A DNA stretch of 64,000 nucleotides from Scytonematopsis contorta HA4267-MV1 (GTDB lineage Bacteria; Cyanobacteriota; Cyanobacteriia; Cyanobacteriales; Nostocaceae). Positions within the stretch are counted from its first letter, which is position 1. Every line of letters begins with the position of its first letter. The stretch lies in NCBI GenBank assembly GCA_019359035.1, contig JAHHIC010000066.1:186001-250000 (forward strand), given 5' to 3'. Positions 1 through 64,000 of this stretch are shown here, in pieces. The position numbers and the translations under genes are program-made. Under the pieces are notes generated by a model. The model had not been told where the DNA came from. It did no database searches and saw only the letters and a list, made by a program, of their open reading frames with translations.

Positions 1-1
1 G

Positions 2-1138
2 GAAAGCAAGAACTTCCGGCTTTTTGGTCCCGATGAAACCGCTTCTAATCGTTTGGGTGATGTACTGCAAGCAACCGATAAAGTTTGGATAGATGATATA
101 CGTCCAGAAGATGAAAATTTATCTCCCAATGGACGAATTATGGAGATGCTGAGCGAAACCAATTGTCAAGGTTGGTTAGAGGGATATTTGCTCACAGGTC
201 GTCACGGGTTCTTTTCCTGCTATGAAGCATTTATCCATATTGTGGACTCGATGTTTAACCAACATGCAAAATGGTTAAAAACGACACGTCACATTCCTTG
301 GCGTAGGCAAATTGCATCGTTGAATTACTTATTAACTTCTCACGTTTGGCGACAAGACCACAACGGTTTTAGCCACCAAGACCCAGGTTTTATTGACCAT
401 GTAATGAATAAAAAACCTGAGATAATTCGGGTATATTTACCACCAGATGCGAATACTTTGTTATCAGTGACAGACCATTGTTTGAGAAGTCGTCAATATA
501 TTAATGTGATTGTTGCAGGAAAACAGCCCGCTTTACAATACTTAGATATGGATGCGGCTGTTAAGCACTGTACCAAAGGTATTGGTATTTGGGAATGGGC
601 TAGCAATGACCAAGGTAGAGAACCTGATGTGGTTATGGTTTGTGCTGGAGATGTTCCTACTTTAGAAACTTTGGCTGCGGTTGATATATTGCGTCAAGAA
701 TTTCCAGAGTTAAAAGTGCGGGTGGTAAATGTGGTGAATTTAATGAAACTACAGCCACAAAGCGAACATCCTCATGGTTTGTCTGACAAAGATTTTGACA
801 CCATATTCACTACCGACAAGCCAGTTATTTTTGCTTATCATGGCTACCCTTGGTTGATACACCGTCTCACCTATCGTCGCACTAATCACCATAATCTTCA
901 TGTCCGGGGTTATAAGGAAGAAGGAACGACGACGACTCCTTTTGATATGGTGGTGTTGAACGACTTAGACCGCTTTCATCTAGTTATGGACGTGATTGAC
1001 CGTGTGCCAAAACTAACATCGTATGGCGCGGCATACGTTAAACAAAAAATGCAAGATAAGTTAATTGAACACAAGTGTTACATTGAGGAACGCGGGGAAG
1101 ATATGCCGGAAATTAGGGATTGGAAGTGGCACTATTAA
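2..1138 (+). CDS. xfp: Phosphoketolase, C-terminal part (5' end outside window)
   Basis: Cleaves xylulose-5-P and/or fructose-6-P with phosphate to acetyl-phosphate plus an aldose phosphate, using thiamine diphosphate in the cytoplasm. The ORF track begins at an internal TTG, but the same frame is open back to base 2 (reading [20 protein letters not shown]), so this is the last ~378 residues of a protein normally near 800. Family signatures visible are [54 protein letters not shown] and [11 protein letters not shown]. It heads a same-strand carbon block with GAPDH, transaldolase and acetate kinase; acetyl-phosphate is the substrate of the acetate kinase 5.8 kb downstream. The substrate preference (Xu5P versus F6P) cannot be read from this part. 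Identification is firm. Confidence 0.97.
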
Positions 1139-1169
1139 ATTACAACATTACACAGACCTAACCCCCCTA

Positions 1170-1196
1170 CCCCCCTTCCCTGCGAGGGAAGGGGGG
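1170..1196. repeat. GC-rich perfect hairpin downstream of phosphoketolase
   Basis: A 12-bp arm (CCCCCCTTCCCT) pairs perfectly with AGGGAAGGGGGG across a 3-nt GCG loop. There is no T-run after it, so it may be either a transcript-end hairpin or a dispersed palindrome. A similar C-rich/G-rich hairpin lies at 41949-41974. Confidence 0.6.
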
Positions 1197-1284
1197 AAAT
1201 AAAAGATAAGATTTTGCTTGTATTAAGTTTAAAAAGAGACCATAAGTGTGGTGCATTCACCTGAAAATTCCTGTAAGTAACCTG

Positions 1285-1311
1285 TTGTGGGGTGGGCATC
1301 CTTGCCCGCCC
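1285..1311. repeat. Solo copy of the TTGTGGGGTGGGC repeat end
   Basis: The sequence starting TTGTGGGGTGGGCATCCTTG and ending in GCCCGCCC is the same as one end of the elements at 6118-6328, 37777-37993 and 58830-58896, here without a partner end. Confidence 0.7.
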
Positions 1312-1391
1312 TTGCCCTTCCTTATACCCCTTAAATCATAATCTTCTTTTTGCTTTATTTTGGTCGTAAATATTGCCCAATTATTTGTATT

Positions 1392-1682
1392 TTAATCTCT
1401 TAATTTATTTGCTGCACCAACTCTCAGGCTGTGATACCAAATATCCTTAACATTCCAAACGTAGAAGGTGTCATATTTTTCATTTTTCATATATTTAAAT
1501 CTCATCCAGTGTTTATCATCCCTTGCTTGTAAAAATAATGCAGCTTTGACTCTAATGTCATCATGCCAAGTATTATCTGTTTTCCATACTTGTAAACAAT
1601 GGTGATTGGCTCCGTCTAATTTACGAAATCGCATCCAATGCTTATCAACCCCAGCAAACTTAGCGCTTTGTGGCATCAGCAA
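1392..1682 (-). CDS. Small protein made of two ~40-residue repeats
   Basis: A 96-residue ORF of unknown function. Nearly all of it is a tandem duplication of a ~40-residue unit: each copy starts DKHWMRF, continues with a VW...W segment and ends R-V-x-A-A. The annotated TTG start could instead be the ATG two codons later. It overlaps the 3' end of the 55-residue ORF upstream by about 20 nt, so the two may be translationally coupled. Unit duplication and aromatic spacing suggest a small beta-rich repeat domain, but no family is recognised. It may be a remnant of a longer repeat protein. Confidence 0.45.
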   Translation of the reverse strand: MLMPQSAKFAGVDKHWMRFRKLDGANHHCLQVWKTDNTWHDDIRVKAALFLQARDDKHWMRFKYMKNEKYDTFYVWNVKDIWYHSLRVGAANKLRD

Positions 1683-1827
1683 TCTTGTTTCGACGAGCGG
1701 CTATTCTTTTGGCTGTTGCAATTGCTGCTTCGTTTGCGACATAACCACCTGATTGAAGAACACGAGCCAAATGTTCAGCTTCCCGTCCTACAACAGGTTT
1801 TGAAATAGTGTGTAGAGGATATTGCAT
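1660..1827 (-). CDS. Unlisted small ORF, 55 residues, unknown
   Basis: This ORF is not in the supplied track. It starts at ATG 1827-1825 and ends at TAA 1662-1660, reading MQYPLHTISKPVVGREAEHL and continuing as an alanine/arginine-rich helix to ...ADATKR. The even amino-acid composition and overlap with the downstream repeat ORF look like a genuine two-gene unit. No clear Shine-Dalgarno is present; TATAAT-like sequence lies just upstream. Function unknown. Confidence 0.35.
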   Translation of the reverse strand: MQYPLHTISKPVVGREAEHLARVLQSGGYVANEAAIATAKRIAARRNKIADATKR

Positions 1828-1879
1828 AACAATATATTATTATAAGGATTACTCTATTATACATTATCTAAACATGATT

Positions 1880-2011
1880 TTACTTTGTAAATAGGTAATA
1901 ATTGTAAGTGTTTTCCTCTACTAAGCGAGTGCCATAGTTTTTATGCTCAAGCGGATATGTCTCATATAGATTTGCACTAATAACAATATCGATTTTTTTG
2001 GTATCAGTCAT
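1880..2011 (-). CDS. Unlisted small ORF, 43 residues, possible gene remnant
   Basis: ATG at 2011-2009 and TAA at 1882-1880 give MTDTKKIDIVISANLYETYP... ending ...NYYLFTK. It lies between two better supported minus-strand genes with no obvious ribosome-binding site. It could be a fragment of a longer gene. Function unknown. Confidence 0.2.
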   Translation of the reverse strand: MTDTKKIDIVISANLYETYPLEHKNYGTRLVEENTYNYYLFTK

Positions 2012-2030
2012 TTAATTTTGCTGCTGTTTA

Positions 2031-2792
2031 TTATGCAACCTTGTTGAATATTTCTAAACTCACACCTTGCAAAAGCGACGAATCATAAACACGGGTACAA
2101 CGATGTAAAAGGTGAGGATTAATCAGCCAATCTACCGCAGCAATAAAATCTTTTTCCGATTCCAATTTTTGCGGACAAGTTACGACCACACCCTCAGGAA
2201 AACTTAATTGCTGATAATCTTCGCTGAAATTTTTTATTTTATCCCAAGATGTTTCTTGTAATGAAGATACCATCCAATAAGGCGTCATTATTTTACCAAG
2301 TCCTTGCCAGCCATCACTCGAATAATGAGCTTGTAAATTTAATTTTTCATTACTTTCTTCTGGGTAACTACCGAGTTTTTCCGAAATCACTAAAATTTTT
2401 TGTAAAAAACCTTCATTATCATAAACTACAGGCACACTTAAACGCTTTTCTTCATATCTAAAGCCTGTTTCAAAAGCAAAAGAAGCACCTATTTCAACCC
2501 TCTCAGAACCCCAAGAAAAACAACTATCTAAAAACAAACTCCTCGTTTCTGGCTTTTTGTAGGGACCAAAATTTTTTGTCTCAGTTTTTCCATCGCTATA
2601 AGTATAAGAATTTGTATGGTAAATTTCACTACCCTCTTGGTTGAGATGAAAACTGCGGATGCATTTAAAAGAATTGATTAACTGACCATCAGGTGCATAG
2701 GTATTCCAAGTACCATACCAATCACAGTTAACATGATATTGACAAAAATTATCCCAATTTTTTATTTGCTCTTCTGCAACACCCTGACTCAT
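2031..2792 (-). CDS. DUF3598-like calycin-type protein
   Basis: A 253-residue soluble protein with no signal peptide. The N-terminal run QIKNWDNFCQYHVNCDWYGT followed by a conserved W-rich beta segment (TWNTYAPDGQL) resembles the cyanobacterial DUF3598 family, which has a lipocalin/calycin-like barrel; the length fits. The biochemical role of the family is not established. Its first 44 bp overlap, in another frame, the 3' end of the truncated GNAT toxin ORF. It appears to sit at the junction of the deletion that removed the toxin C-terminus, and its promoter may now lie within that locus. Confidence 0.6.
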   Translation of the reverse strand: MSQGVAEEQIKNWDNFCQYHVNCDWYGTWNTYAPDGQLINSFKCIRSFHLNQEGSEIYHTNSYTYSDGKTETKNFGPYKKPETRSLFLDSCFSWGSERVEIGASFAFETGFRYEEKRLSVPVVYDNEGFLQKILVISEKLGSYPEESNEKLNLQAHYSSDGWQGLGKIMTPYWMVSSLQETSWDKIKNFSEDYQQLSFPEGVVVTCPQKLESEKDFIAAVDWLINPHLLHRCTRVYDSSLLQGVSLEIFNKVA

Positions 2793-3063
2793 AATTTACC
2801 ATCCTATGGGGATAACGTGGTAATCCTTTTTTGTACTTCTCTGGTATAACTTCAAATTCTATTTTATTCATTCTAATTGAGTAATAACCAGCAACAACTT
2901 TGTCACCGGACTCTGGGATTACTACAAAGGTTTTTGTTATGCCTTTTTTATCATTCTGTCTAGCATATTTTTTAAGGTAATCATTTAACTCAGGAATACC
3001 GCAGTCAAAATTTTCTTTGATGAAACTCCCATCTATTGGGCAAAAAATCCATTTCACATCCAT
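2749..3063 (-). pseudogene. GNAT-family toxin (TacT/AtaT type), C-terminally truncated
   Basis: The first ~88 residues match the N-terminus of acetyltransferase toxins paired with DUF1778 antitoxins: FDCGIPELNDYLKKYARQND, a hydrophobic strand, VVAGYYSIRM and the characteristic GLPRYP. In full-length members (~160-175 residues) the LPRYP motif is followed by the RLAVD strand and the acetyl-CoA-binding loop. Here it runs into a short unrelated tail ending KKLG, so the catalytic half is missing. It follows its antitoxin by 8 nt. Inference: inactivated by a deletion ending near the DUF3598 start codon. Confidence 0.75.
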
Positions 3064-3071
3064 TTTTCAAC

Positions 3072-3365
3072 TTATAGCTTTCCATATTCTTCACAGTGTT
3101 CTTTTATCGCAGCTTTCAACGCTTCATTTGGTAATGGAGGATTTTCCAAAGCTGCAAGAAATATTTCACTATCGCGTTCGCTCAATACCATTTTCCCGTA
3201 GGATTCAATATGCTCTATAGCTGCATTTAGGGCTTGATGAATAACGTAATTATTTAAACTCAGTCCTGTAATTGCAGCCGCTTTTTCCAACCTTTCTTTG
3301 TGTTCTTTACTTATTTTAAGTTCAAGAGTGGTTTCAGGATTAGGTGATGGCAACATGATTATCAA
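3072..3365 (-). CDS. DUF1778 (TacA-like) antitoxin
   Basis: A 97-residue protein whose first half, LELKISKEHKERLEKAAAIT followed by GLSLNNYVIHQAL, is the ribbon-helix-helix DNA-binding motif of DUF1778 antitoxins. The C-terminal half (DSEIFLAALENPPLPNEALKAAI) is the typical toxin-neutralising tail. In intact systems it represses its own operon and blocks the acetyltransferase toxin encoded next. The toxin here is truncated, so this is an orphaned but apparently intact antitoxin. The ORF starts at an ATG; a second ATG follows at codon 4. Confidence 0.85.
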   Translation of the reverse strand: MIIMLPSPNPETTLELKISKEHKERLEKAAAITGLSLNNYVIHQALNAAIEHIESYGKMVLSERDSEIFLAALENPPLPNEALKAAIKEHCEEYGKL

Positions 3366-4655
<1,290 letters not shown>

Positions 4656-5069
4656 GAATTGGGAATGGGTAATGGGTAATGGGTAATGGGTAATGGGTAA
4701 TGGGTAATGGGTAATGGAAGAAAACCAATCCCCAATTACCAATCCCCAATTACCAATCCCCAATTACCAATCCCCAATTACCAATCCCCAATTACCAATT
4801 ACCCATTAGCAACCTTAAAAAATACGAAATGATTTAACAAAAGTGCATAGGAACACACAGCCAATTTCGGTTTTTGCCTCCTAGAATAGGGCTGAGACCG
4901 AAAAACAGGACTTTTTGTTTTATAGGCGACGTATAATTGGGAATAGGTACTTTTAGCTGCTATTTCAAGATATTTAGCAACCTCTCACCAATTATCGTGA
5001 ATTCAAGTTGGAGAAGGATTCGACGCAAGTTACATAAGTCCTGCGAAAAGAATCTTAACGAGGTGTTAT
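4656..5069. repeat. GAPDH-transaldolase spacer with two heptamer-like tandem arrays
   Basis: 4663-4710 is a tandem run of GGGTAAT units, and 4727-4805 is a run of CAATCCCCAATTAC units on the other purine/pyrimidine sense; the two arrays are partly complementary and could pair. The rest (about 4810-5069) has no ORF; GTATAAT at about 4930 could be a -10 box for transaldolase. No gene is seen. Confidence 0.6.
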
Positions 5070-6068
5070 ATGTCTAAAAATTTACTTGAACAACTACGAG
5101 AAATGACCGTTGTAGTTGCGGATACAGGAGATATTCAAGCAATCGGCAAGTACAAGCCACGTGACGCGACAACTAACCCCAGTTTGATTACTGCTGCGGC
5201 AAAAATGCCTGAATATCAAGGCATTGTAGATGAAACTTTGTTAACAGCAAGAAAAGATTTAGGTGCTGGTGCATCAGAAAAAGAAATTCTTTCTTTAGCT
5301 TTCGACCGTTTAGCGGTTTCCTTTGGTTTGAAAATTTTGGAAATCATCCCCGGTCGAGTCTCTACAGAAGTTGATGCTCGTCTTTCCTACGATACAGAAG
5401 CAACTGTTGCTAAAGCACGGCAAATTATTTCCCAGTATGATAAGGCTGGTATTTCCAAGGAACGTATTTTAATTAAAATCGCTTCTACTTGGGAAGGTAT
5501 TCGTGCAGCAGAAATACTGGAAAAAGAAGGTATTCACTGTAACTTGACTTTGTTATTCGGTCTTCACCAAGCTATTGCTTGTGCTGAAGCAGGAGCGACT
5601 TTAATTTCTCCCTTCGTTGGACGGATTCTTGACTGGTACAAAAAGGAAACCGGACGCGATAGCTACCCCAGTGCGGAAGACCCTGGTGTATTTTCTGTAA
5701 CTAAAATTTATAACTACTACAAAAAGTTTGGTTATAAGACTGAAGTTATGGGTGCTAGCTTCCGTAATCTAGGCGAAATTACTGAACTTGCTGGTAGTGA
5801 TTTGTTGACTATCGCTCCTTCCTTGTTATCAGAATTGCAAGCTGGTACTGGGGAACTACCTCGCAAACTTGATGCTGCGAAAGCTGCAACAATGTCTATT
5901 GAAAAAATCACAATGGATAAAGCTACCTACGATAAGATGCACACTGAAGACCGTATGGCATCTGAAAAATTAGATGAGGGTATTAAAGGCTTTACTAAAG
6001 CTTTAGAAGACCTGGAGAAATTATTGGCTGAGCGATTGGCTACTTTGGGAGCTGTTTCTGCTGCATAA
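5070..6068 (+). CDS. tal: Transaldolase
   Basis: Transfers a dihydroxyacetone unit between sedoheptulose-7-P/GAP and erythrose-4-P/F6P in the cytoplasmic pentose phosphate pathway. The 332-residue length fits the TalB class. Visible motifs are DATTNPSLI (residues 32-40), the Schiff-base lysine in [12 protein letters not shown] (about residue 135) and [24 protein letters not shown] lies about 4 nt before the ATG. Its placement beside phosphoketolase and GAPDH fits a pentose/hexose catabolism cluster. The alanine-rich tail overlaps nothing, and a repeat element begins 50 bp downstream. Confidence 0.97.
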
Positions 6069-6117
6069 AAGTAGAGATGTTAAAGACCTGCAAATGAAAA
6101 AAAGCTCTAATTACTTC

Positions 6118-6328
6118 TTGTGGGATGGGCTTCCAGCCCGTCCGTTGCAGAAGGGCAGGCTTCCAGCCCGTCCGTTGCAGAAGGGCAGGCTTCCAGCCCG
6201 TCCGTTGCAGAAGGGCAGGCTTCCAGCCCGTCCGTTGCAGAAGGGCAGGCTTCCAGCCCGTCCACAGAACAAGGGCGGTTCCCAGCCCCTCTGTTGAACG
6301 AGGGCGGGCAAGGATGCCCACCCCACAA
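6118..6328. repeat. Inverted-end element containing six 30-bp tandem repeats
   Basis: The left end TTGTGGGATGGGC and the right end GCCCACCCCACAA are near-perfect inverted repeats. Between them are six consecutive 30-bp units (6121-6300). Three are identical (AAGGGCAGGCTTCCAGCCCG + TCCGTTGCAG), and the outer units are variants. Each unit contains a small GGGC...GCCC palindrome. All frames stay open, which produced several false ORFs. The same ends enclose a completely different array at 37777-37993. Confidence 0.85.
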
Positions 6329-6364
6329 GAGAATAGTGTTTTCATTGGTAGAACAAGAAACAAT

Positions 6365-6757
6365 TTACCGACGTAAGTTTCCCTGAGTTTGTCGTTGTTG
6401 TCGTCTTAAGCGAAGTCTTTGAAAAAAGCCGGGTCGCTTATTAGAACGTTGTCTGAATCTAAACCCGCGAATAATGCCACGTCTGTTGGTGTTTTTGCGG
6501 GTTTGTGTTTTTCTGTCCCGTCGTCGGAAAAAGTTAAAGAATCCTCTTCTGGAACGACGTGCTTTTGGTTTTTCTCTTTGAGCGAGTAAAATTCCTTCGG
6601 TTTCACTGGTTTGACTTGGAGCTAGTGTTTTGGGACTTTTTTCATTCAGAGCGTTATTGGTGGGATTATCAATTGTTTCTGCTAATGAAAAAGGTATAGG
6701 ACAAGCTAAGGCAAACAGCAATATAACTATTAAAGATACTTTCTGAATATTTTTCAC
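6365..6757 (-). CDS. Small secreted arginine-rich protein
   Basis: A 130-residue ORF with a clear signal peptide: MKNIQKVSL, then a hydrophobic core (IVILLFALACPIPF) and likely cleavage after SLA near residue 26. Residues ~60-130 are extremely basic (runs such as RRSRRGFFNFFRRRDRK and RLRLRRQQRQ), so the mature protein would be a cationic exported peptide. No known domain is recognised. It might bind envelope polysaccharide or nucleic acid, or be antimicrobial; these are guesses. It is transcribed convergently with tal and divergently from ackA. Confidence 0.6.
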   Translation of the reverse strand: MKNIQKVSLIVILLFALACPIPFSLAETIDNPTNNALNEKSPKTLAPSQTSETEGILLAQREKPKARRSRRGFFNFFRRRDRKTQTRKNTNRRGIIRGFRFRQRSNKRPGFFQRLRLRRQQRQTQGNLRR

Positions 6758-6919
6758 TTTTTTGTTTGGATAATTACAATTTTAAGCATTCCGCGAAATT
6801 GTTAAACTTGCGCTCGGTTTTTCCAGATTATCCCCGGTTTTCCCGTTTACCTCCCCCATATTAAATACAAAATCAAAAATCGAAAATCGTATATTTCTGC
6901 AAATTCATAGGAAAAAATT

Positions 6920-8137
6920 ATGAAAATACTTGTACTTAATGCCGGTTCTAGCAGTCAGAAAAGTTGTTTGTACGAGATTACGGGTGAAACTATTCCTTCT
7001 ATTGCACCTCAAGCTCTTTGGTTCGCTAAGGTCGATTGGACGCATCATCAAGGTTTCGCGGAGATTGAGGTAAAAACTGTTGCAGGTGGAATGCTGCAAA
7101 AAGAAGTTTCTGCTTCCTCTCGTTCTGCTGTTATCAGTGATTTACTTGATACGTTGACTCAAGGTTCCACCAAAGTTATTAATGATTTCTCTGAAATAGA
7201 CGTGGTGGGACATCGAATTGTTCATGGTGGAAGAGATTATCGTCAAAGTGTCATAATTACTGAGGAAGTAAAACAGGCAATTTCTCAGTTAAGTAGTCTC
7301 GCTCCGGCTCATAATCCTGCAAATTTGGAAGGAATTGAAGCGATTGAGCAAGTTTTAGGTTCGGTTAAACAAGTCGCAGTTTTTGATACTGCGTTTCATT
7401 CGCAAATTCCTGATGCTGCTGCTATTTATCCCGGTTCATATGATTGGGTGGAACAGGGTATTCGTCGCTACGGATTTCACGGTATTAGTCACCAATATTG
7501 TGCTCAACGTGCAGCTAGTATATTGGGTAAAGATTTAAATGAGGTACGATTAATTACCTGTCATTTAGGTAATGGCTGTTCGTTAGCGGCTATTCAAAAT
7601 GGTCATAGTATTGATACTACGATGGGATTTACGCCTTTGGATGGGCTGATGATGGGTAGTCGTTCCGGTGCGGTTGACCCTGGCATATTAATACATTTGT
7701 TGCGTCAACCTGGTTATACAGTAGAGAAATTGGATAATTTGCTTAATAAAGAGTCTGGATTATTAGGTATATCTGGAGAATCTGGGGATGTTCGTGGGGT
7801 GATGCAGGCTATTTCTCAAGGTAAAGAACGCGCTCAGTTGGCTTGGGATATTTATGTACATCGTTTGCGTTCTTATATTGGGGCTATGCTTGCTAGTCTG
7901 GGTGGTTTGGATGCTTTGGTTTTTACTGCTGGTGTGGGTGAAAATTCTGCGGAAATTCGTCAAGCTGCTTGTGAAAGTTTTGCTTTTTTAGGGTTGAAAT
8001 TAGATTTAGAAAAAAATATTCGCAAACCTGTGGATATGGATATTGCTACTCCTGATTCTAAGGTGCGGGTGTTGGTGATACATACTCAGGAAGATTGGGC
8101 TATTGGTTGTGAGTGTTGGAGGTTGTTGCAACATTAG
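6920..8137 (+). CDS. ackA: Acetate kinase
   Basis: Interconverts acetyl-phosphate + ADP and acetate + ATP. The 405-residue protein has the ASKHA-fold phosphate motif at the start (KILVLNAGSSSQK), VGHRIVHGG, the catalytic Asp segment FDTAFH, YGFHGISHQY, TCHLGNGCSLAAI and the adenosine motif FTAGVGENSAEIR. The ATG follows an AGGAAAAAA stretch. It provides the ATP-yielding end of the phosphoketolase route encoded at the start of the window. A 9-bp tandem array begins 6 bp after the stop codon. Confidence 0.97.
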   Translation: MKILVLNAGSSSQKSCLYEITGETIPSIAPQALWFAKVDWTHHQGFAEIEVKTVAGGMLQKEVSASSRSAVISDLLDTLTQGSTKVINDFSEIDVVGHRIVHGGRDYRQSVIITEEVKQAISQLSSLAPAHNPANLEGIEAIEQVLGSVKQVAVFDTAFHSQIPDAAAIYPGSYDWVEQGIRRYGFHGISHQYCAQRAASILGKDLNEVRLITCHLGNGCSLAAIQNGHSIDTTMGFTPLDGLMMGSRSGAVDPGILIHLLRQPGYTVEKLDNLLNKESGLLGISGESGDVRGVMQAISQGKERAQLAWDIYVHRLRSYIGAMLASLGGLDALVFTAGVGENSAEIRQAACESFAFLGLKLDLEKNIRKPVDMDIATPDSKVRVLVIHTQEDWAIGCECWRLLQH

Positions 8138-8142
8138 TAGAT

Positions 8143-8496
8143 AAGCCACACAAGCTACACAAGCTACATAAGCCACACGAGCTACACAAGCCACACGAGC
8201 CACACAAGTCAAACAAGTCACACGAGGCACACAAGTCACACGAGGCACACAAGTCACACAAGTCACACAAGTCACACAAGTCACACAAGTCACACGAGCT
8301 ACACAAGTTACACAAGCCACACGAGCTAAACAAGTCACACAAGTCACACAAGTCACACAAGTCACACAAGTCACACAAGCCACACAAGTCACACAAGCCA
8401 CACAAGCCACACAAGTCATACAAGTCACACAAGCCACACAAGCCACACAAGCCACACAAGTCACACAAGTCACACAAGTCACACAAGTCACACAAG
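8143..8496. repeat. Large 9-bp tandem array (CACACAAGY type)
   Basis: About 39 consecutive 9-bp units of the form TCACACAAG, with CC/CT/TT variants and occasional CACACGAG. They run without spacers from just after ackA to the tip of the inverted-repeat element at 8497. The 9-bp period keeps all frames open (KSHKPH-type false peptides). It is an ordinary tandem array, not CRISPR. Confidence 0.9.
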
Positions 8497-8661
8497 CCAG
8501 GGAATAAATTCCCTGTCTAAAAGCTCAAGTCCTCTGAAGAGGACTATAAAAAAGGAGATTTTTGGGAATATTCTAAATTTTGTAAAAATATCTTTTTTTG
8601 GTGTATTTTTTAGTCCTCTTCCAGAGGACTTGAGCTTTTAGACAGGGAATTTATTCCCTGG
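8497..8661. mobile_element. 165-bp inverted-repeat (MITE-like) element
   Basis: The two ends are inverted repeats of ~50 bp. The left arm reads CCAGGGAATAAATTCCCTG, then TCTAAAAGCTCAAG, then AGTCCTCTGAAGAGGACT; the right arm is its reverse complement with one or two changes. Each arm is itself two short palindromes. The centre (~60 bp) is AT-rich and has no coding capacity. Copies of the same arm at 46394 and 48440 make it a dispersed family. No direct target-site duplication is obvious because both flanks are tandem arrays. Confidence 0.75.
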
Positions 8662-8721
8662 CTATTGTCTGGCTATTGTCTGGCTATTGTCTGGCTATTG
8701 TCTGGCTATTGTCTGGCTCGC
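8658..8721. repeat. 11-bp tandem array at the right tip of the element
   Basis: Five to six copies of GGCTATTGTCT begin exactly at the GG of the right CCCTGG tip, then decay into GGCTCGCTTG. Confidence 0.8.
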
Positions 8722-8834
8722 TTGTGACCTAGCCCGCTTTGTATAAACAATTGCCACTTGCTGTGAAGTTAAGTTACGGTATTGGTTAACTTGATTACCA
8801 TCATTACTTAGTTCTTTCGCAAGCAAGGGTGAAA

Positions 8835-9665
8835 ATGAGTGAACAAATACTGGAATCCAAAGAAAATGGGATTCCGAAAATAGTCTCTGCGTCTTTTCCA
8901 ACGCTGATAAAACTTTTATTCATATTGTTATGTGTATCAGGAATTGGTTTGCTGCAATTCCCTCGACTACAAACAGTTTTAAGAACCAACCAAACAGTAA
9001 CCAAGGAAACTTTAGAAAAAGACGTTCAAGCTGAACAAGCTCGTTTAAAATTACTTAAAAAAATACCGGGTTTTGGCTACGATAATATCATATCCAATTG
9101 GACATATCTAAGTTTTTTACAATATTTTGGAGACGACGAAGCTAGAGTCAAAACTGGTTTCCACATTAGTCCTGACTATTTTGAGATAATTTTGACAAAA
9201 GACCCGCGCTTTTTAACTGCATATTTTTCTCTTTCTAGCAGCACGTCTTTGTTTGCCGGGAAGCCTGAAAGGTCTATAAAAATAATTGAGCAAGGACTGA
9301 AATCTGTAAATCCTTGGGTTCCTGAAAGGTCTTATTATATATGGCGATACAAAGGAACAGATGAACTATTGTTTTTAGGTGATTCTCAGGCTGCGAAAAA
9401 ATCATTTGCAAAAGCTGCTGATTGGGCAAGCAATCATTCTGATGAAGAAAGTAAAGCCGTGGCTAGTATATCCCAGCAAACTGCTAACTTTCTCGCTCAA
9501 AATCCTGACAGTAAATATGCTCAAATTTCTACTTGGGCAATGGTTTTAAATAATCGAGTTGACGAGAAAACCCAAAAAAGAGCAATTGATGCAATTAAAG
9601 CTTTGGGAGGAGAAGTAATTAGTACTCCAAAAGGTAATCAAATTAAATTTCCGCCGAAAGATTAA
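8835..9665 (+). CDS. Membrane-anchored protein with TPR-like region, unknown
   Basis: Start chosen at ATG 8835, with AAGGG 5 nt upstream; the ORF track uses GTG 8829. About 276 residues: a single N-terminal transmembrane segment around residues 24-44 (LIKLLFILLCVSGIGLLQFP), then a soluble alpha-helical domain. Segments such as LFLGDSQAAKKSFAKAADWA look like degenerate TPR helices, and the C-terminus carries GGEVISTPKGNQIKFP. It is probably anchored with its bulk outside the cytoplasm. Similar proteins seem to be conserved in cyanobacteria, but no function is known to me. Confidence 0.6.
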   Translation: MSEQILESKENGIPKIVSASFPTLIKLLFILLCVSGIGLLQFPRLQTVLRTNQTVTKETLEKDVQAEQARLKLLKKIPGFGYDNIISNWTYLSFLQYFGDDEARVKTGFHISPDYFEIILTKDPRFLTAYFSLSSSTSLFAGKPERSIKIIEQGLKSVNPWVPERSYYIWRYKGTDELLFLGDSQAAKKSFAKAADWASNHSDEESKAVASISQQTANFLAQNPDSKYAQISTWAMVLNNRVDEKTQKRAIDAIKALGGEVISTPKGNQIKFPPKD

Positions 9666-9679
9666 TTTGTCAACAACTA

Positions 9680-10045
9680 TTACATATTTTCACAAGCAGA
9701 AGCTGGTAATATTGGAGCAAAGTGGCGAAATTCTGCTAGATACTGCTCTAAGACAGTAAACTGAGCTTGATTCAGGCTATAGTAAATCCAACGTCCTTCT
9801 TGACGGGAATGTACTAAACCAGCCTCTTTTAAGGTTTTCAGATGAAAAGACAGTTTCGACTGATTCACTCCTAAAGTATTACACAAGTCACAAACACACA
9901 GTTCCTTCTGTCGCAACAGTTCTAGTACGCTAATCCGTAATGGCTCAGAAAGAGCATGGAAACCCGCAACAATTAAATCTGAAGTTTCGCTGGTAGAAAT
10001 TTGCATCAGTTTTTTTGATGTATTCTTATTAATGTCATAACTCAT
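9680..10045 (-). CDS. arsR: ArsR/SmtB-family metalloid-responsive repressor
   Basis: A 121-residue winged-helix regulator. The recognition helix follows GVNQSKLSFHLKTLKEAGLV (residues 59-78), and the wing is GRWIYYSL. The metalloid-binding motif ELCVCDLC (Cys50, Cys52, Cys55) is intact, as in arsenite/antimonite sensors, and one more Cys lies near the C-terminus (Cys118). Known members dissociate from DNA on binding As(III)/Sb(III). It is divergent from the aminotransferase gene with only ~24 bp between starts, so it could regulate that gene and itself. No ars efflux gene is adjacent. Confidence 0.9.
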   Translation of the reverse strand: MSYDINKNTSKKLMQISTSETSDLIVAGFHALSEPLRISVLELLRQKELCVCDLCNTLGVNQSKLSFHLKTLKEAGLVHSRQEGRWIYYSLNQAQFTVLEQYLAEFRHFAPILPASACENM

Positions 10046-10069
10046 TATGAACTACGCCTGTTAGAGAAT

Positions 10070-10903
10070 TTGTATAACCAAACCGACCCCATATACTGGT
10101 ACAACGGTGAATTAATTCAATCCCAAACCCTGAAATTACCGATAGACGAACCAGGGTTACTCTACGGAGCTACTGTTTTTACTACCCTCCGCGTTTATGG
10201 CAACTCCCTTGACACACCCTTAACTCACTTCCAACCACATTGCGATCGCCTGCGTTTTAGCTTAGAAACTTTTGGCTGGCAATTACCAAACTGGGAAAGC
10301 CTGCGTCAGGGAGCGTCCATTCTCATAAAACATTACCCAATTCTCAGAATTACCATTTTTCCGGATGGTCGAGAATGGATAACGGGTAGATTTTTGCCGC
10401 CAAGCTTGACAGAAAAACAAATTAATGGAATAATATCGGCTACTTCACACCAAAAAATATTTCGTAGTTTACCAGAACATAAAACAGGAAATTACCTAAG
10501 TCCTTGGTTAGCAAGGAATAGAGCTATAAATTCAACAGTTGAAATAAAAGCAGAAGAAGCAATTTTGGTAGACACCAACTCAAATTGGTTAGAAACAAGC
10601 ACTGGTAACCTTTGGGGATGGAGTAATGGTTGTTGGTATACACCAGCAATAGAAGCAAAAATACTACCAGGGATAATCAGAAACCAACTCATCAACTACT
10701 TAAAATTACAAGAGCAACAAGTGCAAGAAAAAGCCTGGACACCAGAACTAGTCAAGAGTTTTGACGCGCTCGGCTATAGTAATTGCGTGGTGGAAATTAT
10801 TCCTATCCATACCGTCATAGACTCTAATGAAACGCTAGAATATAATCCCTGCCACAGTAGCTTTGAGCAAATAAGGCGGTTTTTTCGACTACCACAAGCG
10901 TAG
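10070..10903 (+). CDS. Class-IV PLP aminotransferase / aminodeoxychorismate lyase-like
   Basis: A 277-residue fold-type IV PLP enzyme. Visible motifs are the N-terminal YWYNGELI, PIDEPGLLYGATVFTTLRVY, the PLP-lysine region HKTGNYLSPWLARN (Lys near residue 139) and LETSTGNLWGW. The family includes branched-chain aminotransferases, D-amino-acid aminotransferases and PabC. The short length and the FTTLRVY motif favour PabC (4-amino-4-deoxychorismate to p-aminobenzoate, folate synthesis), but this is not certain. The start is a TTG at 10070; there is no nearer ATG before the conserved N-terminus. Confidence 0.8.
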   Translation: MYNQTDPIYWYNGELIQSQTLKLPIDEPGLLYGATVFTTLRVYGNSLDTPLTHFQPHCDRLRFSLETFGWQLPNWESLRQGASILIKHYPILRITIFPDGREWITGRFLPPSLTEKQINGIISATSHQKIFRSLPEHKTGNYLSPWLARNRAINSTVEIKAEEAILVDTNSNWLETSTGNLWGWSNGCWYTPAIEAKILPGIIRNQLINYLKLQEQQVQEKAWTPELVKSFDALGYSNCVVEIIPIHTVIDSNETLEYNPCHSSFEQIRRFFRLPQA

Positions 10904-11025
10904 CAATTTGATATATCTTAAGATAAGTTAACATAATTCTTAAATACGCCTATCTCATCTAGAGACGCGATGCCCAAAAAAAGGGCACACTGCGTGAAAG
11001 CGCATAGGGAAAAAAAGTAGGAGGA

Positions 11026-12879
11026 ATGGCATCGGTGAATAAGAGATGGAGAAATGCGGGACTATACGCGCTACTGTTTATTGTTGTCATCGCTTTAGGG
11101 ACAGCATTTTTTGATAAACAACCCCCAAGTAGAGAAACATGGCGATATAGCCAATTTATTCAAGAAGTTGAAAAAGGTAATGTAGAAAAAGTCAGCTTGA
11201 GTGCAGACCGCTCAACTGCAGTTATTCAACCCAAAGACGACCCCAGCAGAAAAGTTGTCACCTTGGTTAATGACCCAGAATTAATTAATACACTAACTAA
11301 AAAAGGTGTTGATATTAGTGTTTTGCCACAAACCGACGAAGGATTTTGGGTAAAGGCAGTTAGCAGCCTATTCTTCCCAGTCTTATTACTCGTAGGTTTG
11401 TTCTTCTTGCTACGTCGTGCCCAAAATGGACCGGGTAGTCAAGCGATGAACTTTGGCAAATCAAAAGCGAGAGTTCAAATGGAACCTCAAACCCAAGTTA
11501 CCTTCGGTGACGTTGCGGGTATTGACCAAGCCAAATTAGAACTTAACGAAGTTGTAGACTTCCTGAAAAACGCCGACCGTTTCACAGCAGTCGGAGCAAA
11601 AATTCCCAAAGGCGTATTATTAGTTGGACCTCCTGGAACAGGTAAAACCCTACTAGCGCGTGCAGTTGCAGGTGAAGCAGGTGTACCATTCTTCTCCATC
11701 TCTGGTTCTGAGTTTGTGGAAATGTTTGTCGGTGTGGGTGCTTCCCGCGTTCGCGACTTATTTGAACAAGCAAAAACCAACGCTCCTTGTATCGTATTCA
11801 TCGATGAAATCGACGCAGTGGGTCGTCAACGTGGAGCTGGTTTAGGCGGTGGTAACGACGAACGTGAACAAACCTTGAACCAGTTGCTTACCGAAATGGA
11901 CGGTTTTGAAGGTAACACAGGTATTATTATTATCGCCGCTACCAACCGTCCTGACGTGTTAGATGCAGCATTATTGCGTCCTGGTCGTTTCGACCGTCAA
12001 ATTGTCGTAGACCGTCCCGACTACGGTGGACGTGTAGAAATTCTGACAGTACACGCTCGTGGCAAAACATTATCCAAAGACGTGGACTTAGAAAGAATTG
12101 CTCGTCGTACACCAGGATTCACAGGTGCGGATTTATCTAACCTGTTAAACGAAGCAGCTATTTTGGCAGCACGACGGAATTTGACTGAAATTTCGATGGA
12201 TGAAATCAACGACGCTATCGACCGCGTGTTGGCTGGTCCAGAGAAGAAAGACCGCGTAATGAGCGAAAAACGCAAACAGTTGGTAGCTTACCACGAAGCG
12301 GGTCACGCCTTAGTTGGAGCATTAATGCCTGACTACGACCCAGTACAAAAAATTAGCATTATTCCTCGCGGTAGAGCAGGTGGTTTAACTTGGTTTACCC
12401 CCAGCGAAGACCGTATGGACAGTGGTTTGTACAGCCGTGCGTATTTAGAAAACCAAATGTCTGTAGCATTAGGTGGACGCATCGCAGAAGAAATAATCTT
12501 CGGCGAAGAAGAAGTAACCACCGGTGCATCTGGAGACTTGCAACAGGTTGCACGTGTTGCTCGTCAAATGGTGACAAGATTTGGTATGAGTGAAAAACTC
12601 GGACCAGTAGCCCTTGGTCGCCAACAAGGTAACATGTTCCTCGGACGCGACATTATGTCAGAGCGTGACTTCTCAGAAGAAACCGCTTCTACCATTGATG
12701 AAGAAGTTCGTAAACTGGTAGATACAGCTTATGACCGTGCTAAAAAAGTACTGGAAGAAAACAAACACATTCTCGACCAATTAGCCGACATGCTAGTTGA
12801 AAAAGAAACCGTAGATGCCGAAGAACTCCAAGAAGTTCTGGCAAGAAATGACGTAAGAACAGCAGCATTTAGCTCTTAG
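11026..12879 (+). CDS. ftsH: ATP-dependent zinc metalloprotease FtsH (FtsH3-type)
   Basis: A membrane-anchored AAA+ protease that degrades damaged membrane proteins, including photosystem subunits in cyanobacteria. Layout: TM1 (about residues 11-27), a lumenal/periplasmic domain, TM2 (about 105-127), Walker A GPPGTGKT (near 202), Walker [14 protein letters not shown] region [19 protein letters not shown], and zinc site AYHEAGHAL (near 422). The N-terminus [12 protein letters not shown] resembles the Slr1604/FtsH3 lineage. AGGAGG lies only 1 nt from the ATG but ~10 nt before GTG 11035, so initiation at that GTG (residue 4) is plausible. A strong terminator follows. Confidence 0.97.
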
Positions 12880-12929
12880 AATTTAGACTAATTTTCTGCG
12901 ATAAACATTAAATAACCATATTTACTAAC

Positions 12930-12959
12930 ACCTGCTTTTTTGTAAAAGCAGGTTTTTTT
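12930..12959 (+). terminator. Rho-independent terminator of ftsH
   Basis: ACCTGCTTTT pairs with AAAAGCAGGT across a TTGT loop and is followed by a run of T. It lies 50 bp after the ftsH stop codon. Confidence 0.92.
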
Positions 12960-12971
12960 GACTAAAGATTC

Positions 12972-13064
12972 GTAGGTTGGGTTGAGGAACGAAACCCAAC
13001 AAAAGCTGCAAATGTTGGTTTATCCGAAGCGGACGCTACGCGAACGTTCCTCAACCCAACCTAC
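12972..13064. repeat. 93-bp palindromic repeat with 20-bp perfect inverted ends
   Basis: GTAGGTTGGGTTGAGGAACG at 12972 is repeated exactly in reverse complement at 13045-13064. The centre contains GAAACCCAAC and CGGACGCTACGCGAACG. Sequences of the type GTAGGTTGGGTTGAGGAACGAAACCC are familiar from many cyanobacterial intergenic regions. It has no coding capacity. The remaining gap up to 13239 is AT-rich and empty. Confidence 0.8.
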
Positions 13065-13239
13065 AACTAGAGATGTTAATTTATTCTTAATTATTAGTTA
13101 ATTAATAAAATCTCTATTATTAATGTAACTACTTGTACAAATATTTGTACTTATTATTAAAATAATTATGTAATATTGTTATTATCAATTTCTCAAAAAT
13201 GAGATATTTTTTGAGTCATTATACTTAGCAAGGAAGATT

Positions 13240-14559
13240 ATGGGAAATCCAGACTGTTGCGACTTATCCTCTCCGCAAGAACTGGAAGTTTGTAGTCCCA
13301 GTCTAAGTTTAGAAGCAAGGCTTCAAGACTTACCACTGTGTGAGATGCAAATAAAAACTTGCTGTTCAACTTCTTTGTTAGCCACTAAATTTGAATCTAA
13401 CCCTCTAATACCTGGTATAACACTGATAGAAAAAGATGAGTTTGTAGGTATGATATCGCGAAGAAGATTTTTTGAATTTATGAGTAGTCATAAAAAATAT
13501 CATACCTATGATAATCAATCAATTAAAAATCTTTACAGTGACATACAACCAGAGAATTTCATACTACCAGAAGAAACTTTAATTGTTACTGCAGTCCAAA
13601 AAGTTTTAAGCCGTCCTCAAGAAGAGCGCTATGAACCAATAATTGTCAAATCTAAATCTAACAAATACTATGTATTAGATGTATATAGATTACTAGTTGC
13701 CCAAAATAAAATTCATGAATTAGCAACAAAATTATTGCGAGAGAAAACGCAGTCTTTGTTAATACAAACAGAAAAAATGACAAGCCTGGGTAAGATGGTA
13801 ACAGGGGTTGCTCATGAAATCAAAAATCCAGTTAACTGTATTGCTGGTAATTTTAATTTTCTCTCAAATTATTTTAAAAATTTATTAGAGTTGATAGTCG
13901 CATATGGTGAAGAATGTATAGACCCTTCAGAAAAAATAACAGAAATAAAGGAAAGAATAGAATTTGATTTTTTAATCCAAGATTTAGCGAAAATTTTAGA
14001 AAGTATTAATGTCAGTTCCAATAGACTAACCCAAGTAACCACAAGTTTACGAAATTTTTCTAGAATTGATGACAAAAAACGTCAGAAAGTAGATATACAT
14101 GAATGCATCGACAGTACATTACTAATTTTATCTAGTCAGATAAAGCGAGGTATTAAAGTAATTAAAAATTATGGTCAATTGCCAAAAATAAAATGTTACC
14201 CAGGTCAACTAAGCCAAGTATTTATGAACCTTTTAAGTAATGCGATTGATGCCTTAATAGAAAGTAAAGTCAACTCACAAGATTGGCAACCTTGGATTGA
14301 AATTACCACACAACTCATAGAAGAAGAAAACGAACAAAGTATAATTATAAAAATAGCTGATAACGGTACAGGTATACCAACTGAAATTCAAAAAAATATT
14401 TTTGAAGATTTCTTTACCACTAAACCCGTGGGTAAAGGTACAGGTTTAGGTTTAGCAATAAGCTATGAAATAGTCACAAAAAAACATGGGGGAAAAATGC
14501 AAGTATTTTCCCAACCAAATATCGGTAGTGAATTTCAAATAATATTGCCAATTGGCTAA
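13240..14559 (+). CDS. Histidine kinase with N-terminal CBS-like sensor domain
   Basis: A soluble 439-residue sensor kinase. Residues ~60-160 form a domain with IPGITLIEKDEFVGMISRRR and a second half EPIIVKSKSNKYYVLDVYRL, resembling the CBS-like input domain of several cyanobacterial kinases. A short coiled linker leads to the H-box GKMVTGVAHEIKNPVN (His192). The ATPase domain is complete: N-box MNLLSNAIDAL, G1 DNGTGIP, F-box FEDFFTTKP and G2 GKGTGLGLAISYEI. No TM or receiver domain is present. It lies 63 bp upstream of a paralog that has lost kinase residues; the two may form a hetero-complex. The partner regulator is not evident. Confidence 0.9.
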   Translation: MGNPDCCDLSSPQELEVCSPSLSLEARLQDLPLCEMQIKTCCSTSLLATKFESNPLIPGITLIEKDEFVGMISRRRFFEFMSSHKKYHTYDNQSIKNLYSDIQPENFILPEETLIVTAVQKVLSRPQEERYEPIIVKSKSNKYYVLDVYRLLVAQNKIHELATKLLREKTQSLLIQTEKMTSLGKMVTGVAHEIKNPVNCIAGNFNFLSNYFKNLLELIVAYGEECIDPSEKITEIKERIEFDFLIQDLAKILESINVSSNRLTQVTTSLRNFSRIDDKKRQKVDIHECIDSTLLILSSQIKRGIKVIKNYGQLPKIKCYPGQLSQVFMNLLSNAIDALIESKVNSQDWQPWIEITTQLIEEENEQSIIIKIADNGTGIPTEIQKNIFEDFFTTKPVGKGTGLGLAISYEIVTKKHGGKMQVFSQPNIGSEFQIILPIG

Positions 14560-14622
14560 TGGGGAGTAGAGATGTTAGGTTAGTGGATACCTTACTTATA
14601 TATTTCGAGTCCAGGGTGTCCC

Positions 14623-15999
14623 GTGATACAAGAAATCAGTCCGGATATTTTACAGGCAAGTTTTCCAGAAGGTAGCAATAGCGACCTAGAGCTAGATTCT
14701 ACCCTTAAAGAATTGCCTTTGTATAACTTCTCTATGGAAATAGGGGAGAAAGAGCATAAAGTGCATACAGGTGGGGATTTAGCCAAAGTTTTGGAAAAAT
14801 ACCCTATTTTGCCAGGAGTTATTTTGCTGGAGTCTGGAAAGTACATCGGCATGATTTCCCGAAGACGGTTGCTGGAATTTTTAATACGTCCATACGGACA
14901 AGAGTTATTTTTCAACCAACCCTTAGCAGTACTTTATAGTTACGCACGTACCCCAATTTTGGAACTTGCTGAAACAACTCCAATTTTGAACGCGATGCAA
15001 ATAGTATTGAGACGAGAACATGAACTCTTGGGAGAACCAATAGTAGTAAAAGTTGCACCGGATATCTATAGATTGTTAGATGTACAAGAATTAAGTATTG
15101 CTTCTTGGCAAATTCGGGGGATAGAAACCCAAGTACGCTACGAACGTAGTCAAGCCCAAATAATTCAAAATGATAAAATGGCAAGTCTAGGACGTTTGGT
15201 AGACGGACTTGCTCACGAGATTTTAGACCCAGTAGGTTTTATCTGGGGTAACTTAAGCTATGTCTCCACATACAGTCAAGACTTGCTTCGTTTGATAGCA
15301 GCTTATTCTCGACGTTTACCTGAAAATTTTCCAGAAATTGAAAATCTTAAAGAAGAGATGGAATTTGAATTTTTAGAAGATGATTTAAAAAAATCCCTTT
15401 TAAGTATCCGTAACGGAGCAGAAAGATTAAAAAAACTTGTTTCTAGTTTACAAAATTTTTGTTATATCGATGAAGTTTATAGTAAACCTGTAGATTTACA
15501 TGCTTGTCTGGATAGTATTGTTTTATTAATGAATAGTAGAATAAAAGGTGAAATAGAAATAGTCAAAAATTATGGTAAACTTCCACCTGTTCATTGCTAT
15601 CTTGGTCAGCTGAATCAGGTCTTTATGAATATCTTAAGCCAAGCTGTAGATACTTTGATTAACGAAGCTGTACGACAACAGTTTAATCAAGAATCTACAC
15701 AAAAGCGTAAAAAACCTCAAATTAAAATTACAACAGAAGTAATTTCCCGAGAAGCTACCAATCCAGATGTTTCAGATTCCCGTTGGGTAGTTATTCGCTT
15801 TGTGGATAATGGACCAGGTATGTCTCAAGAATTACTCCAACAAATTATAGAGTCTTTTTCTGTAGAAAAAAGAGCAGATAAAGAGACAAGTTTAGCAGTT
15901 AGCTATCGTATTATTACTGCAAGACACGGAGGCGAATTTCATTTATTTTCAGAACTTACTAAAGGTACTGAATTTAAAATTATCTTACCACTTGTTTAA
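14623..15999 (+). CDS. Degenerate histidine-kinase paralog (predicted pseudokinase)
   Basis: 458 residues, collinear with the preceding kinase: the same N-terminal CBS-like domain (LPGVILLESGKYIGMISRRR, EPIVVKVAPDIYRLLDV), then LGRLVDGLAHEILDP with the phospho-acceptor His198 retained but HEIKNP changed to HEILDP. In the N-box the Mg-coordinating Asn is replaced by Gln (MNILSQAVDTL). G1 (DNGPGM) remains. The G2 glycine-rich lid is gone (DKETSLAVSYRI instead of GKGTGLGLAISYEI). It could still be trans-phosphorylated or act as a sensor/scaffold for the upstream kinase. Start: GTG 14623, chosen because the pre-domain leader aligns with the paralog. Confidence 0.85.
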   Translation: MIQEISPDILQASFPEGSNSDLELDSTLKELPLYNFSMEIGEKEHKVHTGGDLAKVLEKYPILPGVILLESGKYIGMISRRRLLEFLIRPYGQELFFNQPLAVLYSYARTPILELAETTPILNAMQIVLRREHELLGEPIVVKVAPDIYRLLDVQELSIASWQIRGIETQVRYERSQAQIIQNDKMASLGRLVDGLAHEILDPVGFIWGNLSYVSTYSQDLLRLIAAYSRRLPENFPEIENLKEEMEFEFLEDDLKKSLLSIRNGAERLKKLVSSLQNFCYIDEVYSKPVDLHACLDSIVLLMNSRIKGEIEIVKNYGKLPPVHCYLGQLNQVFMNILSQAVDTLINEAVRQQFNQESTQKRKKPQIKITTEVISREATNPDVSDSRWVVIRFVDNGPGMSQELLQQIIESFSVEKRADKETSLAVSYRIITARHGGEFHLFSELTKGTEFKIILPLV

Positions 16000-16332
16000 T
16001 CTAAATTTTCCCTTGTAGAGACGTTACATGTAACCTCTCTACATTGTTATACCTATAGCTATAAGATAAGTGTTTCGACTTACAATTTAAACCTAAAAAC
16101 TTACAAAAGTTGATGCTTTCTAGTTATATATGTTAGCGTGTAGGTGTAAAGAATTATGTTTGTAGTATTTTAAACAAAAATCTCAGTGGTGCAAAGTAAG
16201 CAGGGATGCAAAAACTGGGATAAAAGCCATAATTTAGTTCTAATCAAAAGGTTCTTGATTATTTTAAGTATTTTGACTGTAAGTAATTAATCTAAAAATT
16301 ATCCAGTAAAATTTATATTTGGAACTTGCTAA
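16000..16332. repeat. Spacer with a GTAGAGACGTTACATGTAAC palindrome copy
   Basis: 16015-16042 is a near-perfect palindrome (GTAGAGACGTTACATGTAAC then CTCTCTAC). It belongs to a family with copies at 20452-20490 and 41272-41299. The remaining ~290 bp is AT-rich, and nothing else is seen. Confidence 0.7.
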
Positions 16333-16752
16333 ATGATACCATTTGAATTTGTTGTCATTGGTAAACCAATTTCCCACCAAGCTAAAGACCGCAAGCGTCT
16401 GAAAGATTGGAAAGAAAAAGTTCGTAAGACTGCTGAGGCTTATTGGCAAGGGAAATTACCTATTGGCGATTTGATAACAGTTGTAATTACACATTATTAT
16501 GATGCAATACCTGGTGATGAGTCATCAGTCCCCGATAGTGACAATATTGTAAAGCCCGTTAGAGATGCATTGAATGGTTTAATTTATGTTGATGACTATC
16601 AAATTACTGATTTTATCAGTCGTCGGCGTAATTTGAATGCTTCTTTTAGAATAAAAGGATTAACTCCCGCTTTAGCTGAAGGTTTTACTAAGGGGGAAGA
16701 ATTTTTGCACATTAAAATTGAAGCAGCACCAGACCCAGAAAATTTGTTTTAA
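16333..16752 (+). CDS. RusA-family Holliday junction resolvase
   Basis: A 139-residue endonuclease of the RusA fold, which cleaves four-way junctions and is often phage-derived. The active-site signature is well preserved: PDSDNIVKPVRDALNGLIYV with Asp68, Asp70, Asn71 and Lys74, then DD at 87-88, corresponding to the catalytic Asp and Lys residues of E. coli RusA. The N-terminal VIGKPISHQAK strand also fits. No prophage genes are adjacent, so it is either a domesticated gene or a general repair enzyme. It starts at an ATG. Confidence 0.88.
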   Translation: MIPFEFVVIGKPISHQAKDRKRLKDWKEKVRKTAEAYWQGKLPIGDLITVVITHYYDAIPGDESSVPDSDNIVKPVRDALNGLIYVDDYQITDFISRRRNLNASFRIKGLTPALAEGFTKGEEFLHIKIEAAPDPENLF

Positions 16753-16981
16753 AAAGTAGAAATATAAGGTATAGTGGGATACTACGAGGATTCACTTATG
16801 CTAATAAAATAAGTTAGAAGACAGGGCCGATTAGCAAATAATAATGCTGCTAGCGACAATTATTAATTTTCTCACCAGGCAATATTTTTCCTTAATTTAA
16901 AGATTAACAATCTATAATTTCCAAAATTAGACTCTGTATTCTTATCCATAATTTAGTTATGGTTGTTGATTATTAGTGCTT

Positions 16982-17029
16982 GGCAGTCAACAGTTAACAG
17001 TCAACAGTCAACAGTCAAAAGTCAACAGT
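16982..17029. repeat. GTCAACA tandem repeats
   Basis: A run of CAGTCAACAGT/CAACAGTCAAAAG units just upstream of the next gene. The complementary form GTTGACTGTTGA recurs at about 18640-18668 and 24820-24850. Confidence 0.75.
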
Positions 17030-17052
17030 TATAGTTGAACACCTTAATAATC

Positions 17053-17388
17053 ATGAACTTCCAGAATAATACAAATTCTTTACTAGAACACCGTAGACTA
17101 CTGCAGCTTGCTAATGAGTATCTTCGTAAGGGTTATTCAGTTAGTATCTACCCTTCTTCAGAGAAATTACCCCCAAAATTAGCAGGATTATCTCTTGATT
17201 TAATCGCTGAGAACGGAAGTGAAGTTGTTGCAGCGAAAGTCCGTACACGGGAGACACTTTCGTTAAATGGTTCGGAGGATTTACTTCGCATTAGTAAATT
17301 AGTTGAGCAACTTCCTGGCTGGGAATTTGAACTAGTTGTCACCAATCCACGCAAATTCACATCAGCGTTGGTGGGGAGTAGGGAGTAG
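17053..17388 (+). CDS. Small protein resembling the AHJR-type nuclease-like fold
   Basis: The start is set at ATG 17053; the track uses TTG 17035, six codons earlier. 111 residues: LLQLANEYLRKGYSVSIYPS, then LPPKLAGLSLDLIAENGSEV, a strand VVAAKVRTRETL, a helix (DLLRISKLVEQLPG) and WEFELVVTNP. This helix-GY-strand-DLIA-strand-K layout looks like the short REase/AHJR-like proteins. In those I would expect an acidic residue before the K strand (E-x-K), but here it is A-A-K, so catalysis may be lost. The last residues (GSRE) are encoded by the following GGGAGTAG tandem repeat, which may have replaced the original C-terminus. Confidence 0.5.
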   Translation: MNFQNNTNSLLEHRRLLQLANEYLRKGYSVSIYPSSEKLPPKLAGLSLDLIAENGSEVVAAKVRTRETLSLNGSEDLLRISKLVEQLPGWEFELVVTNPRKFTSALVGSRE

Positions 17389-17427
17389 GGAGTGGGGAGT
17401 AGAGAGTGGAGTAGGGAGTGGGAGTAG
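17372..17427. repeat. GGGGAGTAGGGAGT tandem repeat entering a CDS end
   Basis: Imperfect repeats of GGGGAGTA/GGGAGTAG span the stop codon of the preceding ORF and continue downstream. This is the reverse complement of the CCCCACTC family. Confidence 0.75.
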
Positions 17428-17974
17428 TCCATGCATAACCGCAAGGTCGTCCTCTGGACTTACAACCCTACCTACAGACAGCGAAAAGAATTAGTATAAA
17501 TTAAAACATCTATATGCCAATTAAAGTTTGAGTTTCACTTTTTAAGAGAATAGTATTTTTTAATTTTTAGCTAAAAGAGCTTAATTTAAGGGGCTGCTTA
17601 GTCAAACATCTGTAACAACCTTTGTATTGAAGAGCTACTAGCCCCATTGCCTATAGTAGGGCTTAGGTTAAGTAGATGTGAAACTACTGGGATTATTATG
17701 AAGATATAGTGATTTTTGTTGCGAATTTTAATAGTAAAAATGCTGATATTTCCTTAGTCTACGGGGGTTTTGACAATTACGGCTATTACTGAAGGCAGAG
17801 GTATTCGAGTTGTATTTTGTGATAGTCTATCAGAAGTCTTACTTATTATTGTTAACACTACCATCTCTGGGAAAGTTTATGTAGACAATATTAGAACTTT
17901 TGTTCTAATGCTTCAAAGACAGTTCCCAATTTATTTGTAAATTTATTTTTCTTTATAAAAGGGTAAAACGGGGT
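17428..17974. other. ~545-bp region without recognised gene
   Basis: An AT-rich spacer with stops in all frames and no tRNA-like cloverleaf noticed. Short hairpins (e.g. TAGAACTTTTGTTCTA near 17890) lie before the next gene, with an AAAGGG ribosome-binding region at about 17958. Confidence 0.5.
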
Positions 17975-18571
17975 ATGATGGCAGAGCAAGCTAGTCTCCA
18001 ATCTCATAAAATTAAATTACAAGCTTCTGAAGAAACTAAATTTGTTTTTAGTGATTTTAATATACAAAAGCAAGCTGTAATTTCAGCTGCATTAGAAGAC
18101 GTATCTGTGATAAAAAATCCTCCCAGCATGGAGGCTTTATCCTGTGTATGTCTAAACTTAGAAGATTTAAAGTGTTTTGAATCTGTTAAAAACCAGTATG
18201 AGAAGTTTGGCGTAATTTTTCACAATTGTATAGCTATACAGCCTTCTAATCCAGCTTTTCCAAGTCATTCAGGGCTTATGGTATTGATGGGAGCTCCCAA
18301 AAGTGGATTTTTGGAAGCGAGTTTTGTACGTCCCGTTCACTCGGTGAGTACCTATGTAACTAGTTCTCAACGTTTAGTGCTTTCCGCTTACGACGGCAAT
18401 CGTCAATTACTTACCCAAGAAATATTACCGGGAGCTAATCTGGCTAACACAGACTCTGCTATACCTCCCAATAAATTATTAACAGTCAGAGCCAATAATA
18501 TTCATAGCGTTACCTTCTGCGCTTTTGATGGTCAGTTCACACTGGATGATTTTACTTTCGTCTTAAGTTAG
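17975..18571 (+). CDS. Conserved-looking beta-rich hypothetical protein
   Basis: 198 residues with no signal peptide or TM segment. The core LKCFESVKNQYEKFGVIFHN followed by CIAIQPSNPAFPSHSGLMVL resembles the carbohydrate-binding-like module seen in exported PEP-CTERM-type proteins (FE..GV.F.N.....PSNPAFP). There the next strands (FVRPVHSVSTYVTSSQRLVL and a C-terminal VTFCAFDG...LDDFTF) complete a jelly-roll. Here it has neither an export signal nor a sorting tail, which is odd. The ligand is unknown. ATG start; the second codon is also ATG. Confidence 0.55.
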   Translation: MMAEQASLQSHKIKLQASEETKFVFSDFNIQKQAVISAALEDVSVIKNPPSMEALSCVCLNLEDLKCFESVKNQYEKFGVIFHNCIAIQPSNPAFPSHSGLMVLMGAPKSGFLEASFVRPVHSVSTYVTSSQRLVLSAYDGNRQLLTQEILPGANLANTDSAIPPNKLLTVRANNIHSVTFCAFDGQFTLDDFTFVLS

Positions 18572-18708
18572 AAGTTATCCTAGTAAATCGTTTTTTTTTG
18601 CCAATACCCAGTTATCCTAGTAAGGGAATTTTTATCAAAGGTTGACTGTTGAGTGTTGACTGTTGAGAGATAAATTATTCACTTTAGTAATTTATTAGGT
18701 AAACCACT

Positions 18709-19485
18709 GTGGTTAAGGCTTCGTCTTCTTGGCAGCAAATAAAAAGCGAGCTTTCCAATTGGACGCAAACCAAGTCAAAGAGCAGTAAAACAATAAAGCG
18801 GAGTCTGAAGCGTTTTCAAGAACCGGGAAGCGCTTTAGGGTTTCTGACAATAGTTATTGCTATGCTGTTGTGGAATTGGAAACTGCTATTGGCAAGTAGC
18901 GTCGGCATTGGGGCGATGGTATCAGTTTACTCAATGTACAAATGGGATGTTCGGGTACGTTGGTCTGAAATTCATAATTTTTTCAATAGTCCAAACAGTA
19001 GATTCGCTGTAGCGGTTATTAGCGGAGGTATTGCCACCGTCAGTACTTACACGGCTGCTGCTATTTGGGTTGACTCTAACAGCCATTGGATAGCTGCTGG
19101 TGCGATATTACAGGGTTTTGGAACTTTAATGACCTTAGCTCTGTTAGTTTGGCAGATGGTTAGCTTTTACAAGAACCAACAAGAGAATCAATTAGATGAA
19201 TTATTGGTCAATTTGACCGAAGAAGACCCTCTTAAGCGATTAATTGCTTTACGTCAAATTAGTAAATTAGTCAGCCGCAAATCTATCGAGGATTCTGCAC
19301 AACACAGCGTAGCCGAATGTTTAAAACTACTACTGTGTCGTGAAGATGAACAAGCTGTTAGAGATGCAGCTTTCGATACTCTACAGATGTTAGAGGAACT
19401 GTACGAAGTAGAGCAAAAACCACTATCTAATACGGGTATACCCCTAGCACCATTACCAACAAGAGTTAAGGAACGGGTCTATTAA
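18709..19485 (+). CDS. Membrane protein with C-terminal helical-repeat domain
   Basis: 258 residues. A basic N-terminus (residues 1-40) is followed by about four TM segments: GFLTIVIAMLLWNW and LLLASSVGIGAMVSVY (~45-78), FAVAVISGGIATVSTYTAAA (~105-125) and an ILQGFGTLMTLALLVWQM segment (~140-160). The C-terminal ~90 residues form amphipathic helices resembling one or two HEAT/Armadillo units (DPLKRLIALRQISKLV, EQAVRDAAFDTLQMLEEL). Start is GTG 18709. It ends convergently with ftsE, with a tandem CAATTCG repeat between them. Function unknown. Confidence 0.55.
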   Translation: MVKASSSWQQIKSELSNWTQTKSKSSKTIKRSLKRFQEPGSALGFLTIVIAMLLWNWKLLLASSVGIGAMVSVYSMYKWDVRVRWSEIHNFFNSPNSRFAVAVISGGIATVSTYTAAAIWVDSNSHWIAAGAILQGFGTLMTLALLVWQMVSFYKNQQENQLDELLVNLTEEDPLKRLIALRQISKLVSRKSIEDSAQHSVAECLKLLLCREDEQAVRDAAFDTLQMLEELYEVEQKPLSNTGIPLAPLPTRVKERVY

Positions 19486-19486
19486 C

Positions 19487-19524
19487 AATTCGCAATTCGC
19501 AATTCGCAATTCGCAATTGCGAAT
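19487..19524. repeat. CAATTCG tandem repeat between convergent genes
   Basis: Five CAATTCG heptamers followed by CAATTGCGAATT form a self-complementary end that abuts the ftsE stop codon. Confidence 0.75.
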
Positions 19525-20264
19525 TATTTTACCCACCTCCCCGAATGAATTTGCAGCACTTTTTGGTTACATCTTCGGACTAAATTTTCGTCGTGGGTGG
19601 TTACGATTACTGTTGCTCCGAATGAGTTTAACTTTTGCAAAATGTCAATTACCTGCCAAGAATTATCTGGGTCTAAGTTACCTGTTGGCTCATCTGCTAA
19701 AATTAGCGGTGGAGTTCCGACTATGGCTCTTGCAATACTTACTCGCTGTTGCTCTCCCCCGGAAAGTTTATCTGGAAAGCTGTTGGCTTTGTTTACTAAC
19801 CCGACCAATTTTAAAGCTGGTTCTAATCGTCGTTGAATTTCCTTACGGGTATAACCTTGTGCTTGCAACACCAAACTGACGTTTTCGGCTACCGTCCGCT
19901 GAGGAATGAGTTTGTAGTCTTGGAATACTATCCCAATACGTCTTCGTAATTTCGATAGATGGTCACCTTTAGTGGTGTTTAGGTTATACCCATCAACAAT
20001 AACTTCTCCCTGAGTTGCTAACTCCTCACCATAAATTAGTTTCAGCAGAGTAGACTTTCCAGAACCACTGGGACCTGTGATAAATAAAAACTCTCCTTTT
20101 GTCAGTTCTAAATTGATATCCAACAATGCATGACAACCGTTTGGGTAACTTTTTGTTACAGAACGTAATTGCACTATGGCATTAGTACCACTTGCTTCTT
20201 GAGTTTTACTCTCATTAATATAAACTTTATTTGACGCTGATTCTTTAGGTGTTAATACAGGCAT
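19524..20264 (-). CDS. ftsE: Cell-division ABC-type ATPase FtsE
   Basis: A 246-residue ATP-binding protein. Walker A is GPSGSGKST, the Q-loop is [13 protein letters not shown], the ABC signature is [15 protein letters not shown], Walker B is [12 protein letters not shown] and the H-loop is VTTHD. The combination [21 protein letters not shown] and short length is typical of FtsE, which with FtsX controls septal peptidoglycan hydrolases at the inner membrane. No ftsX is adjacent in the window. The N-terminal ~28 residues before the ABC domain are variable. Confidence 0.85.
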
Positions 20265-20451
20265 TGCAAAATTGTTAGGAATGGGTGAAGTTTAAAAAAG
20301 TCCATACAAAATTAATGATTCCCAAGAAAACTTAGGAATCTCACATAAAAGTTAATTTTTTTATTTATGACTTTACTTGTATTTTTTCAATCCTTATCCA
20401 ATTGCAATACTGCTCCGGTTTTGTAAATTGCGAAGCGTGAAACCCCTGTAG

Positions 20452-20490
20452 AGACGTTACATATCGAGACGTTACATATCGAGACGTTAC
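20452..20490. repeat. Tandem GAGACGTTACATATC repeats
   Basis: Three copies of GAGACGTTACAT, two followed by ATC, form a tandemly expanded half of the GTAGAGACGTTACATGTAAC palindrome family. The array touches the 3' end of the next gene. Confidence 0.75.
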
Positions 20491-21266
20491 ATGCTTCCTT
20501 GTGCCTTCTGCCTTCTGCCCGCTGCCTTCCCCCGATAAACTAAGGATTTAATTGCAAACTCAGGTAAGGACAACATTCTTCGCCAGCGCCAAGGTTCTTT
20601 ATATAATCGGTATAACCATTCCAAATTATTATTTGCCAACCATTGTGGGGCACGAGTTTTATTTCCAGACCAAATATCAAAACTACCACCGACACCAACC
20701 CAAATCGCTTGGGGACATAAATGGCGGTTTTGGGCAATCCATAATTCTTGACGTGGTACTCCTAAGCCAACAAAAATCACTTGTGGGTTGCTTTGAGCTA
20801 GAGTTTGTCGCAATTCTTCTTCTTGTTCTGGAGAGTGGAAGCCAGAATGAACACCGCTAACTTCCAAACCTGGAAGTTGGGAACACCAATAATCAGCTGC
20901 TTTTTGCGCTACTCCGGGTGCTCCCCCATAGAAAAATACTTTTATACCCTCTGCACGTCGCCCAATTTCTTGCAACAGTGTTTCTGCTAGTTCAATACCC
21001 GGACAACGTTGCACTTTTTGCCGCAACAGAAGTTGTAAATATAACACCACCCCTGCTCCATCTGGCACTACTAGTTCAGCACCTTGAATTACCTGGGCTA
21101 AAGAGTCATTCTGTTCCGCTTGCATCGTCATTTCTGCATTTAGGGTTACCACATGAGTCCCTTTACCCTCTTGCAGTTGCTCTAGCAGCCAGTCCCCATA
21201 GTTAGATACAACATGAACTGGCATACTTAATACCGAAAACGCTTGCTTGTCTATAGACATAGCCAA
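20487..21266 (-). CDS. WecG/TagA/CpsF-family glycosyltransferase
   Basis: A GT26-family enzyme that transfers a sugar (ManNAc or ManNAcA in known members) to a lipid-linked acceptor during surface-polysaccharide synthesis. 259 residues with THVVTLNAEMTMQAEQN, LVVPDGAGVVLYLQLL, FFYGGAPGVAQKAADYW, PQVIFVGLGVPRQELWI and GVGGSFDIWSGNKTRAPQWL, all diagnostic, and NLEWLYRLYKEPWRWRRM near the C-terminus. The last ~10 residues (AGRRQKAQGSM) come from a CTTCTGCC-type repeat. The start could be Met1 or Met3. Confidence 0.93.
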   Translation of the reverse strand: MAMSIDKQAFSVLSMPVHVVSNYGDWLLEQLQEGKGTHVVTLNAEMTMQAEQNDSLAQVIQGAELVVPDGAGVVLYLQLLLRQKVQRCPGIELAETLLQEIGRRAEGIKVFFYGGAPGVAQKAADYWCSQLPGLEVSGVHSGFHSPEQEEELRQTLAQSNPQVIFVGLGVPRQELWIAQNRHLCPQAIWVGVGGSFDIWSGNKTRAPQWLANNNLEWLYRLYKEPWRWRRMLSLPEFAIKSLVYRGKAAGRRQKAQGSM

Positions 21267-21820
21267 TTTTACTTTCGCCTCACACCAAACGTCCAGACCG
21301 ATAGTTTATCAAATTAGTTCCATATATTGTCTGTCTCGCTGTTAGCAAAACCCAAGATTAACTCCCAAACTTAACAAAATTCAGTAAATTTACCTTAGAG
21401 AATCAATCACACAGACTTATATGGTCCCATACCTACTTAAAAATAATAGTATCTACTTGTATTATATTTTTGTTAACCAACAGTATTTTTTATTACCATC
21501 CAATTATATCAATAGTTGTGACCAGGCTTATACCTTATTCTGTCTAGAGATAGCAGTTTCCTGATAATTTTCCAAAATTGTTACGCTCAAAGGTACAAAA
21601 AAGCCTAAATTTGATGTAATGTAATTCTTTTCAGGGAGTCGAACTTGTTTTGGGCACAACTACTCCTCCTACATGCTAGTTTTAAGTAAAACCAGCAATT
21701 AAAATGCCTTCATAAGCAAATGGTTCACCAAATCGTTTCCAACTCAGGAAACAGCATATTTCAAAAGTTTTTAGTAAACTCAATTTTACAATCATTGAGT
21801 GCAACGGGTGGAAGTTAACC
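21267..21820. other. 554-bp spacer between divergent genes
   Basis: The AT-rich divergent promoter region of the glycosyltransferase (minus) and response regulator (plus). No ORF or repeat family is noticed. ATCATTGAGTGCAACGGGTGGAAG precedes the regulator start, with GTGGAAG as a weak ribosome-binding site. Confidence 0.5.
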
Positions 21821-22543
21821 ATGAGTAAAATTCGCGTGGCTCTGATTGAAGACCATGATTTAACCCGTGTGGGTATTCGGACTGCTTTAATGCAAAAGTC
21901 CGAATTCGAGGTAGTGGGAGAAGCTGCCAATGCCGCTGATGGGTTAAAAATGTTAAAGGCATCACATCCAGATATTGCGATTGTAGATATTGGTTTACCC
22001 GATAAAGACGGCATCGAACTCACTAAAGAGTTAAAGTCATCTGAAGTTGGCAATAATTCCAGTACTAAAGTATTGATACTGACATTGCAGGATAATAAAG
22101 AAGCCGTCTTAGCTGCTTTTGCAGCTGGGGCAGACTCTTACTGCATGAAAGATGATACATTTGAAAATTTGCTGGAAGCGGTTCGAGTGACTTACAATGG
22201 CTACGCTTGGATAGACCCTTCTATCGCACGAATTGTACTACAGCAGGCAAAAGCTAATCCATCACAGCCGGACTCAAACCAAGCTGTGGATAAAGCTGTA
22301 GTGCAAATTGCTAAGGAGACCAGTGAAAATCAGGAGGCAATTGACCCTTATACCTTGACAGAGAGGGAATTAGAAGTATTACAGTTGATAGTAGAAGGTT
22401 GTAGCAATGCTGTCATAGCAGAAAGATTGTATATAACAGTCGGAACAGTTAAGACTCATGTGCGAAATATCTTAAACAAACTATGTGCCGATGACCGTAC
22501 CCAAGCAGCAGTTCGCGCTTTGCGTTCCGGTTTGGTGGGATAA
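21821..22543 (+). CDS. NarL/LuxR-family response regulator
   Basis: A 240-residue transcription factor. The REC domain (1-~130) has the acidic pocket IEDHD, the phospho-acceptor Asp in AIVDIGLPDKDG (about residue 53), the switch Thr in ILTLQD and the Lys in YCMKDD. After a polar linker (~145-175) a LuxR helix-turn-helix follows: LTERELEVLQLIVEG, CSNAVIAERLYITVGTVKTH. It probably activates or represses genes after phosphorylation. No cognate kinase is next to it; the PP2C-phosphatase signalling genes 170 bp downstream are on the same strand. Confidence 0.93.
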   Translation: MSKIRVALIEDHDLTRVGIRTALMQKSEFEVVGEAANAADGLKMLKASHPDIAIVDIGLPDKDGIELTKELKSSEVGNNSSTKVLILTLQDNKEAVLAAFAAGADSYCMKDDTFENLLEAVRVTYNGYAWIDPSIARIVLQQAKANPSQPDSNQAVDKAVVQIAKETSENQEAIDPYTLTERELEVLQLIVEGCSNAVIAERLYITVGTVKTHVRNILNKLCADDRTQAAVRALRSGLVG

Positions 22544-22560
22544 CCTGACCTAAAAAGGTA

Positions 22561-22641
22561 TAGCGACTTTAAACAGCACTCACAAAATGCATTAATTTAA
22601 TGCATTTTGATGACTTGTTGCTGTTTGATTTTGTGTCGCTA
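22561..22641. repeat. 81-bp nested palindrome
   Basis: Three nested complementary pairs surround one centre: the outer TAGCGAC / GTCGCTA, the middle AAACAGCA / TGCTGTTT and the inner CAAAATGCATTA / TAATGCATTTTG with a 3-nt loop. It lies in the gap after the LuxR regulator. It may act as a terminator (no long T-run), a structured RNA or a small non-autonomous element. Confidence 0.7.
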
Positions 22642-22716
22642 TGATTTGTTGATTGTTGGGTGAGATGAGCCTGTCTTCATCTCGTCATATAAAGTATTGA
22701 AAAAGCAAAGTCCAAT

Positions 22717-24390
22717 ATGACTGAGAGTGAGGCTAGTAAACTAAAACTAATGGTGGTAGATGACGAGGCTGATAACCTAGATTTACTCTACCGCACTTTT
22801 AGGAGAGATTTTCAAGTATTTAAGGCGAGTGATGCTCGTGGTGCATTGGAAATTTTAGACCAAGCAGGTGAGATGGCAGTAATTATTACTGACCAACGAA
22901 TGCCTGAGATGAATGGTACAGAATTTCTCAGTCTGACAGTTGAGCGTTTCCCAGATACTATACGTATCCTACTCACAGGTTTTACGGATGTTGAAGATTT
23001 AGTCGATGCAATTAACTCTGGTCAAGTTTTTAAGTATATTACCAAACCTTGGAAGCCTGACCGTCTTAAGGCAATCGTCGAACAAGCCGCAGATACTTAT
23101 CAAGTGCTAAAAAAGCGCACTTTAGAGTTACGTCGTGCTTTACGGCGAGAATCTTTGTTTAATGCTGTGACTACTGCAATCCGTGAATCATTAGACTACA
23201 ACAGTATGCTGCAAAAAATAGTAGCAAAAATTGGCGAAAGCTTTGAAGCTACTTGCTGCTTACTGCGACCTGTGGAAGGGGATAAGTTGACATTAGACCA
23301 TTTTTCTTACGAAGATGCAAACGCGAATCTAAGCAGTTATTGTTTTGACCCAACGGTGCTAATTCAAGCAGTCTTAGAAACTCGGGAATGTCAACTCAAT
23401 CAAGGTATAGAAGACTATAAACCTTATTGCGAATTGGTAGTTCCACTGACGTACCAGCAAAAATTGCAAGCAGTTCTTGCGCTTTATCAACGCGGACGCG
23501 AGCATCCTTGGGACTCGGAGGACATTGAGCTAATTACAGGAGTGGCCGAACAAGCAGCCTTAGCTCTTTCGCAAGCAAAACTTTATCAAAGTTTACAAGA
23601 AAAGCAAGAGCAAATCCACGCGGAATTGGAAGTTGCTCGTCAAATCCAAAACAACCTCTTGCGTCAAAGCTTACCAGATGTTCAAGGTGCTAGGGTACAA
23701 GCTTGCTGCTTTCCTGCTCGGGAAGTAGGGGGGGACTTTTTTGAAGTTTTTGTCCATCCCAAAGGCGATTTGTGGTTAGCGGTGGGTGACGTTTCTGGAA
23801 AAGGAGTTCCAGCCGCGTTATTTATGGCTAGTGCAATTTCAGTTTTACGTCGGGAATTATCTTTAGAAACTCCGGCCGAACCGAACATAGTCATGAAAAA
23901 TCTTAACCATGCTCTTAGCGATGACTTAGTTAGTAACAACTGCTTTATTACCCTCGTTTTAGCAAAATATACACCGAGCACTAAGGAATTCGTTTACGCT
24001 AACGCTGGTCACATTTACCCCCTATTGTGGTCAAAAACAGCGGTTACGCAAACAATTCCTAATTATCTGAAAGTACGTGGCGTTCCCCTGGGTATTTTGC
24101 CTCAGTGGCAAGCAAAATCGGAAAGCTTAAGCCTCAATTCTGGAGATATTTTGTTAATCACCAGTGATGGAATTACTGAAGCTAAGGTCTTTGATAGCAC
24201 ACCTAGTTGCGTTAAATCCGAGGGAGGCGCTAAGGATATTAATCATCCTATGCTGAATCAAGACGGTCTTTGGCGGCTCCTACAAACTGAGATACAGCCA
24301 CTCTCTCTGACTCGTTTATTAGCTCGCATCCAGGCTGACGGCCAAGTACAAGAAGACGACCAAACTATACTTTCACTGGAGGTTTTGTAG
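22717..24390 (+). CDS. REC-GAF-PP2C (SpoIIE/RsbU-type) phosphatase
   Basis: 557 residues in three parts. The receiver domain (~10-130) has MVVDDEADN, the Asp in VIITDQRMPEMNG and KPWKPD. A GAF domain follows (~160-300: LFNAVTTAIRESLDYNSMLQ ... LALYQRGREHPWDSEDIEL). The SpoIIE-type PP2C domain (~325-557) has ARQIQNNLL, AREVGGDFFEV, LAVGDVSGKGVPAALFMA, YANAGH, ITSDGITEA and QEDDQT metal-binding motifs. Known homologs dephosphorylate an RsbV-type anti-sigma-factor antagonist. Only 3 nt separate it from the RsbW-like gene, so they form an operon. An RsbV homolog is not in the window. Confidence 0.93.
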   Translation: MTESEASKLKLMVVDDEADNLDLLYRTFRRDFQVFKASDARGALEILDQAGEMAVIITDQRMPEMNGTEFLSLTVERFPDTIRILLTGFTDVEDLVDAINSGQVFKYITKPWKPDRLKAIVEQAADTYQVLKKRTLELRRALRRESLFNAVTTAIRESLDYNSMLQKIVAKIGESFEATCCLLRPVEGDKLTLDHFSYEDANANLSSYCFDPTVLIQAVLETRECQLNQGIEDYKPYCELVVPLTYQQKLQAVLALYQRGREHPWDSEDIELITGVAEQAALALSQAKLYQSLQEKQEQIHAELEVARQIQNNLLRQSLPDVQGARVQACCFPAREVGGDFFEVFVHPKGDLWLAVGDVSGKGVPAALFMASAISVLRRELSLETPAEPNIVMKNLNHALSDDLVSNNCFITLVLAKYTPSTKEFVYANAGHIYPLLWSKTAVTQTIPNYLKVRGVPLGILPQWQAKSESLSLNSGDILLITSDGITEAKVFDSTPSCVKSEGGAKDINHPMLNQDGLWRLLQTEIQPLSLTRLLARIQADGQVQEDDQTILSLEVL

Positions 24391-24393
24391 ATA

Positions 24394-24819
24394 ATGAAAA
24401 GTGAGCTTCATGTACCAAGTGACTTGAAGTTTTTAGCGATAGTAGAAGGCTGGTTGCTAGGATGTTTAGAAGTAGAGCTAAAAAAATCAGTTGATTGGGC
24501 ACGACAGTCAAGTCGCTTACGCTTAGCTTTAGTGGAAGCCTACTCTAATGTGGTACGTCACGCCCACAAAGAACAACCAAATTTGCCAGTTTTATTACGC
24601 TTAGAACTAAAAGACCGCGACCTTGCTATCGAAATTTGGGACTACGGTGATGGTTACGATATCTCTGATTATTTTCCCCCTGAACCAACGGAAAAACAAG
24701 AAGGTGGTTACGGTTGGCTGATTATGAAACGTTTGATGGATAATGTTGAATATCAGCTACAAGTTGATGGGGGTAATTGTCTTAAATTAGAAGCAAAATT
24801 ACCCGAATCTAAAAATTAG
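24394..24819 (+). CDS. RsbW/SpoIIAB-like anti-sigma serine kinase
   Basis: A 141-residue stand-alone GHKL ATPase. N-box LALVEAYSNVVRHAHK (about residues 48-63), G1 IWDYGDGYD and a C-terminal GGYGWLIMKRLMDNVEY match RsbW/SpoIIAB-type kinases, which phosphorylate an STAS antagonist and may bind a sigma factor. It follows the PP2C phosphatase by 3 nt, making a partner-switching module. The target sigma factor or regulator cannot be told from here. Confidence 0.88.
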   Translation: MKSELHVPSDLKFLAIVEGWLLGCLEVELKKSVDWARQSSRLRLALVEAYSNVVRHAHKEQPNLPVLLRLELKDRDLAIEIWDYGDGYDISDYFPPEPTEKQEGGYGWLIMKRLMDNVEYQLQVDGGNCLKLEAKLPESKN

Positions 24820-24921
24820 TGTTGACTGTTGACTGTTGAGTGTTGAGTGTTCCCTCTTTCCCGGCTTAGGCTGGGAATGAGTTCTACATTTAGATTCTCA
24901 GCTAAGTTTATTACCTAATAA

Positions 24922-25350
24922 TTACTGTTTACGCAAGTTTAGTAATTCTTTGGGAGACGCTAAGAGTTTAACTCTTGTGTAGACTATTTGCTTTTGTGAG
25001 TTAAGTGTAAACAGCCACATAACATTAACACCACACCAAGAAGTTTCTGCTTTACCTGTTACTTCAACTTGGATTTGGTCAAATTCTTTCGTACTAATAA
25101 TTCCTCGTTGGGGAAAAGCTTTTATACCTTGGGCTTCTTTTTGTAAGTAAGCGACAATAGCGTCTTCTCCAACAACATGGGATTCAAAAGGTGGATGCAT
25201 CACACCGTCATCGGCAAACAATTTTGCTGTGGCTGAAAAATTACCGGAATTTAAGGTTTCAAAATAACGTAATATATTTTCTTCATTTATGCCCTCAATC
25301 GTAACTTTTTCTTGAGGAGCATCTGTGACAGTAGCATTAACGGTTGACAT
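24922..25350 (-). CDS. Orange-carotenoid-protein C-terminal-domain homolog (CTDH)
   Basis: The start is moved to the ATG at 25350 (MSTVNATVTD); the track's 17 extra residues are not family-like. 142 residues of NTF2 fold: INEENILRYFETLNSGNFSA, DDGVMHPPFESHVVGEDAIV, AYLQKEAQGIKAFP, TSWCGVNVMWLFTLN and the OCP-type ending LLASPKELLNL. CTDHs bind a keto-carotenoid as a homodimer, deliver or take up carotenoid with helical carotenoid proteins, and quench singlet oxygen. Cys106 in SWCGVN corresponds to the dimer-controlling cysteine described for an Anabaena CTDH. No HCP or ocp gene is adjacent. Confidence 0.9.
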   Translation of the reverse strand: MSTVNATVTDAPQEKVTIEGINEENILRYFETLNSGNFSATAKLFADDGVMHPPFESHVVGEDAIVAYLQKEAQGIKAFPQRGIISTKEFDQIQVEVTGKAETSWCGVNVMWLFTLNSQKQIVYTRVKLLASPKELLNLRKQ

Positions 25351-25637
25351 AGCGGTAATTAGAGGCTCTTTTAAAAATTTTGCATAAAAATTTAGGTACA
25401 AAATTTAGATTAAATAAAAAAGCGATAGAAAGCTTACTGCGGACGGAGGATTTTTTAAAACTTAAATCATTCTAATTAAGTATTCCTGAAAACTTGAACT
25501 ACATTAAATATCTTTATCCAAGTAAAGAATTAATCGCGTTTCTACGAAAACACCATGTAAAAATATTGGGATTGACTATGTAATGTATAATAGTGAAGCC
25601 AATTTTTAGGCAAAATTGAGATAATATATTAAAATTA

Positions 25638-26603
25638 ATGGATAAGTTGACCTTGGTTAACAGCAGCAAAATTAAGGAAAAGGCTTTAGAATTGGGGTTC
25701 CACAAGGTAGGGATTGCTGCTGTAGATGGAGAAATGCAAGTGAAAAAACAGCAATTGGAAGCTTGGCTAGCACTCGGTTATCATGCGGATATGGAATGGA
25801 TGGCTTCCCCCAAGCGCCAAGATATTCGCCTAGTGATGCCAGAGGTGCGAAGTATAATTTGTGTCGCCCTTAATTATTATACAGCCTATCAGCGTCCGTC
25901 TGGCAAAGAATATGCCAAAATTTCTCGTTATGCCTGGGGAAGGGATTACCACAAAGTGATGCATAAAAAACTTAAAGCTTTATGTTCTTGGTTGCAAACC
26001 CAAAAACATAACAGTTCAGAGAGCATCCAAGCGCGTTACTATGCAGATACTGGACCAGTACAAGACAAGGTTTGGGCGCAAGAAGCGGGGATTGGTTGGG
26101 TTGCTAAAAATGGTAATGTGATTACACGAGAGTACGGCTCTTGGGTATTTTTGGGTGAAGTCTTGACTAATTTACAGTTAGCACCTGATAAACCCCATGC
26201 ACAACATTGTGGAACATGTACCCGTTGTCTAGAAGCATGTCCTACGAGTGCTATTACTCAGCCTTTTGTAGTTGATGCAAACCGCTGTATTGCTTACCAC
26301 ACTATCGAAAATCGAGCAGAAAAATTACCTTCAGATATCGCAAACCATTTAGAAGGTTGGGTCGCAGGTTGTGATATTTGTCAAGATGTCTGTCCGTGGA
26401 ACCAACGTTTTGCCTGCGCTACGGATGTGTCCGAGTTTCATCCTTATCCACAGAATCTGGCTCCCAAGCTGGTAGAATTATCGCAATTGCCAGACAAGGA
26501 GTGGGATAAAAGATTTCCGGCATCGGCGTTACGGCGAATAAAGCCTGAAATGTTGCGACGGAATGCCCGTGCTAACCTTGAAGCATTCCAGAGAGAAGAA
26601 TGA
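25638..26603 (+). CDS. queG: Epoxyqueuosine reductase QueG
   Basis: The cobalamin- and Fe-S-dependent last step of queuosine synthesis, acting on tRNA with GUN anticodons. 321 residues. The N-terminal substrate domain has GFHKVGIAAVDGEM, ICVALNYY and the catalytic-region YADTGPVQDKVWAQEAGIGW. Two [4Fe-4S] motifs follow: CGTCTRCLEACP (~190-205) and CDICQDVCPWN (~245-255). The start is ATG 25638. The stop overlaps the following HAD gene by 4 nt (ATGA), so the two are translationally coupled. Confidence 0.96.
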   Translation: MDKLTLVNSSKIKEKALELGFHKVGIAAVDGEMQVKKQQLEAWLALGYHADMEWMASPKRQDIRLVMPEVRSIICVALNYYTAYQRPSGKEYAKISRYAWGRDYHKVMHKKLKALCSWLQTQKHNSSESIQARYYADTGPVQDKVWAQEAGIGWVAKNGNVITREYGSWVFLGEVLTNLQLAPDKPHAQHCGTCTRCLEACPTSAITQPFVVDANRCIAYHTIENRAEKLPSDIANHLEGWVAGCDICQDVCPWNQRFACATDVSEFHPYPQNLAPKLVELSQLPDKEWDKRFPASALRRIKPEMLRRNARANLEAFQREE

Positions 26604-27235
26604 CCCAGAAAGTAATTATTTTTGATTTTGACGGCACTATTGCTGATACAGTTGATGCTCTTGTTAGTATTACGAATAGTTTAGCCAAACAGTTTGGTTA
26701 TATACCTATTTCCCGTGACGAATTATCGATATTAAGAAATTTAACATCTCGGGAGATTTTAAAATATTCTGGTATTTCGGCTTTCAAAGTGCCTTTTTTA
26801 GTCAAGAGGGTGAAATCAGAATTAAAAAATAAAATTAAAGATTTAAAGCCAATCCCTGATATTAGAGAGGCTTTGATAGCACTGAAAGATGATGGTCACA
26901 GGTTAGGGATTATTACTTCTAACTCTAAAGAAAATGTTACGGAATTTTTGCAGGTTAATGAATTGGATAATTTGTTTGAGTTTATCCATTCAGGGGTAAC
27001 TATTTTTGGTAAGACTACAATAATTAATAATTTGTTACGGCAGAAACAACTTAAAACTCAAGAAGTTATTTATGTTGGTGATGAGACTAGAGATATCGAA
27101 TCTTCTAAAAAAGCAAATATCAAAGTCGTTGCTGTGACTTGGGGTTTTAATTCCCAAGAAGCTTTAGCTAAGGAGAAGCCTGACTTTTTAATCCACGAAC
27201 CACAGGAGTTGGTGGAGGTTGTGAAAAATATCTAA
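26600..27235 (+). CDS. HAD-family phosphatase (phosphoglycolate-phosphatase-like)
   Basis: 211 residues. Motif I is FDFDGTIADT (residues 8-17) with the nucleophile Asp10 and the acid/base Asp12, motif II IITSNS, the motif III Lys in FGKTTII, and motif IV YVGDETRDIE. The helical cap between motifs I and II is the C1 type of Gph/PGP. It may hydrolyse 2-phosphoglycolate, which would connect with glcD in the same window, but HAD specificity cannot be read from sequence. It overlaps queG by 4 nt. Confidence 0.85.
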   Translation: MTQKVIIFDFDGTIADTVDALVSITNSLAKQFGYIPISRDELSILRNLTSREILKYSGISAFKVPFLVKRVKSELKNKIKDLKPIPDIREALIALKDDGHRLGIITSNSKENVTEFLQVNELDNLFEFIHSGVTIFGKTTIINNLLRQKQLKTQEVIYVGDETRDIESSKKANIKVVAVTWGFNSQEALAKEKPDFLIHEPQELVEVVKNI

Positions 27236-27396
27236 TTTAACCCAACCTGCGAAAATACACAACTCACTTAGGTTTGATAAACAAGTCATTAAATAGGGAA
27301 AAATCGGCTAACAAACTTGGTATATTGACTTTTGCATTTGAAATTGTTGAGAATCTTATGTAGTTGGACTACTGTTGATTCTCTTTTGGAGTTATC

Positions 27397-27537
27397 TTAT
27401 TTGCTTTCTTTTTTCTTCTTGACGACTACCAATTCATACTCGTCATCGGATTTTTTGTTCTCTTCTCCCTTCTCTTCTTGTTTTGGAGAGTGGATGAAGA
27501 ATACCATCATCAACAGGAATAAAGCTAGTAATTCCAT
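27397..27537 (-). CDS. Unlisted 46-residue single-pass membrane microprotein
   Basis: Missing from the ORF track. Minus-strand ATG 27537 with GAGAGG 9 nt upstream; stop TAA 27397. The sequence starts MELLALFLLMMVFFIHS, one hydrophobic helix. A charged cytoplasmic-type tail follows (KQEEKGEENKKSDDEYE, then VVVKKKKESK). The combination of a good ribosome-binding site, a textbook TM helix and a strongly charged tail makes it a credible gene in an otherwise empty 545-bp gap. Function unknown; such proteins often modulate membrane complexes. Confidence 0.55.
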   Translation of the reverse strand: MELLALFLLMMVFFIHSPKQEEKGEENKKSDDEYELVVVKKKKESK

Positions 27538-27781
27538 CTTGATTTACCTCTCTATAAAAAATTCAGATACCAGCATAAATGCTGTAGTTTTTAGATACAT
27601 TACACAATGTTTTAATTCCGGATAAGATTGGAAAAAATGAGAATATCTTGATAAATTTTGTTGTTTAAAATACATTTTTCAAAACATAACATCAACCGAT
27701 TGCAAGTGGAAAGCCTTTGATTGAAAAGGTTTTCCAGATTAATGAGACATGTTTTGAGTCCATTTATCCTTCCTCTGGAGG

Positions 27782-28282
27782 TTATTTTATTTTATCGGTG
27801 TTGTTGAAACACTGAGTTGTTCCTTTCCATATGTCATTATCCTCGACTATTTCTTGAAATTTGCCTGCTGTATATTCTCTAATCACACTTCTCCAGAATT
27901 TTTGAGCAGTAGTATTAGTGATTATTTGCTGTACTTCCCATTTTCCGTAGAATAAATCAAAGACGTGAAAGGCTACCTTTTTACCAATTCCCTTTTGTCG
28001 ATATTTTCGCAAAATAAAGAACTCACCTATTGAATATTGATTTCCCGGTATGTATACGTACCGATTTACCAAAACAAATCCAGCTAACTTTCCATCAACA
28101 CGCACAATGAAGGGATGACGGTCTTTTTCAACCCAATAATAATCAAGGTACAGGTATCCAAACAAACCATGCTCGTTGAGGTCGCTTCTTTCAAATTCCG
28201 ACATGTCATATTGATAAAGCTCCATCATCTGCTGAATCAGCGGTTTATCTTTTAATGGAGCTGCTAAAATTTCTACATGCAT
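27782..28282 (-). CDS. GNAT-family N-acetyltransferase
   Basis: A 166-residue protein. The acetyl-CoA-binding motif is EFFILRKYRQKGIGKKVAFH (residues ~88-107; Q/RxxGxG/A pattern RQKGIG), preceded by strand AGFVLVNRYVY. The N-terminal half carries an aromatic-rich segment (DLNEHGLFGYLYLDYYWVE) common in this GNAT subgroup. The substrate is unknown. The same-strand transglutaminase-like gene ends 24 bp upstream, so the two may be cotranscribed. It is unrelated to the truncated toxin GNAT at 2.7 kb. Confidence 0.85.
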   Translation of the reverse strand: MHVEILAAPLKDKPLIQQMMELYQYDMSEFERSDLNEHGLFGYLYLDYYWVEKDRHPFIVRVDGKLAGFVLVNRYVYIPGNQYSIGEFFILRKYRQKGIGKKVAFHVFDLFYGKWEVQQIITNTTAQKFWRSVIREYTAGKFQEIVEDNDIWKGTTQCFNNTDKIK

Positions 28283-28306
28283 TATTATTAATTAAATCAT
28301 TAGCAC

Positions 28307-29713
28307 CTAAACAGCATGAAACTTAAGCTGACCAATAAAGTCAACTTTTTGTCCACGACTGACTACAATAACTTGATAATTACCTGGTTTAGGGAACTGA
28401 CAAAAAATTTGCGTTTCCCCAGATAAATTTCTTTTACTTTCGCACTTCTGCAATTTATCTTGGGAGACTTTACTCGCTTCTGGTAATTTCCAAAATGAAG
28501 GTTTATCTTCTTTTATTTTGGTAAAAGCCGCTAAAATATCTTTGTTGTAACCTTGAGGACTTTGAATTTTAATGGAAGCAGTTTTCCGAACAGTTGTTTG
28601 ATATTTATTTGGTGAAATTAGTGTTAAATCTTCGATAAAAAATTGTGGTGTTAAAATTGGATTTTCTTCAAAATTATTTTTGCTTTTAGGATGGTCTAAA
28701 AGTTGCCAAACCTCTTGGTGAGGAAAATGACTCATAATCATTACCTTTGCAGGAGGCAAAAAATAATCTGCACTATAAGAAGAATCTCCATCATCCCAAG
28801 TCGTATCAACTAATTGCCAATTATCGTAGATTTTAACTGCATTCCAAGCATGGAGAGTCCAATCATAATCAGAATTTAGAACTCGTAAATATTGAGAAAT
28901 TAGCTCTTTAGGAACCAAGTCTCGACGAATTGTTCCTTCAACATAAGCAACATCAATACCCATAGCTCTTCCCAATGCTTTGAAAAGATTTGCATAACCC
29001 TCACAAACTGCTTTGTGACTAAAAAAAACAGTTTCAGCGTCTTGAGCAGGTCTTGTTCCCGTTTTTAGCACTTCTAAATCATAACTAGTTCGACTGACAA
29101 CATAGTCATGCAGAGCTTTAACTCTTAAGTATGGGTTTGGTTCCTTGGAAACCACATATTTCGCAACAGATTTAATACTCGTTTCAACCTCGGATGGCAT
29201 ATTGGCAATAATTGGATGAATCGTTGCATTATTTTTCCACGGCCAAGGTGAATTTAAGACAGGAGCTTTTGGTTTATATATTATATTAACTATGATATTA
29301 TTAATTGGATTAGTAAATAAAGGTGGATTAGCTTGGTAAATAATAGCTATTAACAGTAAAGTGTAACCTAGTAAGTATTTATACTTTATACTTCCAATAT
29401 GCCTTAATATGGGTATTTGTAACTTAAGCAACAAAGACTCATAATTTTTTCTAGATGGCTTATTTTTAATAAGATAAAAAATTAAACCGAAAATACAAAT
29501 CAATGCAACAATACTGAGTAAAAGTATTATTGAACTCCAATCTAAGTAGCTGATTCTAAAATTTGGATTACTTTGGTGCAAAAAATATGCAACCCCTTTA
29601 AAAATAATCCCTATCAGCAAAAGCGCTCCAATTATCCACACTATACGCTTTCTCTTCTTTTGCCTCCGTTGATGAAGTTCTTCACGAAAAAGTTTTTCAA
29701 AATTTCTACGCAT
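28307..29713 (-). CDS. Membrane-anchored transglutaminase-like protein
   Basis: 468 residues. A very basic N-terminus (HQRRQKKRKR) is followed by TM segments at about 24-44 (IVWIIGALLLIGIIFKGVAY), 58-80 and 105-125. The soluble part then has a transglutaminase core: Cys in KAVCEGYANLFKALGRAMGI (about residue 240), His in LHAWNAVKIYDN and Asp in WQLVDTTWDDG, a complete Cys-His-Asp triad. The C-terminal ~90 residues are beta-rich. These proteins may be peptidases or cross-linkers acting in the periplasm. Substrate unknown. It is followed by the GNAT gene on the same strand. Confidence 0.85.
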   Translation of the reverse strand: MRRNFEKLFREELHQRRQKKRKRIVWIIGALLLIGIIFKGVAYFLHQSNPNFRISYLDWSSIILLLSIVALICIFGLIFYLIKNKPSRKNYESLLLKLQIPILRHIGSIKYKYLLGYTLLLIAIIYQANPPLFTNPINNIIVNIIYKPKAPVLNSPWPWKNNATIHPIIANMPSEVETSIKSVAKYVVSKEPNPYLRVKALHDYVVSRTSYDLEVLKTGTRPAQDAETVFFSHKAVCEGYANLFKALGRAMGIDVAYVEGTIRRDLVPKELISQYLRVLNSDYDWTLHAWNAVKIYDNWQLVDTTWDDGDSSYSADYFLPPAKVMIMSHFPHQEVWQLLDHPKSKNNFEENPILTPQFFIEDLTLISPNKYQTTVRKTASIKIQSPQGYNKDILAAFTKIKEDKPSFWKLPEASKVSQDKLQKCESKRNLSGETQIFCQFPKPGNYQVIVVSRGQKVDFIGQLKFHAV

Positions 29714-29937
29714 AAAAAAACTTTGTGAACAGATATAGTTTGGATATAAAAATGGAATATTTTAAAGCAAATAAGAAAAACAGCTGCTTGCCTTTTCCCA
29801 CCTCCAAGTGGAAACCCTTAGAAACTCAATACAACTAGATTAGGCTATTATACAGTATTTCCGTATATTTACCATTGTTTTATTGATGGCATAAAGATAG
29901 TACCCCTTACAACAGAAGCTCAAACGTCTTTCTCGTC

Positions 29938-30000
29938 CCCACTCCCCACTCCCCACTCCCCACTCCCCACTCCCAACTCCCAACTCCCAACTCCCCATCT
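29938..30000. repeat. CCCCACTC / CCCAACTC tandem array
   Basis: Eight or more octamers, first CCCCACTC then CCCAACTC, run up to the permease stop codon. Confidence 0.8.
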
Positions 30001-31218
30001 TCAAGCACTTCTCAAAGCAACAATTGGGTCGAGTTTAGCTGCTCGACGTGCAGGTACGACACCGAAAAATAAACCTATTGCACCTGAAATACTTACGGCT
30101 AAAGTAACTGCGACTGGTGAAATTCCTGCTTGTAAAGGTGTAAAAGCTCCTACTAACATGATGCCGCTAAGACCTACTGCTGTACCAACTACACCACCTG
30201 CGACAGATACAATTACTGATTCAATTACAAACTGTAACAAAATATCTTGCTCTGTTGCTCCTATTGCTTTTCTTAATCCGATTTCTTGGGTGCGTTCGGT
30301 AACGGAAACCAGCATAATATTCATAATGCCGATACCTCCTACAAATAAGGATATTCCGGCTATTGCTGCTAATAAAATTGTTAATGCACCTGTAATTTGA
30401 CCAACAATTTGTAGAGCGTCTTTTTGCGTACGCACAGTAAAATCATCTTCGCTAATAATTTTGTGTCGTAAGCGCAATAAATTAGAGATTTGAAAAACTG
30501 CTGCATCAACTGTTGTTGGGTCTTTGGCTGCTGCAACTAAGTAGGTTAATTCTAAACCGTAGGGTGATGTTCTCCCAACAATGCGGTTTGCGGAAGTAGT
30601 AATTGGTATCAGTGCAGCTTCATCATAGTTGACACCCAAACCTGAGCCTTTTCCCTCTAATATGCCAATCACTTGAAAGCTACTATTTTTTATCCGTAAT
30701 TGTTGCCCAATAGGGTTAGTACTACCAAATAATTTTTCAGATAAGTCTGGGCCCAACACCGCAACTTGATTATTGCGCTTCATGTCGATGTCAGTAAAAA
30801 ATCTGCCTTTGGAAGTTTCATAGCTTCTGACAGCCAAAAAGCTGGGTGTTGTCCCAATAATATTTACATCTGTGTTGCGATTGCGGAAGGTTACTACTTG
30901 TCTGCTATTAAACTCCGCAGTTACTCCCGATACTGTTGGTACTTGAGTCGCGATAGCTTCAGCATCAGACAACACAAGGGTTTTTGGTGATTCGCGAGAA
31001 ATACGTTGTGTTTCTTGATTTCCAGGTAAAACAAATATTACATTCGGTCCCAATGATTCTAATTGTTGGTTGATATAATTTTGTGCCCCTTCCCCAACAC
31101 CAATCATGGCAATTACCGAAGAATTACCAATTACAATTCCTAGCATTGTCAGAGCACTACGCAATTTATTTGATAGCAGGGTTTTCCCCGCCATTTGTAT
31201 ACTTTCGAGAAAATTCAT
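30001..31218 (-). CDS. MacB/FtsX-type ABC transporter permease
   Basis: 405 residues. The N-terminal TM segment is around 18-42 (LRSALTMLGIVIGNSSVIAM) and is followed by GVGEGAQNYINQQLESLGPN. A large periplasmic MacB core domain comes next (~50-265). Three C-terminal TM helices contain GGIGIMNIMLVSVTERTQEI, GLRKAIGATEQDILLQF and a last TM with the VVPARRAAKLDPI(V)ALR tail. It carries no ATPase domain, so it needs a separate ABC protein, which is not adjacent. It follows its periplasmic adaptor by 25 bp; together they would form a tripartite efflux or mechanotransmission complex. Confidence 0.92.
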   Translation of the reverse strand: MNFLESIQMAGKTLLSNKLRSALTMLGIVIGNSSVIAMIGVGEGAQNYINQQLESLGPNVIFVLPGNQETQRISRESPKTLVLSDAEAIATQVPTVSGVTAEFNSRQVVTFRNRNTDVNIIGTTPSFLAVRSYETSKGRFFTDIDMKRNNQVAVLGPDLSEKLFGSTNPIGQQLRIKNSSFQVIGILEGKGSGLGVNYDEAALIPITTSANRIVGRTSPYGLELTYLVAAAKDPTTVDAAVFQISNLLRLRHKIISEDDFTVRTQKDALQIVGQITGALTILLAAIAGISLFVGGIGIMNIMLVSVTERTQEIGLRKAIGATEQDILLQFVIESVIVSVAGGVVGTAVGLSGIMLVGAFTPLQAGISPVAVTLAVSISGAIGLFFGVVPARRAAKLDPIVALRSA

Positions 31219-31243
31219 ATTTTTTTATTTAATGGTTTTTATA

Positions 31244-32704
31244 TTAATTATTACCCTGTTGCTGACGTTTAAAATCTTTGGGTGGGTTGATAAATATTCT
31301 TTCTCCCGCTTTTATTCCTTCTAAGATTTGAGTTTGGTCTTTTATTTGCGCTCCAATTGTCACAGAACGAAACTGCGGTTTACCTTCCGCGTCTGGGACT
31401 AAAACTCCTGTGCTACCTTTTTCTGTAACAATTGTCACTGTTGGGACGACCAAAGCATTATTAACTTCATCCCCCAGGAAAGTTAAATCAACGTTTAAGC
31501 CAGACCGTAATTTATCTTTGCCAGTATCAATCGTCATTCGTATTTGAAAGGAAGTTACCCCTTGTTCTACCACAGCTTCTGGAGCAATCAGACGAACACG
31601 ACCGTTAAAAATTTGGTCAGGATAAGCATCGGCAACTATTTCTACTTGTTGTCCGATACGAACTCTACCAATATCAGCTTCGGGGACATTTGCCAGAATT
31701 TCTATTCCTCGTGCGACTGCGACAATTGAGCTAGAAGTTGCGGAAGCACTGGTGGAAGCGGAGGTTGTTGGTGTGACAAAAGCCCCTGCGTTCGCGTACT
31801 TTTGGGTAACAATTCCAGAAAAGGGAGCACGAATAATTGTGTCGTTAAGTTTGATTTGTGCTGATTTTAGTTGTGCTTGGGAAGATTTTACCCCTGCTTC
31901 CCGTTGGGCAATTTCCTCTGGACGAGAACCACTTTGCAATAGTCGCACTTGCGCTTGTGCTTCTTGAACTGCTGCTTGAAGTCGAGCAATATCTTCTGTT
32001 CGACTACCACTTTGTTGAAGGGATAATCGTTTTTGCGCTTCTTGTAAAGCAGCTTGTGCCCTTCTTTCTTCGCTGATGAACTGGTCTAACTGGTCTCGTG
32101 ATGTAGCTCCTTGCTCTGCTGTAACCCGAAATCGTTTGACCCGCACTCTTGCTAAGTCTAGTTGGGCTTTTGCTGATTCCACCTGTGCTTGTGCCTGTTC
32201 AATTTCTTGAGAACGATTACCAGTCCGTGCTTCTCTTAATTGTTCTTGTGCTTGTGCTAAACGGGCTTTAGCTTGGTCTATTTCTTGGGGACGGCTACCC
32301 GCACGTGCTTGGGCTAATTGTGCTTGAGACTGTGCTAAGTTCGCACGCGCTTGTAGGATTTGTGCCTCAATATCTGATGCGTCCATCCGTGCCAAAATTT
32401 GCCCTTGTTGTACTTTATCGCCCTGTTCTACGTACAATTGTGTGACGACACCGGGCTGTTTTGGGCTAATATTAACACTTTGGATAGGTACTACCTTACC
32501 ACTAGCAGAGATTCTTAAGGTGACATTTTTGGCTTGCACTGGGACAGTTAGCTGAGCAATATCGTCTGGTTTTGTTCTCTGGTTAACTGTTCTGTAAGCT
32601 GTTGTGCCGGAAGCAGCCAAGACACCAGCAGCTATTAATCCAATTAGCCAACGAGATGGATTTTTAACTTTACCAATTACCGGAATTTTTATATAACTAG
32701 CCAT
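31244..32704 (-). CDS. Periplasmic adaptor (HlyD/MacA-type membrane-fusion protein)
   Basis: 486 residues. An N-terminal membrane anchor is at ~17-36 (WLIGLIAAGVLAASGTTAYR), the biotinyl-lipoyl half is VVTQLYVEQGDKVQQGQILA, and the second half is RAPFSGIVTQKYANAGAFV. Between them is an exceptionally long coiled-coil hairpin (~125-290) built from four related ~40-residue units, each carrying a G-S/N-R-x-x-E/D-I signature (GSRPQEI, GNRSQEI, GSRTEDI, GSRPEEI). A beta-barrel domain completes it. It connects the inner-membrane permease downstream to an outer-membrane channel. The repeat number probably sets hairpin length. Confidence 0.93.
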   Translation of the reverse strand: MASYIKIPVIGKVKNPSRWLIGLIAAGVLAASGTTAYRTVNQRTKPDDIAQLTVPVQAKNVTLRISASGKVVPIQSVNISPKQPGVVTQLYVEQGDKVQQGQILARMDASDIEAQILQARANLAQSQAQLAQARAGSRPQEIDQAKARLAQAQEQLREARTGNRSQEIEQAQAQVESAKAQLDLARVRVKRFRVTAEQGATSRDQLDQFISEERRAQAALQEAQKRLSLQQSGSRTEDIARLQAAVQEAQAQVRLLQSGSRPEEIAQREAGVKSSQAQLKSAQIKLNDTIIRAPFSGIVTQKYANAGAFVTPTTSASTSASATSSSIVAVARGIEILANVPEADIGRVRIGQQVEIVADAYPDQIFNGRVRLIAPEAVVEQGVTSFQIRMTIDTGKDKLRSGLNVDLTFLGDEVNNALVVPTVTIVTEKGSTGVLVPDAEGKPQFRSVTIGAQIKDQTQILEGIKAGERIFINPPKDFKRQQQGNN

Positions 32705-33303
32705 AAATAGGGGAGTGAGGGAGTGGGGAGTGGGGAGTAAGGGAGTGAGGGAGTGAGGAGTAAGGGAGTGGGAGATGCTGGAGATTAGGAGGATGAGGGA
32801 GATTAGGGGATGAGAAAGAAAAATAGAATATTAATTAAACTCGTCTTTTTACTTAATTCTTATTCCCCACTCCCCACTCCCCACTCCCCACTCCCTATTC
32901 CCCACTCCCCACTCCCTACTCCCGAAGAGTTAAAAAAAATTTACTTATACTTATTTAATGTTTTTTCATGGTAGCCTTTTCAACGGTAATTTTGCTTCAC
33001 CTGAACGGGTGAGTTTTCCGCCCTTTTTATACTCGATAACCCTTACTCACGTGTTGTTTCATTATTTCGTGCTGCTTTTCTTAATACCCGTAAAAATAAT
33101 GCTCTGCTATTACTCAATCCCTTGGTCGCATTCAAAAATACAAAATTATATCAAATATTTCAGTCAACAGCTATTTAACTCTTGACAAATAACCGATGAT
33201 TTATCAGAAATTTCCCTGTCTGTAAAATTCCGCGTTCGCATATGACCTAAAGATGGTTTAAGCTATCTGAAAGAATCTCTGATTTGTGGTAAGAGGCTGT
33301 ATT
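32705..33303. repeat. Spacer with GGGAGTGA and CCCCACTC arrays in opposite senses
   Basis: 32706-32780 holds GGGAGTGA/GGGGAGTG repeats, and 32866-32926 holds CCCCACTC/CCCTACTC repeats; they are mutually complementary and could form a long imperfect stem around ~85 bp of AT-rich DNA. The remainder to 33303 has no credible gene (the 75-residue ORF at 32958 lacks gene-like features). Confidence 0.65.
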
Positions 33304-34197
33304 GTGCCGAAATGCAATCGTTTTATATCCCTTTTAATTGCTTTTAGTTTTTGGAGTGTCCCAAAAGCTACTTTTGCACAGGCACTTTTGCCCCATACTC
33401 TCCAACTTGATGCTGCGCGGTTGGAAAGACAAGGCTTAACCCTGGCACAGGAGGCTGCTTCTCTTGGGCAGTTTCAACAGTTTGAACTAGCTGTTCCACG
33501 GGCACGGTTAGCTACTCAACTAGCTCCGAAAAATCATAAAGTCTGGTTTCTTTTGGGTGGATTGTATTTGCAAACCAAAGAATTAGATAAAGCCATTACC
33601 GCTTTAAATAAGGCACAATCTCTCAATCCAAAGGATGCTGACGTTCAATTTGCTCTCGGTTCGGCTCATTTCCATCAGAAAAAATATCAAGAAGCGTCGG
33701 CTTTTTACCAAGCTGGTTTACGCTTAAAACCTAATGACCCTGAGGGGTTATTTGATTTGGGAAATGCTTTCTACATGATGAGTCGCAAGCCTGAAGCCCT
33801 CGCGCAATACAATAAAGCTGTTGCTCAAGATAAAAAATTCTGGCCTGCGATTAATAACATAGGCTTAATTTTATATGAGCAAGGTGATGTCCCTGGTGCT
33901 ATTAAAAGATGGCAAGATTCTGTTGCTATCGATAAACAAGCTGCGGAACCTATGTTGGCTTTGGCTGTCGCGCTTTATGCTAAGGGTGACCAAAAACAAG
34001 GTCTTGCTTTGGGTGAAAAAGCAATCGGTATTGATGACCGCTACGCTGATTTAGATTTCCTTAAAGAAAATCTCTGGGGCGATCGCCTATTAGCGGATAC
34101 TAAAAAATTCTTGCAGCAACCTCGGATTCAATCAGCTTTGCAACGTCGAGGGACTCCAGAAGCTCCGGCTTCAAGGCAACAACAGCCTACACAGTAG
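33304..34197 (+). CDS. Exported TPR-repeat protein
   Basis: The start is reassigned from GTG 33286 to GTG 33304, which has AGAGG 8 nt upstream and gives a clean signal peptide, MPKCNRFISLLIAFSFWSVP with cleavage after TFA. The mature protein has a short N-terminal helix pair and five to six TPR units between about residues 55 and 250 (e.g. VWFLLGGLYLQTKELDKAIT, ALGSAHFHQKKYQEASAFYQ, DLGNAFYMMSRKPEALAQYN, NIGLILYEQGDVPGAIKRWQ). The C-terminus is Pro/Gln-rich. It probably serves as a periplasmic or thylakoid-lumen scaffold; the partner is unknown. Confidence 0.85.
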   Translation: MPKCNRFISLLIAFSFWSVPKATFAQALLPHTLQLDAARLERQGLTLAQEAASLGQFQQFELAVPRARLATQLAPKNHKVWFLLGGLYLQTKELDKAITALNKAQSLNPKDADVQFALGSAHFHQKKYQEASAFYQAGLRLKPNDPEGLFDLGNAFYMMSRKPEALAQYNKAVAQDKKFWPAINNIGLILYEQGDVPGAIKRWQDSVAIDKQAAEPMLALAVALYAKGDQKQGLALGEKAIGIDDRYADLDFLKENLWGDRLLADTKKFLQQPRIQSALQRRGTPEAPASRQQQPTQ

Positions 34198-34503
34198 TGC
34201 TTTGCGGAATTTTATTATTGCTTTTATTAGGGGGCTTTACTTGGCAATGTTGGTGGCATCTTTAATGGGAACATTAAAACTACTTGCCTAAAAGCACTAT
34301 TTCGTAGTACTTGTATACTAAGGAAGTGTAGGAAGCAATCGCCCAAATTTAATTAGGGGCGAATGATTCCTAGGGTTGGTTTTGAGGATGGTTATGAAAT
34401 CTCATAGCATTTTGGGTTTGGGTGTAATATTTGATTAAGCAAAATCCTTACACAAAGAAAGATTTCTTTCGTCAAAATCCCAAATCAAAAATCCAAAATG
34501 ATA
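34198..34503. other. 306-bp spacer between convergent genes
   Basis: It holds short AT-rich repeats (AAATCAAAAATCC near 34490) and a hydrophobic 29-codon TTG ORF at ~34203-34290 that I do not accept as a gene. Nothing else is seen. Confidence 0.45.
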
Positions 34504-34908
34504 TCAGGGGTTATCTTTGGGTAGTAGTGCCACAATTTGGTCAACAAACTGTTGATGGTCTACAACTGGTTTAGAGATGTAGCCATCGGCACCACTTTGT
34601 TTAAGAAAATTCTCGCGGTCGCCTTCCATAGCGTGGGCTGTTACGAGAATAATAGGCAAAGAAGAAGTTTGTGGGTCAGATTTCAACATTTGTGTAATTT
34701 TGATACCATCCACTGACTGCCCTTGATAAACGCTACGCGAGAGCGAAACGTCCATCAAAATAATGTCAACTTCTTTTGCTTGGGCAAATTGCATGACCTC
34801 TTCCACATTTTCAGTGTGTTTAACATCCAAACCAGCGCGTTTGGTAAGAATTTTGGAAAAAACGCGAGCGTTAATCAGGTCGTCTTCTACAATCAAAACG
34901 GTTTTCAT
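34504..34908 (-). CDS. Single-domain CheY-like response regulator
   Basis: The start is moved to ATG 34908 (MKTVLIVEDDLINARVF); the 30 residues added by the track are not family-like. 134 residues consisting of one REC domain: acidic pair EDD at 8-10, phospho-acceptor Asp in DIILMDVSLS (about 54), switch Thr in ILVTAHA and Lys in ISKPV (~107). An inserted loop SRSVYQGQSVDGI lies after the phosphorylation site. With no output domain it probably works in a phosphorelay or by protein binding. It is divergent from the gyrase-A-like gene. Confidence 0.9.
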   Translation of the reverse strand: MKTVLIVEDDLINARVFSKILTKRAGLDVKHTENVEEVMQFAQAKEVDIILMDVSLSRSVYQGQSVDGIKITQMLKSDPQTSSLPIILVTAHAMEGDRENFLKQSGADGYISKPVVDHQQFVDQIVALLPKDNP

Positions 34909-35238
34909 GAGAATTTGACTTGTGGGAGTAAGGGGGAATACCACCTTAGCAAAATGGTCCGCCTCCTTTTTTTTACCAACGTGCATCCCCGTCATCAAGG
35001 ATAATACTACCCCCCCAAGAAAGAATGACCAAGCGATTTGAGATTAAAGAATTGAGAAAAATGGAAAAAACCCATGTAAAAAAGTCATAGAAAAAATCCA
35101 AGTGACTCAATCCAAAATCGCAAATCATTTGACCATCAGTATTTTATGATGAAAACCATTGCATTCATTTTGCTTTGATTGCTGTAATCTTCAGTAACAG
35201 CCACTTTTGTGTAGTGACATTTCAGGGAAAAAAAACTC
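34909..35238. other. 330-bp divergent promoter region
   Basis: The AT-rich divergent promoter region of the CheY-like gene and the GyrA-like gene. CAGGGAAAAAAAA lies just before the latter ATG. No ORF or repeat family was noticed. Confidence 0.45.
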
Positions 35239-37752
35239 ATGGCAAAACAGTTAAACCTTCTCTCATCGGGACAGGTCATCACAACAGCCTTACACACGGA
35301 GATGCAAAGGTCTTATTTGGAATATGCCATGAGTGTGATTGTTGGACGTGCGTTACCAGACGTGCGCGACGGTCTCAAACCAGTACATAGGCGTATTCTT
35401 TATGCGATGCATGAGTTGGGCTTAAGTCCCGACAGACCTTTCAGAAAATGCGCCCGTGTTGTAGGGGATGTATTGGGTAAATATCACCCTCACGGTGACC
35501 AATCGGTTTATGATGCTTTGGTGAGATTGGTACAGGAATTTTCTAGCCGCTATCCCCTTTTAGCGGGACATGGAAATTTTGGCAGTGTGGATAATGACCC
35601 ACCAGCGGCAATGCGTTATACCGAGACCCGGCTCTCACCAGTTAGCTACGAGGGGATGCTGTCAGAAATTGGTGAAGAAACGGTGGAATTTACCCCAAAC
35701 TTCGACAATTCCCAGCAAGAACCAGCAGTATTACCAGCGCAATTACCGTTTTTATTACTTAACGGTTGTGCCGGAATTGCTGTGGGGATGGCAACAAATA
35801 TTCCACCCCATAACTTAGGGGAAGTCGTAGATGGGTTAATTGCTTTAATCGATAACCCAGACTTAGCAGACGAAGAATTATTTAAATTAATTCCAGGCCC
35901 AGATTTTCCCACAGGGGGAGAAATAGTTGGCGACACAGGTATTCGGGAAGCCTACACCACGGGTCGGGGTAGTATTGTGTTGCGAGGGGTTGCCCAAATA
36001 GAGGAAATAACACCAACTCGTGGGACAAAACGCCGTTTTGCAATTGTGATAACGGAATTACCCTTTCAAGTAAACAAAGCCGCTTGGATTGAAAAAGTTG
36101 CTGATTTAGTCAACCAAGGTCGCTTGCAAGGAATTTCTGACCTCCGGGATGAAAGTGACCGTGAGGGGATGAGAGTAGTAATTGAACTGAAACGGGACAC
36201 TAATCCCCAAGAAGTTTTAGGAAATATTTATCATCAAACAGCACTACAAACAAACTTTGGTGCAATTTTTCTCGCGATAGTAGAAGGACAACCGCGTCAG
36301 TTGAGCTTGCGGAACCTGTTGTTAGAATTTTTAAGTTTCCGCGAACACACTCTAAATCGCCGTTACAGTTACGAATTAGGCAAAGCAGAAAATCGCTCGC
36401 ATTTGCTGGAAGGATTATTAAAAGCGCTCTCGCAGTTAGACCAAGTGATTGAAATTTTGCGTCGCTCTGCTGATGGTAGCACCGCCAAAATGACCTTACA
36501 AAATCAGTTAGAGTTAACCGAAGTGCAAGCCGATGCTATTTTAGCGATGCCGTTGCGACGTTTGACAAGCTTAGAACAGCAAAATTTACAAAAAGAATTC
36601 CAAGAACTAGCCGAGCAAATTACTCTACTGCGACGCTTGCTGAGCGATAGAAAAGAATTACTCAAAGTACTCAAAAAAGATTTACGCGCACAAAAACGTA
36701 AATTTGGTGACGAACGCAGGACTAAAATTCTCGGAGCTATAACGTCCATTCAGAAAGCAACGGGAGCAGGAGCAACAAAAATTGGAGCAGAGGAAGAAGA
36801 ATTAAAATCCAAAGTTCTCACCCCCAAAGCGGAAGCTCCCGTAGAAGATGCAGTACTAGAATTTACTCAAAGAGGATACGTACGCCGTATCCAGCCCAAC
36901 AAGAAATCTAAGGTTGACAATGGAATTCCAGATAATGACTTTATCAATCAAACTGTAGTAACAGACACAGGTAAAGATATCTTAGTCTTAACTACAGGGG
37001 GTAAAGTTTACCCAGTAAGGATAGGGGATATTCCCGTTATATCGCCACGTTCTTCCAGGGGGACACCATTAATTACTTTACTTTCCAACGCTGCCCGAGA
37101 AACCCAAGAAGGAATTCTAACCCGCTTTTTATTGCCAGAAAACTTAGAAGGCAATGAAATGATTATTCTTAGCAAGCAAGGAAGAGTTAAACGATTGTCG
37201 CTAACTGAATTTGCTGGTATGTCCCGTCGCGGAATTACTATAGCCAAACTCAAAGAAGACGACGAATTATTGATTACACAATTAACTCAACCCGGTCAAC
37301 AGTTAATTTTAGCCACATCAGGTGGACGATTGTTACGTTTTACCATAAACGACGAACAATTATCCGTAATGGGACGCGCTGCAGTTGGTCTCCAAGGAAT
37401 ACGGCTAGGTAAACAACAAGAAATGGCTGGTGCTCTTTGTGCTGCGATTAATCAAAACTTATTGTTGGTTACACAAGATGGATACGCTAAGCAAATGCCT
37501 ATCAACCAACTACCAAAAGGTAATCGGGGTGATTTGGGTGCTCAAATGATTAAATTTAATAGCCCAACCGACTTGGTTGCTTCTATCACACTCGCGACTC
37601 CAAAGGCTGAGGTGGCGCTGGTTACCAATCGAGAACGGGTGATGCGCCTAAATATCGATACAGTACCTGTTTCAAATAAGGATAGTAAAGGCTCTAATGT
37701 TCTCAAGCTCAACCGCGATGAGAAAATTATCAGTGTTTCCGAAATTTATTAA
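35239..37752 (+). CDS. gyrA: Type IIA topoisomerase subunit A (GyrA/ParC family)
   Basis: 837 residues; the A subunit cuts and religates DNA in complex with a GyrB-type ATPase. The winged-helix domain shows [39 protein letters not shown] and the catalytic-Tyr segment [12 protein letters not shown] (Tyr near 124). The tower and coiled-coil gate follow, then a C-terminal beta-pinwheel of about six blades from ~residue 530 ([79 protein letters not shown]). No canonical QRRGGKG GyrA box is visible, so it may be a ParC-like second A subunit rather than true gyrase A. Confidence 0.93.
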
Positions 37753-37776
37753 TTGTAAAAAAATCCCCATCTTTTC

Positions 37777-37993
37777 TTGTGGGATGGGCTTCTAGCCCGT
37801 CCATAAGCAAGGAACTTAAGCAAAGAACTAGCAAGGGCAAGGGCAAGGGCAAGGGTAAGGGCAAGGGCAAGGGCAAGGGCAAGGGCAAGGGCAAGGGCAA
37901 GGGCAAGGGCAAGGGCAAGGGCAAGGGCAAGGGCAAGGGCAAGGGCAAGGGCAAGGGCAAGGGCAAGGGCGGGCAAGGATGCCCACCCCACAA
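37777..37993. repeat. Inverted-end element containing a (GGGCAA)n array
   Basis: It has the same ends as the 6118-6328 element (TTGTGGGATGGGC at left, GCCCACCCCACAA at right, and the same adjacent GGGCTTCTAGCCCGTCC and GGGCGGGCAAGGAT). The interior is about 23 copies of the hexamer GGGCAA (one GGGTAA) at ~37834-37972. The purely repetitive reading frames (GKGKGK, ALALAL) are artefacts. Confidence 0.88.
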
Positions 37994-38194
37994 TATTGAA
38001 GTAGAGGCTAAACATGTTTAGTCTCTACATTGTTGTGTTTACCACAGGTAACCGAGCAGTGCTATATGAGAAGACTTAACACACCGTAAACATTAGATTA
38101 AATTTTTGTAAACATAAGTAGGTGTTATCACACGATATTGCGCTAATAAAAATACAAAAAGGTGTTGCATTGTTGAAAATATTTGTTATATTGG

Positions 38195-38210
38195 TTTACA
38201 TAAGGTTACA
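38195..38210 (+). promoter_or_regulatory. HLR1 box (RpaB-binding site) upstream of hli
   Basis: TTTACATAAGGTTACA matches the HLR1 consensus (two KTTACA half-sites separated by W-W-N-N) at every position. It lies 36 bp before the hli ATG. RpaB binding to HLR1 controls high-light genes in cyanobacteria; occupancy here is inferred. Confidence 0.85.
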
Positions 38211-38246
38211 AAACTTAGCAAACACATTCAGTTTGGAGCGCGAACC

Positions 38247-38429
38247 ATGACTTCTAGCACAACAAAAGTAACAACACCAGTAGTAGAAGACCGTAACGCT
38301 TGGCGTTGGGGCTTTACACCTCAAGCAGAAATCTGGAACGGTCGTTTAGCAATGATTGGCTTTTTATCAGCTGCTTTGATTGAATTGTTCTCCGGTCAAG
38401 GATTCCTACACTTCTGGGGTATTCTTTAA
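38247..38429 (+). CDS. hli: High-light-inducible protein (Hli/Scp)
   Basis: A 60-residue thylakoid protein with one membrane helix that binds chlorophyll and carotenoid and protects photosystem assembly intermediates. The chlorophyll-binding signature [20 protein letters not shown] is complete (ExxNGRxAMxGF), preceded by an N-terminal polar leader with FTPQAE and followed by a short [11 protein letters not shown] tail. ATG start with GGAGCG upstream. A perfect HLR1 site lies in the promoter and a factor-independent terminator follows. Confidence 0.97.
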
Positions 38430-38544
38430 TCCTTGGTTGATTATTTTATCGATTCAGTTCAGCATTAAATGGCTGAAAAGTTAAAGTGTATTTTGAAGCT
38501 GGACTAACCCCAGCAAGTGCAATTTTTAAAATCTAAACAAAATG

Positions 38545-38582
38545 AAACCTGAAGTGATTTAACATTTCAGGTTTTATTTTTT
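38545..38582 (+). terminator. Terminator of hli
   Basis: AAACCTGAAGTG pairs with CATTTCAGGTTT (one mismatch) and is followed by TATTTTTTA. It is 115 bp after the hli stop. Confidence 0.85.
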
Positions 38583-38599
38583 ATATTAGTTCGTAGAGT

Positions 38600-38647
38600 G
38601 ATAAAAAAATAAAAACCTGAGGTGTTATTATCCACTTCAGGTTTTGT
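38600..38647 (-). terminator. Terminator of sigA (opposite strand)
   Basis: AAAACCTGAGGTG pairs with CACTTCAGGTTTT across an 8-nt loop. On the minus strand the stem is followed by TTTATTTTTTT, so it terminates sigA transcription. The stem sequence is nearly the same as the hli terminator, so the two face each other as a duplicated pair. Confidence 0.85.
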
Positions 38648-38724
38648 TTGTATTGTTTTTTATTTGTCAGTTGTCAAATGCTTTTAAAATTTTAAATTTT
38701 AAACAAATGACAAATGAAAAATGA

Positions 38725-39897
38725 TTAACGAATATATTCTTTCAAAACGCTATTACGATTGGGGTGACGTAACTTACGGAGCGCTTTCGCTTCAATTTGA
38801 CGAATACGTTCGCGGGTAACGTTGAAAATTTGTCCGATTTCTTCGAGGGTCTTCATCCGACCGTCGTCTAAACCATAGCGCAGTCTTAATACATCGCGTT
38901 CGCGAGGACTGAGACTATCGAGGACTTTTTCTAGGTCTTCACGCAATAAGTTCTTGGAAACTTGGTCTTCTGGTGTTTCGCCATCGGACTCAATAAAATC
39001 ACCTAATCGTGAGTCTTCTTCTTTACCAATAGGAGTTTCCAAAGAAATCGGTAACTGAGCAGACTTAGCAATAAATCTCAGCTTCTCGATGGTCATTTCC
39101 ATGCGAGTTGCGATTTCTTCTTCTGTGGGTTTGCGACCCATTTCTTGAGATAATAGTTTGGTGGTTTTCTTTATCCGAGAAATTGTCTCGTACAAGTGAA
39201 CCGGTAGGCGGATAGTGCGTGATTGGTCAGCAATTGCGCGTGTAATTGCTTGACGAATCCACCAAGTTGCATAAGTGGAGAACTTGTATCCTTTTTCGTG
39301 GTCAAACTTTTCAGCAGCGCGAATCAAGCCAAGACTACCTTCTTGAATGAGGTCTTGGAATGACAAGCCACGATTCATGTACTTCTTGGCAATTGAAACT
39401 ACAAGACGCAAGTTCGACTGAACCATTTTGTCTTTTGCCCTACGACCCATGTGCAGACGATAACGGAACGCCGGCAAAGGTATTTGTGCAGCCTCTGCCC
39501 ATTCACTGTCTCTGGGTTCTCGTGACAGTTGTTGTGACAGTTTTTCGCGTACTCGTTCTAACTCTAGAAGGTCAGCAATTTTGCGTGCTAGTTCAATTTC
39601 TTCGTCAGCTCGCAATAAACGAATACGACCTATCTCTTGCAAGTAAAGCCTGATAGAATCTTCTGTATAATGCTTTTTCTTGCTCTGGGTTCGACGACGC
39701 GATTTAGCGGCCTTCCCAGACTTGCCATCTTCCTCATCAGACTGAGCCTCTAAAAGCTCGTCTTCTTCGCCTTCATCATCGATTAGTAGGTCTTCTTCTT
39801 CCTGAATAAGAAGTTCGTCCAAACCTATATCAGGCTCACTAATCATCTCTAGGTCAGGCTGATAAATACTGTCTAGTACGGTGTTAGCCTGGTTCAT
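38725..39897 (-). CDS. sigA: Principal RNA polymerase sigma factor (group 1, SigA/RpoD)
   Basis: 390 residues. An acidic N-terminal region 1.1-like part ([20 protein letters not shown]) and a basic patch are followed by region 1.2 ([15 protein letters not shown]), region 2 ([60 protein letters not shown]), region 3 and region 4 ([35 protein letters not shown]). The acidic N-terminus and full region set mark the essential group-1 factor. It is preceded by an unusually long non-coding region. Confidence 0.97.
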
Positions 39898-41271
39898 GCC
39901 GCGTTCCTCATGCTCCTTGCAGAATCAATTACCAAGATTATATGTTTCCGCATTTAGTATGTTTGCTCTATTCAAGCATTCCATTGCGGGGTAGATGTTA
40001 AGCGAATTTACTTAGACAGTCGATTTTGTAAAAGAGTTTCCTTTATATATAGCGACTCTAAAATTCGTCAACCCACGGAAAACTCCTATAGGTCAATGAA
40101 ATTCACGTAGTGGTGAGTTTTCGAGTTGCCTCAATTGCTGGTAACTTTTTTACTTTATTCAATGCCATTGGTATCGCCTTCGCACACAACCTTTGACAGA
40201 CTCGTCTTCAAAAGGAAGACTCATCTTGCTTAAAAACTTACTACTCCACAAACTGCGAATATCGCTTTTGGGAGATGTTTCAGTAAAGACTGTACCGATT
40301 GTAGCCTGTTTCACAGAAAATGCACTCTTTTTGTGTGGTAACCATAAATTCCTTAAGAGCGGTAAAATTTGTTTTACCAAAAATACACGCAAAACGGAAG
40401 TCATACAGTGAAATTTCTGATAAATTTTTACTGTCGGGGTGGTATGCACATTAGCTTCACAATTAAGTAATCGGTAGATGTCCGATTTCTGCTGCGAATA
40501 CAAGTGTTTGGTTACCATGACAAAATGCATTTCCAGTTTCAAAAGCTAAAAAGTTACATTACGAACATTTTTCACTTACTTAATTAATTAAGTGAGCGAT
40601 AGTTTGCATTTAGTTCCAGTCGGGTGATACTTTAAGACCAAATGATTAAGCCCGGTTATGGAATCGCAAACCTAATTGAGATTTCCTAATTCTAACCAAA
40701 CTTGTTTCTTATGGTAGAGAAATTTCACCGTTAAGGAGCTTGACAAACTCTTTCTATTGTATACATCGATATTTTAATCAATTCAGAAAGGTTTTGGCAT
40801 TGTATTTGAACGAATATTAATCAAATTTCCCAACTTATCCATGAGAAGAATACAATTCGCTCTTGGCTATGGTTATCAGAATTAATACTCTAATGGGCTT
40901 CTAAGCTTTATAACAAAGGTGTTACATCGCTTTGTTGAAGTTGGTTAACTACAATTATGAACTGATATTTCGCAGCTTATATTATGAAGTCCTATAGGCT
41001 TCTTTTTATTTACTGGAATAAAATAATACTGACCACGTACTGTGAAAAAACCTCGTTATATTGCTATGTAGTAAACTTTTGCTAAAGTAAATCATAAAAA
41101 TGATAAAAAAATGAAAATTAATTTGTGATTTGTCTGGATATGGAGAAGTAAAAAGTGAATGAAGTATTCTTTCAAGTTTTTTACCTATTTTTAGATGGTA
41201 TCCTTGTTTGTTTATTTGTGCCATGAGGTGTTGGGGGTCTGCCAAGGTAATTTTGGTGGGTTGTCAGACGT

Positions 41272-41299
41272 GTAGAGACGTTACATGTAACGTCTCTAC
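41272..41299. repeat. Perfect 28-bp palindrome GTAGAGACGTTAC...
   Basis: GTAGAGACGTTACA is followed directly by its exact reverse complement. Family copies are at 16015 and 20452. Confidence 0.85.
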
Positions 41300-41948
41300 A
41301 TTTTGTTGTACCCATCAAAGTATCTATGGGGGATGGTTGGTGAAAATTTGGAAAAAATTTATTGATAATCGAAATCGAAACTTTTAAAGAAGGGTTCGTA
41401 AATTTAGCTAAGTTGTTGTGCTTCTGATTTGTTCTGGAGGGTGAATTTACGAAAGTCTGAAATGTCGAAATGTTGTTTTATTTTCTCTAGGGAAAGTAAA
41501 ATTTATGGATGTGCTAAATAAAACTCCTGATGTGGATGTTGTTATTGGTCATCTGTGTTGCTACAGTCTTTCTTTTAGGAAGAATGACGGTTGGATAATA
41601 GAGATTTGTGGAGATAAAATTTGATTTTTACAGTTAATTACTTTTGGTTGTTATTAGCAAACATTTGGATGATTGAGATTTATTTGGTTACGTAAATTGA
41701 ATAAGATAAATATCATGGGATTTACTTTTTTCTTTAGATAAATATTGGGCTAGGGTTGGGGATGATTTTGATTATCTTTATGAATTTTTGATACCGTCTG
41801 TGTGTTATTACTTAAGTATATATGGGGATATAAGATTTTTTAGAATTGCTCTGGTTGCGGATTATAAGGTAACCCCCTCACAATTTCTTGCAGCAAATAG
41901 ATATTCGTTTATGTATGGTCGTCCCTGCACGTGAAACCCCACCCCCAA

Positions 41949-41974
41949 CCCCCTCCCCCCTGGGGGGGAGGGGG
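41949..41974. repeat. C-rich/G-rich hairpin
   Basis: CCCCCTCCCCCC pairs with GGGGGGAGGGGG across a 2-nt loop. It is related in style to the hairpin at 1170-1196. Confidence 0.65.
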
Positions 41975-41996
41975 CTACGATTTACACACAAGCTTT

Positions 41997-42225
41997 GATA
42001 TTACTTCTCCCTCATTTTCCTAATCCCACTCATCCTCACTCATCATCACTCATCCTCACTCATCTTCCTAATCCCCTCATCTTCCTAATCCTCACTCATC
42101 TTCCTAATCCCACTCATCCTCACTCATCATCACTCATCTTCCTAATCCCACTCATTCTCACTCATCATCACTCATCCTCGCTCATCTTCCTAATCCCCTC
42201 ATCTCCCTAATCCTCCTCATCTTAA
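41997..42225. repeat. ACTCATC / TTCCTAATC degenerate tandem array
   Basis: A mosaic of TCCTCACTCATC, ATCACTCATC and TTCCTAATCCC units covers ~230 bp, ending 65 bp before the antitoxin gene stop codon. Confidence 0.75.
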
Positions 42226-42289
42226 GAACTGAGCGGGGCAAGAGAAAGACCACCCCACAAGAGAAGAAGTTATTGTGCTTCTTTTTTAG

Positions 42290-42604
42290 TTAGCTGGCAA
42301 TAGCAATATCGTTATCACTATCATCCTCGTCTAAGCCAAATTTTTCGTACAATTGGTTAACGGATTGAGGCTCGATAGTTTTTTGTTTGGCACGTTGCAA
42401 AGCTGCGAATAAGCGAGTTGAATTTGCTGGAAAACGAAGTAAATAAAGGGTTTCCAGTAAACTATCGAGTTCCGTCTCAGAAATCAATACAACATTTTTT
42501 CCATCTGGTCGGTTAATTATAACTACTTCGCTATTTTCAATAACTTGATTGCAAATGCTCTCTAAATTTTTGGTGGCTTCTTCTGATGTAATTTTTATCG
42601 ACAT
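42290..42604 (-). CDS. Phd/YefM-type antitoxin
   Basis: The start is placed at ATG 42604 (MSIKITSEEATKNLESICNQ) with GGGGA 9 nt upstream; the track's longer version runs back into the toxin gene. 104 residues: a YefM-like DNA-binding N-terminus, then VIINRPDGKNVVLISETELD and SLLETLYLLRFPANSTRLF, typical of antitoxins that neutralise YoeB/RelE-fold toxins. It lies downstream of the toxin gene (37 bp gap), the reverse of the usual yefM-yoeB order. The acidic tail (DEDDSDNDIAIAS) is longer than in the family I know. Confidence 0.88.
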   Translation of the reverse strand: MSIKITSEEATKNLESICNQVIENSEVVIINRPDGKNVVLISETELDSLLETLYLLRFPANSTRLFAALQRAKQKTIEPQSVNQLYEKFGLDEDDSDNDIAIAS

Positions 42605-42641
42605 AATAAATCCCCAGCTAATTTTTATAGTTTTTAATATC

Positions 42642-42929
42642 TTATTCGTAGTGATATCGGGCTTTAAGAAAATCAATTCGGTTATCGTAAACTAAATAAA
42701 CGAGTCGATGTTCTTGATTGATACGACGCGACCAGCACCCAGAATACTCATATTTTAACTGCTCTGGCTTACCGATGCCTTCAAGCGGTTGTCGTAAAGT
42801 TTCTTTGACTATTTTAAGTATACGAAGTGCGATTTTTCGGTCTTTGTCAACCCAATATTCTAAGTCTTCTAGAAACTCTGGCTGAAATACAGCTTCGCGT
42901 TCTTGTTTAATGTCATCCTCAGCACCCAT
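42642..42929 (-). CDS. YoeB/Txe-family mRNA-interferase toxin
   Basis: The start is set at ATG 42929 (MGAEDDIKQEREAVFQPEFL), 95 residues. The RelE-fold core is well preserved: EDLEYWVDKDRKIALRILKI, PLEGIGKPEQLKYEYSGCWS, RRINQEHRLVYLV and the C-terminal ARYHYE that carries the catalytic His/Tyr in YoeB. Known members cut mRNA at the ribosomal A site. It looks full length and potentially active. It precedes its antitoxin on the same strand, so toxin-first order raises the question of how the antitoxin is kept in excess. Confidence 0.9.
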   Translation of the reverse strand: MGAEDDIKQEREAVFQPEFLEDLEYWVDKDRKIALRILKIVKETLRQPLEGIGKPEQLKYEYSGCWSRRINQEHRLVYLVYDNRIDFLKARYHYE

Positions 42930-43067
42930 AGATTTAGAACTTTTCGAGCATATTTTCAATTTAATGCTCAATTTACAAATCAGTAAAGTCAATTTGTATA
43001 AATCCTAACCTAATATAACCAAACTTTCTGTCCAAAGTATCTACTCAAATTGGAATTTTTCCTGCAC

Positions 43068-43139
43068 TCTGAGTGCTCGACATCAATATAAAATATAAAA
43101 ACAAACAGTTTGTCTACCAGGAGGATGGTTTACATAGGT
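43068..43139 (-). pseudogene. 72-bp fossil of a second nuclease-helicase gene copy
   Basis: On the minus strand it decodes roughly as TYVNHPPGRQTVCF, and after a 6-bp insertion as IDVEHSE. This aligns with TYVNHALGKQAVCFCIDVEHSE of the intact helicase (45105-45178), with about 80 percent nucleotide identity by eye and the same orientation. No other helicase sequence flanks it. It lies just downstream of the desulfurase remnant. Confidence 0.75.
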
Positions 43140-43173
43140 TTAAATTTTCTTTTAAGTAATATCGATAGCTGCT

Positions 43174-43978
43174 TTATAAATACAAAGCCTTGCGTGTTGA
43201 GCTAACAGATGAAGAGAGAATTTCTGATGCTAATTCTATTTCTTCTAAAGTTGTGAATTTTCCGATACCAATACGTAATGCTCCTTCGATTAATTCTGGT
43301 GTTAAATTCATTGCAGTAAGAACATGAGAAGGGGTTTCGACACCTGACGAGCAAGCAGAACTCGTAGAAATAGCTAGAGAGTGACGAACTCTAGCAATAA
43401 TCGCGCTGTTGGGAACATCAGGGATAGAGATATGTAGATTTCCTACTAGGCGGCAATTAACATCACCATTGACTACTAAACCAGGAATTTTCTCGAAAAG
43501 TAAGCTTTGTAATTTATCTCGAAGCTTGGTGATCGCTTTTTCATCTTCTTCCATTTCCAGTAACCGCAAGCGACAAGCTTCTCCTAAACCAACGATACCA
43601 GGGACGTTAAGAGTTCCAGACCTTAACCCTTTTTGATGACCGCCACCAAATAAAATAGGCTTTAGGTGATGTCCTTTTCTTACAATTAACGCACCTGAGC
43701 CTTTTGCTGCATATAATTTATGGGCAGAAATCGCTAGGTAAGTAATTCCCCATTCTTCAAAATTAACAGGGATTTTCCCCACGGCTTGGGAAGCGTCACA
43801 CAAAAAAGGGGTGTTATACTTTTTCGCAATTTGTCCAGCTTCTGCGATTGGGTAAATATTTCCAATTTCGTTATTAGCTGCCATTACGCAAAGCAGTGAT
43901 AATCCAGATGCACATCACATACTTTTTCTAAGTGTTCTAAGTCTAACTACCTTTTGAATCAACTTGGAGGCTGATAAT
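43174..43978 (-). pseudogene. dndA: DndA-like cysteine desulfurase, 5'-truncated and frameshifted
   Basis: The 236-residue open part (from 43884) covers the C-terminal ~60 percent of a ~380-residue NifS/IscS-fold enzyme: VMAANNEIGNI, the PLP-Lys segment ISAHKLYAAKGSG and the active-site Cys loop STSSACSSGVETPSHVL. RIGIGKFTT at the end recalls the DndA branch that supplies sulfur for DNA phosphorothioation. Beyond the annotated start, homology continues in two shifted frames (LDLEHLEKVCDVHLD at 43902-43946, LQVDSKG at 43949-43969), each separated by an apparent 1-bp deletion. The first ~110 codons are absent and the helicase stop lies about 6-15 bp away. Non-functional as it stands. Confidence 0.82.
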
Positions 43979-43983
43979 TTGAG

Positions 43984-46275
43984 CTAAACTTTAGTAAAAT
44001 TTTGACGAGAATAGTATTTTAGTAAGGCTGATGAGGCTAGTTTTTCCAATTGTTGTTTGTCTTGGTCACTGAGGCTTTTCCACAAAGATTTTTCAAATTG
44101 TAGGACGGTTATTTCTTTAAGACGGTTGACGAATTTGCGACGCTCAAATTTTTCAAATGGTTTTGCGAGCATAATGCTTTCAATTTGATTTTCTGAAAGC
44201 TCGGTTACGCGAGACATTTGTTTTCGTTCACCTTCTGGTACTAAACCTTGTTCAAGTCTTTGTCGGTAAAAATCTCCAAAATAGGTGGTGAGTTCTTTTA
44301 TCTGGATTCGACCTGCGGAGTCAGCAAGTTTTAATAAGCCTAAGAGTAAAACGGGTTTGTAGGATGTGTTCATGTCCATTTGTTCTACAAACTCAAAAAA
44401 ACGTTTTTTAATGTTTTCGTTGGTGATGGGAGCGATATTAAAGGTTGTTCTGATTTCTTCTAAACGCTCCTTTTTAAAATAGTGATAAACTCGTGTACCC
44501 AGTTGGATACTGTGGTCTGGGGTGATACGCTGGGATTCTATCCATCGTCTGACAACACTTTCACCAATACCTAATGCTGCTTCTAATTCGCTTGCTTGGT
44601 ACATTTCTTTTACTTCATCTTGCCATCGAAAAATATCAATTGGTTCATAGCGATTGACCCAGAGGTTTAGGGTTAGCATGACTACTGGTTTTTCCCCTTT
44701 GGCAATTTGTTGTTGCTCTTGTTCTATCATTTCTGGAGGTGCTGCAATTAATGCACCAGGACGATAATTGTTTTTACCAAATAACTGGTGAGCGCTCATT
44801 GCTTGAGCATAACGAGTTGTATTATCTATAAAGTCAAAAACTAATAAATATTCTTTACCTGAAGCTGGACGAGTTCCACGTCCTAATTGTTGAACGTATA
44901 CAACTTTGCTGAGGGTTGGACGTGCCATTAATAAAACTTCTGTTTCTGGGGAATCCCAACCTTCGTTTAAAATGTCGCAAGCACACAGTACTTGAATATT
45001 TCTTGTTTGATAAGCTTCAAGAATTTCTTGTCTTTGGTTATGTCCCATTCTCCCAGAAACATGAGCAGCTTGAACTCCATGTCGCAGAAATTCGCTAGCC
45101 ATACGTTCTGAGTGTTCGACATCGATACAAAAACAAACTGCTTGTTTTCCAAGAGCATGGTTTACATAGGTCTGGGCAATTAATTCATCTCGACTAGGAA
45201 CGAAGAGATATTTACCTAAATCATTACTACGGTAATCTACTCCGTTGAAACGGATATTAGTTAAATCAATGTTGGTCTGAACTCTTACACAGCGAATTGG
45301 TACTAATAAACCACGAGCTATTGCATCTTCTAAATCTAGCCTATGAGCATAATTTTCAAATATCTCAGTTAAAGATTGCCCATCATGTCTTTCGGGTGTA
45401 GCAGTTAGTCCTAAAATAAATTTAGCTTGAAAATAACCAATGACTTTCCGATAAGTTTCTGCTGCTGCGTGATGAGCTTCATCAATAATTATATAACCAA
45501 ACTCCCGCTTATCAAAGTTGCTCAGAGATGTTGCCATTGCTTGAATTGTTGATAAGACAATCTGTGTATTTGGTTTCAGGTGACGCGGACGATATATTGC
45601 AGAATTGTCATTGCTCCAAATTTTTGTAAATCTGTCTTGCGTTTGTGACAGAAGAGGTGTTCTGTGAGCTAAGTATAATGTCCTCAGTCCCATATTTTTG
45701 GCATCAGATAAGGCAATATGAGTTTTACCTGTACCTGTTGCATGGGTGAGTAAAGCAATTGTTTTGCCTTGGTTTCTGAGATTTTCTAACTGTTGCAGTG
45801 CGTCTGTTTGATGGGAGCGTAGAGAAATTTCGCTTGCTTGTTGACGAGGTAAAAAACCATCGAGTGTTCCTTCTATAATTTCACGTTCTAGGAAAAGCAA
45901 TAGTTGTTCTTTTATGCGCTCTTTGTCTACAGCTAGCTGAACATCTGTCCATCTGTAAACTTTCCATCCCTGATAAACAAGGCTATTTTGACGTAACAGT
46001 TCATCGCGGTAAGTTTGTGGGTCTACCATCGCACCCCCAGGAGCGTGCCATGCTTCTCCATCAATTTCAAATGCGTATTTATCTAGTCGCGAAATAAAAG
46101 CGAAGTCTATAAATCTGCCTGTACTGTAAATATCTGAAACTGGATATTGAGGAATTAGTAATTGGGTGCGCTCGAATCCTAATGCTTCCTGAAAAATATC
46201 AACAAATAAGTCTTCGCTAGAACTACTTTCTGCGGCTCTTTGTGTGTTAATCAGTTCATTAGGTTGAGGTTCCAT
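43984..46275 (-). CDS. VSR-like nuclease fused to DEAD/DEAH helicase (defence type)
   Basis: 763 residues. The N-terminal domain (~15-140) has the VSR/DUF559 nuclease layout: IDFAFISRLDKYAFEIDGEA, WHAP, YRDELLRQNSLVYQGWKVYR. The SF2 helicase follows: Walker A THATGTGKTHIAL, DEAH box YIIIDEAHHAAAETY, GLTATPERHDG, AHVSGRMGHNQRQEIL, and motif VI VQQLGRGTRPASGKEY. A C-terminal ~250-residue region includes a helix-turn-helix-like segment (ELEAALGIGESVVRRWIESQ). It resembles helicases linked to phosphorothioate-dependent restriction, consistent with the adjacent dndA-like remnant; that role is inferred. Upstream are 10-bp tandem repeats. Confidence 0.85.
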   Translation of the reverse strand: MEPQPNELINTQRAAESSSSEDLFVDIFQEALGFERTQLLIPQYPVSDIYSTGRFIDFAFISRLDKYAFEIDGEAWHAPGGAMVDPQTYRDELLRQNSLVYQGWKVYRWTDVQLAVDKERIKEQLLLFLEREIIEGTLDGFLPRQQASEISLRSHQTDALQQLENLRNQGKTIALLTHATGTGKTHIALSDAKNMGLRTLYLAHRTPLLSQTQDRFTKIWSNDNSAIYRPRHLKPNTQIVLSTIQAMATSLSNFDKREFGYIIIDEAHHAAAETYRKVIGYFQAKFILGLTATPERHDGQSLTEIFENYAHRLDLEDAIARGLLVPIRCVRVQTNIDLTNIRFNGVDYRSNDLGKYLFVPSRDELIAQTYVNHALGKQAVCFCIDVEHSERMASEFLRHGVQAAHVSGRMGHNQRQEILEAYQTRNIQVLCACDILNEGWDSPETEVLLMARPTLSKVVYVQQLGRGTRPASGKEYLLVFDFIDNTTRYAQAMSAHQLFGKNNYRPGALIAAPPEMIEQEQQQIAKGEKPVVMLTLNLWVNRYEPIDIFRWQDEVKEMYQASELEAALGIGESVVRRWIESQRITPDHSIQLGTRVYHYFKKERLEEIRTTFNIAPITNENIKKRFFEFVEQMDMNTSYKPVLLLGLLKLADSAGRIQIKELTTYFGDFYRQRLEQGLVPEGERKQMSRVTELSENQIESIMLAKPFEKFERRKFVNRLKEITVLQFEKSLWKSLSDQDKQQLEKLASSALLKYYSRQNFTKV

Positions 46276-46320
46276 AGTAAAATGAGTAGTAAAAAACTAT
46301 TCGGGTTTGTTGGGTTGAGT

Positions 46321-46397
46321 CAAGCAGATTTGACCAGATTTAGCCAGATTCAGCCAAATTCAGCCAGATTCAGCCAGATTCAGCCAGATTCAGCCAG
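46321..46397. repeat. 10-bp tandem array ending at an element tip
   Basis: About seven copies of CAGCCAGATT (first ones degenerate: GACCAGATTT, AGCCAAATTC) run directly into the CCAGGG tip at 46394. Confidence 0.82.
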
Positions 46398-46443
46398 GGA
46401 ATAAATTCCCTGTCTTAAAGCTAAAGTCCTCTGAAAGAGGACT
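46394..46443. mobile_element. Left inverted-repeat arm of a 2.1-kb composite segment
   Basis: CCAGGGAATAAATTCCCTG, TCTTAAAGCTAAAG, AGTCCTCTGAAAGAGGACT: same family as the arms of the 8497-8661 element. It shares the variant TTAAAGCTAAAG only with the opposite arm at 48440-48488. Confidence 0.75.
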
Positions 46444-46562
46444 GAAAGAGTTTATTTATCAGTATTTATGACAATTAGGATACTACCTTTTAGTTAGTTT
46501 TAGTCATCTGCTAACCCCCACAATAAAAAATCCAGTCAAATAAATTTAGTAATTATAGAAAA

Positions 46563-46856
46563 ATGGAAAAGCCAAGAGTATTTGTTGATTTCCATAATGC
46601 TGACGTTCAAGGTCATTTACGCCTCAACTGTACTGGAACCCTTACGGATTTAGCAAATCAAAAAATACGGTTGCGGTTGCATGACGGTAAAAAATTAACA
46701 CTTTACAGCGAAGATTTAGAAGTAGAGGGAATTGTTAAATACTCTACAGAAGAAAATCTGTGGGTTGCTGTCATTGATTGGGATAAAATTGTCGAAAAAC
46801 AAGCTAATTTATTTCCACAGAGTAGAGAGTTGGAAATTCCTACATCTTCTGGCTAA
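46563..46856 (+). CDS. Small unknown protein inside the composite segment
   Basis: 97 residues with no signal or TM segment: MEKPRVFVDFHNADVQGHLR, LNCTGTLTDLANQKIRLRLH, then DGKKLTLYSEDLEVEG and VKYSTEENLWVAVIDWDKI. The predicted all-beta pattern (alternating hydrophobics, LRLHDGKKLTLYS, VEGIVKYSTEENLWVAVI) suggests a small barrel. No ribosome-binding site is obvious and the function is not recognised. It is the only plus-strand gene between the two inverted arms and is convergent with the Uma2 gene. Confidence 0.55.
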   Translation: MEKPRVFVDFHNADVQGHLRLNCTGTLTDLANQKIRLRLHDGKKLTLYSEDLEVEGIVKYSTEENLWVAVIDWDKIVEKQANLFPQSRELEIPTSSG

Positions 46857-46902
46857 TGAATGCGATGGTTAATTTGAAAATTATCAAGTTGAATTATCTC
46901 CG

Positions 46903-47481
46903 TTATCCCCAAATTTTTTGCATATTAAGTACAAAACCAGGCAAAACATTTTCTCCAGAAATAGTTTGAGGTAACTTTAAAACTTCCACTTCCTGTCCAA
47001 GACGATAAATTTCCACTTCCTGTTTTTTCCTGTTAATCAACCAACCCAAACGACAACCATTTTCCATATACTCTTGCATTTTATTCTGAGTTTTTGTCAA
47101 ACTGTCATTCGGTGACATAATCTCAATCACAAAATCCGGACATAAAGGAATAAATTTTTCTTTTTGTTCTTTACTCAAAGCATCCCAACGAGATTTTTCT
47201 ACCCACGAAACATCTGGAGAGCGGTCAGCACCATTTGGTAAAGTAAATCCAGTTGATGAATCAAAAACTTCACCTAGTTGATTTTGTTCGTTCCATAACC
47301 ATGTTTGACCGTTAATACTAGAATTGCTTTTTCCCGTTTCCCCTCCCGTCGGTGGCATTATAATCAACTCTCCCTGAGCATTACGTTCTAATTTTAAATC
47401 CGGGTTGTCTTCACATAATTGGTAAAACTGCTCTCTGGTCAGTTTAATTAGAGAATTAAGGTTTAATGTAAGCGCTGTCAT
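46903..47481 (-). CDS. Uma2-family (DUF820) putative endonuclease
   Basis: 192 residues of PD-(D/E)XK-like fold, a family greatly expanded in cyanobacteria and of uncertain role. Motifs: FYQLCEDNPDLKLERNAQGE, LIIMPPTGGETG, the acidic strand SPDVSWVEKSRW, FIPLCPDFVIEIMSPNDSLT (catalytic-type E-I-x-S) and MQEYMENGCRLGWLINRKKQ. Complete in length. It lies inside the inverted-repeat-bounded segment. It is not closely similar to the two tandem Uma2 genes at 55-57 kb. Confidence 0.88.
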   Translation of the reverse strand: MTALTLNLNSLIKLTREQFYQLCEDNPDLKLERNAQGELIIMPPTGGETGKSNSSINGQTWLWNEQNQLGEVFDSSTGFTLPNGADRSPDVSWVEKSRWDALSKEQKEKFIPLCPDFVIEIMSPNDSLTKTQNKMQEYMENGCRLGWLINRKKQEVEIYRLGQEVEVLKLPQTISGENVLPGFVLNMQKIWG

Positions 47482-47705
47482 AGGAATATTTCCGATTTTT
47501 TCTTCACTGATTGGGTTATGAACCTATATCCATTTTGTTCCACACCTCAACAAAAGTGAATGACTATCCTTAGTCTCCATAATAAACGCAGCCTTTAAAA
47601 TTATTCACAAAATTTATTAACCACTTGATTTACAGAACCAAGTACTTACATTTATCGAGTGAGTGAACTTAGGTTATCTCAACTCACATTAGTTTTTTAA
47701 CCAGT

Positions 47706-48335
47706 TCAGGAAATCACTAATAGACTAAGGCGTTTTAAAATACTTAAAACATCATACAATTCGTTATCAGGGTTTCGGAGTTCAAAAACTTTAGAAGTAG
47801 CGTATTGTATAGTTTCTCCCTTAACCAGTTTAAGAAATACAAAACTTCCTCCTGTGGTAATCATCCCAAAACTAGGCTTTTCTGGGTAAGGGTTTGCTAG
47901 CATATAAGCTATGATTTGAGCTAGTCCAGCTTCTATAGAAAAAGTCGCTTGTTTGGATTCAATCACCATAACCCAGAATTGTTCTTTTAAGACCAAAGCA
48001 TCCAAACTACCCTTGATGAGAATATCTTCATCAACTGCGGAAATTTCTATAGATTTTTCCGACTTCACATAAAACGCAGATAAATAAAAATCACCAATAA
48101 ATAAAAGTGGGTCTAATACTGACATTTTGACCACATTTTCAAGCATAGGTGGGTATCTTAGTAAATTAAAATATCCAGCTTGAACTTTGTCTAATTGTTG
48201 TTTTTCTAAATCAGTAATATCTGGTAAATTATCTTGCCATTCTCTAAAAAATTGCTTATCCCGAATTAGCCGTAGTCCAAATAAAGTTTCTAATTCTACT
48301 AACGTAATATCCTTCGCTTGGATTGTTTGCACCAT
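47706..48335 (-). CDS. Restriction-endonuclease-like protein (PD-(D/E)XK)
   Basis: 209 residues, often annotated as restriction endonuclease subunit R although it lacks a helicase. The N-terminal half has ITLVELETLFGLRLIRDKQF, TDLEKQQLDKVQAGYFNLLR and YPPMLENVVKMSVLDPLLFI. The nuclease-like core is DEDILIKGSLDALVLKEQFW followed by VMVIESKQATFSIEAGLAQI, i.e. D-x(n)-E-x-K spacing. The pattern matches an orphan type I R-subunit N-terminal domain. It is located near the right arm of the composite segment; substrate and activity are unknown. Confidence 0.72.
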   Translation of the reverse strand: MVQTIQAKDITLVELETLFGLRLIRDKQFFREWQDNLPDITDLEKQQLDKVQAGYFNLLRYPPMLENVVKMSVLDPLLFIGDFYLSAFYVKSEKSIEISAVDEDILIKGSLDALVLKEQFWVMVIESKQATFSIEAGLAQIIAYMLANPYPEKPSFGMITTGGSFVFLKLVKGETIQYATSKVFELRNPDNELYDVLSILKRLSLLVIS

Positions 48336-48439
48336 AATTACTATTAAGCAGCGAATACATGGGTATTATATAATTATTTCTCAACATCTACAGTTCATGC
48401 CAATTTGAAAAAATATTTATTAAATTCATTTACTCCTCC

Positions 48440-48488
48440 AGTCCTCTTTAGAGGACTTTAGCTTTAAGACAGGGAATTTATTCCCTGG
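48440..48488. mobile_element. Right inverted-repeat arm of the composite segment
   Basis: AGTCCTCTTTAGAGGACT, CTTTAGCTTTAAGA and CAGGGAATTTATTCCCTGG form the reverse complement of the arm at 46394, differing at about two positions. Immediately outside the tip are two copies of GGCAAACCTT. Confidence 0.75.
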
Positions 48489-48652
48489 CAAACCTTGGCA
48501 AACCTCTCGTGCTTGTATTGTTCTTACCATAAATCATAGGTAAATTAAAAACACACTATTACGCCTAAATAACTAATTTATTTATGTAGTTAAACTTGAT
48601 ATCTCAAAAATTGTAAGCATAATCTATTATACCTCTTTAAAAAGGTAACAGC

Positions 48653-48910
48653 TTACGATACAATCTTTGCCAGAGAGCGCACAGAAAGAACGGCATCGTT
48701 AGGTAATTTTTCTACAGATGAAATGGGAACGGTAAAAACTGCGATAGAATCACCTGCCGCATTAAACACTTCCAACACATAACCATCTTCCCCACCACTA
48801 GGATGTGTCACATAATCAATTAACATAGCAACATCTCCAAATTTGAGATTATACTCTGGAATATCATGACAAAGAGCAACATATTGATAAAGTTCTAATT
48901 GTAATTTCAT
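48653..48910 (-). CDS. DUF4926-type small protein (putative antitoxin partner)
   Basis: 85 residues: YQYVALCHDIPEYNLKFGDV, AMLIDYV, then YVLEVFNAAGDSIAVFTVPI, matching the DUF4926 pattern (VAL..DIPE.NL..GDVG..V......YEVEF...G.....).  Such genes are commonly paired with DUF6883-type genes in toxin-antitoxin-like pairs. It overlaps the upstream partner by 4 nt (ATGA), so translation is coupled. The biochemical role is not known to me. Confidence 0.75.
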   Translation of the reverse strand: MKLQLELYQYVALCHDIPEYNLKFGDVAMLIDYVTHPSGGEDGYVLEVFNAAGDSIAVFTVPISSVEKLPNDAVLSVRSLAKIVS

Positions 48911-49242
48911 GATGATTTTTCCTTCTTAGGTTTGAGAGTAATAAAACGAATACTCCCGTCATTCTTTGATTGTAGCCAAACAGTTATAACAAATAAATTA
49001 AAACCATTTACACCTTGGAGATAACCTTCTGCAATGTAAAATGTTCCGTACTCATTGGTATTATCTTCTATAGCTTCGGCTGTGGCCGCAAGTTGTCGGA
49101 TAGCGGTGAGTAATTCTTCTGGGTTATCTTGTGTAAACCCCGCTTGACCTAGAAATTTGGATTTATCATCTTTAATGCGTGGAATTAGAAGATAAAGCGT
49201 GATTTTTTCTTCTGGAATTACAGCATCCTCTAGTATTTTCAT
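48907..49242 (-). CDS. DUF6883-like protein (putative toxin partner)
   Basis: 111 residues: VIPEEKITLYLLIPRIKDDK, SKFLGQAGFTQDNPEELLTA, then GTFYIAEGYLQGVNGFNLFV and ITVWLQSKNDGSIRFITLKP. The layout (K-x-x-F-x-x-x-GF, L-x-G-x-N-G, TVW, R-F-I-T-x-x-P) resembles DUF6883. Its gene overlaps the DUF4926 gene by 4 nt, the typical organisation of this pair. Toxicity is inferred from pairing only. Confidence 0.62.
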   Translation of the reverse strand: MKILEDAVIPEEKITLYLLIPRIKDDKSKFLGQAGFTQDNPEELLTAIRQLAATAEAIEDNTNEYGTFYIAEGYLQGVNGFNLFVITVWLQSKNDGSIRFITLKPKKEKSS

Positions 49243-49339
49243 TTTGTTTGATACACCCTAGTTAGAAATCCCCTCCGAAGTCAGCCACGCCGTACACACA
49301 ACCCGAAAAATAGCAGGATTTATTAAAGTGCTGTTGTAG

Positions 49340-49433
49340 TAGTCAGATATCTTGTGGGGTGGCACGTCCCGTGCCACCCCGAATATACAACTCAAAAGCC
49401 CCGAATATACAACTCAAACGCGGGATAGCTTAG
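49340..49433. repeat. Palindrome and 20-bp direct repeat downstream of gyrB
   Basis: GGGGTGGCAC...GTGCCACCCC forms a hairpin at ~49355-49379, followed by two copies of CCCCGAATATACAACTCAAA (49376 and 49398). Confidence 0.7.
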
Positions 49434-49453
49434 CTCCCTAATTTGGTACGTCT

Positions 49454-52400
49454 TTAAATATCTAAATCATTCAGATTCAGCTTAGACCCATAAGTCTCAA
49501 TAAACTCACGACGAGGAGCCACCCTATCACCCATTAAAATCGTGAAAATCCGGTCAGCTTCCGCAGCATCCTCAATTTCCACCTGTTTAAGTGTCCGAGT
49601 TTCCGGGTTCATCGTCGTTACCCAAAGTTGTTCCGGCATCATTTCACCCAAACCTTTGAATCGTTGAATATTGTAATTAGCGTTCGCAGGTAAGGTAGCC
49701 AAATGCTGACTTAACTCCCTTTCGCTATAACAATACTGGTAATTTTTACCCCGTTCCACCTTAAAAAGTGGCGGACAAGCAATATATATATATCCTTGTT
49801 CAATCAGTCCTCGTTGATATCGATAGAAGAAAGTTAACAACAGCGTACGGATATGCGCCCCATCAACGTCAGCGTCAGTCATAATAATGATACGATGATA
49901 CCGAAGTTGAGAAACATCAAATTCTTCACCCTTAACACCCAAACCCAGTGCTGTGATTAGCGATTGGACTTCATTGTTTTTATAGATTTTAGAATCGTCC
50001 GTCTTTTCAATGTTAAGAATTTTACCTCTCAAAGGTAGAATTGCTTGAAAACGTCGGTCACGTCCTTGCTTAGCGCTGTTATGGATAAATACACCACTTG
50101 CCAAAGCAAAATTATGGCTGTTAGGCACCTCGATGTCATAAACATCCCTCACTCCATCTAGCCGCTCAATAGAGACCGCTCGGTGGTTATAGTTAGTAAC
50201 AGCTTTCTTTGCTTTAAGCTCTTGGTCATTAAAATAGCGTTTGCAAAAGGTATCCCAACGCAACAAGGAGTTATCTTTCAAGCGCCGACGGTAGGATTCA
50301 TATACCTCAGGGTCTAGCCAGCCTGTTTGAATTTGTACCTCTTTCAAAGCAGCAATTGTTTTCCAGTAGTAGGTACGTTCCAGTTTTTCGCGGCGTTTGT
50401 CACGAAACTCCCAAGTCCATTGCTCTTTTGTCTTTTCACTTCGCCATGCTAACAAATCCTTGTCTTCCCATTGCTTTTTCGCAAGAATTGAATTCCGCTC
50501 GCGTGCTTCTGGGTTATTAGCAAAATAATTACGAACTCGTTCCGACTGCGCTAATCGATTTTCCTCATCACTCCAATATTCTTGCTGAATACGATTTAGC
50601 TGTTCGTTGTTTTCTTGGCGGTAAGCTTCATTATTTTCATAAAACTCACGCCATTTTTGCGTCATGTAAGCCTTGTAAGTTTCATCCTCCCATTGTGCCT
50701 GAGCCTGCTTAGAAAGAATTTGCCTTGTGTCTTCTCTCCGCATCCTTTCGCTCATAAAAGCGCGAAATTCTTCAGTCATATGACCTTGACGGATTTTTTC
50801 AACTACATCTGGTCTACGCAAGGTTTTTTCAACGTTTTTGCGGTGTAATTCCAGATGTGCTTCCGCAGGCAAGCGCTGGATATTGGTGGGATTATTATTA
50901 CGTTTATCGAAGTCCACATGATGCCTGTGATTACCATCCTCAGCTTGGTAAACACCATGCTCCAAATTGTAGAAATCCGCTAACAAGTGAGTATAAATCC
51001 ACTTATCGTTCTTGGGATTCCACGCCATCTCGTAGCCATCAAGTCCAGTACCTCGTTCATTTTTTGCAGATACTTTGCGGTGTATCGGCATCAACGAGTC
51101 TTCTGGAGTTAGCAACGCAGCAGCCTTAAAAGTGCCGTCCCTCAACATAAAGGGGTGGTCTGGGGTACAAATTATTGTTTCCCCATTATCCAACGTCACT
51201 TTGATAACTTCTGCATTAGATTTAGTTTTACGTGCATGAAGGATAGGTTCTATACCAATATTTCCGCTTTCCCTGATGGTATAACAGAAGTTTTGTTTTC
51301 CCTGCTCCTGCTCTTCGATAATCTCTTTGAGTGTTAATGTACGTCCATCAGCAAGTAGAATCTGCGTGTATAAATCACAACAGCCTCCAGCACTATCCCC
51401 TTCCACCAAATATATCTCCGATTCGCTAGGGTCTCTGGTAGAGCAATCAGCCAATTTACCAGGTAAAGGAGAGGATTCCAAAACGGATTTGCGTCGTACC
51501 AACTCCCGTGCGTGACGAGCAGCTTCAGCCGCTTTAAAAGCTTGAATAGCCTTATCTAAAATAGAGTCAGCAACACCAGGATGAAACTCCAGGTACTCAG
51601 TAAGAACTTCTCCCACCAGGGATTCTACGATACCTCTTACTTCCGTATTCCCCAACTTAGTTTTAGTTTGTCCTTCAAACTCAGGGTCAGGAACTTTTAC
51701 AGAAATAACAGCAGTTAAACCCTCGCGGACATGTTCCCCACTCAAATTAGATTCGTTCTCTTTTATTTTGTTTCGTTTACGGGCGAGAGTATTCATCGTC
51801 CGAGTCAAAACAGCCTTTAAACCTTCGAGGTGCGTACCACCATCAACAGTACGGATATTATTAGCAAAGCCCAAAACGTTATCAGAATAAGCATCGCTAC
51901 ACCATTGCAGCGCTACTTCTACCTGTACGTTACTGCGTTCCCCTTGCACGAAAATAATTTCTTCGTGTTGAGGTTGCTTATCTACGTTCATGTAGGCTAC
52001 ATATTCGCGGATACCACCTTTGTACTCATAAGTTTCAACCTTAGGCGTCTCACTTTTAATTACTTCTAGACGGTTATCAGTAAAAGTAATTTTAACGCCG
52101 CCATTTAGATAAGCTAATTCCCGTAAGCGACCAGATAAGGTAATATAATCAAATTCCGTACCAGTACTAAAAATTTGGTCATCCGGTTTAAATTTTACGG
52201 CAGTACCAGTAAGTTCAGGTTCTTTAGAAGATTGAATTTTTAATTCAGCCTGAGGAATACCGCGTTCAAAGCGTTGGGTATGTACTTTTTTGTCACGCCA
52301 AACAGTAACTTCCAACCATTCCGACAAAGCATTAACAACCGAAACACCAACCCCGTGGAGACCACCAGAAACTTTGTAACCGCCGCCACCAAACTTACCA

Positions 52401-52699
52401 CCAGCTCCTAGCACGGTAAGTACAGTTTCCAGCGCCGATTTTCCCGTCTTAGTATGAGTATCAACAGGAATTCCGCGACCATTATCTTGTACCCCACAAG
52501 ACCCATCGGGATTAAGCTCAATCTCCACACTAGTACAATAACCCGCCAAAGCTTCATCAATTGAGTTATCCACTACCTCATAAACTAGATGATGTAGTCC
52601 TCTTGTACCAGTTGTACCAATGTACATACCCGGTCGTTTACGGACGTGTTCCAGACCTTCCAGAACTTGAATCTGTTCAGCGCTGTAACTGTTCGTCAT
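49454..52699 (-). CDS. gyrB: DNA gyrase subunit B with in-frame intein
   Basis: 1081-residue precursor: N-extein 439, intein 435, C-extein 207, giving a spliced 646-residue GyrB. The GHKL ATPase shows EVVDNSIDEALAGYC, DNGRGIPVD and GGLHGVGVSVVNALS; the transducer is followed by the TOPRIM motif EIYLVEGDSAGG, interrupted by the intein and resuming at SAKQGRDRRFQAILPLRGKI, then IIIMTDADVDGAHIRTLLLTFF. The Mg-binding TOPRIM Glu and the DxD lie on opposite sides of the intein, so activity requires splicing. It introduces negative supercoils with a GyrA subunit. ATG start at 52699. Confidence 0.97.
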   Translation of the reverse strand: MTNSYSAEQIQVLEGLEHVRKRPGMYIGTTGTRGLHHLVYEVVDNSIDEALAGYCTSVEIELNPDGSCGVQDNGRGIPVDTHTKTGKSALETVLTVLGAGGKFGGGGYKVSGGLHGVGVSVVNALSEWLEVTVWRDKKVHTQRFERGIPQAELKIQSSKEPELTGTAVKFKPDDQIFSTGTEFDYITLSGRLRELAYLNGGVKITFTDNRLEVIKSETPKVETYEYKGGIREYVAYMNVDKQPQHEEIIFVQGERSNVQVEVALQWCSDAYSDNVLGFANNIRTVDGGTHLEGLKAVLTRTMNTLARKRNKIKENESNLSGEHVREGLTAVISVKVPDPEFEGQTKTKLGNTEVRGIVESLVGEVLTEYLEFHPGVADSILDKAIQAFKAAEAARHARELVRRKSVLESSPLPGKLADCSTRDPSESEIYLVEGDSAGGCCDLYTQILLADGRTLTLKEIIEEQEQGKQNFCYTIRESGNIGIEPILHARKTKSNAEVIKVTLDNGETIICTPDHPFMLRDGTFKAAALLTPEDSLMPIHRKVSAKNERGTGLDGYEMAWNPKNDKWIYTHLLADFYNLEHGVYQAEDGNHRHHVDFDKRNNNPTNIQRLPAEAHLELHRKNVEKTLRRPDVVEKIRQGHMTEEFRAFMSERMRREDTRQILSKQAQAQWEDETYKAYMTQKWREFYENNEAYRQENNEQLNRIQQEYWSDEENRLAQSERVRNYFANNPEARERNSILAKKQWEDKDLLAWRSEKTKEQWTWEFRDKRREKLERTYYWKTIAALKEVQIQTGWLDPEVYESYRRRLKDNSLLRWDTFCKRYFNDQELKAKKAVTNYNHRAVSIERLDGVRDVYDIEVPNSHNFALASGVFIHNSAKQGRDRRFQAILPLRGKILNIEKTDDSKIYKNNEVQSLITALGLGVKGEEFDVSQLRYHRIIIMTDADVDGAHIRTLLLTFFYRYQRGLIEQGYIYIACPPLFKVERGKNYQYCYSERELSQHLATLPANANYNIQRFKGLGEMMPEQLWVTTMNPETRTLKQVEIEDAAEADRIFTILMGDRVAPRREFIETYGSKLNLNDLDI
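50078..51382 (-). mobile_element. GyrB intein with HNH-type homing endonuclease region
   Basis: Residues 440-874 of the precursor, inserted between GG and S of GDSAGG/SAKQ. It begins with Cys (CCDLYTQILLADGRTLTL), has splicing block B ETIICTPDHPFML (T-x-x-H), and ends LASGVFIHN with the C-terminal Asn before the Ser +1 nucleophile. The middle contains an HNH-like segment HRHHVDFDKRNNNPTNIQRL and long helical repeats rich in W, K, R and E. Length, insertion point and motifs match the Synechocystis GyrB intein as I remember it (same 435 residues). All splice-critical residues are present, so it should be active. Confidence 0.93.
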
Positions 52700-52967
52700 G
52701 AAGAATCTCCTGATGCATTGGGGGTGAAATCGCCCGAAGGCTTAAAAAGAAAAAACACCCCAAAATTGTAGCACAAAAGCCTTAACGGCGACTGTAGGGC
52801 AATTTTAAAAGAAGTTTATACCGGGACTTGGGATGGGGAGTGGGGAGTGGGGAGTGGGCAATTAGCGCTATCATCAATTCTTGTTCAGTTTACCGTGAAT
52901 TTGATATCGATTCTTTGAAAGCAACACAAACGAAACAAAGACTTTTACTATAATTTTGGCAGGCTGG

Positions 52968-53606
52968 ATGCAGACAGACGCAAAGCAAGGACTTGACCCC
53001 ACTCCCGATACAATCCGTGAAGGTTCCGTCAAAATGGAACTCCATCCAAACTACGCACAAACTGTTGCAGAGCTTAGAAATTTGGGATTTGAACTCGAAT
53101 TTACTAATGGTGACCCTTATGTGGAAGTTAAAAAAGTCTTAAATCCAGAAGGAGAAATTATTAAAGTAGAAAAAAAAGTTTATGTTTGTCTGGGTATGAG
53201 ATTTCTAGATTTAGAACATGAAATTGGACATGTACGACAATTAATAGAGCGCTTTAGTGACAAACCTCTAGCAACCAAGTGCGTTATTGAGTATCCCGAT
53301 GGACGAGTTAAAGACATTAGCGACCGGGGAGGTGTTTTAAATAATTGGCAAAATACTGTAACTGAATATCATAACCGTCTAGATGAATTTCTTCGGCTTC
53401 ATAAACGCGGAGCAAATACCCAATTATTGAGAGAACATGCTCAAGGAATTAGAGAGTGGAGAGGGCTGTATCAAGACAAAGGACTAAAAGTCGGTAGAAG
53501 TCCCAGTCGTAAATCCTGGGTGCAAGAATATTTTCCAGACATACCTAAATTGGAACAAGGCTATCAGGATGCTGGTGGTTATGAGCTAGAAGAAAATAGC
53601 AGCTAA
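52968..53606 (+). CDS. Putative HExxH metallopeptidase, toxin-like domain
   Basis: The start is uncertain: track TTG 52956, ATG 52968 chosen, or ATG 53034 (MELHPNYAQT, with GAAGG upstream). ~212 residues, no signal peptide. Conserved-looking core: VYVCLGMRFLDLEHEIGHVR with a zinc-type H-E-x-x-H (HEIGH), then a polar linker VIEYPDGRVKDISDRGGVLN, and TVTEYHNRLDEFLRLHKRGA, where the E-Y-H could supply a third ligand. The C-terminus is WVQEYFPDIPKLEQGY. This resembles the C-terminal MPTase modules of polymorphic toxins rather than a housekeeping peptidase. The next gene could be its immunity protein. Confidence 0.5.
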   Translation: MQTDAKQGLDPTPDTIREGSVKMELHPNYAQTVAELRNLGFELEFTNGDPYVEVKKVLNPEGEIIKVEKKVYVCLGMRFLDLEHEIGHVRQLIERFSDKPLATKCVIEYPDGRVKDISDRGGVLNNWQNTVTEYHNRLDEFLRLHKRGANTQLLREHAQGIREWRGLYQDKGLKVGRSPSRKSWVQEYFPDIPKLEQGYQDAGGYELEENSS

Positions 53607-53683
53607 AATAAAAGGTACAGAAGTAAAGCGTCTTATAGAAATACCACTATATTTATTTTCACTAATTTTGAAGCTTAAACACT

Positions 53684-54220
53684 ATGAAACCATCAACAAA
53701 TTATGATTTTTCCGTTTCCGTAAGATGTCAAACTTGGGAAGAAGAACCTGAAGTCGCTGAACTTTATCAAGGAATTTTTGAAGTTATCTTAAATCACACC
53801 CTTAGTATTATGTTTGTGCCTGATGTTGGTATTAATATTGATAATTTACCTCCGATGTTGCCTGAAAATGTTGATAATATATTTACAGAAATACAAGCGC
53901 GACAAATTACTATTGCTCTTTCAAAGTACAGCATTACTCCAAATCCTTTGCTAGCAGGACAAGAAAAAGTATTTTCACATAATGATACACTCTCGTCTCA
54001 GACAGGAGTAATCTTTTTCATTACCACCGAGGAATTCCAAGCTTTTAGCTCGGAATTATTGACCTTAGCTCAAGAGATTCCATCTGTATATAGCTCCAAA
54101 CGAGTATCTCAAATAAAAGATTTAAAATTTTCTCAATTCTTACTTTCCCGTGTTATTGAATCTAAAAATTTTGATGACAAAGATTTACAACTAGTAGGCA
54201 GGAAGAAAGTATATTTCTGA
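53684..54220 (+). CDS. Unknown protein, possible immunity partner
   Basis: 178 residues with no signal peptide, TM or recognised family: FSVSVRCQTWEEEPEVAELY, QGIFEVILNHTLSIMFVPDV, PMLPENVDNIFTEIQARQIT, VFSHNDTLSSQTGVIFFITT and so on. Mildly acidic, mixed alpha/beta. It starts 77 bp after the HExxH protein on the same strand. The small size, position and lack of relatives that I know fit an immunity protein, but this is only inference from synteny. CTTAAACACT precedes the ATG, with no strong ribosome-binding site. Confidence 0.45.
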   Translation: MKPSTNYDFSVSVRCQTWEEEPEVAELYQGIFEVILNHTLSIMFVPDVGINIDNLPPMLPENVDNIFTEIQARQITIALSKYSITPNPLLAGQEKVFSHNDTLSSQTGVIFFITTEEFQAFSSELLTLAQEIPSVYSSKRVSQIKDLKFSQFLLSRVIESKNFDDKDLQLVGRKKVYF

Positions 54221-54285
54221 ATTGGGGAGTGGGGAGTTGAGAGTTGAGAGTCGGCAATTACCAATTACCAATTACCAATTACCAA

Positions 54286-55245
54286 ATGAAATTAATCGTT
54301 ATTTGTGGAGCCACAGCAACAGGAAAATCAGGATTAGCTTTGGAGTTAGCCCAGCGTTTAGATACTGGAATTATTAGTGCTGACTCCCGACAAGTGTACC
54401 GCGAATTTGACATCGGTACAGCAAAACCCACAAAAACAGAACAACAATTAGTAACACATTATTTGATTGATATCTGCGACCCAACAGAAACTATGACAGT
54501 GGGAGACTTTCAAGAACAAGCACAAACATTGTTAAACAACAGCGAAAAAAAACCTCAAAATAATTATTCCTCCCCCCCATCCCCCTTATCTCCCCCTCCC
54601 CCCCTCTCCCCCTCCCCCCCTCTCCTAGTAGGTGGTACAGGTTTATATATAAAGTCCATAGTTCAGGGTATGAAAATTCCCAAGGTGGCTCCCCAGCTAG
54701 AACTTAGAACACAGTTGGAGTCTCTTGGACAAAATCAACTTTATAATATGTTGCGTTCAGTAGACCCTTTAGCTACACAAAAAATTCATTCTAACGACCA
54801 GGTAAGAACTTTAAGGGCTTTAGAGGTATTTTATATAACTGGTCAACCGATTACTGAACTGCAAGCAGAAAATCCTCCCAGTTATCCAATATTGCAAATA
54901 GGTTTGGATAGCGATGTCGCAAGTTCAACAAATCGTATCGCAGTTAGAATAGAAAAAATGATTGCTGACGGTTTGGTGGCTGAAGTGGAATATCTTTGCC
55001 AAAAATATGGTGTCGATTTACCTTTGTTGAACACTTTAGGGTATCAAGAAATAAAGCAATATTTAGCTGGAGAAATTTCTTTAGACACAGCCAAAGAATT
55101 AACAGTTGTGCATACGCGACAATTTGCCAAACGTCAGCGCACTTGGTTTAAAGCATATCCACAAATTGAGTGGTTTGATGTGAATAACCCTGATTTACTA
55201 GAAAAAGTTTGGTTACGAGTACAGCAGTTTATAGATAATTTGTAG
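54286..55245 (+). CDS. miaA: tRNA dimethylallyltransferase MiaA
   Basis: The start is moved to ATG 54286; the 14 extra residues in the track are encoded by an ATTACC tandem repeat. 319 residues. Transfers dimethylallyl to A37 of tRNAs reading UNN codons. Motifs: P-loop VICGATATGKSGLAL (residues 4-18), ISADSRQVYREFDIGTAKPT, LVGGTGLYIKSIVQGM, QVRTLRALEVFYITGQP, NTLGYQEIKQYLAGE and HTRQFAKRQRTWFK. Between the helix at ~86 and LVGGTGLY (~113) is a Ser/Pro-rich insert (PSPLSPPPPLSPSPP) encoded by CCCCCTC-type repeat DNA, not found in the standard protein. Confidence 0.95.
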   Translation: MKLIVICGATATGKSGLALELAQRLDTGIISADSRQVYREFDIGTAKPTKTEQQLVTHYLIDICDPTETMTVGDFQEQAQTLLNNSEKKPQNNYSSPPSPLSPPPPLSPSPPLLVGGTGLYIKSIVQGMKIPKVAPQLELRTQLESLGQNQLYNMLRSVDPLATQKIHSNDQVRTLRALEVFYITGQPITELQAENPPSYPILQIGLDSDVASSTNRIAVRIEKMIADGLVAEVEYLCQKYGVDLPLLNTLGYQEIKQYLAGEISLDTAKELTVVHTRQFAKRQRTWFKAYPQIEWFDVNNPDLLEKVWLRVQQFIDNL

Positions 55246-55301
55246 AGACGCGATAAATCGCGTCTCTACCTAATGTTTAGACGCGATTTATCGCGTCTCT
55301 A
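55242..55301. repeat. Two adjacent GTAGAGACGCGAT palindromes
   Basis: 55242-55269 and 55276-55301 each form hairpins of the type GAGACGCGATTTATCGCGTC. They lie between convergent miaA and Uma2 genes and may serve as a bidirectional terminator-like structure. Confidence 0.8.
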
Positions 55302-55314
55302 CAATTAAAATTGC

Positions 55315-56073
55315 CTACAAACTATCTGGGTCAATTCCCATTTCTCGCAGTCTTTCTGCTAATAATTCAGCGCGTTGCTGTGCTTCTTCAGCGCGTTGCT
55401 GTGCTTCTTCCTTTTCTTGACGTACTTGCTCAGTAGCGATTTCAGCTTGTGATGCTCGTTCGTCTCCCGTTGGTAAAACAGTACCATCCTCGTAGCACCA
55501 GCGTAACCAAGTATCCTGCCTTCCTTCAAATTCTCCAGTCCAAATAGTTAAACCTAAACCTACTTGTTCTAACCAGTTCTCTGAAGTTTCAGAATAGAGG
55601 AGCGGATTTAGTTTATAAATACGCAGTTGTTTTTCCCCCAATTGTTGAGTAGGGTCGTATACAACATAATAACTAACTCGCATTTGCTGATAAATATCCA
55701 GCTTTTTGCCTAATTCATCTCCTTTTTTATTGGAAACAATTTCAATTGCGACCTCTGGAGGTTTACCAAAACGCCAAATCATATAACAGCGATTTTGTTT
55801 CTCCCACCATTTTTCAGGTGTTTGAACATCTAAACTCAAGAATACATCGGGTATAATAGGCGGTTCAAGGTCTGTATAAAAAATGCCCACATTCGCTGCG
55901 GCTAAAAAAAGTTGATTTTGTAAAGAACTGTAAAGCGTACCAACTAAGAGACGTTGTTGTTTTTCAGATGCAAAATTATCCACTGGTGTATCATCTTCTG
56001 TGACTAGCAGGTTGGCATCTGGGATATAAAAACCATCATCATCATAATCTTCAACCAATACTTGCTCAATCAT
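55315..56073 (-). CDS. Uma2-family putative endonuclease, tandem copy 1
   Basis: 252 residues. An N-terminal acidic leader (MIEQVLVEDYDDDGFYIPDA) precedes the Uma2 core: AANVGIFYTDLEPPIIPDVF, LSLDVQTPEKWWEKQNRCYM, IWRFGKPPEVAIEIVSNKKG (acidic catalytic-type E-x(n)-E-I) and DELGKKLDIYQQMRVSYYVV. The C-terminus is a coiled coil of repeated AEEAQQR heptads ending LREMGIDPDSL. It is about 85 percent identical to copy 2 over the core, diverging in the middle (LNPLLYSETSENWLE versus LRGARYFEATETWLE) and in the heptad repeats. Role unknown. Confidence 0.88.
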   Translation of the reverse strand: MIEQVLVEDYDDDGFYIPDANLLVTEDDTPVDNFASEKQQRLLVGTLYSSLQNQLFLAAANVGIFYTDLEPPIIPDVFLSLDVQTPEKWWEKQNRCYMIWRFGKPPEVAIEIVSNKKGDELGKKLDIYQQMRVSYYVVYDPTQQLGEKQLRIYKLNPLLYSETSENWLEQVGLGLTIWTGEFEGRQDTWLRWCYEDGTVLPTGDERASQAEIATEQVRQEKEEAQQRAEEAQQRAELLAERLREMGIDPDSL

Positions 56074-56160
56074 GAGTTTTCTTCCACTTGCCAGTAATAC
56101 TTATATATTATTTTAATTTTTCATCACCTAGTTTGTTGAGAATATTTACCTGAACATTAG

Positions 56161-56188
56161 GTAGAGACGCGATTTATCGCGTCTCTAC
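56161..56188. repeat. GTAGAGACGCGAT palindrome between Uma2 copies
   Basis: A perfect 28-bp palindrome, GTAGAGACGCGATT followed by its complement, forming part of the duplicated ~885-bp unit. Confidence 0.85.
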
Positions 56189-56199
56189 ATCAAAATTGC

Positions 56200-56958
56200 C
56201 TACAAACTATCTGGGTCAATTCCCATTTCTCGTAGTCTTTCCGCTAGTAATTGAGCACGTTGTTCTGCATTATCAGCACGTTGTTCTGCATTATCAGCCC
56301 GTTGTTCTGCATTATCAGCACGTTGTTCTGCTTGTAATGCTTTTTCATCTCCTGTTGGCAAAACTACACCATTCCGGTCACACCAACGCAACCAAGTATC
56401 GTCTCTTTCTTCAAATGTACCAGACCAAATGGTTAAACCTAAGCCGACTTGTTCTAACCAAGTTTCTGTTGCTTCAAAGTAACGAGCACCTCGTAGTTCA
56501 TAGATGTTTAATACTTTTTCCCCCAATTGCCGAGTAGGGTCGTATACAACATAATAACTAACTCGCATTTGCTGATAAATATCTAGCTTTTTGCCTAATT
56601 CATCTCCTTTTTTATTGGAAACGATTTCAATTGCTACCTCTGGGGGTTTACCAAAACGCCAAATCATATAACAGCGATTTTGTTTCTCCCACCATTTTTC
56701 AGGTGTTTGAACATCTAAACTCAAGAAAAAATCAGGTACAATTTGCGGCTCAAGGTCTGTATAATAAATACCAACATTGGCTTCAGCTAAAAAAAGTTGA
56801 TTCTGTAAAGAACTGTAAAGTGTAGCAACTAACAGGCGTTGTTGTTTGGCAGATGCAAAATTATCCACTGGTGTATCATCTTCTGTGACTAGCAGGTTGG
56901 CATCTGGGATATAAAAACCATCATCATCGTAATCTTCAACCAATACTTGCTCAATCAT
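56200..56958 (-). CDS. Uma2-family putative endonuclease, tandem copy 2
   Basis: 252 residues, same length and ends as copy 1. It starts exactly 885 bp further along, and the upstream ~120 bp are also duplicated. Core motifs: AEANVGIYYTDLEPQIVPDF, VAIEIVSNKKGDELGKKLDI. The C-terminal heptads differ: QRADNAE repeated three times in place of the QQRAEEA repeats. Tandem paralogs with rapidly changing heptad number suggest slippage within the repeats. Confidence 0.88.
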   Translation of the reverse strand: MIEQVLVEDYDDDGFYIPDANLLVTEDDTPVDNFASAKQQRLLVATLYSSLQNQLFLAEANVGIYYTDLEPQIVPDFFLSLDVQTPEKWWEKQNRCYMIWRFGKPPEVAIEIVSNKKGDELGKKLDIYQQMRVSYYVVYDPTRQLGEKVLNIYELRGARYFEATETWLEQVGLGLTIWSGTFEERDDTWLRWCDRNGVVLPTGDEKALQAEQRADNAEQRADNAEQRADNAEQRAQLLAERLREMGIDPDSL

Positions 56959-57045
56959 GAGTTTTCTTCCACTTGCCAGTAATACTTATATATTATTTTA
57001 ATTTTTCATCACCTAGTTCGTTGAGAATATTTACCTGAACATTAG

Positions 57046-57169
57046 GTAGAGACACGATTAATCGTGTCTCTACAATCAAAATTGTCTACAAACTATCTGG
57101 GTCAATTCCCAGTTCGTTGAAAATATTTACCTGAACATTAGGTAGAGACGCGATTTATCGCGTCTCTAC
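57046..57169. repeat. Two further palindromes and collapsed Uma2 unit
   Basis: 57046-57073 is a variant palindrome (GAGACACGATTAATCGTGTC) in which both arms changed together. 57142-57169 is the standard GAGACGCGATTTATCGCGTC form. Between them, at 57084-57108, only the first ~25 bp of the Uma2 3' end remain. Confidence 0.82.
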
Positions 57170-57175
57170 AATTAA

Positions 57176-57262
57176 AATTATCTACAAACTATTTGGGTCA
57201 ATTCCCATTTCTCGCAATTTCTGTGCTAATAATTCAGCGCATTGTTCTGCTTGCGTTGCTAT
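57176..57262 (-). pseudogene. 3' remnant of a further Uma2 copy
   Basis: The minus strand decodes TQAEQCAELLAQKLREMGID followed by PNSL and a stop, matching the conserved C-terminus of the two intact copies. The rest of the gene is absent; unrelated sequence follows up to glcD. Confidence 0.85.
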
Positions 57263-57343
57263 GCTCCCAGTTTTGCTCAGCCCCTGTGCCACAATATATG
57301 TAAGAGTTGTGTAGCCTCTGGTGCTGACCCATAAATAAAACCT

Positions 57344-58822
57344 ATGCTTACCCAAGATAAAAAACAGCGTAACTGGAAACCCATAATAAAAGAATTAGAA
57401 GCAGTCTTTGATAAAAAAAGCATTATCCAGCGTCGTGAAGAACTGCTCACCTATGAGTGTGACGGGTTACCCAGTTATAAAGAGCGTCCAGCTTTAGTTG
57501 TGTTACCCAGAACCACAGAGCAAGTCGCTAAAGCTGTGAAAATATTTAATAAATATAATGTTCCCTTTATAGCTCGTGGTTCCGGTACAGGTTTATCGGG
57601 TGGTGCTTTACCTGTGGAAGACTGCGCTTTGATTGTCACCTCTTTAATGCGGCAAATAATTAATGTCGATTTAGAAAATCAAAGAGTCGTCGTGCAACCA
57701 GGGGTAATTAACAATTGGGTAACACAAGCAGTAAGTGGGGCTGGTTTTTATTATGCTCCTGACCCTTCCAGTCAAATTATCTGTTCTATTGGTGGCAATG
57801 TGGCAGAAAATTCCGGTGGGGTGCATTGTTTGAAATATGGGGTCACTACTAACCACGTTTTAGGAGTCAAGATTGTCACTCCTGAAGGAGATATCTTAGA
57901 TTTGGGTGGGCAAATTCCAGAAATGCCCGGTTATGATTTAACTGGTTTATTTGTCGGTTCCGAAGGAACTTTAGGTGTTGCAACAGAAATTACGCTACGA
58001 ATTCTCAAAACCGCTGAGTCAATTTGCGTACTTTTAGCTGATTTTGATAGTGTTGAAGCCGCAGGTGCTAGTGTGGCTGATATTATTAGTGCGGGGATTA
58101 TTCCTGGTGGTATGGAAATTATGGATAATCTCAGTATTAATGCGGTGGAAGATGTTGTGAAAACGAATTGTTATCCCCGCGATGCTGTTTCTATTTTATT
58201 GGTAGAAATTGATGGTTTAGAGGTTGAAGTCAAAGCCAATAAAGAACGAGTTGCCGAAATTTGTAAGCAAAATGGAGCTCGTAATATTACCACTGCTTCT
58301 GACCCAGAGCAGCGTTTAAAATTATGGAAAGGTAGAAAAGCTGCTTTTGCTGCTGCTGGACATTTAAGTCCGGATTATTTTGTGCAGGATGGGGTAATTC
58401 CACGTACACAGTTACCTTATGTTTTGAAAGAGATTGAAGCGTTAAGCGAAAAATTTGGTTATCGTATTGCGAACGTTTTCCATGCTGGGGATGGTAATTT
58501 ACACCCATTGATTCTTTACGATAATTCCCTACCTGGTGCGTTAGAAAAAGTCGAAGAATGTGGCGGAGAAATACTTAAGCTTTGTGTTAAAGTTGGTGGT
58601 AGTATTTCCGGAGAACATGGCATCGGTGCTGACAAAAAATGCTTTATGCCCGACATGTTTAGCGAAGCCGATTTAGAAACTATGACATGGGTTCGTGATG
58701 TTTTTAACCCCAAAGGTTTATCCAATCCTGGTAAAATTTTCCCCACCCCTCGTACTTGTGGTGAAGCTGCTAGAGCAAAAATAGAAGTCGCTAGAAATTC
58801 ACCAGATGTAGAACTGTATTAA
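57344..58822 (+). CDS. glcD: Glycolate oxidase / dehydrogenase FAD subunit GlcD
   Basis: 492 residues of the VAO/PCMH flavoprotein fold. The FAD-binding N-terminal domain shows PALVVLPRTTEQVAKAVKIF, PFIARGSGTGLSGGALPVED, GVINNWVTQAVSGAGFYYAP, SSQIICSIGGNVAENSGGVH and GSEGTLGVATEITLRIL. The substrate domain has NVFHAGDGNLHPLILYD, SGEHGIGADKKCFM and LSNPGKIFPTPRTC. Oxidises glycolate to glyoxylate in photorespiration, normally with GlcE/GlcF, which are not in the window. A lactate-oxidising role is also possible in this family. Confidence 0.93.
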   Translation: MLTQDKKQRNWKPIIKELEAVFDKKSIIQRREELLTYECDGLPSYKERPALVVLPRTTEQVAKAVKIFNKYNVPFIARGSGTGLSGGALPVEDCALIVTSLMRQIINVDLENQRVVVQPGVINNWVTQAVSGAGFYYAPDPSSQIICSIGGNVAENSGGVHCLKYGVTTNHVLGVKIVTPEGDILDLGGQIPEMPGYDLTGLFVGSEGTLGVATEITLRILKTAESICVLLADFDSVEAAGASVADIISAGIIPGGMEIMDNLSINAVEDVVKTNCYPRDAVSILLVEIDGLEVEVKANKERVAEICKQNGARNITTASDPEQRLKLWKGRKAAFAAAGHLSPDYFVQDGVIPRTQLPYVLKEIEALSEKFGYRIANVFHAGDGNLHPLILYDNSLPGALEKVEECGGEILKLCVKVGGSISGEHGIGADKKCFMPDMFSEADLETMTWVRDVFNPKGLSNPGKIFPTPRTCGEAARAKIEVARNSPDVELY

Positions 58823-58829
58823 TTATTAA

Positions 58830-58896
58830 CCCACCCCACATTATTTTTGTGGACTATTCCACACTACTCTTGTGGGGTGGGCATCCTTGCCCGCCC
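58830..58896. repeat. Short copy of the TTGTGGGGTGGGC element
   Basis: ACCCACCCCACA at left and TGTGGGGTGGGC at right form inverted ends around only ~30 bp, followed by the shared ATCCTTGCCCGCCC. It lies just after glcD. Confidence 0.75.
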
Positions 58897-59017
58897 AGTC
58901 CTAACTAAAGTTTTATGATTTATTTTCGATTTGTCAAAATTTGATGGCATCTTCCGGAGACAACTAACTTATTTTTGTAGTTATTAATATTCCTAGAAGA
59001 ATAAGTTAAACTAATAA

Positions 59018-60238
59018 ATGAATCGTTGGATACGCCGTTGTTTTGTATACTTGTTGTTTTTGGGATTGATACTTAGTATTACAGTATTTCCACTCTTGAC
59101 AACTCCTGTCTCATCCCAAACTACAAGACCCATCAAACACGAAATTCGCGGCGTTTGGCTAACTAATGTAAATAGTGGGGTGTTATTTGTTCCTTGGGGA
59201 ATTGAACGTGCTTTAAAACAGCTTTCCTCATTGAATTTTAACACTATTTATCCTGTTGTTTGGAATCGAGGTTATACTTTTTACAACAGTAATGTAGCAA
59301 AAAAGGTGATAGGTAAAGAAAGTGAACCTTTTTTAAGATTTATGCATGGTGGAAAGGATGTTTTAAATCAAATAATTAAACTTTCTACCAAAAAAGGTAT
59401 AACTGTTATTCCTTGGTTTGAATATGGATTTATGACTCCTCCTAATTCGGAGTTGGCTTTGTTACACCCAGATTGGTTAACAAAAGGAAGAGTAAATAAT
59501 AAATCTATTCAAGAAACTGCTTTGGATAAACAGTTTTTGGGGAATCGTTATATAAGTAAGCAAGCTTGGTTAAATCCTTTGCATCCAGAAGTTCAGAAGT
59601 TGATTAAATCTCTTATTTTAGAAGTCGTTAGTAAATATAATGTAAATGGTTTTCAAGTTGATGACCATTTTGGAATGCCTGTACAATTTGGCTATGACCC
59701 TTTTACTATTAAGCTTTATCAGTTAGAGCATCAAGGTAAAACTCCACCCGATGACCCTTATAATTCAGAGTGGATGCGTTGGCGTTCTGATAAAATTACT
59801 GCTTTTATGCGAGATATAAACAGAGCAGTAAAGGCTGTTAAACCCAAAGCGAAAATATCCCTTTCACCCAATCCCCAGAATTTTGCCTATAAGTATTATT
59901 TGCAAGACTGGGATACTTGGGTGAAGACTGGTTTAGTTGATGAGTTGATTTTACAGGTCTATCGAGACGACACTAAAAGTTTTTTTACGGAATTACAACA
60001 ACCTGCTGTCCAATTTGCACTGGGTAAAATTCCCGTCGCTGTGGGAATATCTAGTGGAACGTGGGGTAACCCTGTGGAAATCAAACAGATTAAAAAGCAA
60101 GTGGAAACTGTACGTCAGCACCAATTTTCCGGTGTCTCTTTTTTCTATTGGGAAAGTTTGTGGGGTTATATTGCACCGGAATCTCCACAAAAACGTCGTC
60201 GGGTTTTGAGTCGGTTGTTTACTGAAGGTGCTTCATGA
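59018..60238 (+). CDS. Exported GHL10/DUF187-type glycoside-hydrolase-like protein
   Basis: 406 residues. The N-terminal signal or anchor is CFVYLLFLGLILSITVFPLL (about 9-28). The (beta/alpha)8 GHL10 domain follows: IRGVWLTNVNSGVLFVPWGI, LNFNTIYPVVWNRGYTFY, GITVIPWFEYGFMTPPNSEL, WLNPLHPEVQKLIKSLILEV, NGFQVDDHFGMPVQFGY (putative catalytic Asp pair), LVDELILQVYRDD and GVSFFYWESLWGY. Related proteins are thought to act on envelope polysaccharides; the exact substrate is unknown. The stop overlaps the next gene by 4 nt (ATGA). Confidence 0.88.
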   Translation: MNRWIRRCFVYLLFLGLILSITVFPLLTTPVSSQTTRPIKHEIRGVWLTNVNSGVLFVPWGIERALKQLSSLNFNTIYPVVWNRGYTFYNSNVAKKVIGKESEPFLRFMHGGKDVLNQIIKLSTKKGITVIPWFEYGFMTPPNSELALLHPDWLTKGRVNNKSIQETALDKQFLGNRYISKQAWLNPLHPEVQKLIKSLILEVVSKYNVNGFQVDDHFGMPVQFGYDPFTIKLYQLEHQGKTPPDDPYNSEWMRWRSDKITAFMRDINRAVKAVKPKAKISLSPNPQNFAYKYYLQDWDTWVKTGLVDELILQVYRDDTKSFFTELQQPAVQFALGKIPVAVGISSGTWGNPVEIKQIKKQVETVRQHQFSGVSFFYWESLWGYIAPESPQKRRRVLSRLFTEGAS

Positions 60239-60801
60239 AAATATTAGACGCTCGATTGCAGTTTACATTAACATGGACTTTTGCCACTTTTAGCGCTTTT
60301 CTGCTCAGTTTAACGTTTATCGAAATTGGCGAAATTCCTGATGTGGGTATCTTACAAGCTGCTATTGGTTCATTTATTATCGCTTTTGCTCAAGCCTTTG
60401 TTCTTAGATACCGTGTTGTTCCTGGATGGTGGATGGTCTCTATTCCTATCGCTTGGGTTGTGATTACTGTTATAGGTATTGGTGCTATTGGTTGGGTTGT
60501 ACCTAGTACTGATATTTTTCTATTTCGTATTTCAAAAAGCCTGATTCAAGGTACTTTGGGTGGAATAGCTATTGGATTTGCACAGTGGTTAGCTATTCGT
60601 AAGCGATACCCTTATTCGTCGTATCAGTGGATACAAGTTAATTGTGTCGTTTGGGCTGTGGCAATGCCTATTGGGTCTGCTATTGGTATGTTTTTACATG
60701 AAATTACTCAGATATTCTTTGCGGAAATACTCGGTTTGGCTGTGACTTGGTTACTGGTCGCTTTCTTCACTGGCTTTCATGCATACAGGTTGTTAGATTA
60801 A
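60235..60801 (+). CDS. Polytopic membrane protein coupled to the GHL10 gene
   Basis: 188 residues with five or six hydrophobic segments (LTWTFATFSAFLLSLTFIEI, LQAAIGSFIIAFAQAFVLRY, WWMVSIPIAWVVITVIGIGA, LIQGTLGGIAIGFAQWLAIR, VVWAVAMPIGSAIGMFLHEI, LGLAVTWLLVAFFTGFHAYR). It overlaps the glycosidase-like gene by 4 nt, so the two are translationally coupled. Two repeated G-x-x-x-A-x-A-Q-A/W motifs (SFIIAFAQAFVL, GIAIGFAQWLAI) suggest an internal duplication. Function unknown. Confidence 0.7.
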   Translation: MKILDARLQFTLTWTFATFSAFLLSLTFIEIGEIPDVGILQAAIGSFIIAFAQAFVLRYRVVPGWWMVSIPIAWVVITVIGIGAIGWVVPSTDIFLFRISKSLIQGTLGGIAIGFAQWLAIRKRYPYSSYQWIQVNCVVWAVAMPIGSAIGMFLHEITQIFFAEILGLAVTWLLVAFFTGFHAYRLLD

Positions 60802-61247
60802 AATTACCCTATGCTTTATAAAAAATTGTAATCTTTAACTTTAATATACATATTTTTACTTAAGTATATGCAAAACTATTAAAAATTTGTTAAGGTAAAT
60901 GTAAGTTAAATTGGTATACACCAATCACCAAAGAAGGCAGAGGGCATTTAGCAGAGGGCAGAAGGTAAGAATTTAATTTCCCTTTGTCTTCATAGTAGAA
61001 GCCCCTAAATTTATTCATGGGGATTCCTTCTGCCCTCTGCCTCTAGCATAGATGCCTTCTTAACGTATTTTGCCTCCAAGAAAGAAAATTGATGGGTATT
61101 AGCTAAGGCATCTGTTTTTAGTTGGTGCTTGAGCGTATTTAAAGCCATTGGTAGAGTTAAGTAAGCATTTAGTGTGCAATGATTACCTTGCTTTCGTAAT
61201 ACTTTTGACTGCAATCAGGGTTAAAATACCCATAATCAGGGTCTTGC
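60802..61247. repeat. 446-bp spacer with inverted GCAGAGGGCAGAAGG repeats
   Basis: 60934-60967 has GAAGGCAGAGGGCA...GCAGAGGGCAGAAGG, and 61027-61052 carries the complementary CCTTCTGCCCTCTGCC, so a stem around ~70 bp is possible. The 67-residue minus-strand ORF here is rejected. No other gene is seen. Confidence 0.6.
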
Positions 61248-62642
61248 ATGAATATGAATCGACACGAATCCGCAACAGAGTTCGCACAGTCATCTCTAAC
61301 CAGGCTTAAAGAGGTTATGGAGGTGGGTGATGATAGTAGTGAAGAATTCCTACGCAGTATTTTTGATTCGGTGCAGGCGTCTATATTTGTTGTAGATGTA
61401 CTGAAAAATGGCGACTTTTGCTATGTAGCGCTTAACCCTGCTCATGAACAGTGGACTGGTATTCTTTCTGAAGACATTAAGGGTAAAAAGCCAGAGGATA
61501 TTCTTTGTCTGAGTGATGCGGTGAAAGTGCGTAAGCATTATAGTGATTGCGTGCGTTTTGGTAAAAAGATTTCTTACGAGCAGTGTTTGCAGTTCCAAGG
61601 GGTTCCGACGTGGTGGAAAACCAGTTTAACTCCTTTGTTTAATAGTGAATCTCGGATTTATCGTTTAGTTGGTATCAGTACTAACATTAACCAGCAGAAG
61701 GAGACGGAAGAAGCACTCCGCAAACAAGGGGAAAGGGAGCATCTGTTGGAAAGAGTTGCTACTTCTATTCGTCAGGGTTCTGCCAACGATGTCTTGTTGA
61801 ATCAGACTGTGAACGATGTTCGACAATTTTTGAATTGCGATCGCGTTTTAATTTATAGATTTGCAGCGGACTGGTCTGGAGAAGTAATAGTAGAATCAAG
61901 CGCAAGACCTTGGGCTAAAGTATTGGGTAGTCAGGTAAAAGACTCGTGTTTTAGTGAAAAACAGGTTGAAGCCTATAAAAAAGGTCGAATCCAAGCTGTG
62001 GAAGATATCTATTCAGGTGGATTACATCCCTGTTATAGAGATTTATTAGCACAATTTGAAGTACGAGCAAATATGGTGGTGCCAATTTTAGCTAATTCCG
62101 ATTTATGGGGATTATTGATTATTCACCATTGCCAGGAAGCACGTCAATGGCATAGCTGGGAAAGTGATTTACTAAAACAACTGACAATTCAACTGGGAAT
62201 CGCAGTACAACAATCTCTTGAGGTTTCTTCACTACACTGTCAACTTAAAGAATTAGAATTACGTTTTCAAAGCCAATCAGTTCAATTAGAACAGGCTCTC
62301 AATAGGGAAAAGATAGCAATAAATATAACTGAAGAACTCCGCAATGGTAAGGATGAGCATTTAGCGTTAGAAAGTGCTGTAACTCAGTTAGCTATGATAT
62401 TACAGCTCACAGGTTGCCATGTTGAACTTTACAACAGCAACTACCAAAAAGCTACTATTGTTTGCGAGTATGGAAATATCACAGCATCACAGGGAATAAC
62501 ACGAGATGTAGCGGACTATCCAAAAATTTACCAGCCGCTATTGCGAAAAAAACACTTACAATTTGGGGAAATCGTTTCTGGATGGAACCCAAAATTAAAT
62601 GTTGCCATGCAATTAGCTTACCCAATTTATGACGCACTGTGA
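61248..62642 (+). CDS. PAS-GAF-GAF sensory protein without output domain
   Basis: 464 residues. The PAS domain (~35-145) has SIFDSVQASIFVVDVLKNGD and WWKTSLTPLFNSESRIYRLV. GAF1 (~175-325) is of the phytochrome/cyanobacteriochrome type: NCDRVLIYRFAADWSGEVIV, VKDSCFSEKQVEAYKKGRIQ (D-x-C-F motif), GGLHPCYRDLLAQFEVRANM (Cys at the usual bilin site, followed by Tyr rather than His) and VVPILANSDLWGLLIIHHC. A coiled linker leads to the start of a second GAF-like region (~375-464) that ends abruptly at QLAYPIYDAL. No kinase, GGDEF or HTH follows, so it is probably truncated. Confidence 0.82.
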   Translation: MNMNRHESATEFAQSSLTRLKEVMEVGDDSSEEFLRSIFDSVQASIFVVDVLKNGDFCYVALNPAHEQWTGILSEDIKGKKPEDILCLSDAVKVRKHYSDCVRFGKKISYEQCLQFQGVPTWWKTSLTPLFNSESRIYRLVGISTNINQQKETEEALRKQGEREHLLERVATSIRQGSANDVLLNQTVNDVRQFLNCDRVLIYRFAADWSGEVIVESSARPWAKVLGSQVKDSCFSEKQVEAYKKGRIQAVEDIYSGGLHPCYRDLLAQFEVRANMVVPILANSDLWGLLIIHHCQEARQWHSWESDLLKQLTIQLGIAVQQSLEVSSLHCQLKELELRFQSQSVQLEQALNREKIAINITEELRNGKDEHLALESAVTQLAMILQLTGCHVELYNSNYQKATIVCEYGNITASQGITRDVADYPKIYQPLLRKKHLQFGEIVSGWNPKLNVAMQLAYPIYDAL

Positions 62643-62967
62643 TAATATTTATATTAGTATTTATACTTGTGATTAATTTAAATCGGAATAAGAATTTTTG
62701 TATCTTGTATGTCACTATCTTAATGTGATGGAGGTAGATTTTACTTGTGTAGATGCGATTTAAATCGCTAGGAGCAAAAGACTAAATTATAATAATTGGA
62801 AGCCAGTAATTTGACACATAAATTATCATTCAGCACAAAACGCCACAGTTTATGCTAGAGTTGTGTACAGATGATTGAATTCGGCTGGTAAAGTTTGTTG
62901 TTGTCTACACCTATTACAGACCTCTCCGAATCGAAATCTCTACACTTTCTGATTTTGGAGAAGTTCT
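62643..62967. other. 325-bp spacer and leader of the RRM gene
   Basis: The AT-rich DNA has no sensor-protein continuation that I can detect in any frame near 62643. The last ~60 bp before the RRM gene (ACCTCTCCGAATCGAAATCT...) is probably its 5' untranslated leader, with TTGGAGAAG as ribosome-binding site. Confidence 0.45.
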
Positions 62968-63297
62968 ATGTCAATTTATGTCGGTAACCTGTCTTATGAA
63001 GTTCAAGAGGACGATATTAGACGGGTTTTTAATGAGTACGGCACAGTAAAAAGAGTTCAACTACCTGTAGACCGGGAAACTGGTAGGGTAAGAGGTTTTG
63101 CATTTGTAGAGATGGATTCGGAAGCGGAGGAAACAGCAGCTATCGAAGCACTTGACGGTGCTGAGTGGATGGGTCGTAACTTAAAAGTTAACAAAGCGAA
63201 GCCCAAACCAGATTCCGGTGGTGGTTCATTCGGTGGTGGTGGTAGACGAGGAGGAAATAATAGCGGTGGGGGTGGATACTCCTCCAGACGTTACTAA
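62968..63297 (+). CDS. rbp: Cyanobacterial RNA-binding protein, single RRM plus Gly-rich tail
   Basis: 109 residues. The RRM (1-80) has RNP-2 IYVGNL (3-8) and RNP-1 RGFAFVEM (42-49), with EAIEALDGAEWMGRNLKVNK. The tail is Gly/Arg-rich (GGGSFGGGGRRGGNNSGGGG), the cold-inducible type of Rbp. These proteins bind RNA, affect cold adaptation and are often linked to rpsU, as here. TTGGAGAAG lies 8 nt before the ATG. A terminator separates the two genes. Confidence 0.96.
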   Translation: MSIYVGNLSYEVQEDDIRRVFNEYGTVKRVQLPVDRETGRVRGFAFVEMDSEAEETAAIEALDGAEWMGRNLKVNKAKPKPDSGGGSFGGGGRRGGNNSGGGGYSSRRY

Positions 63298-63345
63298 AGT
63301 AATTTATTTGCTATAAGAGTACCGAACTCTAAGCGTCGTATAATA

Positions 63346-63370
63346 GGCGGACAAGGAGTCTGCCTTTTTT
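63346..63370 (+). terminator. Terminator-like hairpin between rbp and rpsU
   Basis: GGCGGAC pairs with GTCTGCC (one G-T) across AAGGA, followed by TTTTTT. It probably attenuates or ends rbp transcription before rpsU. Confidence 0.85.
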
Positions 63371-63410
63371 ATTGCATACAAAGTTCACCGTAGTTTAGTA
63401 GGAATATAGA

Positions 63411-63599
63411 ATGACCCAAATCGTAGTAGGCGAAAACGAAGGTATTGAATCAGCCATTCGTAGATTTAAACGGGAAGTATCCAAAGCGGAAATTTTCCCT
63501 GACTTCAAAAAGCACCGCCATTTTGAAACTCCTTTACAAAAACGTAAGCGTAAAGCGCTTGCTAAACACAAACAACGTAAAAGACGTTTCCGTACCTAA
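63411..63599 (+). CDS. rpsU: 30S ribosomal protein S21
   Basis: A 62-residue small-subunit protein: [40 protein letters not shown] and a basic C-terminus [17 protein letters not shown]. It is needed for efficient initiation. The rbp-rpsU pairing is the usual cyanobacterial arrangement. ATG start. Confidence 0.96.
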
Positions 63600-63609
63600 A
63601 AGCAACAAA

Positions 63610-63635
63610 AAGGACTTCCTTGTCCTTGTTTTTTT
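63610..63635 (+). terminator. Terminator of rpsU
   Basis: AAGGAC pairs with GTCCTT across TTCCTT and is followed by GTTTTTTT, 10 bp after the stop codon. Confidence 0.87.
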
Positions 63636-63702
63636 ATGGCAGTTTTTTCATTAAAGGTGCTGGGTGCGTTACGAGTGAGGTATTAAATAAATTTCCTCAC
63701 GA

Positions 63703-64000
63703 CTAACGCAAAACGGAAATTACCCGGATTAAATAATGCGTCAAAGTAAACGCATCCACACCTAACTCGGTTCTTTCCTGCGCTGCCAAAATTCCAGCTT
63801 CTGCGTGCCACCAAGCAGCAGTGGTAATTATTTTTTCTAATGGAATCTGCTTAATAGCTCCTTGTGCCAATAATCCAGCTAGTAAACCAGTCAATACATC
63901 TCCACTTCCACCCCGTGCCAATGCTGGTGTGCTTTCAGGTATAATCCATACTGAACCTTGGGGATTAGCAATTGCAGTACGCGACCCTTTTAATAATACA
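63703..64000 (-). CDS. nnr: NAD(P)H-hydrate repair enzyme, C-terminal end (5' outside window)
   Basis: The frame is open to the window end and reads VLLKGSRTAIANPQGSVWII, then PALARGGSGDVLTGLLAGLL, the ribokinase-like dehydratase signature (GGSGDVLTG) of NnrD/CARKD, which regenerates NAD(P)H from its hydrate using ADP. The TTG start in the track is internal. The end AAWWHAEAGILAAQERTELG and FTLTHYLIRVI completes the domain. In bacteria it is often fused after an NnrE epimerase domain; that part lies outside the window. Convergent with rpsU. Confidence 0.92.
   Translation of the reverse strand, partial: VLLKGSRTAIANPQGSVWIIPESTPALARGGSGDVLTGLLAGLLAQGAIKQIPLEKIITTAAWWHAEAGILAAQERTELGVDAFTLTHYLIRVISVLR

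Follow-up and report, generated by a model that had tools for sequence, protein, structure and literature searches.

A 64,000-nucleotide stretch of DNA from Scytonematopsis contorta HA4267-MV1 (hereafter the window) harbors four palindromic arms whose outer ends, the tips, carry the identical sequence CCAGGGAATAAATTCCCTG and border on short tandem repeats (Table 1). Two of the arms enclose a spacer in a compact element that folds as a single hairpin (-67 kcal/mol versus -15.8 for shuffles), and the other two oppose each other at a distance of 2.1 kb with three ORFs in between. Tips and arrays were found at the positions given in the initial annotation, which had also described a short tandem repeat abutting each tip and a GCC or GGC at each joint. 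All four tips do have such repeats, but the one at 48488 consists of only two 10-bp copies, and besides abutting the tip the periodic stretch also enters it by 3-4 bases (CCA, CCAG, CCAG, and CCA at the four tips in order); in other copies of the element, up to 14 tip bases lie inside the periodic stretch. The GCC/GGC is present as well and is made up of the element's own end plus conserved flank; the final 9-bp unit meets its tip as AAG|CCA.

Table 1 Arms, hairpins, and tandem arrays at the four tips of the window
Feature	Position	Strand	Details
Tandem array	8143..8496	+	9-bp unit AAG(C/T)CACAC, x39.3
REPIN-like element	8497..8661	.	Spacer between two inverted double-hairpin arms
Left arm, tip hairpin H1	8498..8515	+	
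Left arm, inner hairpin H2	8528..8545	+	
Right arm, inner hairpin H2	8612..8630	+	
Right arm, tip hairpin H1	8643..8660	+	
Tandem array	8658..8718	+	11-bp unit CTGGCTATTGT, 5.5 copies; start lies within tip
Tandem array	46334..46397	+	10-bp unit CCAGATTCAG, 6.4 copies; extends 4 bases into tip
Double-hairpin arm	46394..46443	+	H1 46395-46412, H2 46425-46443
Double-hairpin arm, opposed	48440..48488	-	H2 48440-48457, H1 48470-48487
Exact tandem duplication	48486..48505	+	10-bp unit TGGCAAACCT x2 (two copies only), three tip bases included

Tandem repeats are frequent in the window (33 TRF rows), and some arrays have no REPIN tip nearby, i.e., those at 6128-6263 (30-bp x4.5), 37831-37978 (6-bp x25), and 42023-42221 (10/38-bp). 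Opposed arms spaced 0.7-3.4 kb apart, as at 46394-48488 of the window, also occur at C13:21795-23235, C50:36093-39481, and C54:84471-85157; these are either REPINs with cargo or single REPs that are neighbors. A synteny comparison at 8.8 kb of the window with other cyanobacteria was tried, and its intergenic part was dropped because the best relatives (ca. 67% protein identity) are too distant.

The 10.66 Mb source genome contains 105 forward and 105 reverse matches to the tip pattern (at most two mismatches), versus 0 matches in the reversed control, and a second tip version, CCAGTGACTAAAGTCACTG, contributes ca. 100 additional matches. Inverted pairs are common among the tip matches and mostly 140-170 bp long. 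From outside to inside, each arm consists of H1, a linker, and H2. Both hairpins are conserved as structures in a set of 177 distinct arms that were picked by the linker alone, structure not being required: H1 pairs in 1325 of 1416 cells (1157 on average and at most 1175 after shuffling), has 110 cells altered on both sides, and occurs with 12 different perfect stems, and H2 shows 187 cells altered on both sides and 9 different perfect stems. The elements are thus REPIN-like, each composed of two inverted REPs that are double hairpins, with H1 at the tip and H2 inside. They share with REPINs the inverted doublet with short spacing in many copies, the conserved palindrome structure, and a nearby Y1 gene. 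The 5' tetranucleotide GT[AG]G was not found as a rule at the hairpin foot, where AG is conserved on the outside, following A, C, or T (-1 base G at 140/151 tips, -2 base A at 136/151) and GTAG is only occasional; for this reason we name the family REPIN-like and leave it outside the GTAG super-family.

Arms also reside in larger miniature elements: MITE A, with outer ends GAGGGTGTTTATAAATAAAATATTAAGC, carries them as pairs, and MITE B, of 215 bp and with ends GACATCTTGCACC, contains a single arm. No shared direct repeat that would mark a target-site duplication was apparent in the flank listings, and a flank-joining scan recovered no insertion-free site. MITE A devoid of a REPIN was considered as an empty site and rejected, nearly all MITE-A copies read containing REPIN sequence or a remnant of it. 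We also dropped the idea, suggested by a conserved 80-nt sequence at 13 tips, that an RNA-guided nuclease (TnpB) targets the tips, since these 80-nt copies belong to the 215-bp MITE, which has terminal repeats of its own. In one MITE-A copy (L087, G000:C107:7800-9000, at ca. 490-605), only a single hairpin, AAGCCAGTGACTTTAGTCACTGGCTT, remains of the REPIN, as though the core separating the H1 hairpins were lost; it resembles the 'double foot' REPs, for which an origin by such a deletion is proposed (PMC6006769). The REPINs of L089 and L092 have the same broken H1 (CCAGGGAATAAATTAAGAG) in both arms, and therefore the arms seem to change together even when the hairpin is lost.

Arrays were called by one scoring rule (score >=12), set after the data were seen, in a census of those 151 distinct tips of the source genome that lie in the loci read. 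Under this rule, arrays accompany 38 of the 72 tips in ordinary context, 12 of the 66 in MITE A, and none of the 13 in MITE B, compared with 1.7% of 5640 junctions picked at random from these loci. Other perfect hairpins in these loci had arrays in 5 of 106 cases, most of them belonging to unrelated repeats, and inner H2 edges in 1 of 144, i.e., the enrichment is confined to the outer edge of the tips. Further genomes gave arrays at 20 of 92 tips, and in six genomes counted separately they occur at 5-29% of tips versus 0-0.5% of random junctions. The enrichment at tips that the initial annotation expected is therefore upheld; the opposite outcome that it had considered, most other copies being without arrays, is what we see within the two MITEs and not at tips in ordinary context.

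Six Y1 transposase genes were found in the source genome. One of them (L082) has an arm pair on either side within ca. 230 bp, and two of these four tips carry 14-bp arrays. Genes of this type are flanked by arms with diverged stems at seven more loci in five other genomes (G016, G023, G026 with three, G030, and G037), and a search recovered relatives in 128 of 391 genomes of the order. Double-hairpin arms lie near 32 of 38 gene loci and near 0 of 80 control loci (625 kb). The motif Y---Q--HH, described as the mark of subclass 1.2, for which no REP is listed (PMC6006769), was present at 36 of the 38 gene loci and at 0 of 27 other Y1 loci, and together with the HUH motif it assigns the associated protein to TnpA_Y1 subclass 1.2. 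The arms at 32 of 38 loci contradict the reported absence of REPs from this subclass, not its sequence definition. By sequence the L082-type protein is IS200/IS605-like, matching NCBIfam NF033573 above the cut-off, and its nearest solved structure is ISHp608 TnpA, with which it aligns; against the RAYT model NF047646 (class 2 TnpA_REP), the subclass-1.2 proteins score at most 23.7 bits versus a cut-off of 80. The tips of one genome (G286) have arrays, yet no subclass-1.2 gene was found there at E<=1e-15, and these arrays may be older than a gene loss. Another of the six Y1 genes of the source genome (L084, 1459-1779), truncated and class-2-like (RAYT), has a REPIN directly downstream.

Most array units cross the junction, with the tip's own first bases at their start and flank at their end, and they follow the local tip variant (CCTGGGAATTAG... 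in L160, GCGGGGGTAGATCGCGTCATCCG in L275). In MITE A, whose flank other copies reveal, the arrays are built from that flank, e.g., (CCAGACCACAAG)n in L100. Breakpoints were placed in 66 resolvable arrays on CCAG-type tips (ambiguity <=3 nt), in an analysis devised after the data were seen. A break after CCA (CCA|G) is allowed in 43 of these 66, and the flank base at this joint is G in 39 of the 43 against a background of 0.159 (binomial p ~5e-27; such p values are indicative only, as related tips are not independent). In the outermost copy, the base before the joined G is A in 32 of 43. The (CCAG)n cases (19/43, many of them related MITE-A copies) equal a 4-bp segment from the flank's terminal AG to the AG of the tip; when they are set aside, G still occupies 20 of 24 CCA|G joints. 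Read on the opposite strand, the majority joint is C|T, i.e., a flank C comes directly before the T of CCC|TGG. In a minor class, 9-14 tip bases precede the break, which falls within the H1 loop or slightly beyond it and never clearly mid-stem, and some joints of this class have longer homology, e.g., AATAAAT. The window array at 48486 has an A at the joint, outside the majority pattern, and the tip variants CCGGGG and CCTGGG, for which resolvable arrays are few, are without C|T at this position.

TnpA_REP is known to cleave REPs at C|T, leaving a 5' phosphotyrosine and a 3' OH, and its strand transfer requires a 3' C, upstream sequence mattering little (PMC8266576). By analogy, we consider it somewhat probable that the subclass-1.2 transposase cleaves at C|T, that aberrant strand transfer seeds duplications, and that slippage expands them. 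The transposase would hold H1 in single-stranded DNA, where the cut strand exits the element as CCC|TGGC|T, and would cut at the foot-internal C|T or at the terminal GGC|T (putatively 8658|8659 and 8662|8663 in the window). The T end with its 5'-phosphotyrosine could sometimes join the 3'-OH of a flank C a few bases out on another copy of the strand (the sister strand or re-replicated DNA), so that transposition would be left incomplete and everything between the internal C|T and the flank C, i.e., three tip bases plus flank, would be duplicated. As the new copy would carry GGC|T again, the reaction could recur, and tens of copies would be reached by ordinary slippage or unequal exchange; for array growth and unit decay, ordinary slippage probably suffices. 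The part ascribed to the transposase derives from the position of its gene and from this analogy, and the breakpoints fit the recurrent nicking that had been proposed at the outset. Against such a scheme, known REP sites are outside the hairpin and the internal C|T is two base pairs deep in the H1 stem, the arrays of G286 occur in a genome where the search recovered no subclass-1.2 gene, and several arrays do not fit it, namely that at 48486 with its A at the joint and the loop class, which probably stems from hairpin-induced slippage or hairpin cleavage.

The main rival dispenses with the transposase: a polymerase would stall at or in H1 and slip back on 1-2 nt of flank homology, duplicating flank and part of the tip. 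H1 is a stable hairpin, the AG that ends the flank recurs at tip positions 3-4 and so provides the joint with 1-2 nt of homology (G or AG), and the loop class, with its 9-14 tip bases and occasional stretches such as AATAAAT, is well accommodated. Replication slippage alone is nevertheless unlikely in our view, as the other perfect hairpins (5/106) and the H2 inner edge (1/144) are without such arrays, and as a single tip position dominates even though many seeds share just 1-2 nt. We regard as very unlikely that a cruciform is extruded, its H1 loop cut by a hairpin nuclease of the SbcCD type, and flank plus half the hairpin duplicated by end joining or break repair, which would explain why a separate unit class ends within the loop or slightly beyond it and leaves unexplained both the CCA|G majority and the different behavior of H2. 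Cruciform formation, also proposed initially, finds no support as a sufficient cause, other hairpins and H2 having no such effect.

The arrays arose after the elements had inserted. Among 48 element pairs compared, 28 have an array on one or both sides, and the array never continues in direct orientation on the opposite side. Five pairs have identical units on both sides, in inverted orientation only (L019, C30:41675-41823; L048, C38:217055-217218; L095; L098; L114), which suggests that the matching units were copied from one arm to the other. Orthologous tips of sister species differ in copy number: a single CCAGAAT in L327 corresponds to 13 CCAGG(G)AAT units in L181 (flank ca. 81% identical), CCAATAATG occurs once in L178 and twice in L270 (flank 97% identical), and ATCTAAGTAG|CCAGGG in L324 faces ATCTGGGTAG CCAGTAG|CCAGGG in L303 (flank 94% identical), a difference that equals the absence versus presence of a 7-bp junction duplication. 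That the elements instead landed in pre-existing tandem repeats is hardly credible, even in a genome this rich in short tandem repeats and with the small dispersed repeats of Nostoc reportedly lying inside heptamer repeats (Elhai et al. in 2008), given that arrays do not continue directly across the element, matching units are inverted, units contain element sequence, and copy number differs between orthologous tips. The local formation of arrays at tips put forward in the initial annotation is thus borne out, with formation following insertion; the alternative it had named, arrays older than the insertions, is contradicted by the flanks and the sister-species orthologues.

Returning to cleavage and aberrant joining by the transposase, we tentatively postulate, at a likelihood somewhat short of even, that a subclass-1.2 HUH transposase keeps making minisatellites at the ends of its REPIN-like elements by joining the internal C|T to a nearby C, and that the arrays are fossils of abortive transposition. 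REP and REPIN movement is still poorly understood, and there is little evidence of the transposase acting in vivo; the tip arrays have the look of scars left in vivo by site-specific cleavage and rejoining, and they occur near genes of a subclass of transposases believed to be REP-free. If the postulate is true, it would supply an enzyme and a substrate that can be tested together, explain a way in which minisatellites are born in bacteria, and identify a source of rapidly changing intergenic spacers in cyanobacteria, every element end being a local generator of tandem repeats.

REPINs, REPtrons, and tandem REP clusters are already known; new within the literature searched are a family of REPIN-like elements with double hairpins that is linked to TnpA_Y1 subclass 1.2 and the minisatellites seeded at tips with site-specific joints. 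The system was initially taken to be undescribed, which does not hold for elements that are REPIN-like and lie beside a Y1/HUH transposase gene, and the junction arrays themselves are absent from the literature searched. The elements resemble REPINs/BIMEs and REPtrons (TnpA_REP, RAYT; PMC3116915, PMC8266576) as inverted doublets of short palindromes in many intergenic copies, and also in having one Y1/HUH gene between its own REPs and CT next to the hairpin foot. They differ in having two hairpins per REP, no clear 5' GTAG, a subclass-1.2 (IS200-like) instead of a class 2 protein, and tips that bear junction-spanning minisatellites. The protein shares with IS200/IS605 transposases (IS608, ISDra2) the family match and the alignment with ISHp608 TnpA given above, whereas here there is no TnpB, there are no IS-like single left and right ends, and inverted doublets bracket the genes. 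A Porphyromonas gingivalis MITE is likewise a miniature element with a minisatellite, in that case reportedly inside the element (PMC4596501), whereas here the repeat is outside and differs at each tip. Tandem REP/REPIN clusters (PMC3116915, PMC3733652) are likewise amplified locally along with adjoining DNA that varies in length. Their repeated unit is an entire REP or REPIN, and here it is the first 2-14 tip bases plus flank, a complete hairpin being part of the unit only in a few exceptions, e.g., L278, L294, and L343. The first of these (G094:C1, 2282-2852) has, beside a subclass-1.2 gene, seven same-orientation arms spaced 95 bp apart, and its first tip carries a 10-bp CCCGGTTCCG-type array of >200 bp.
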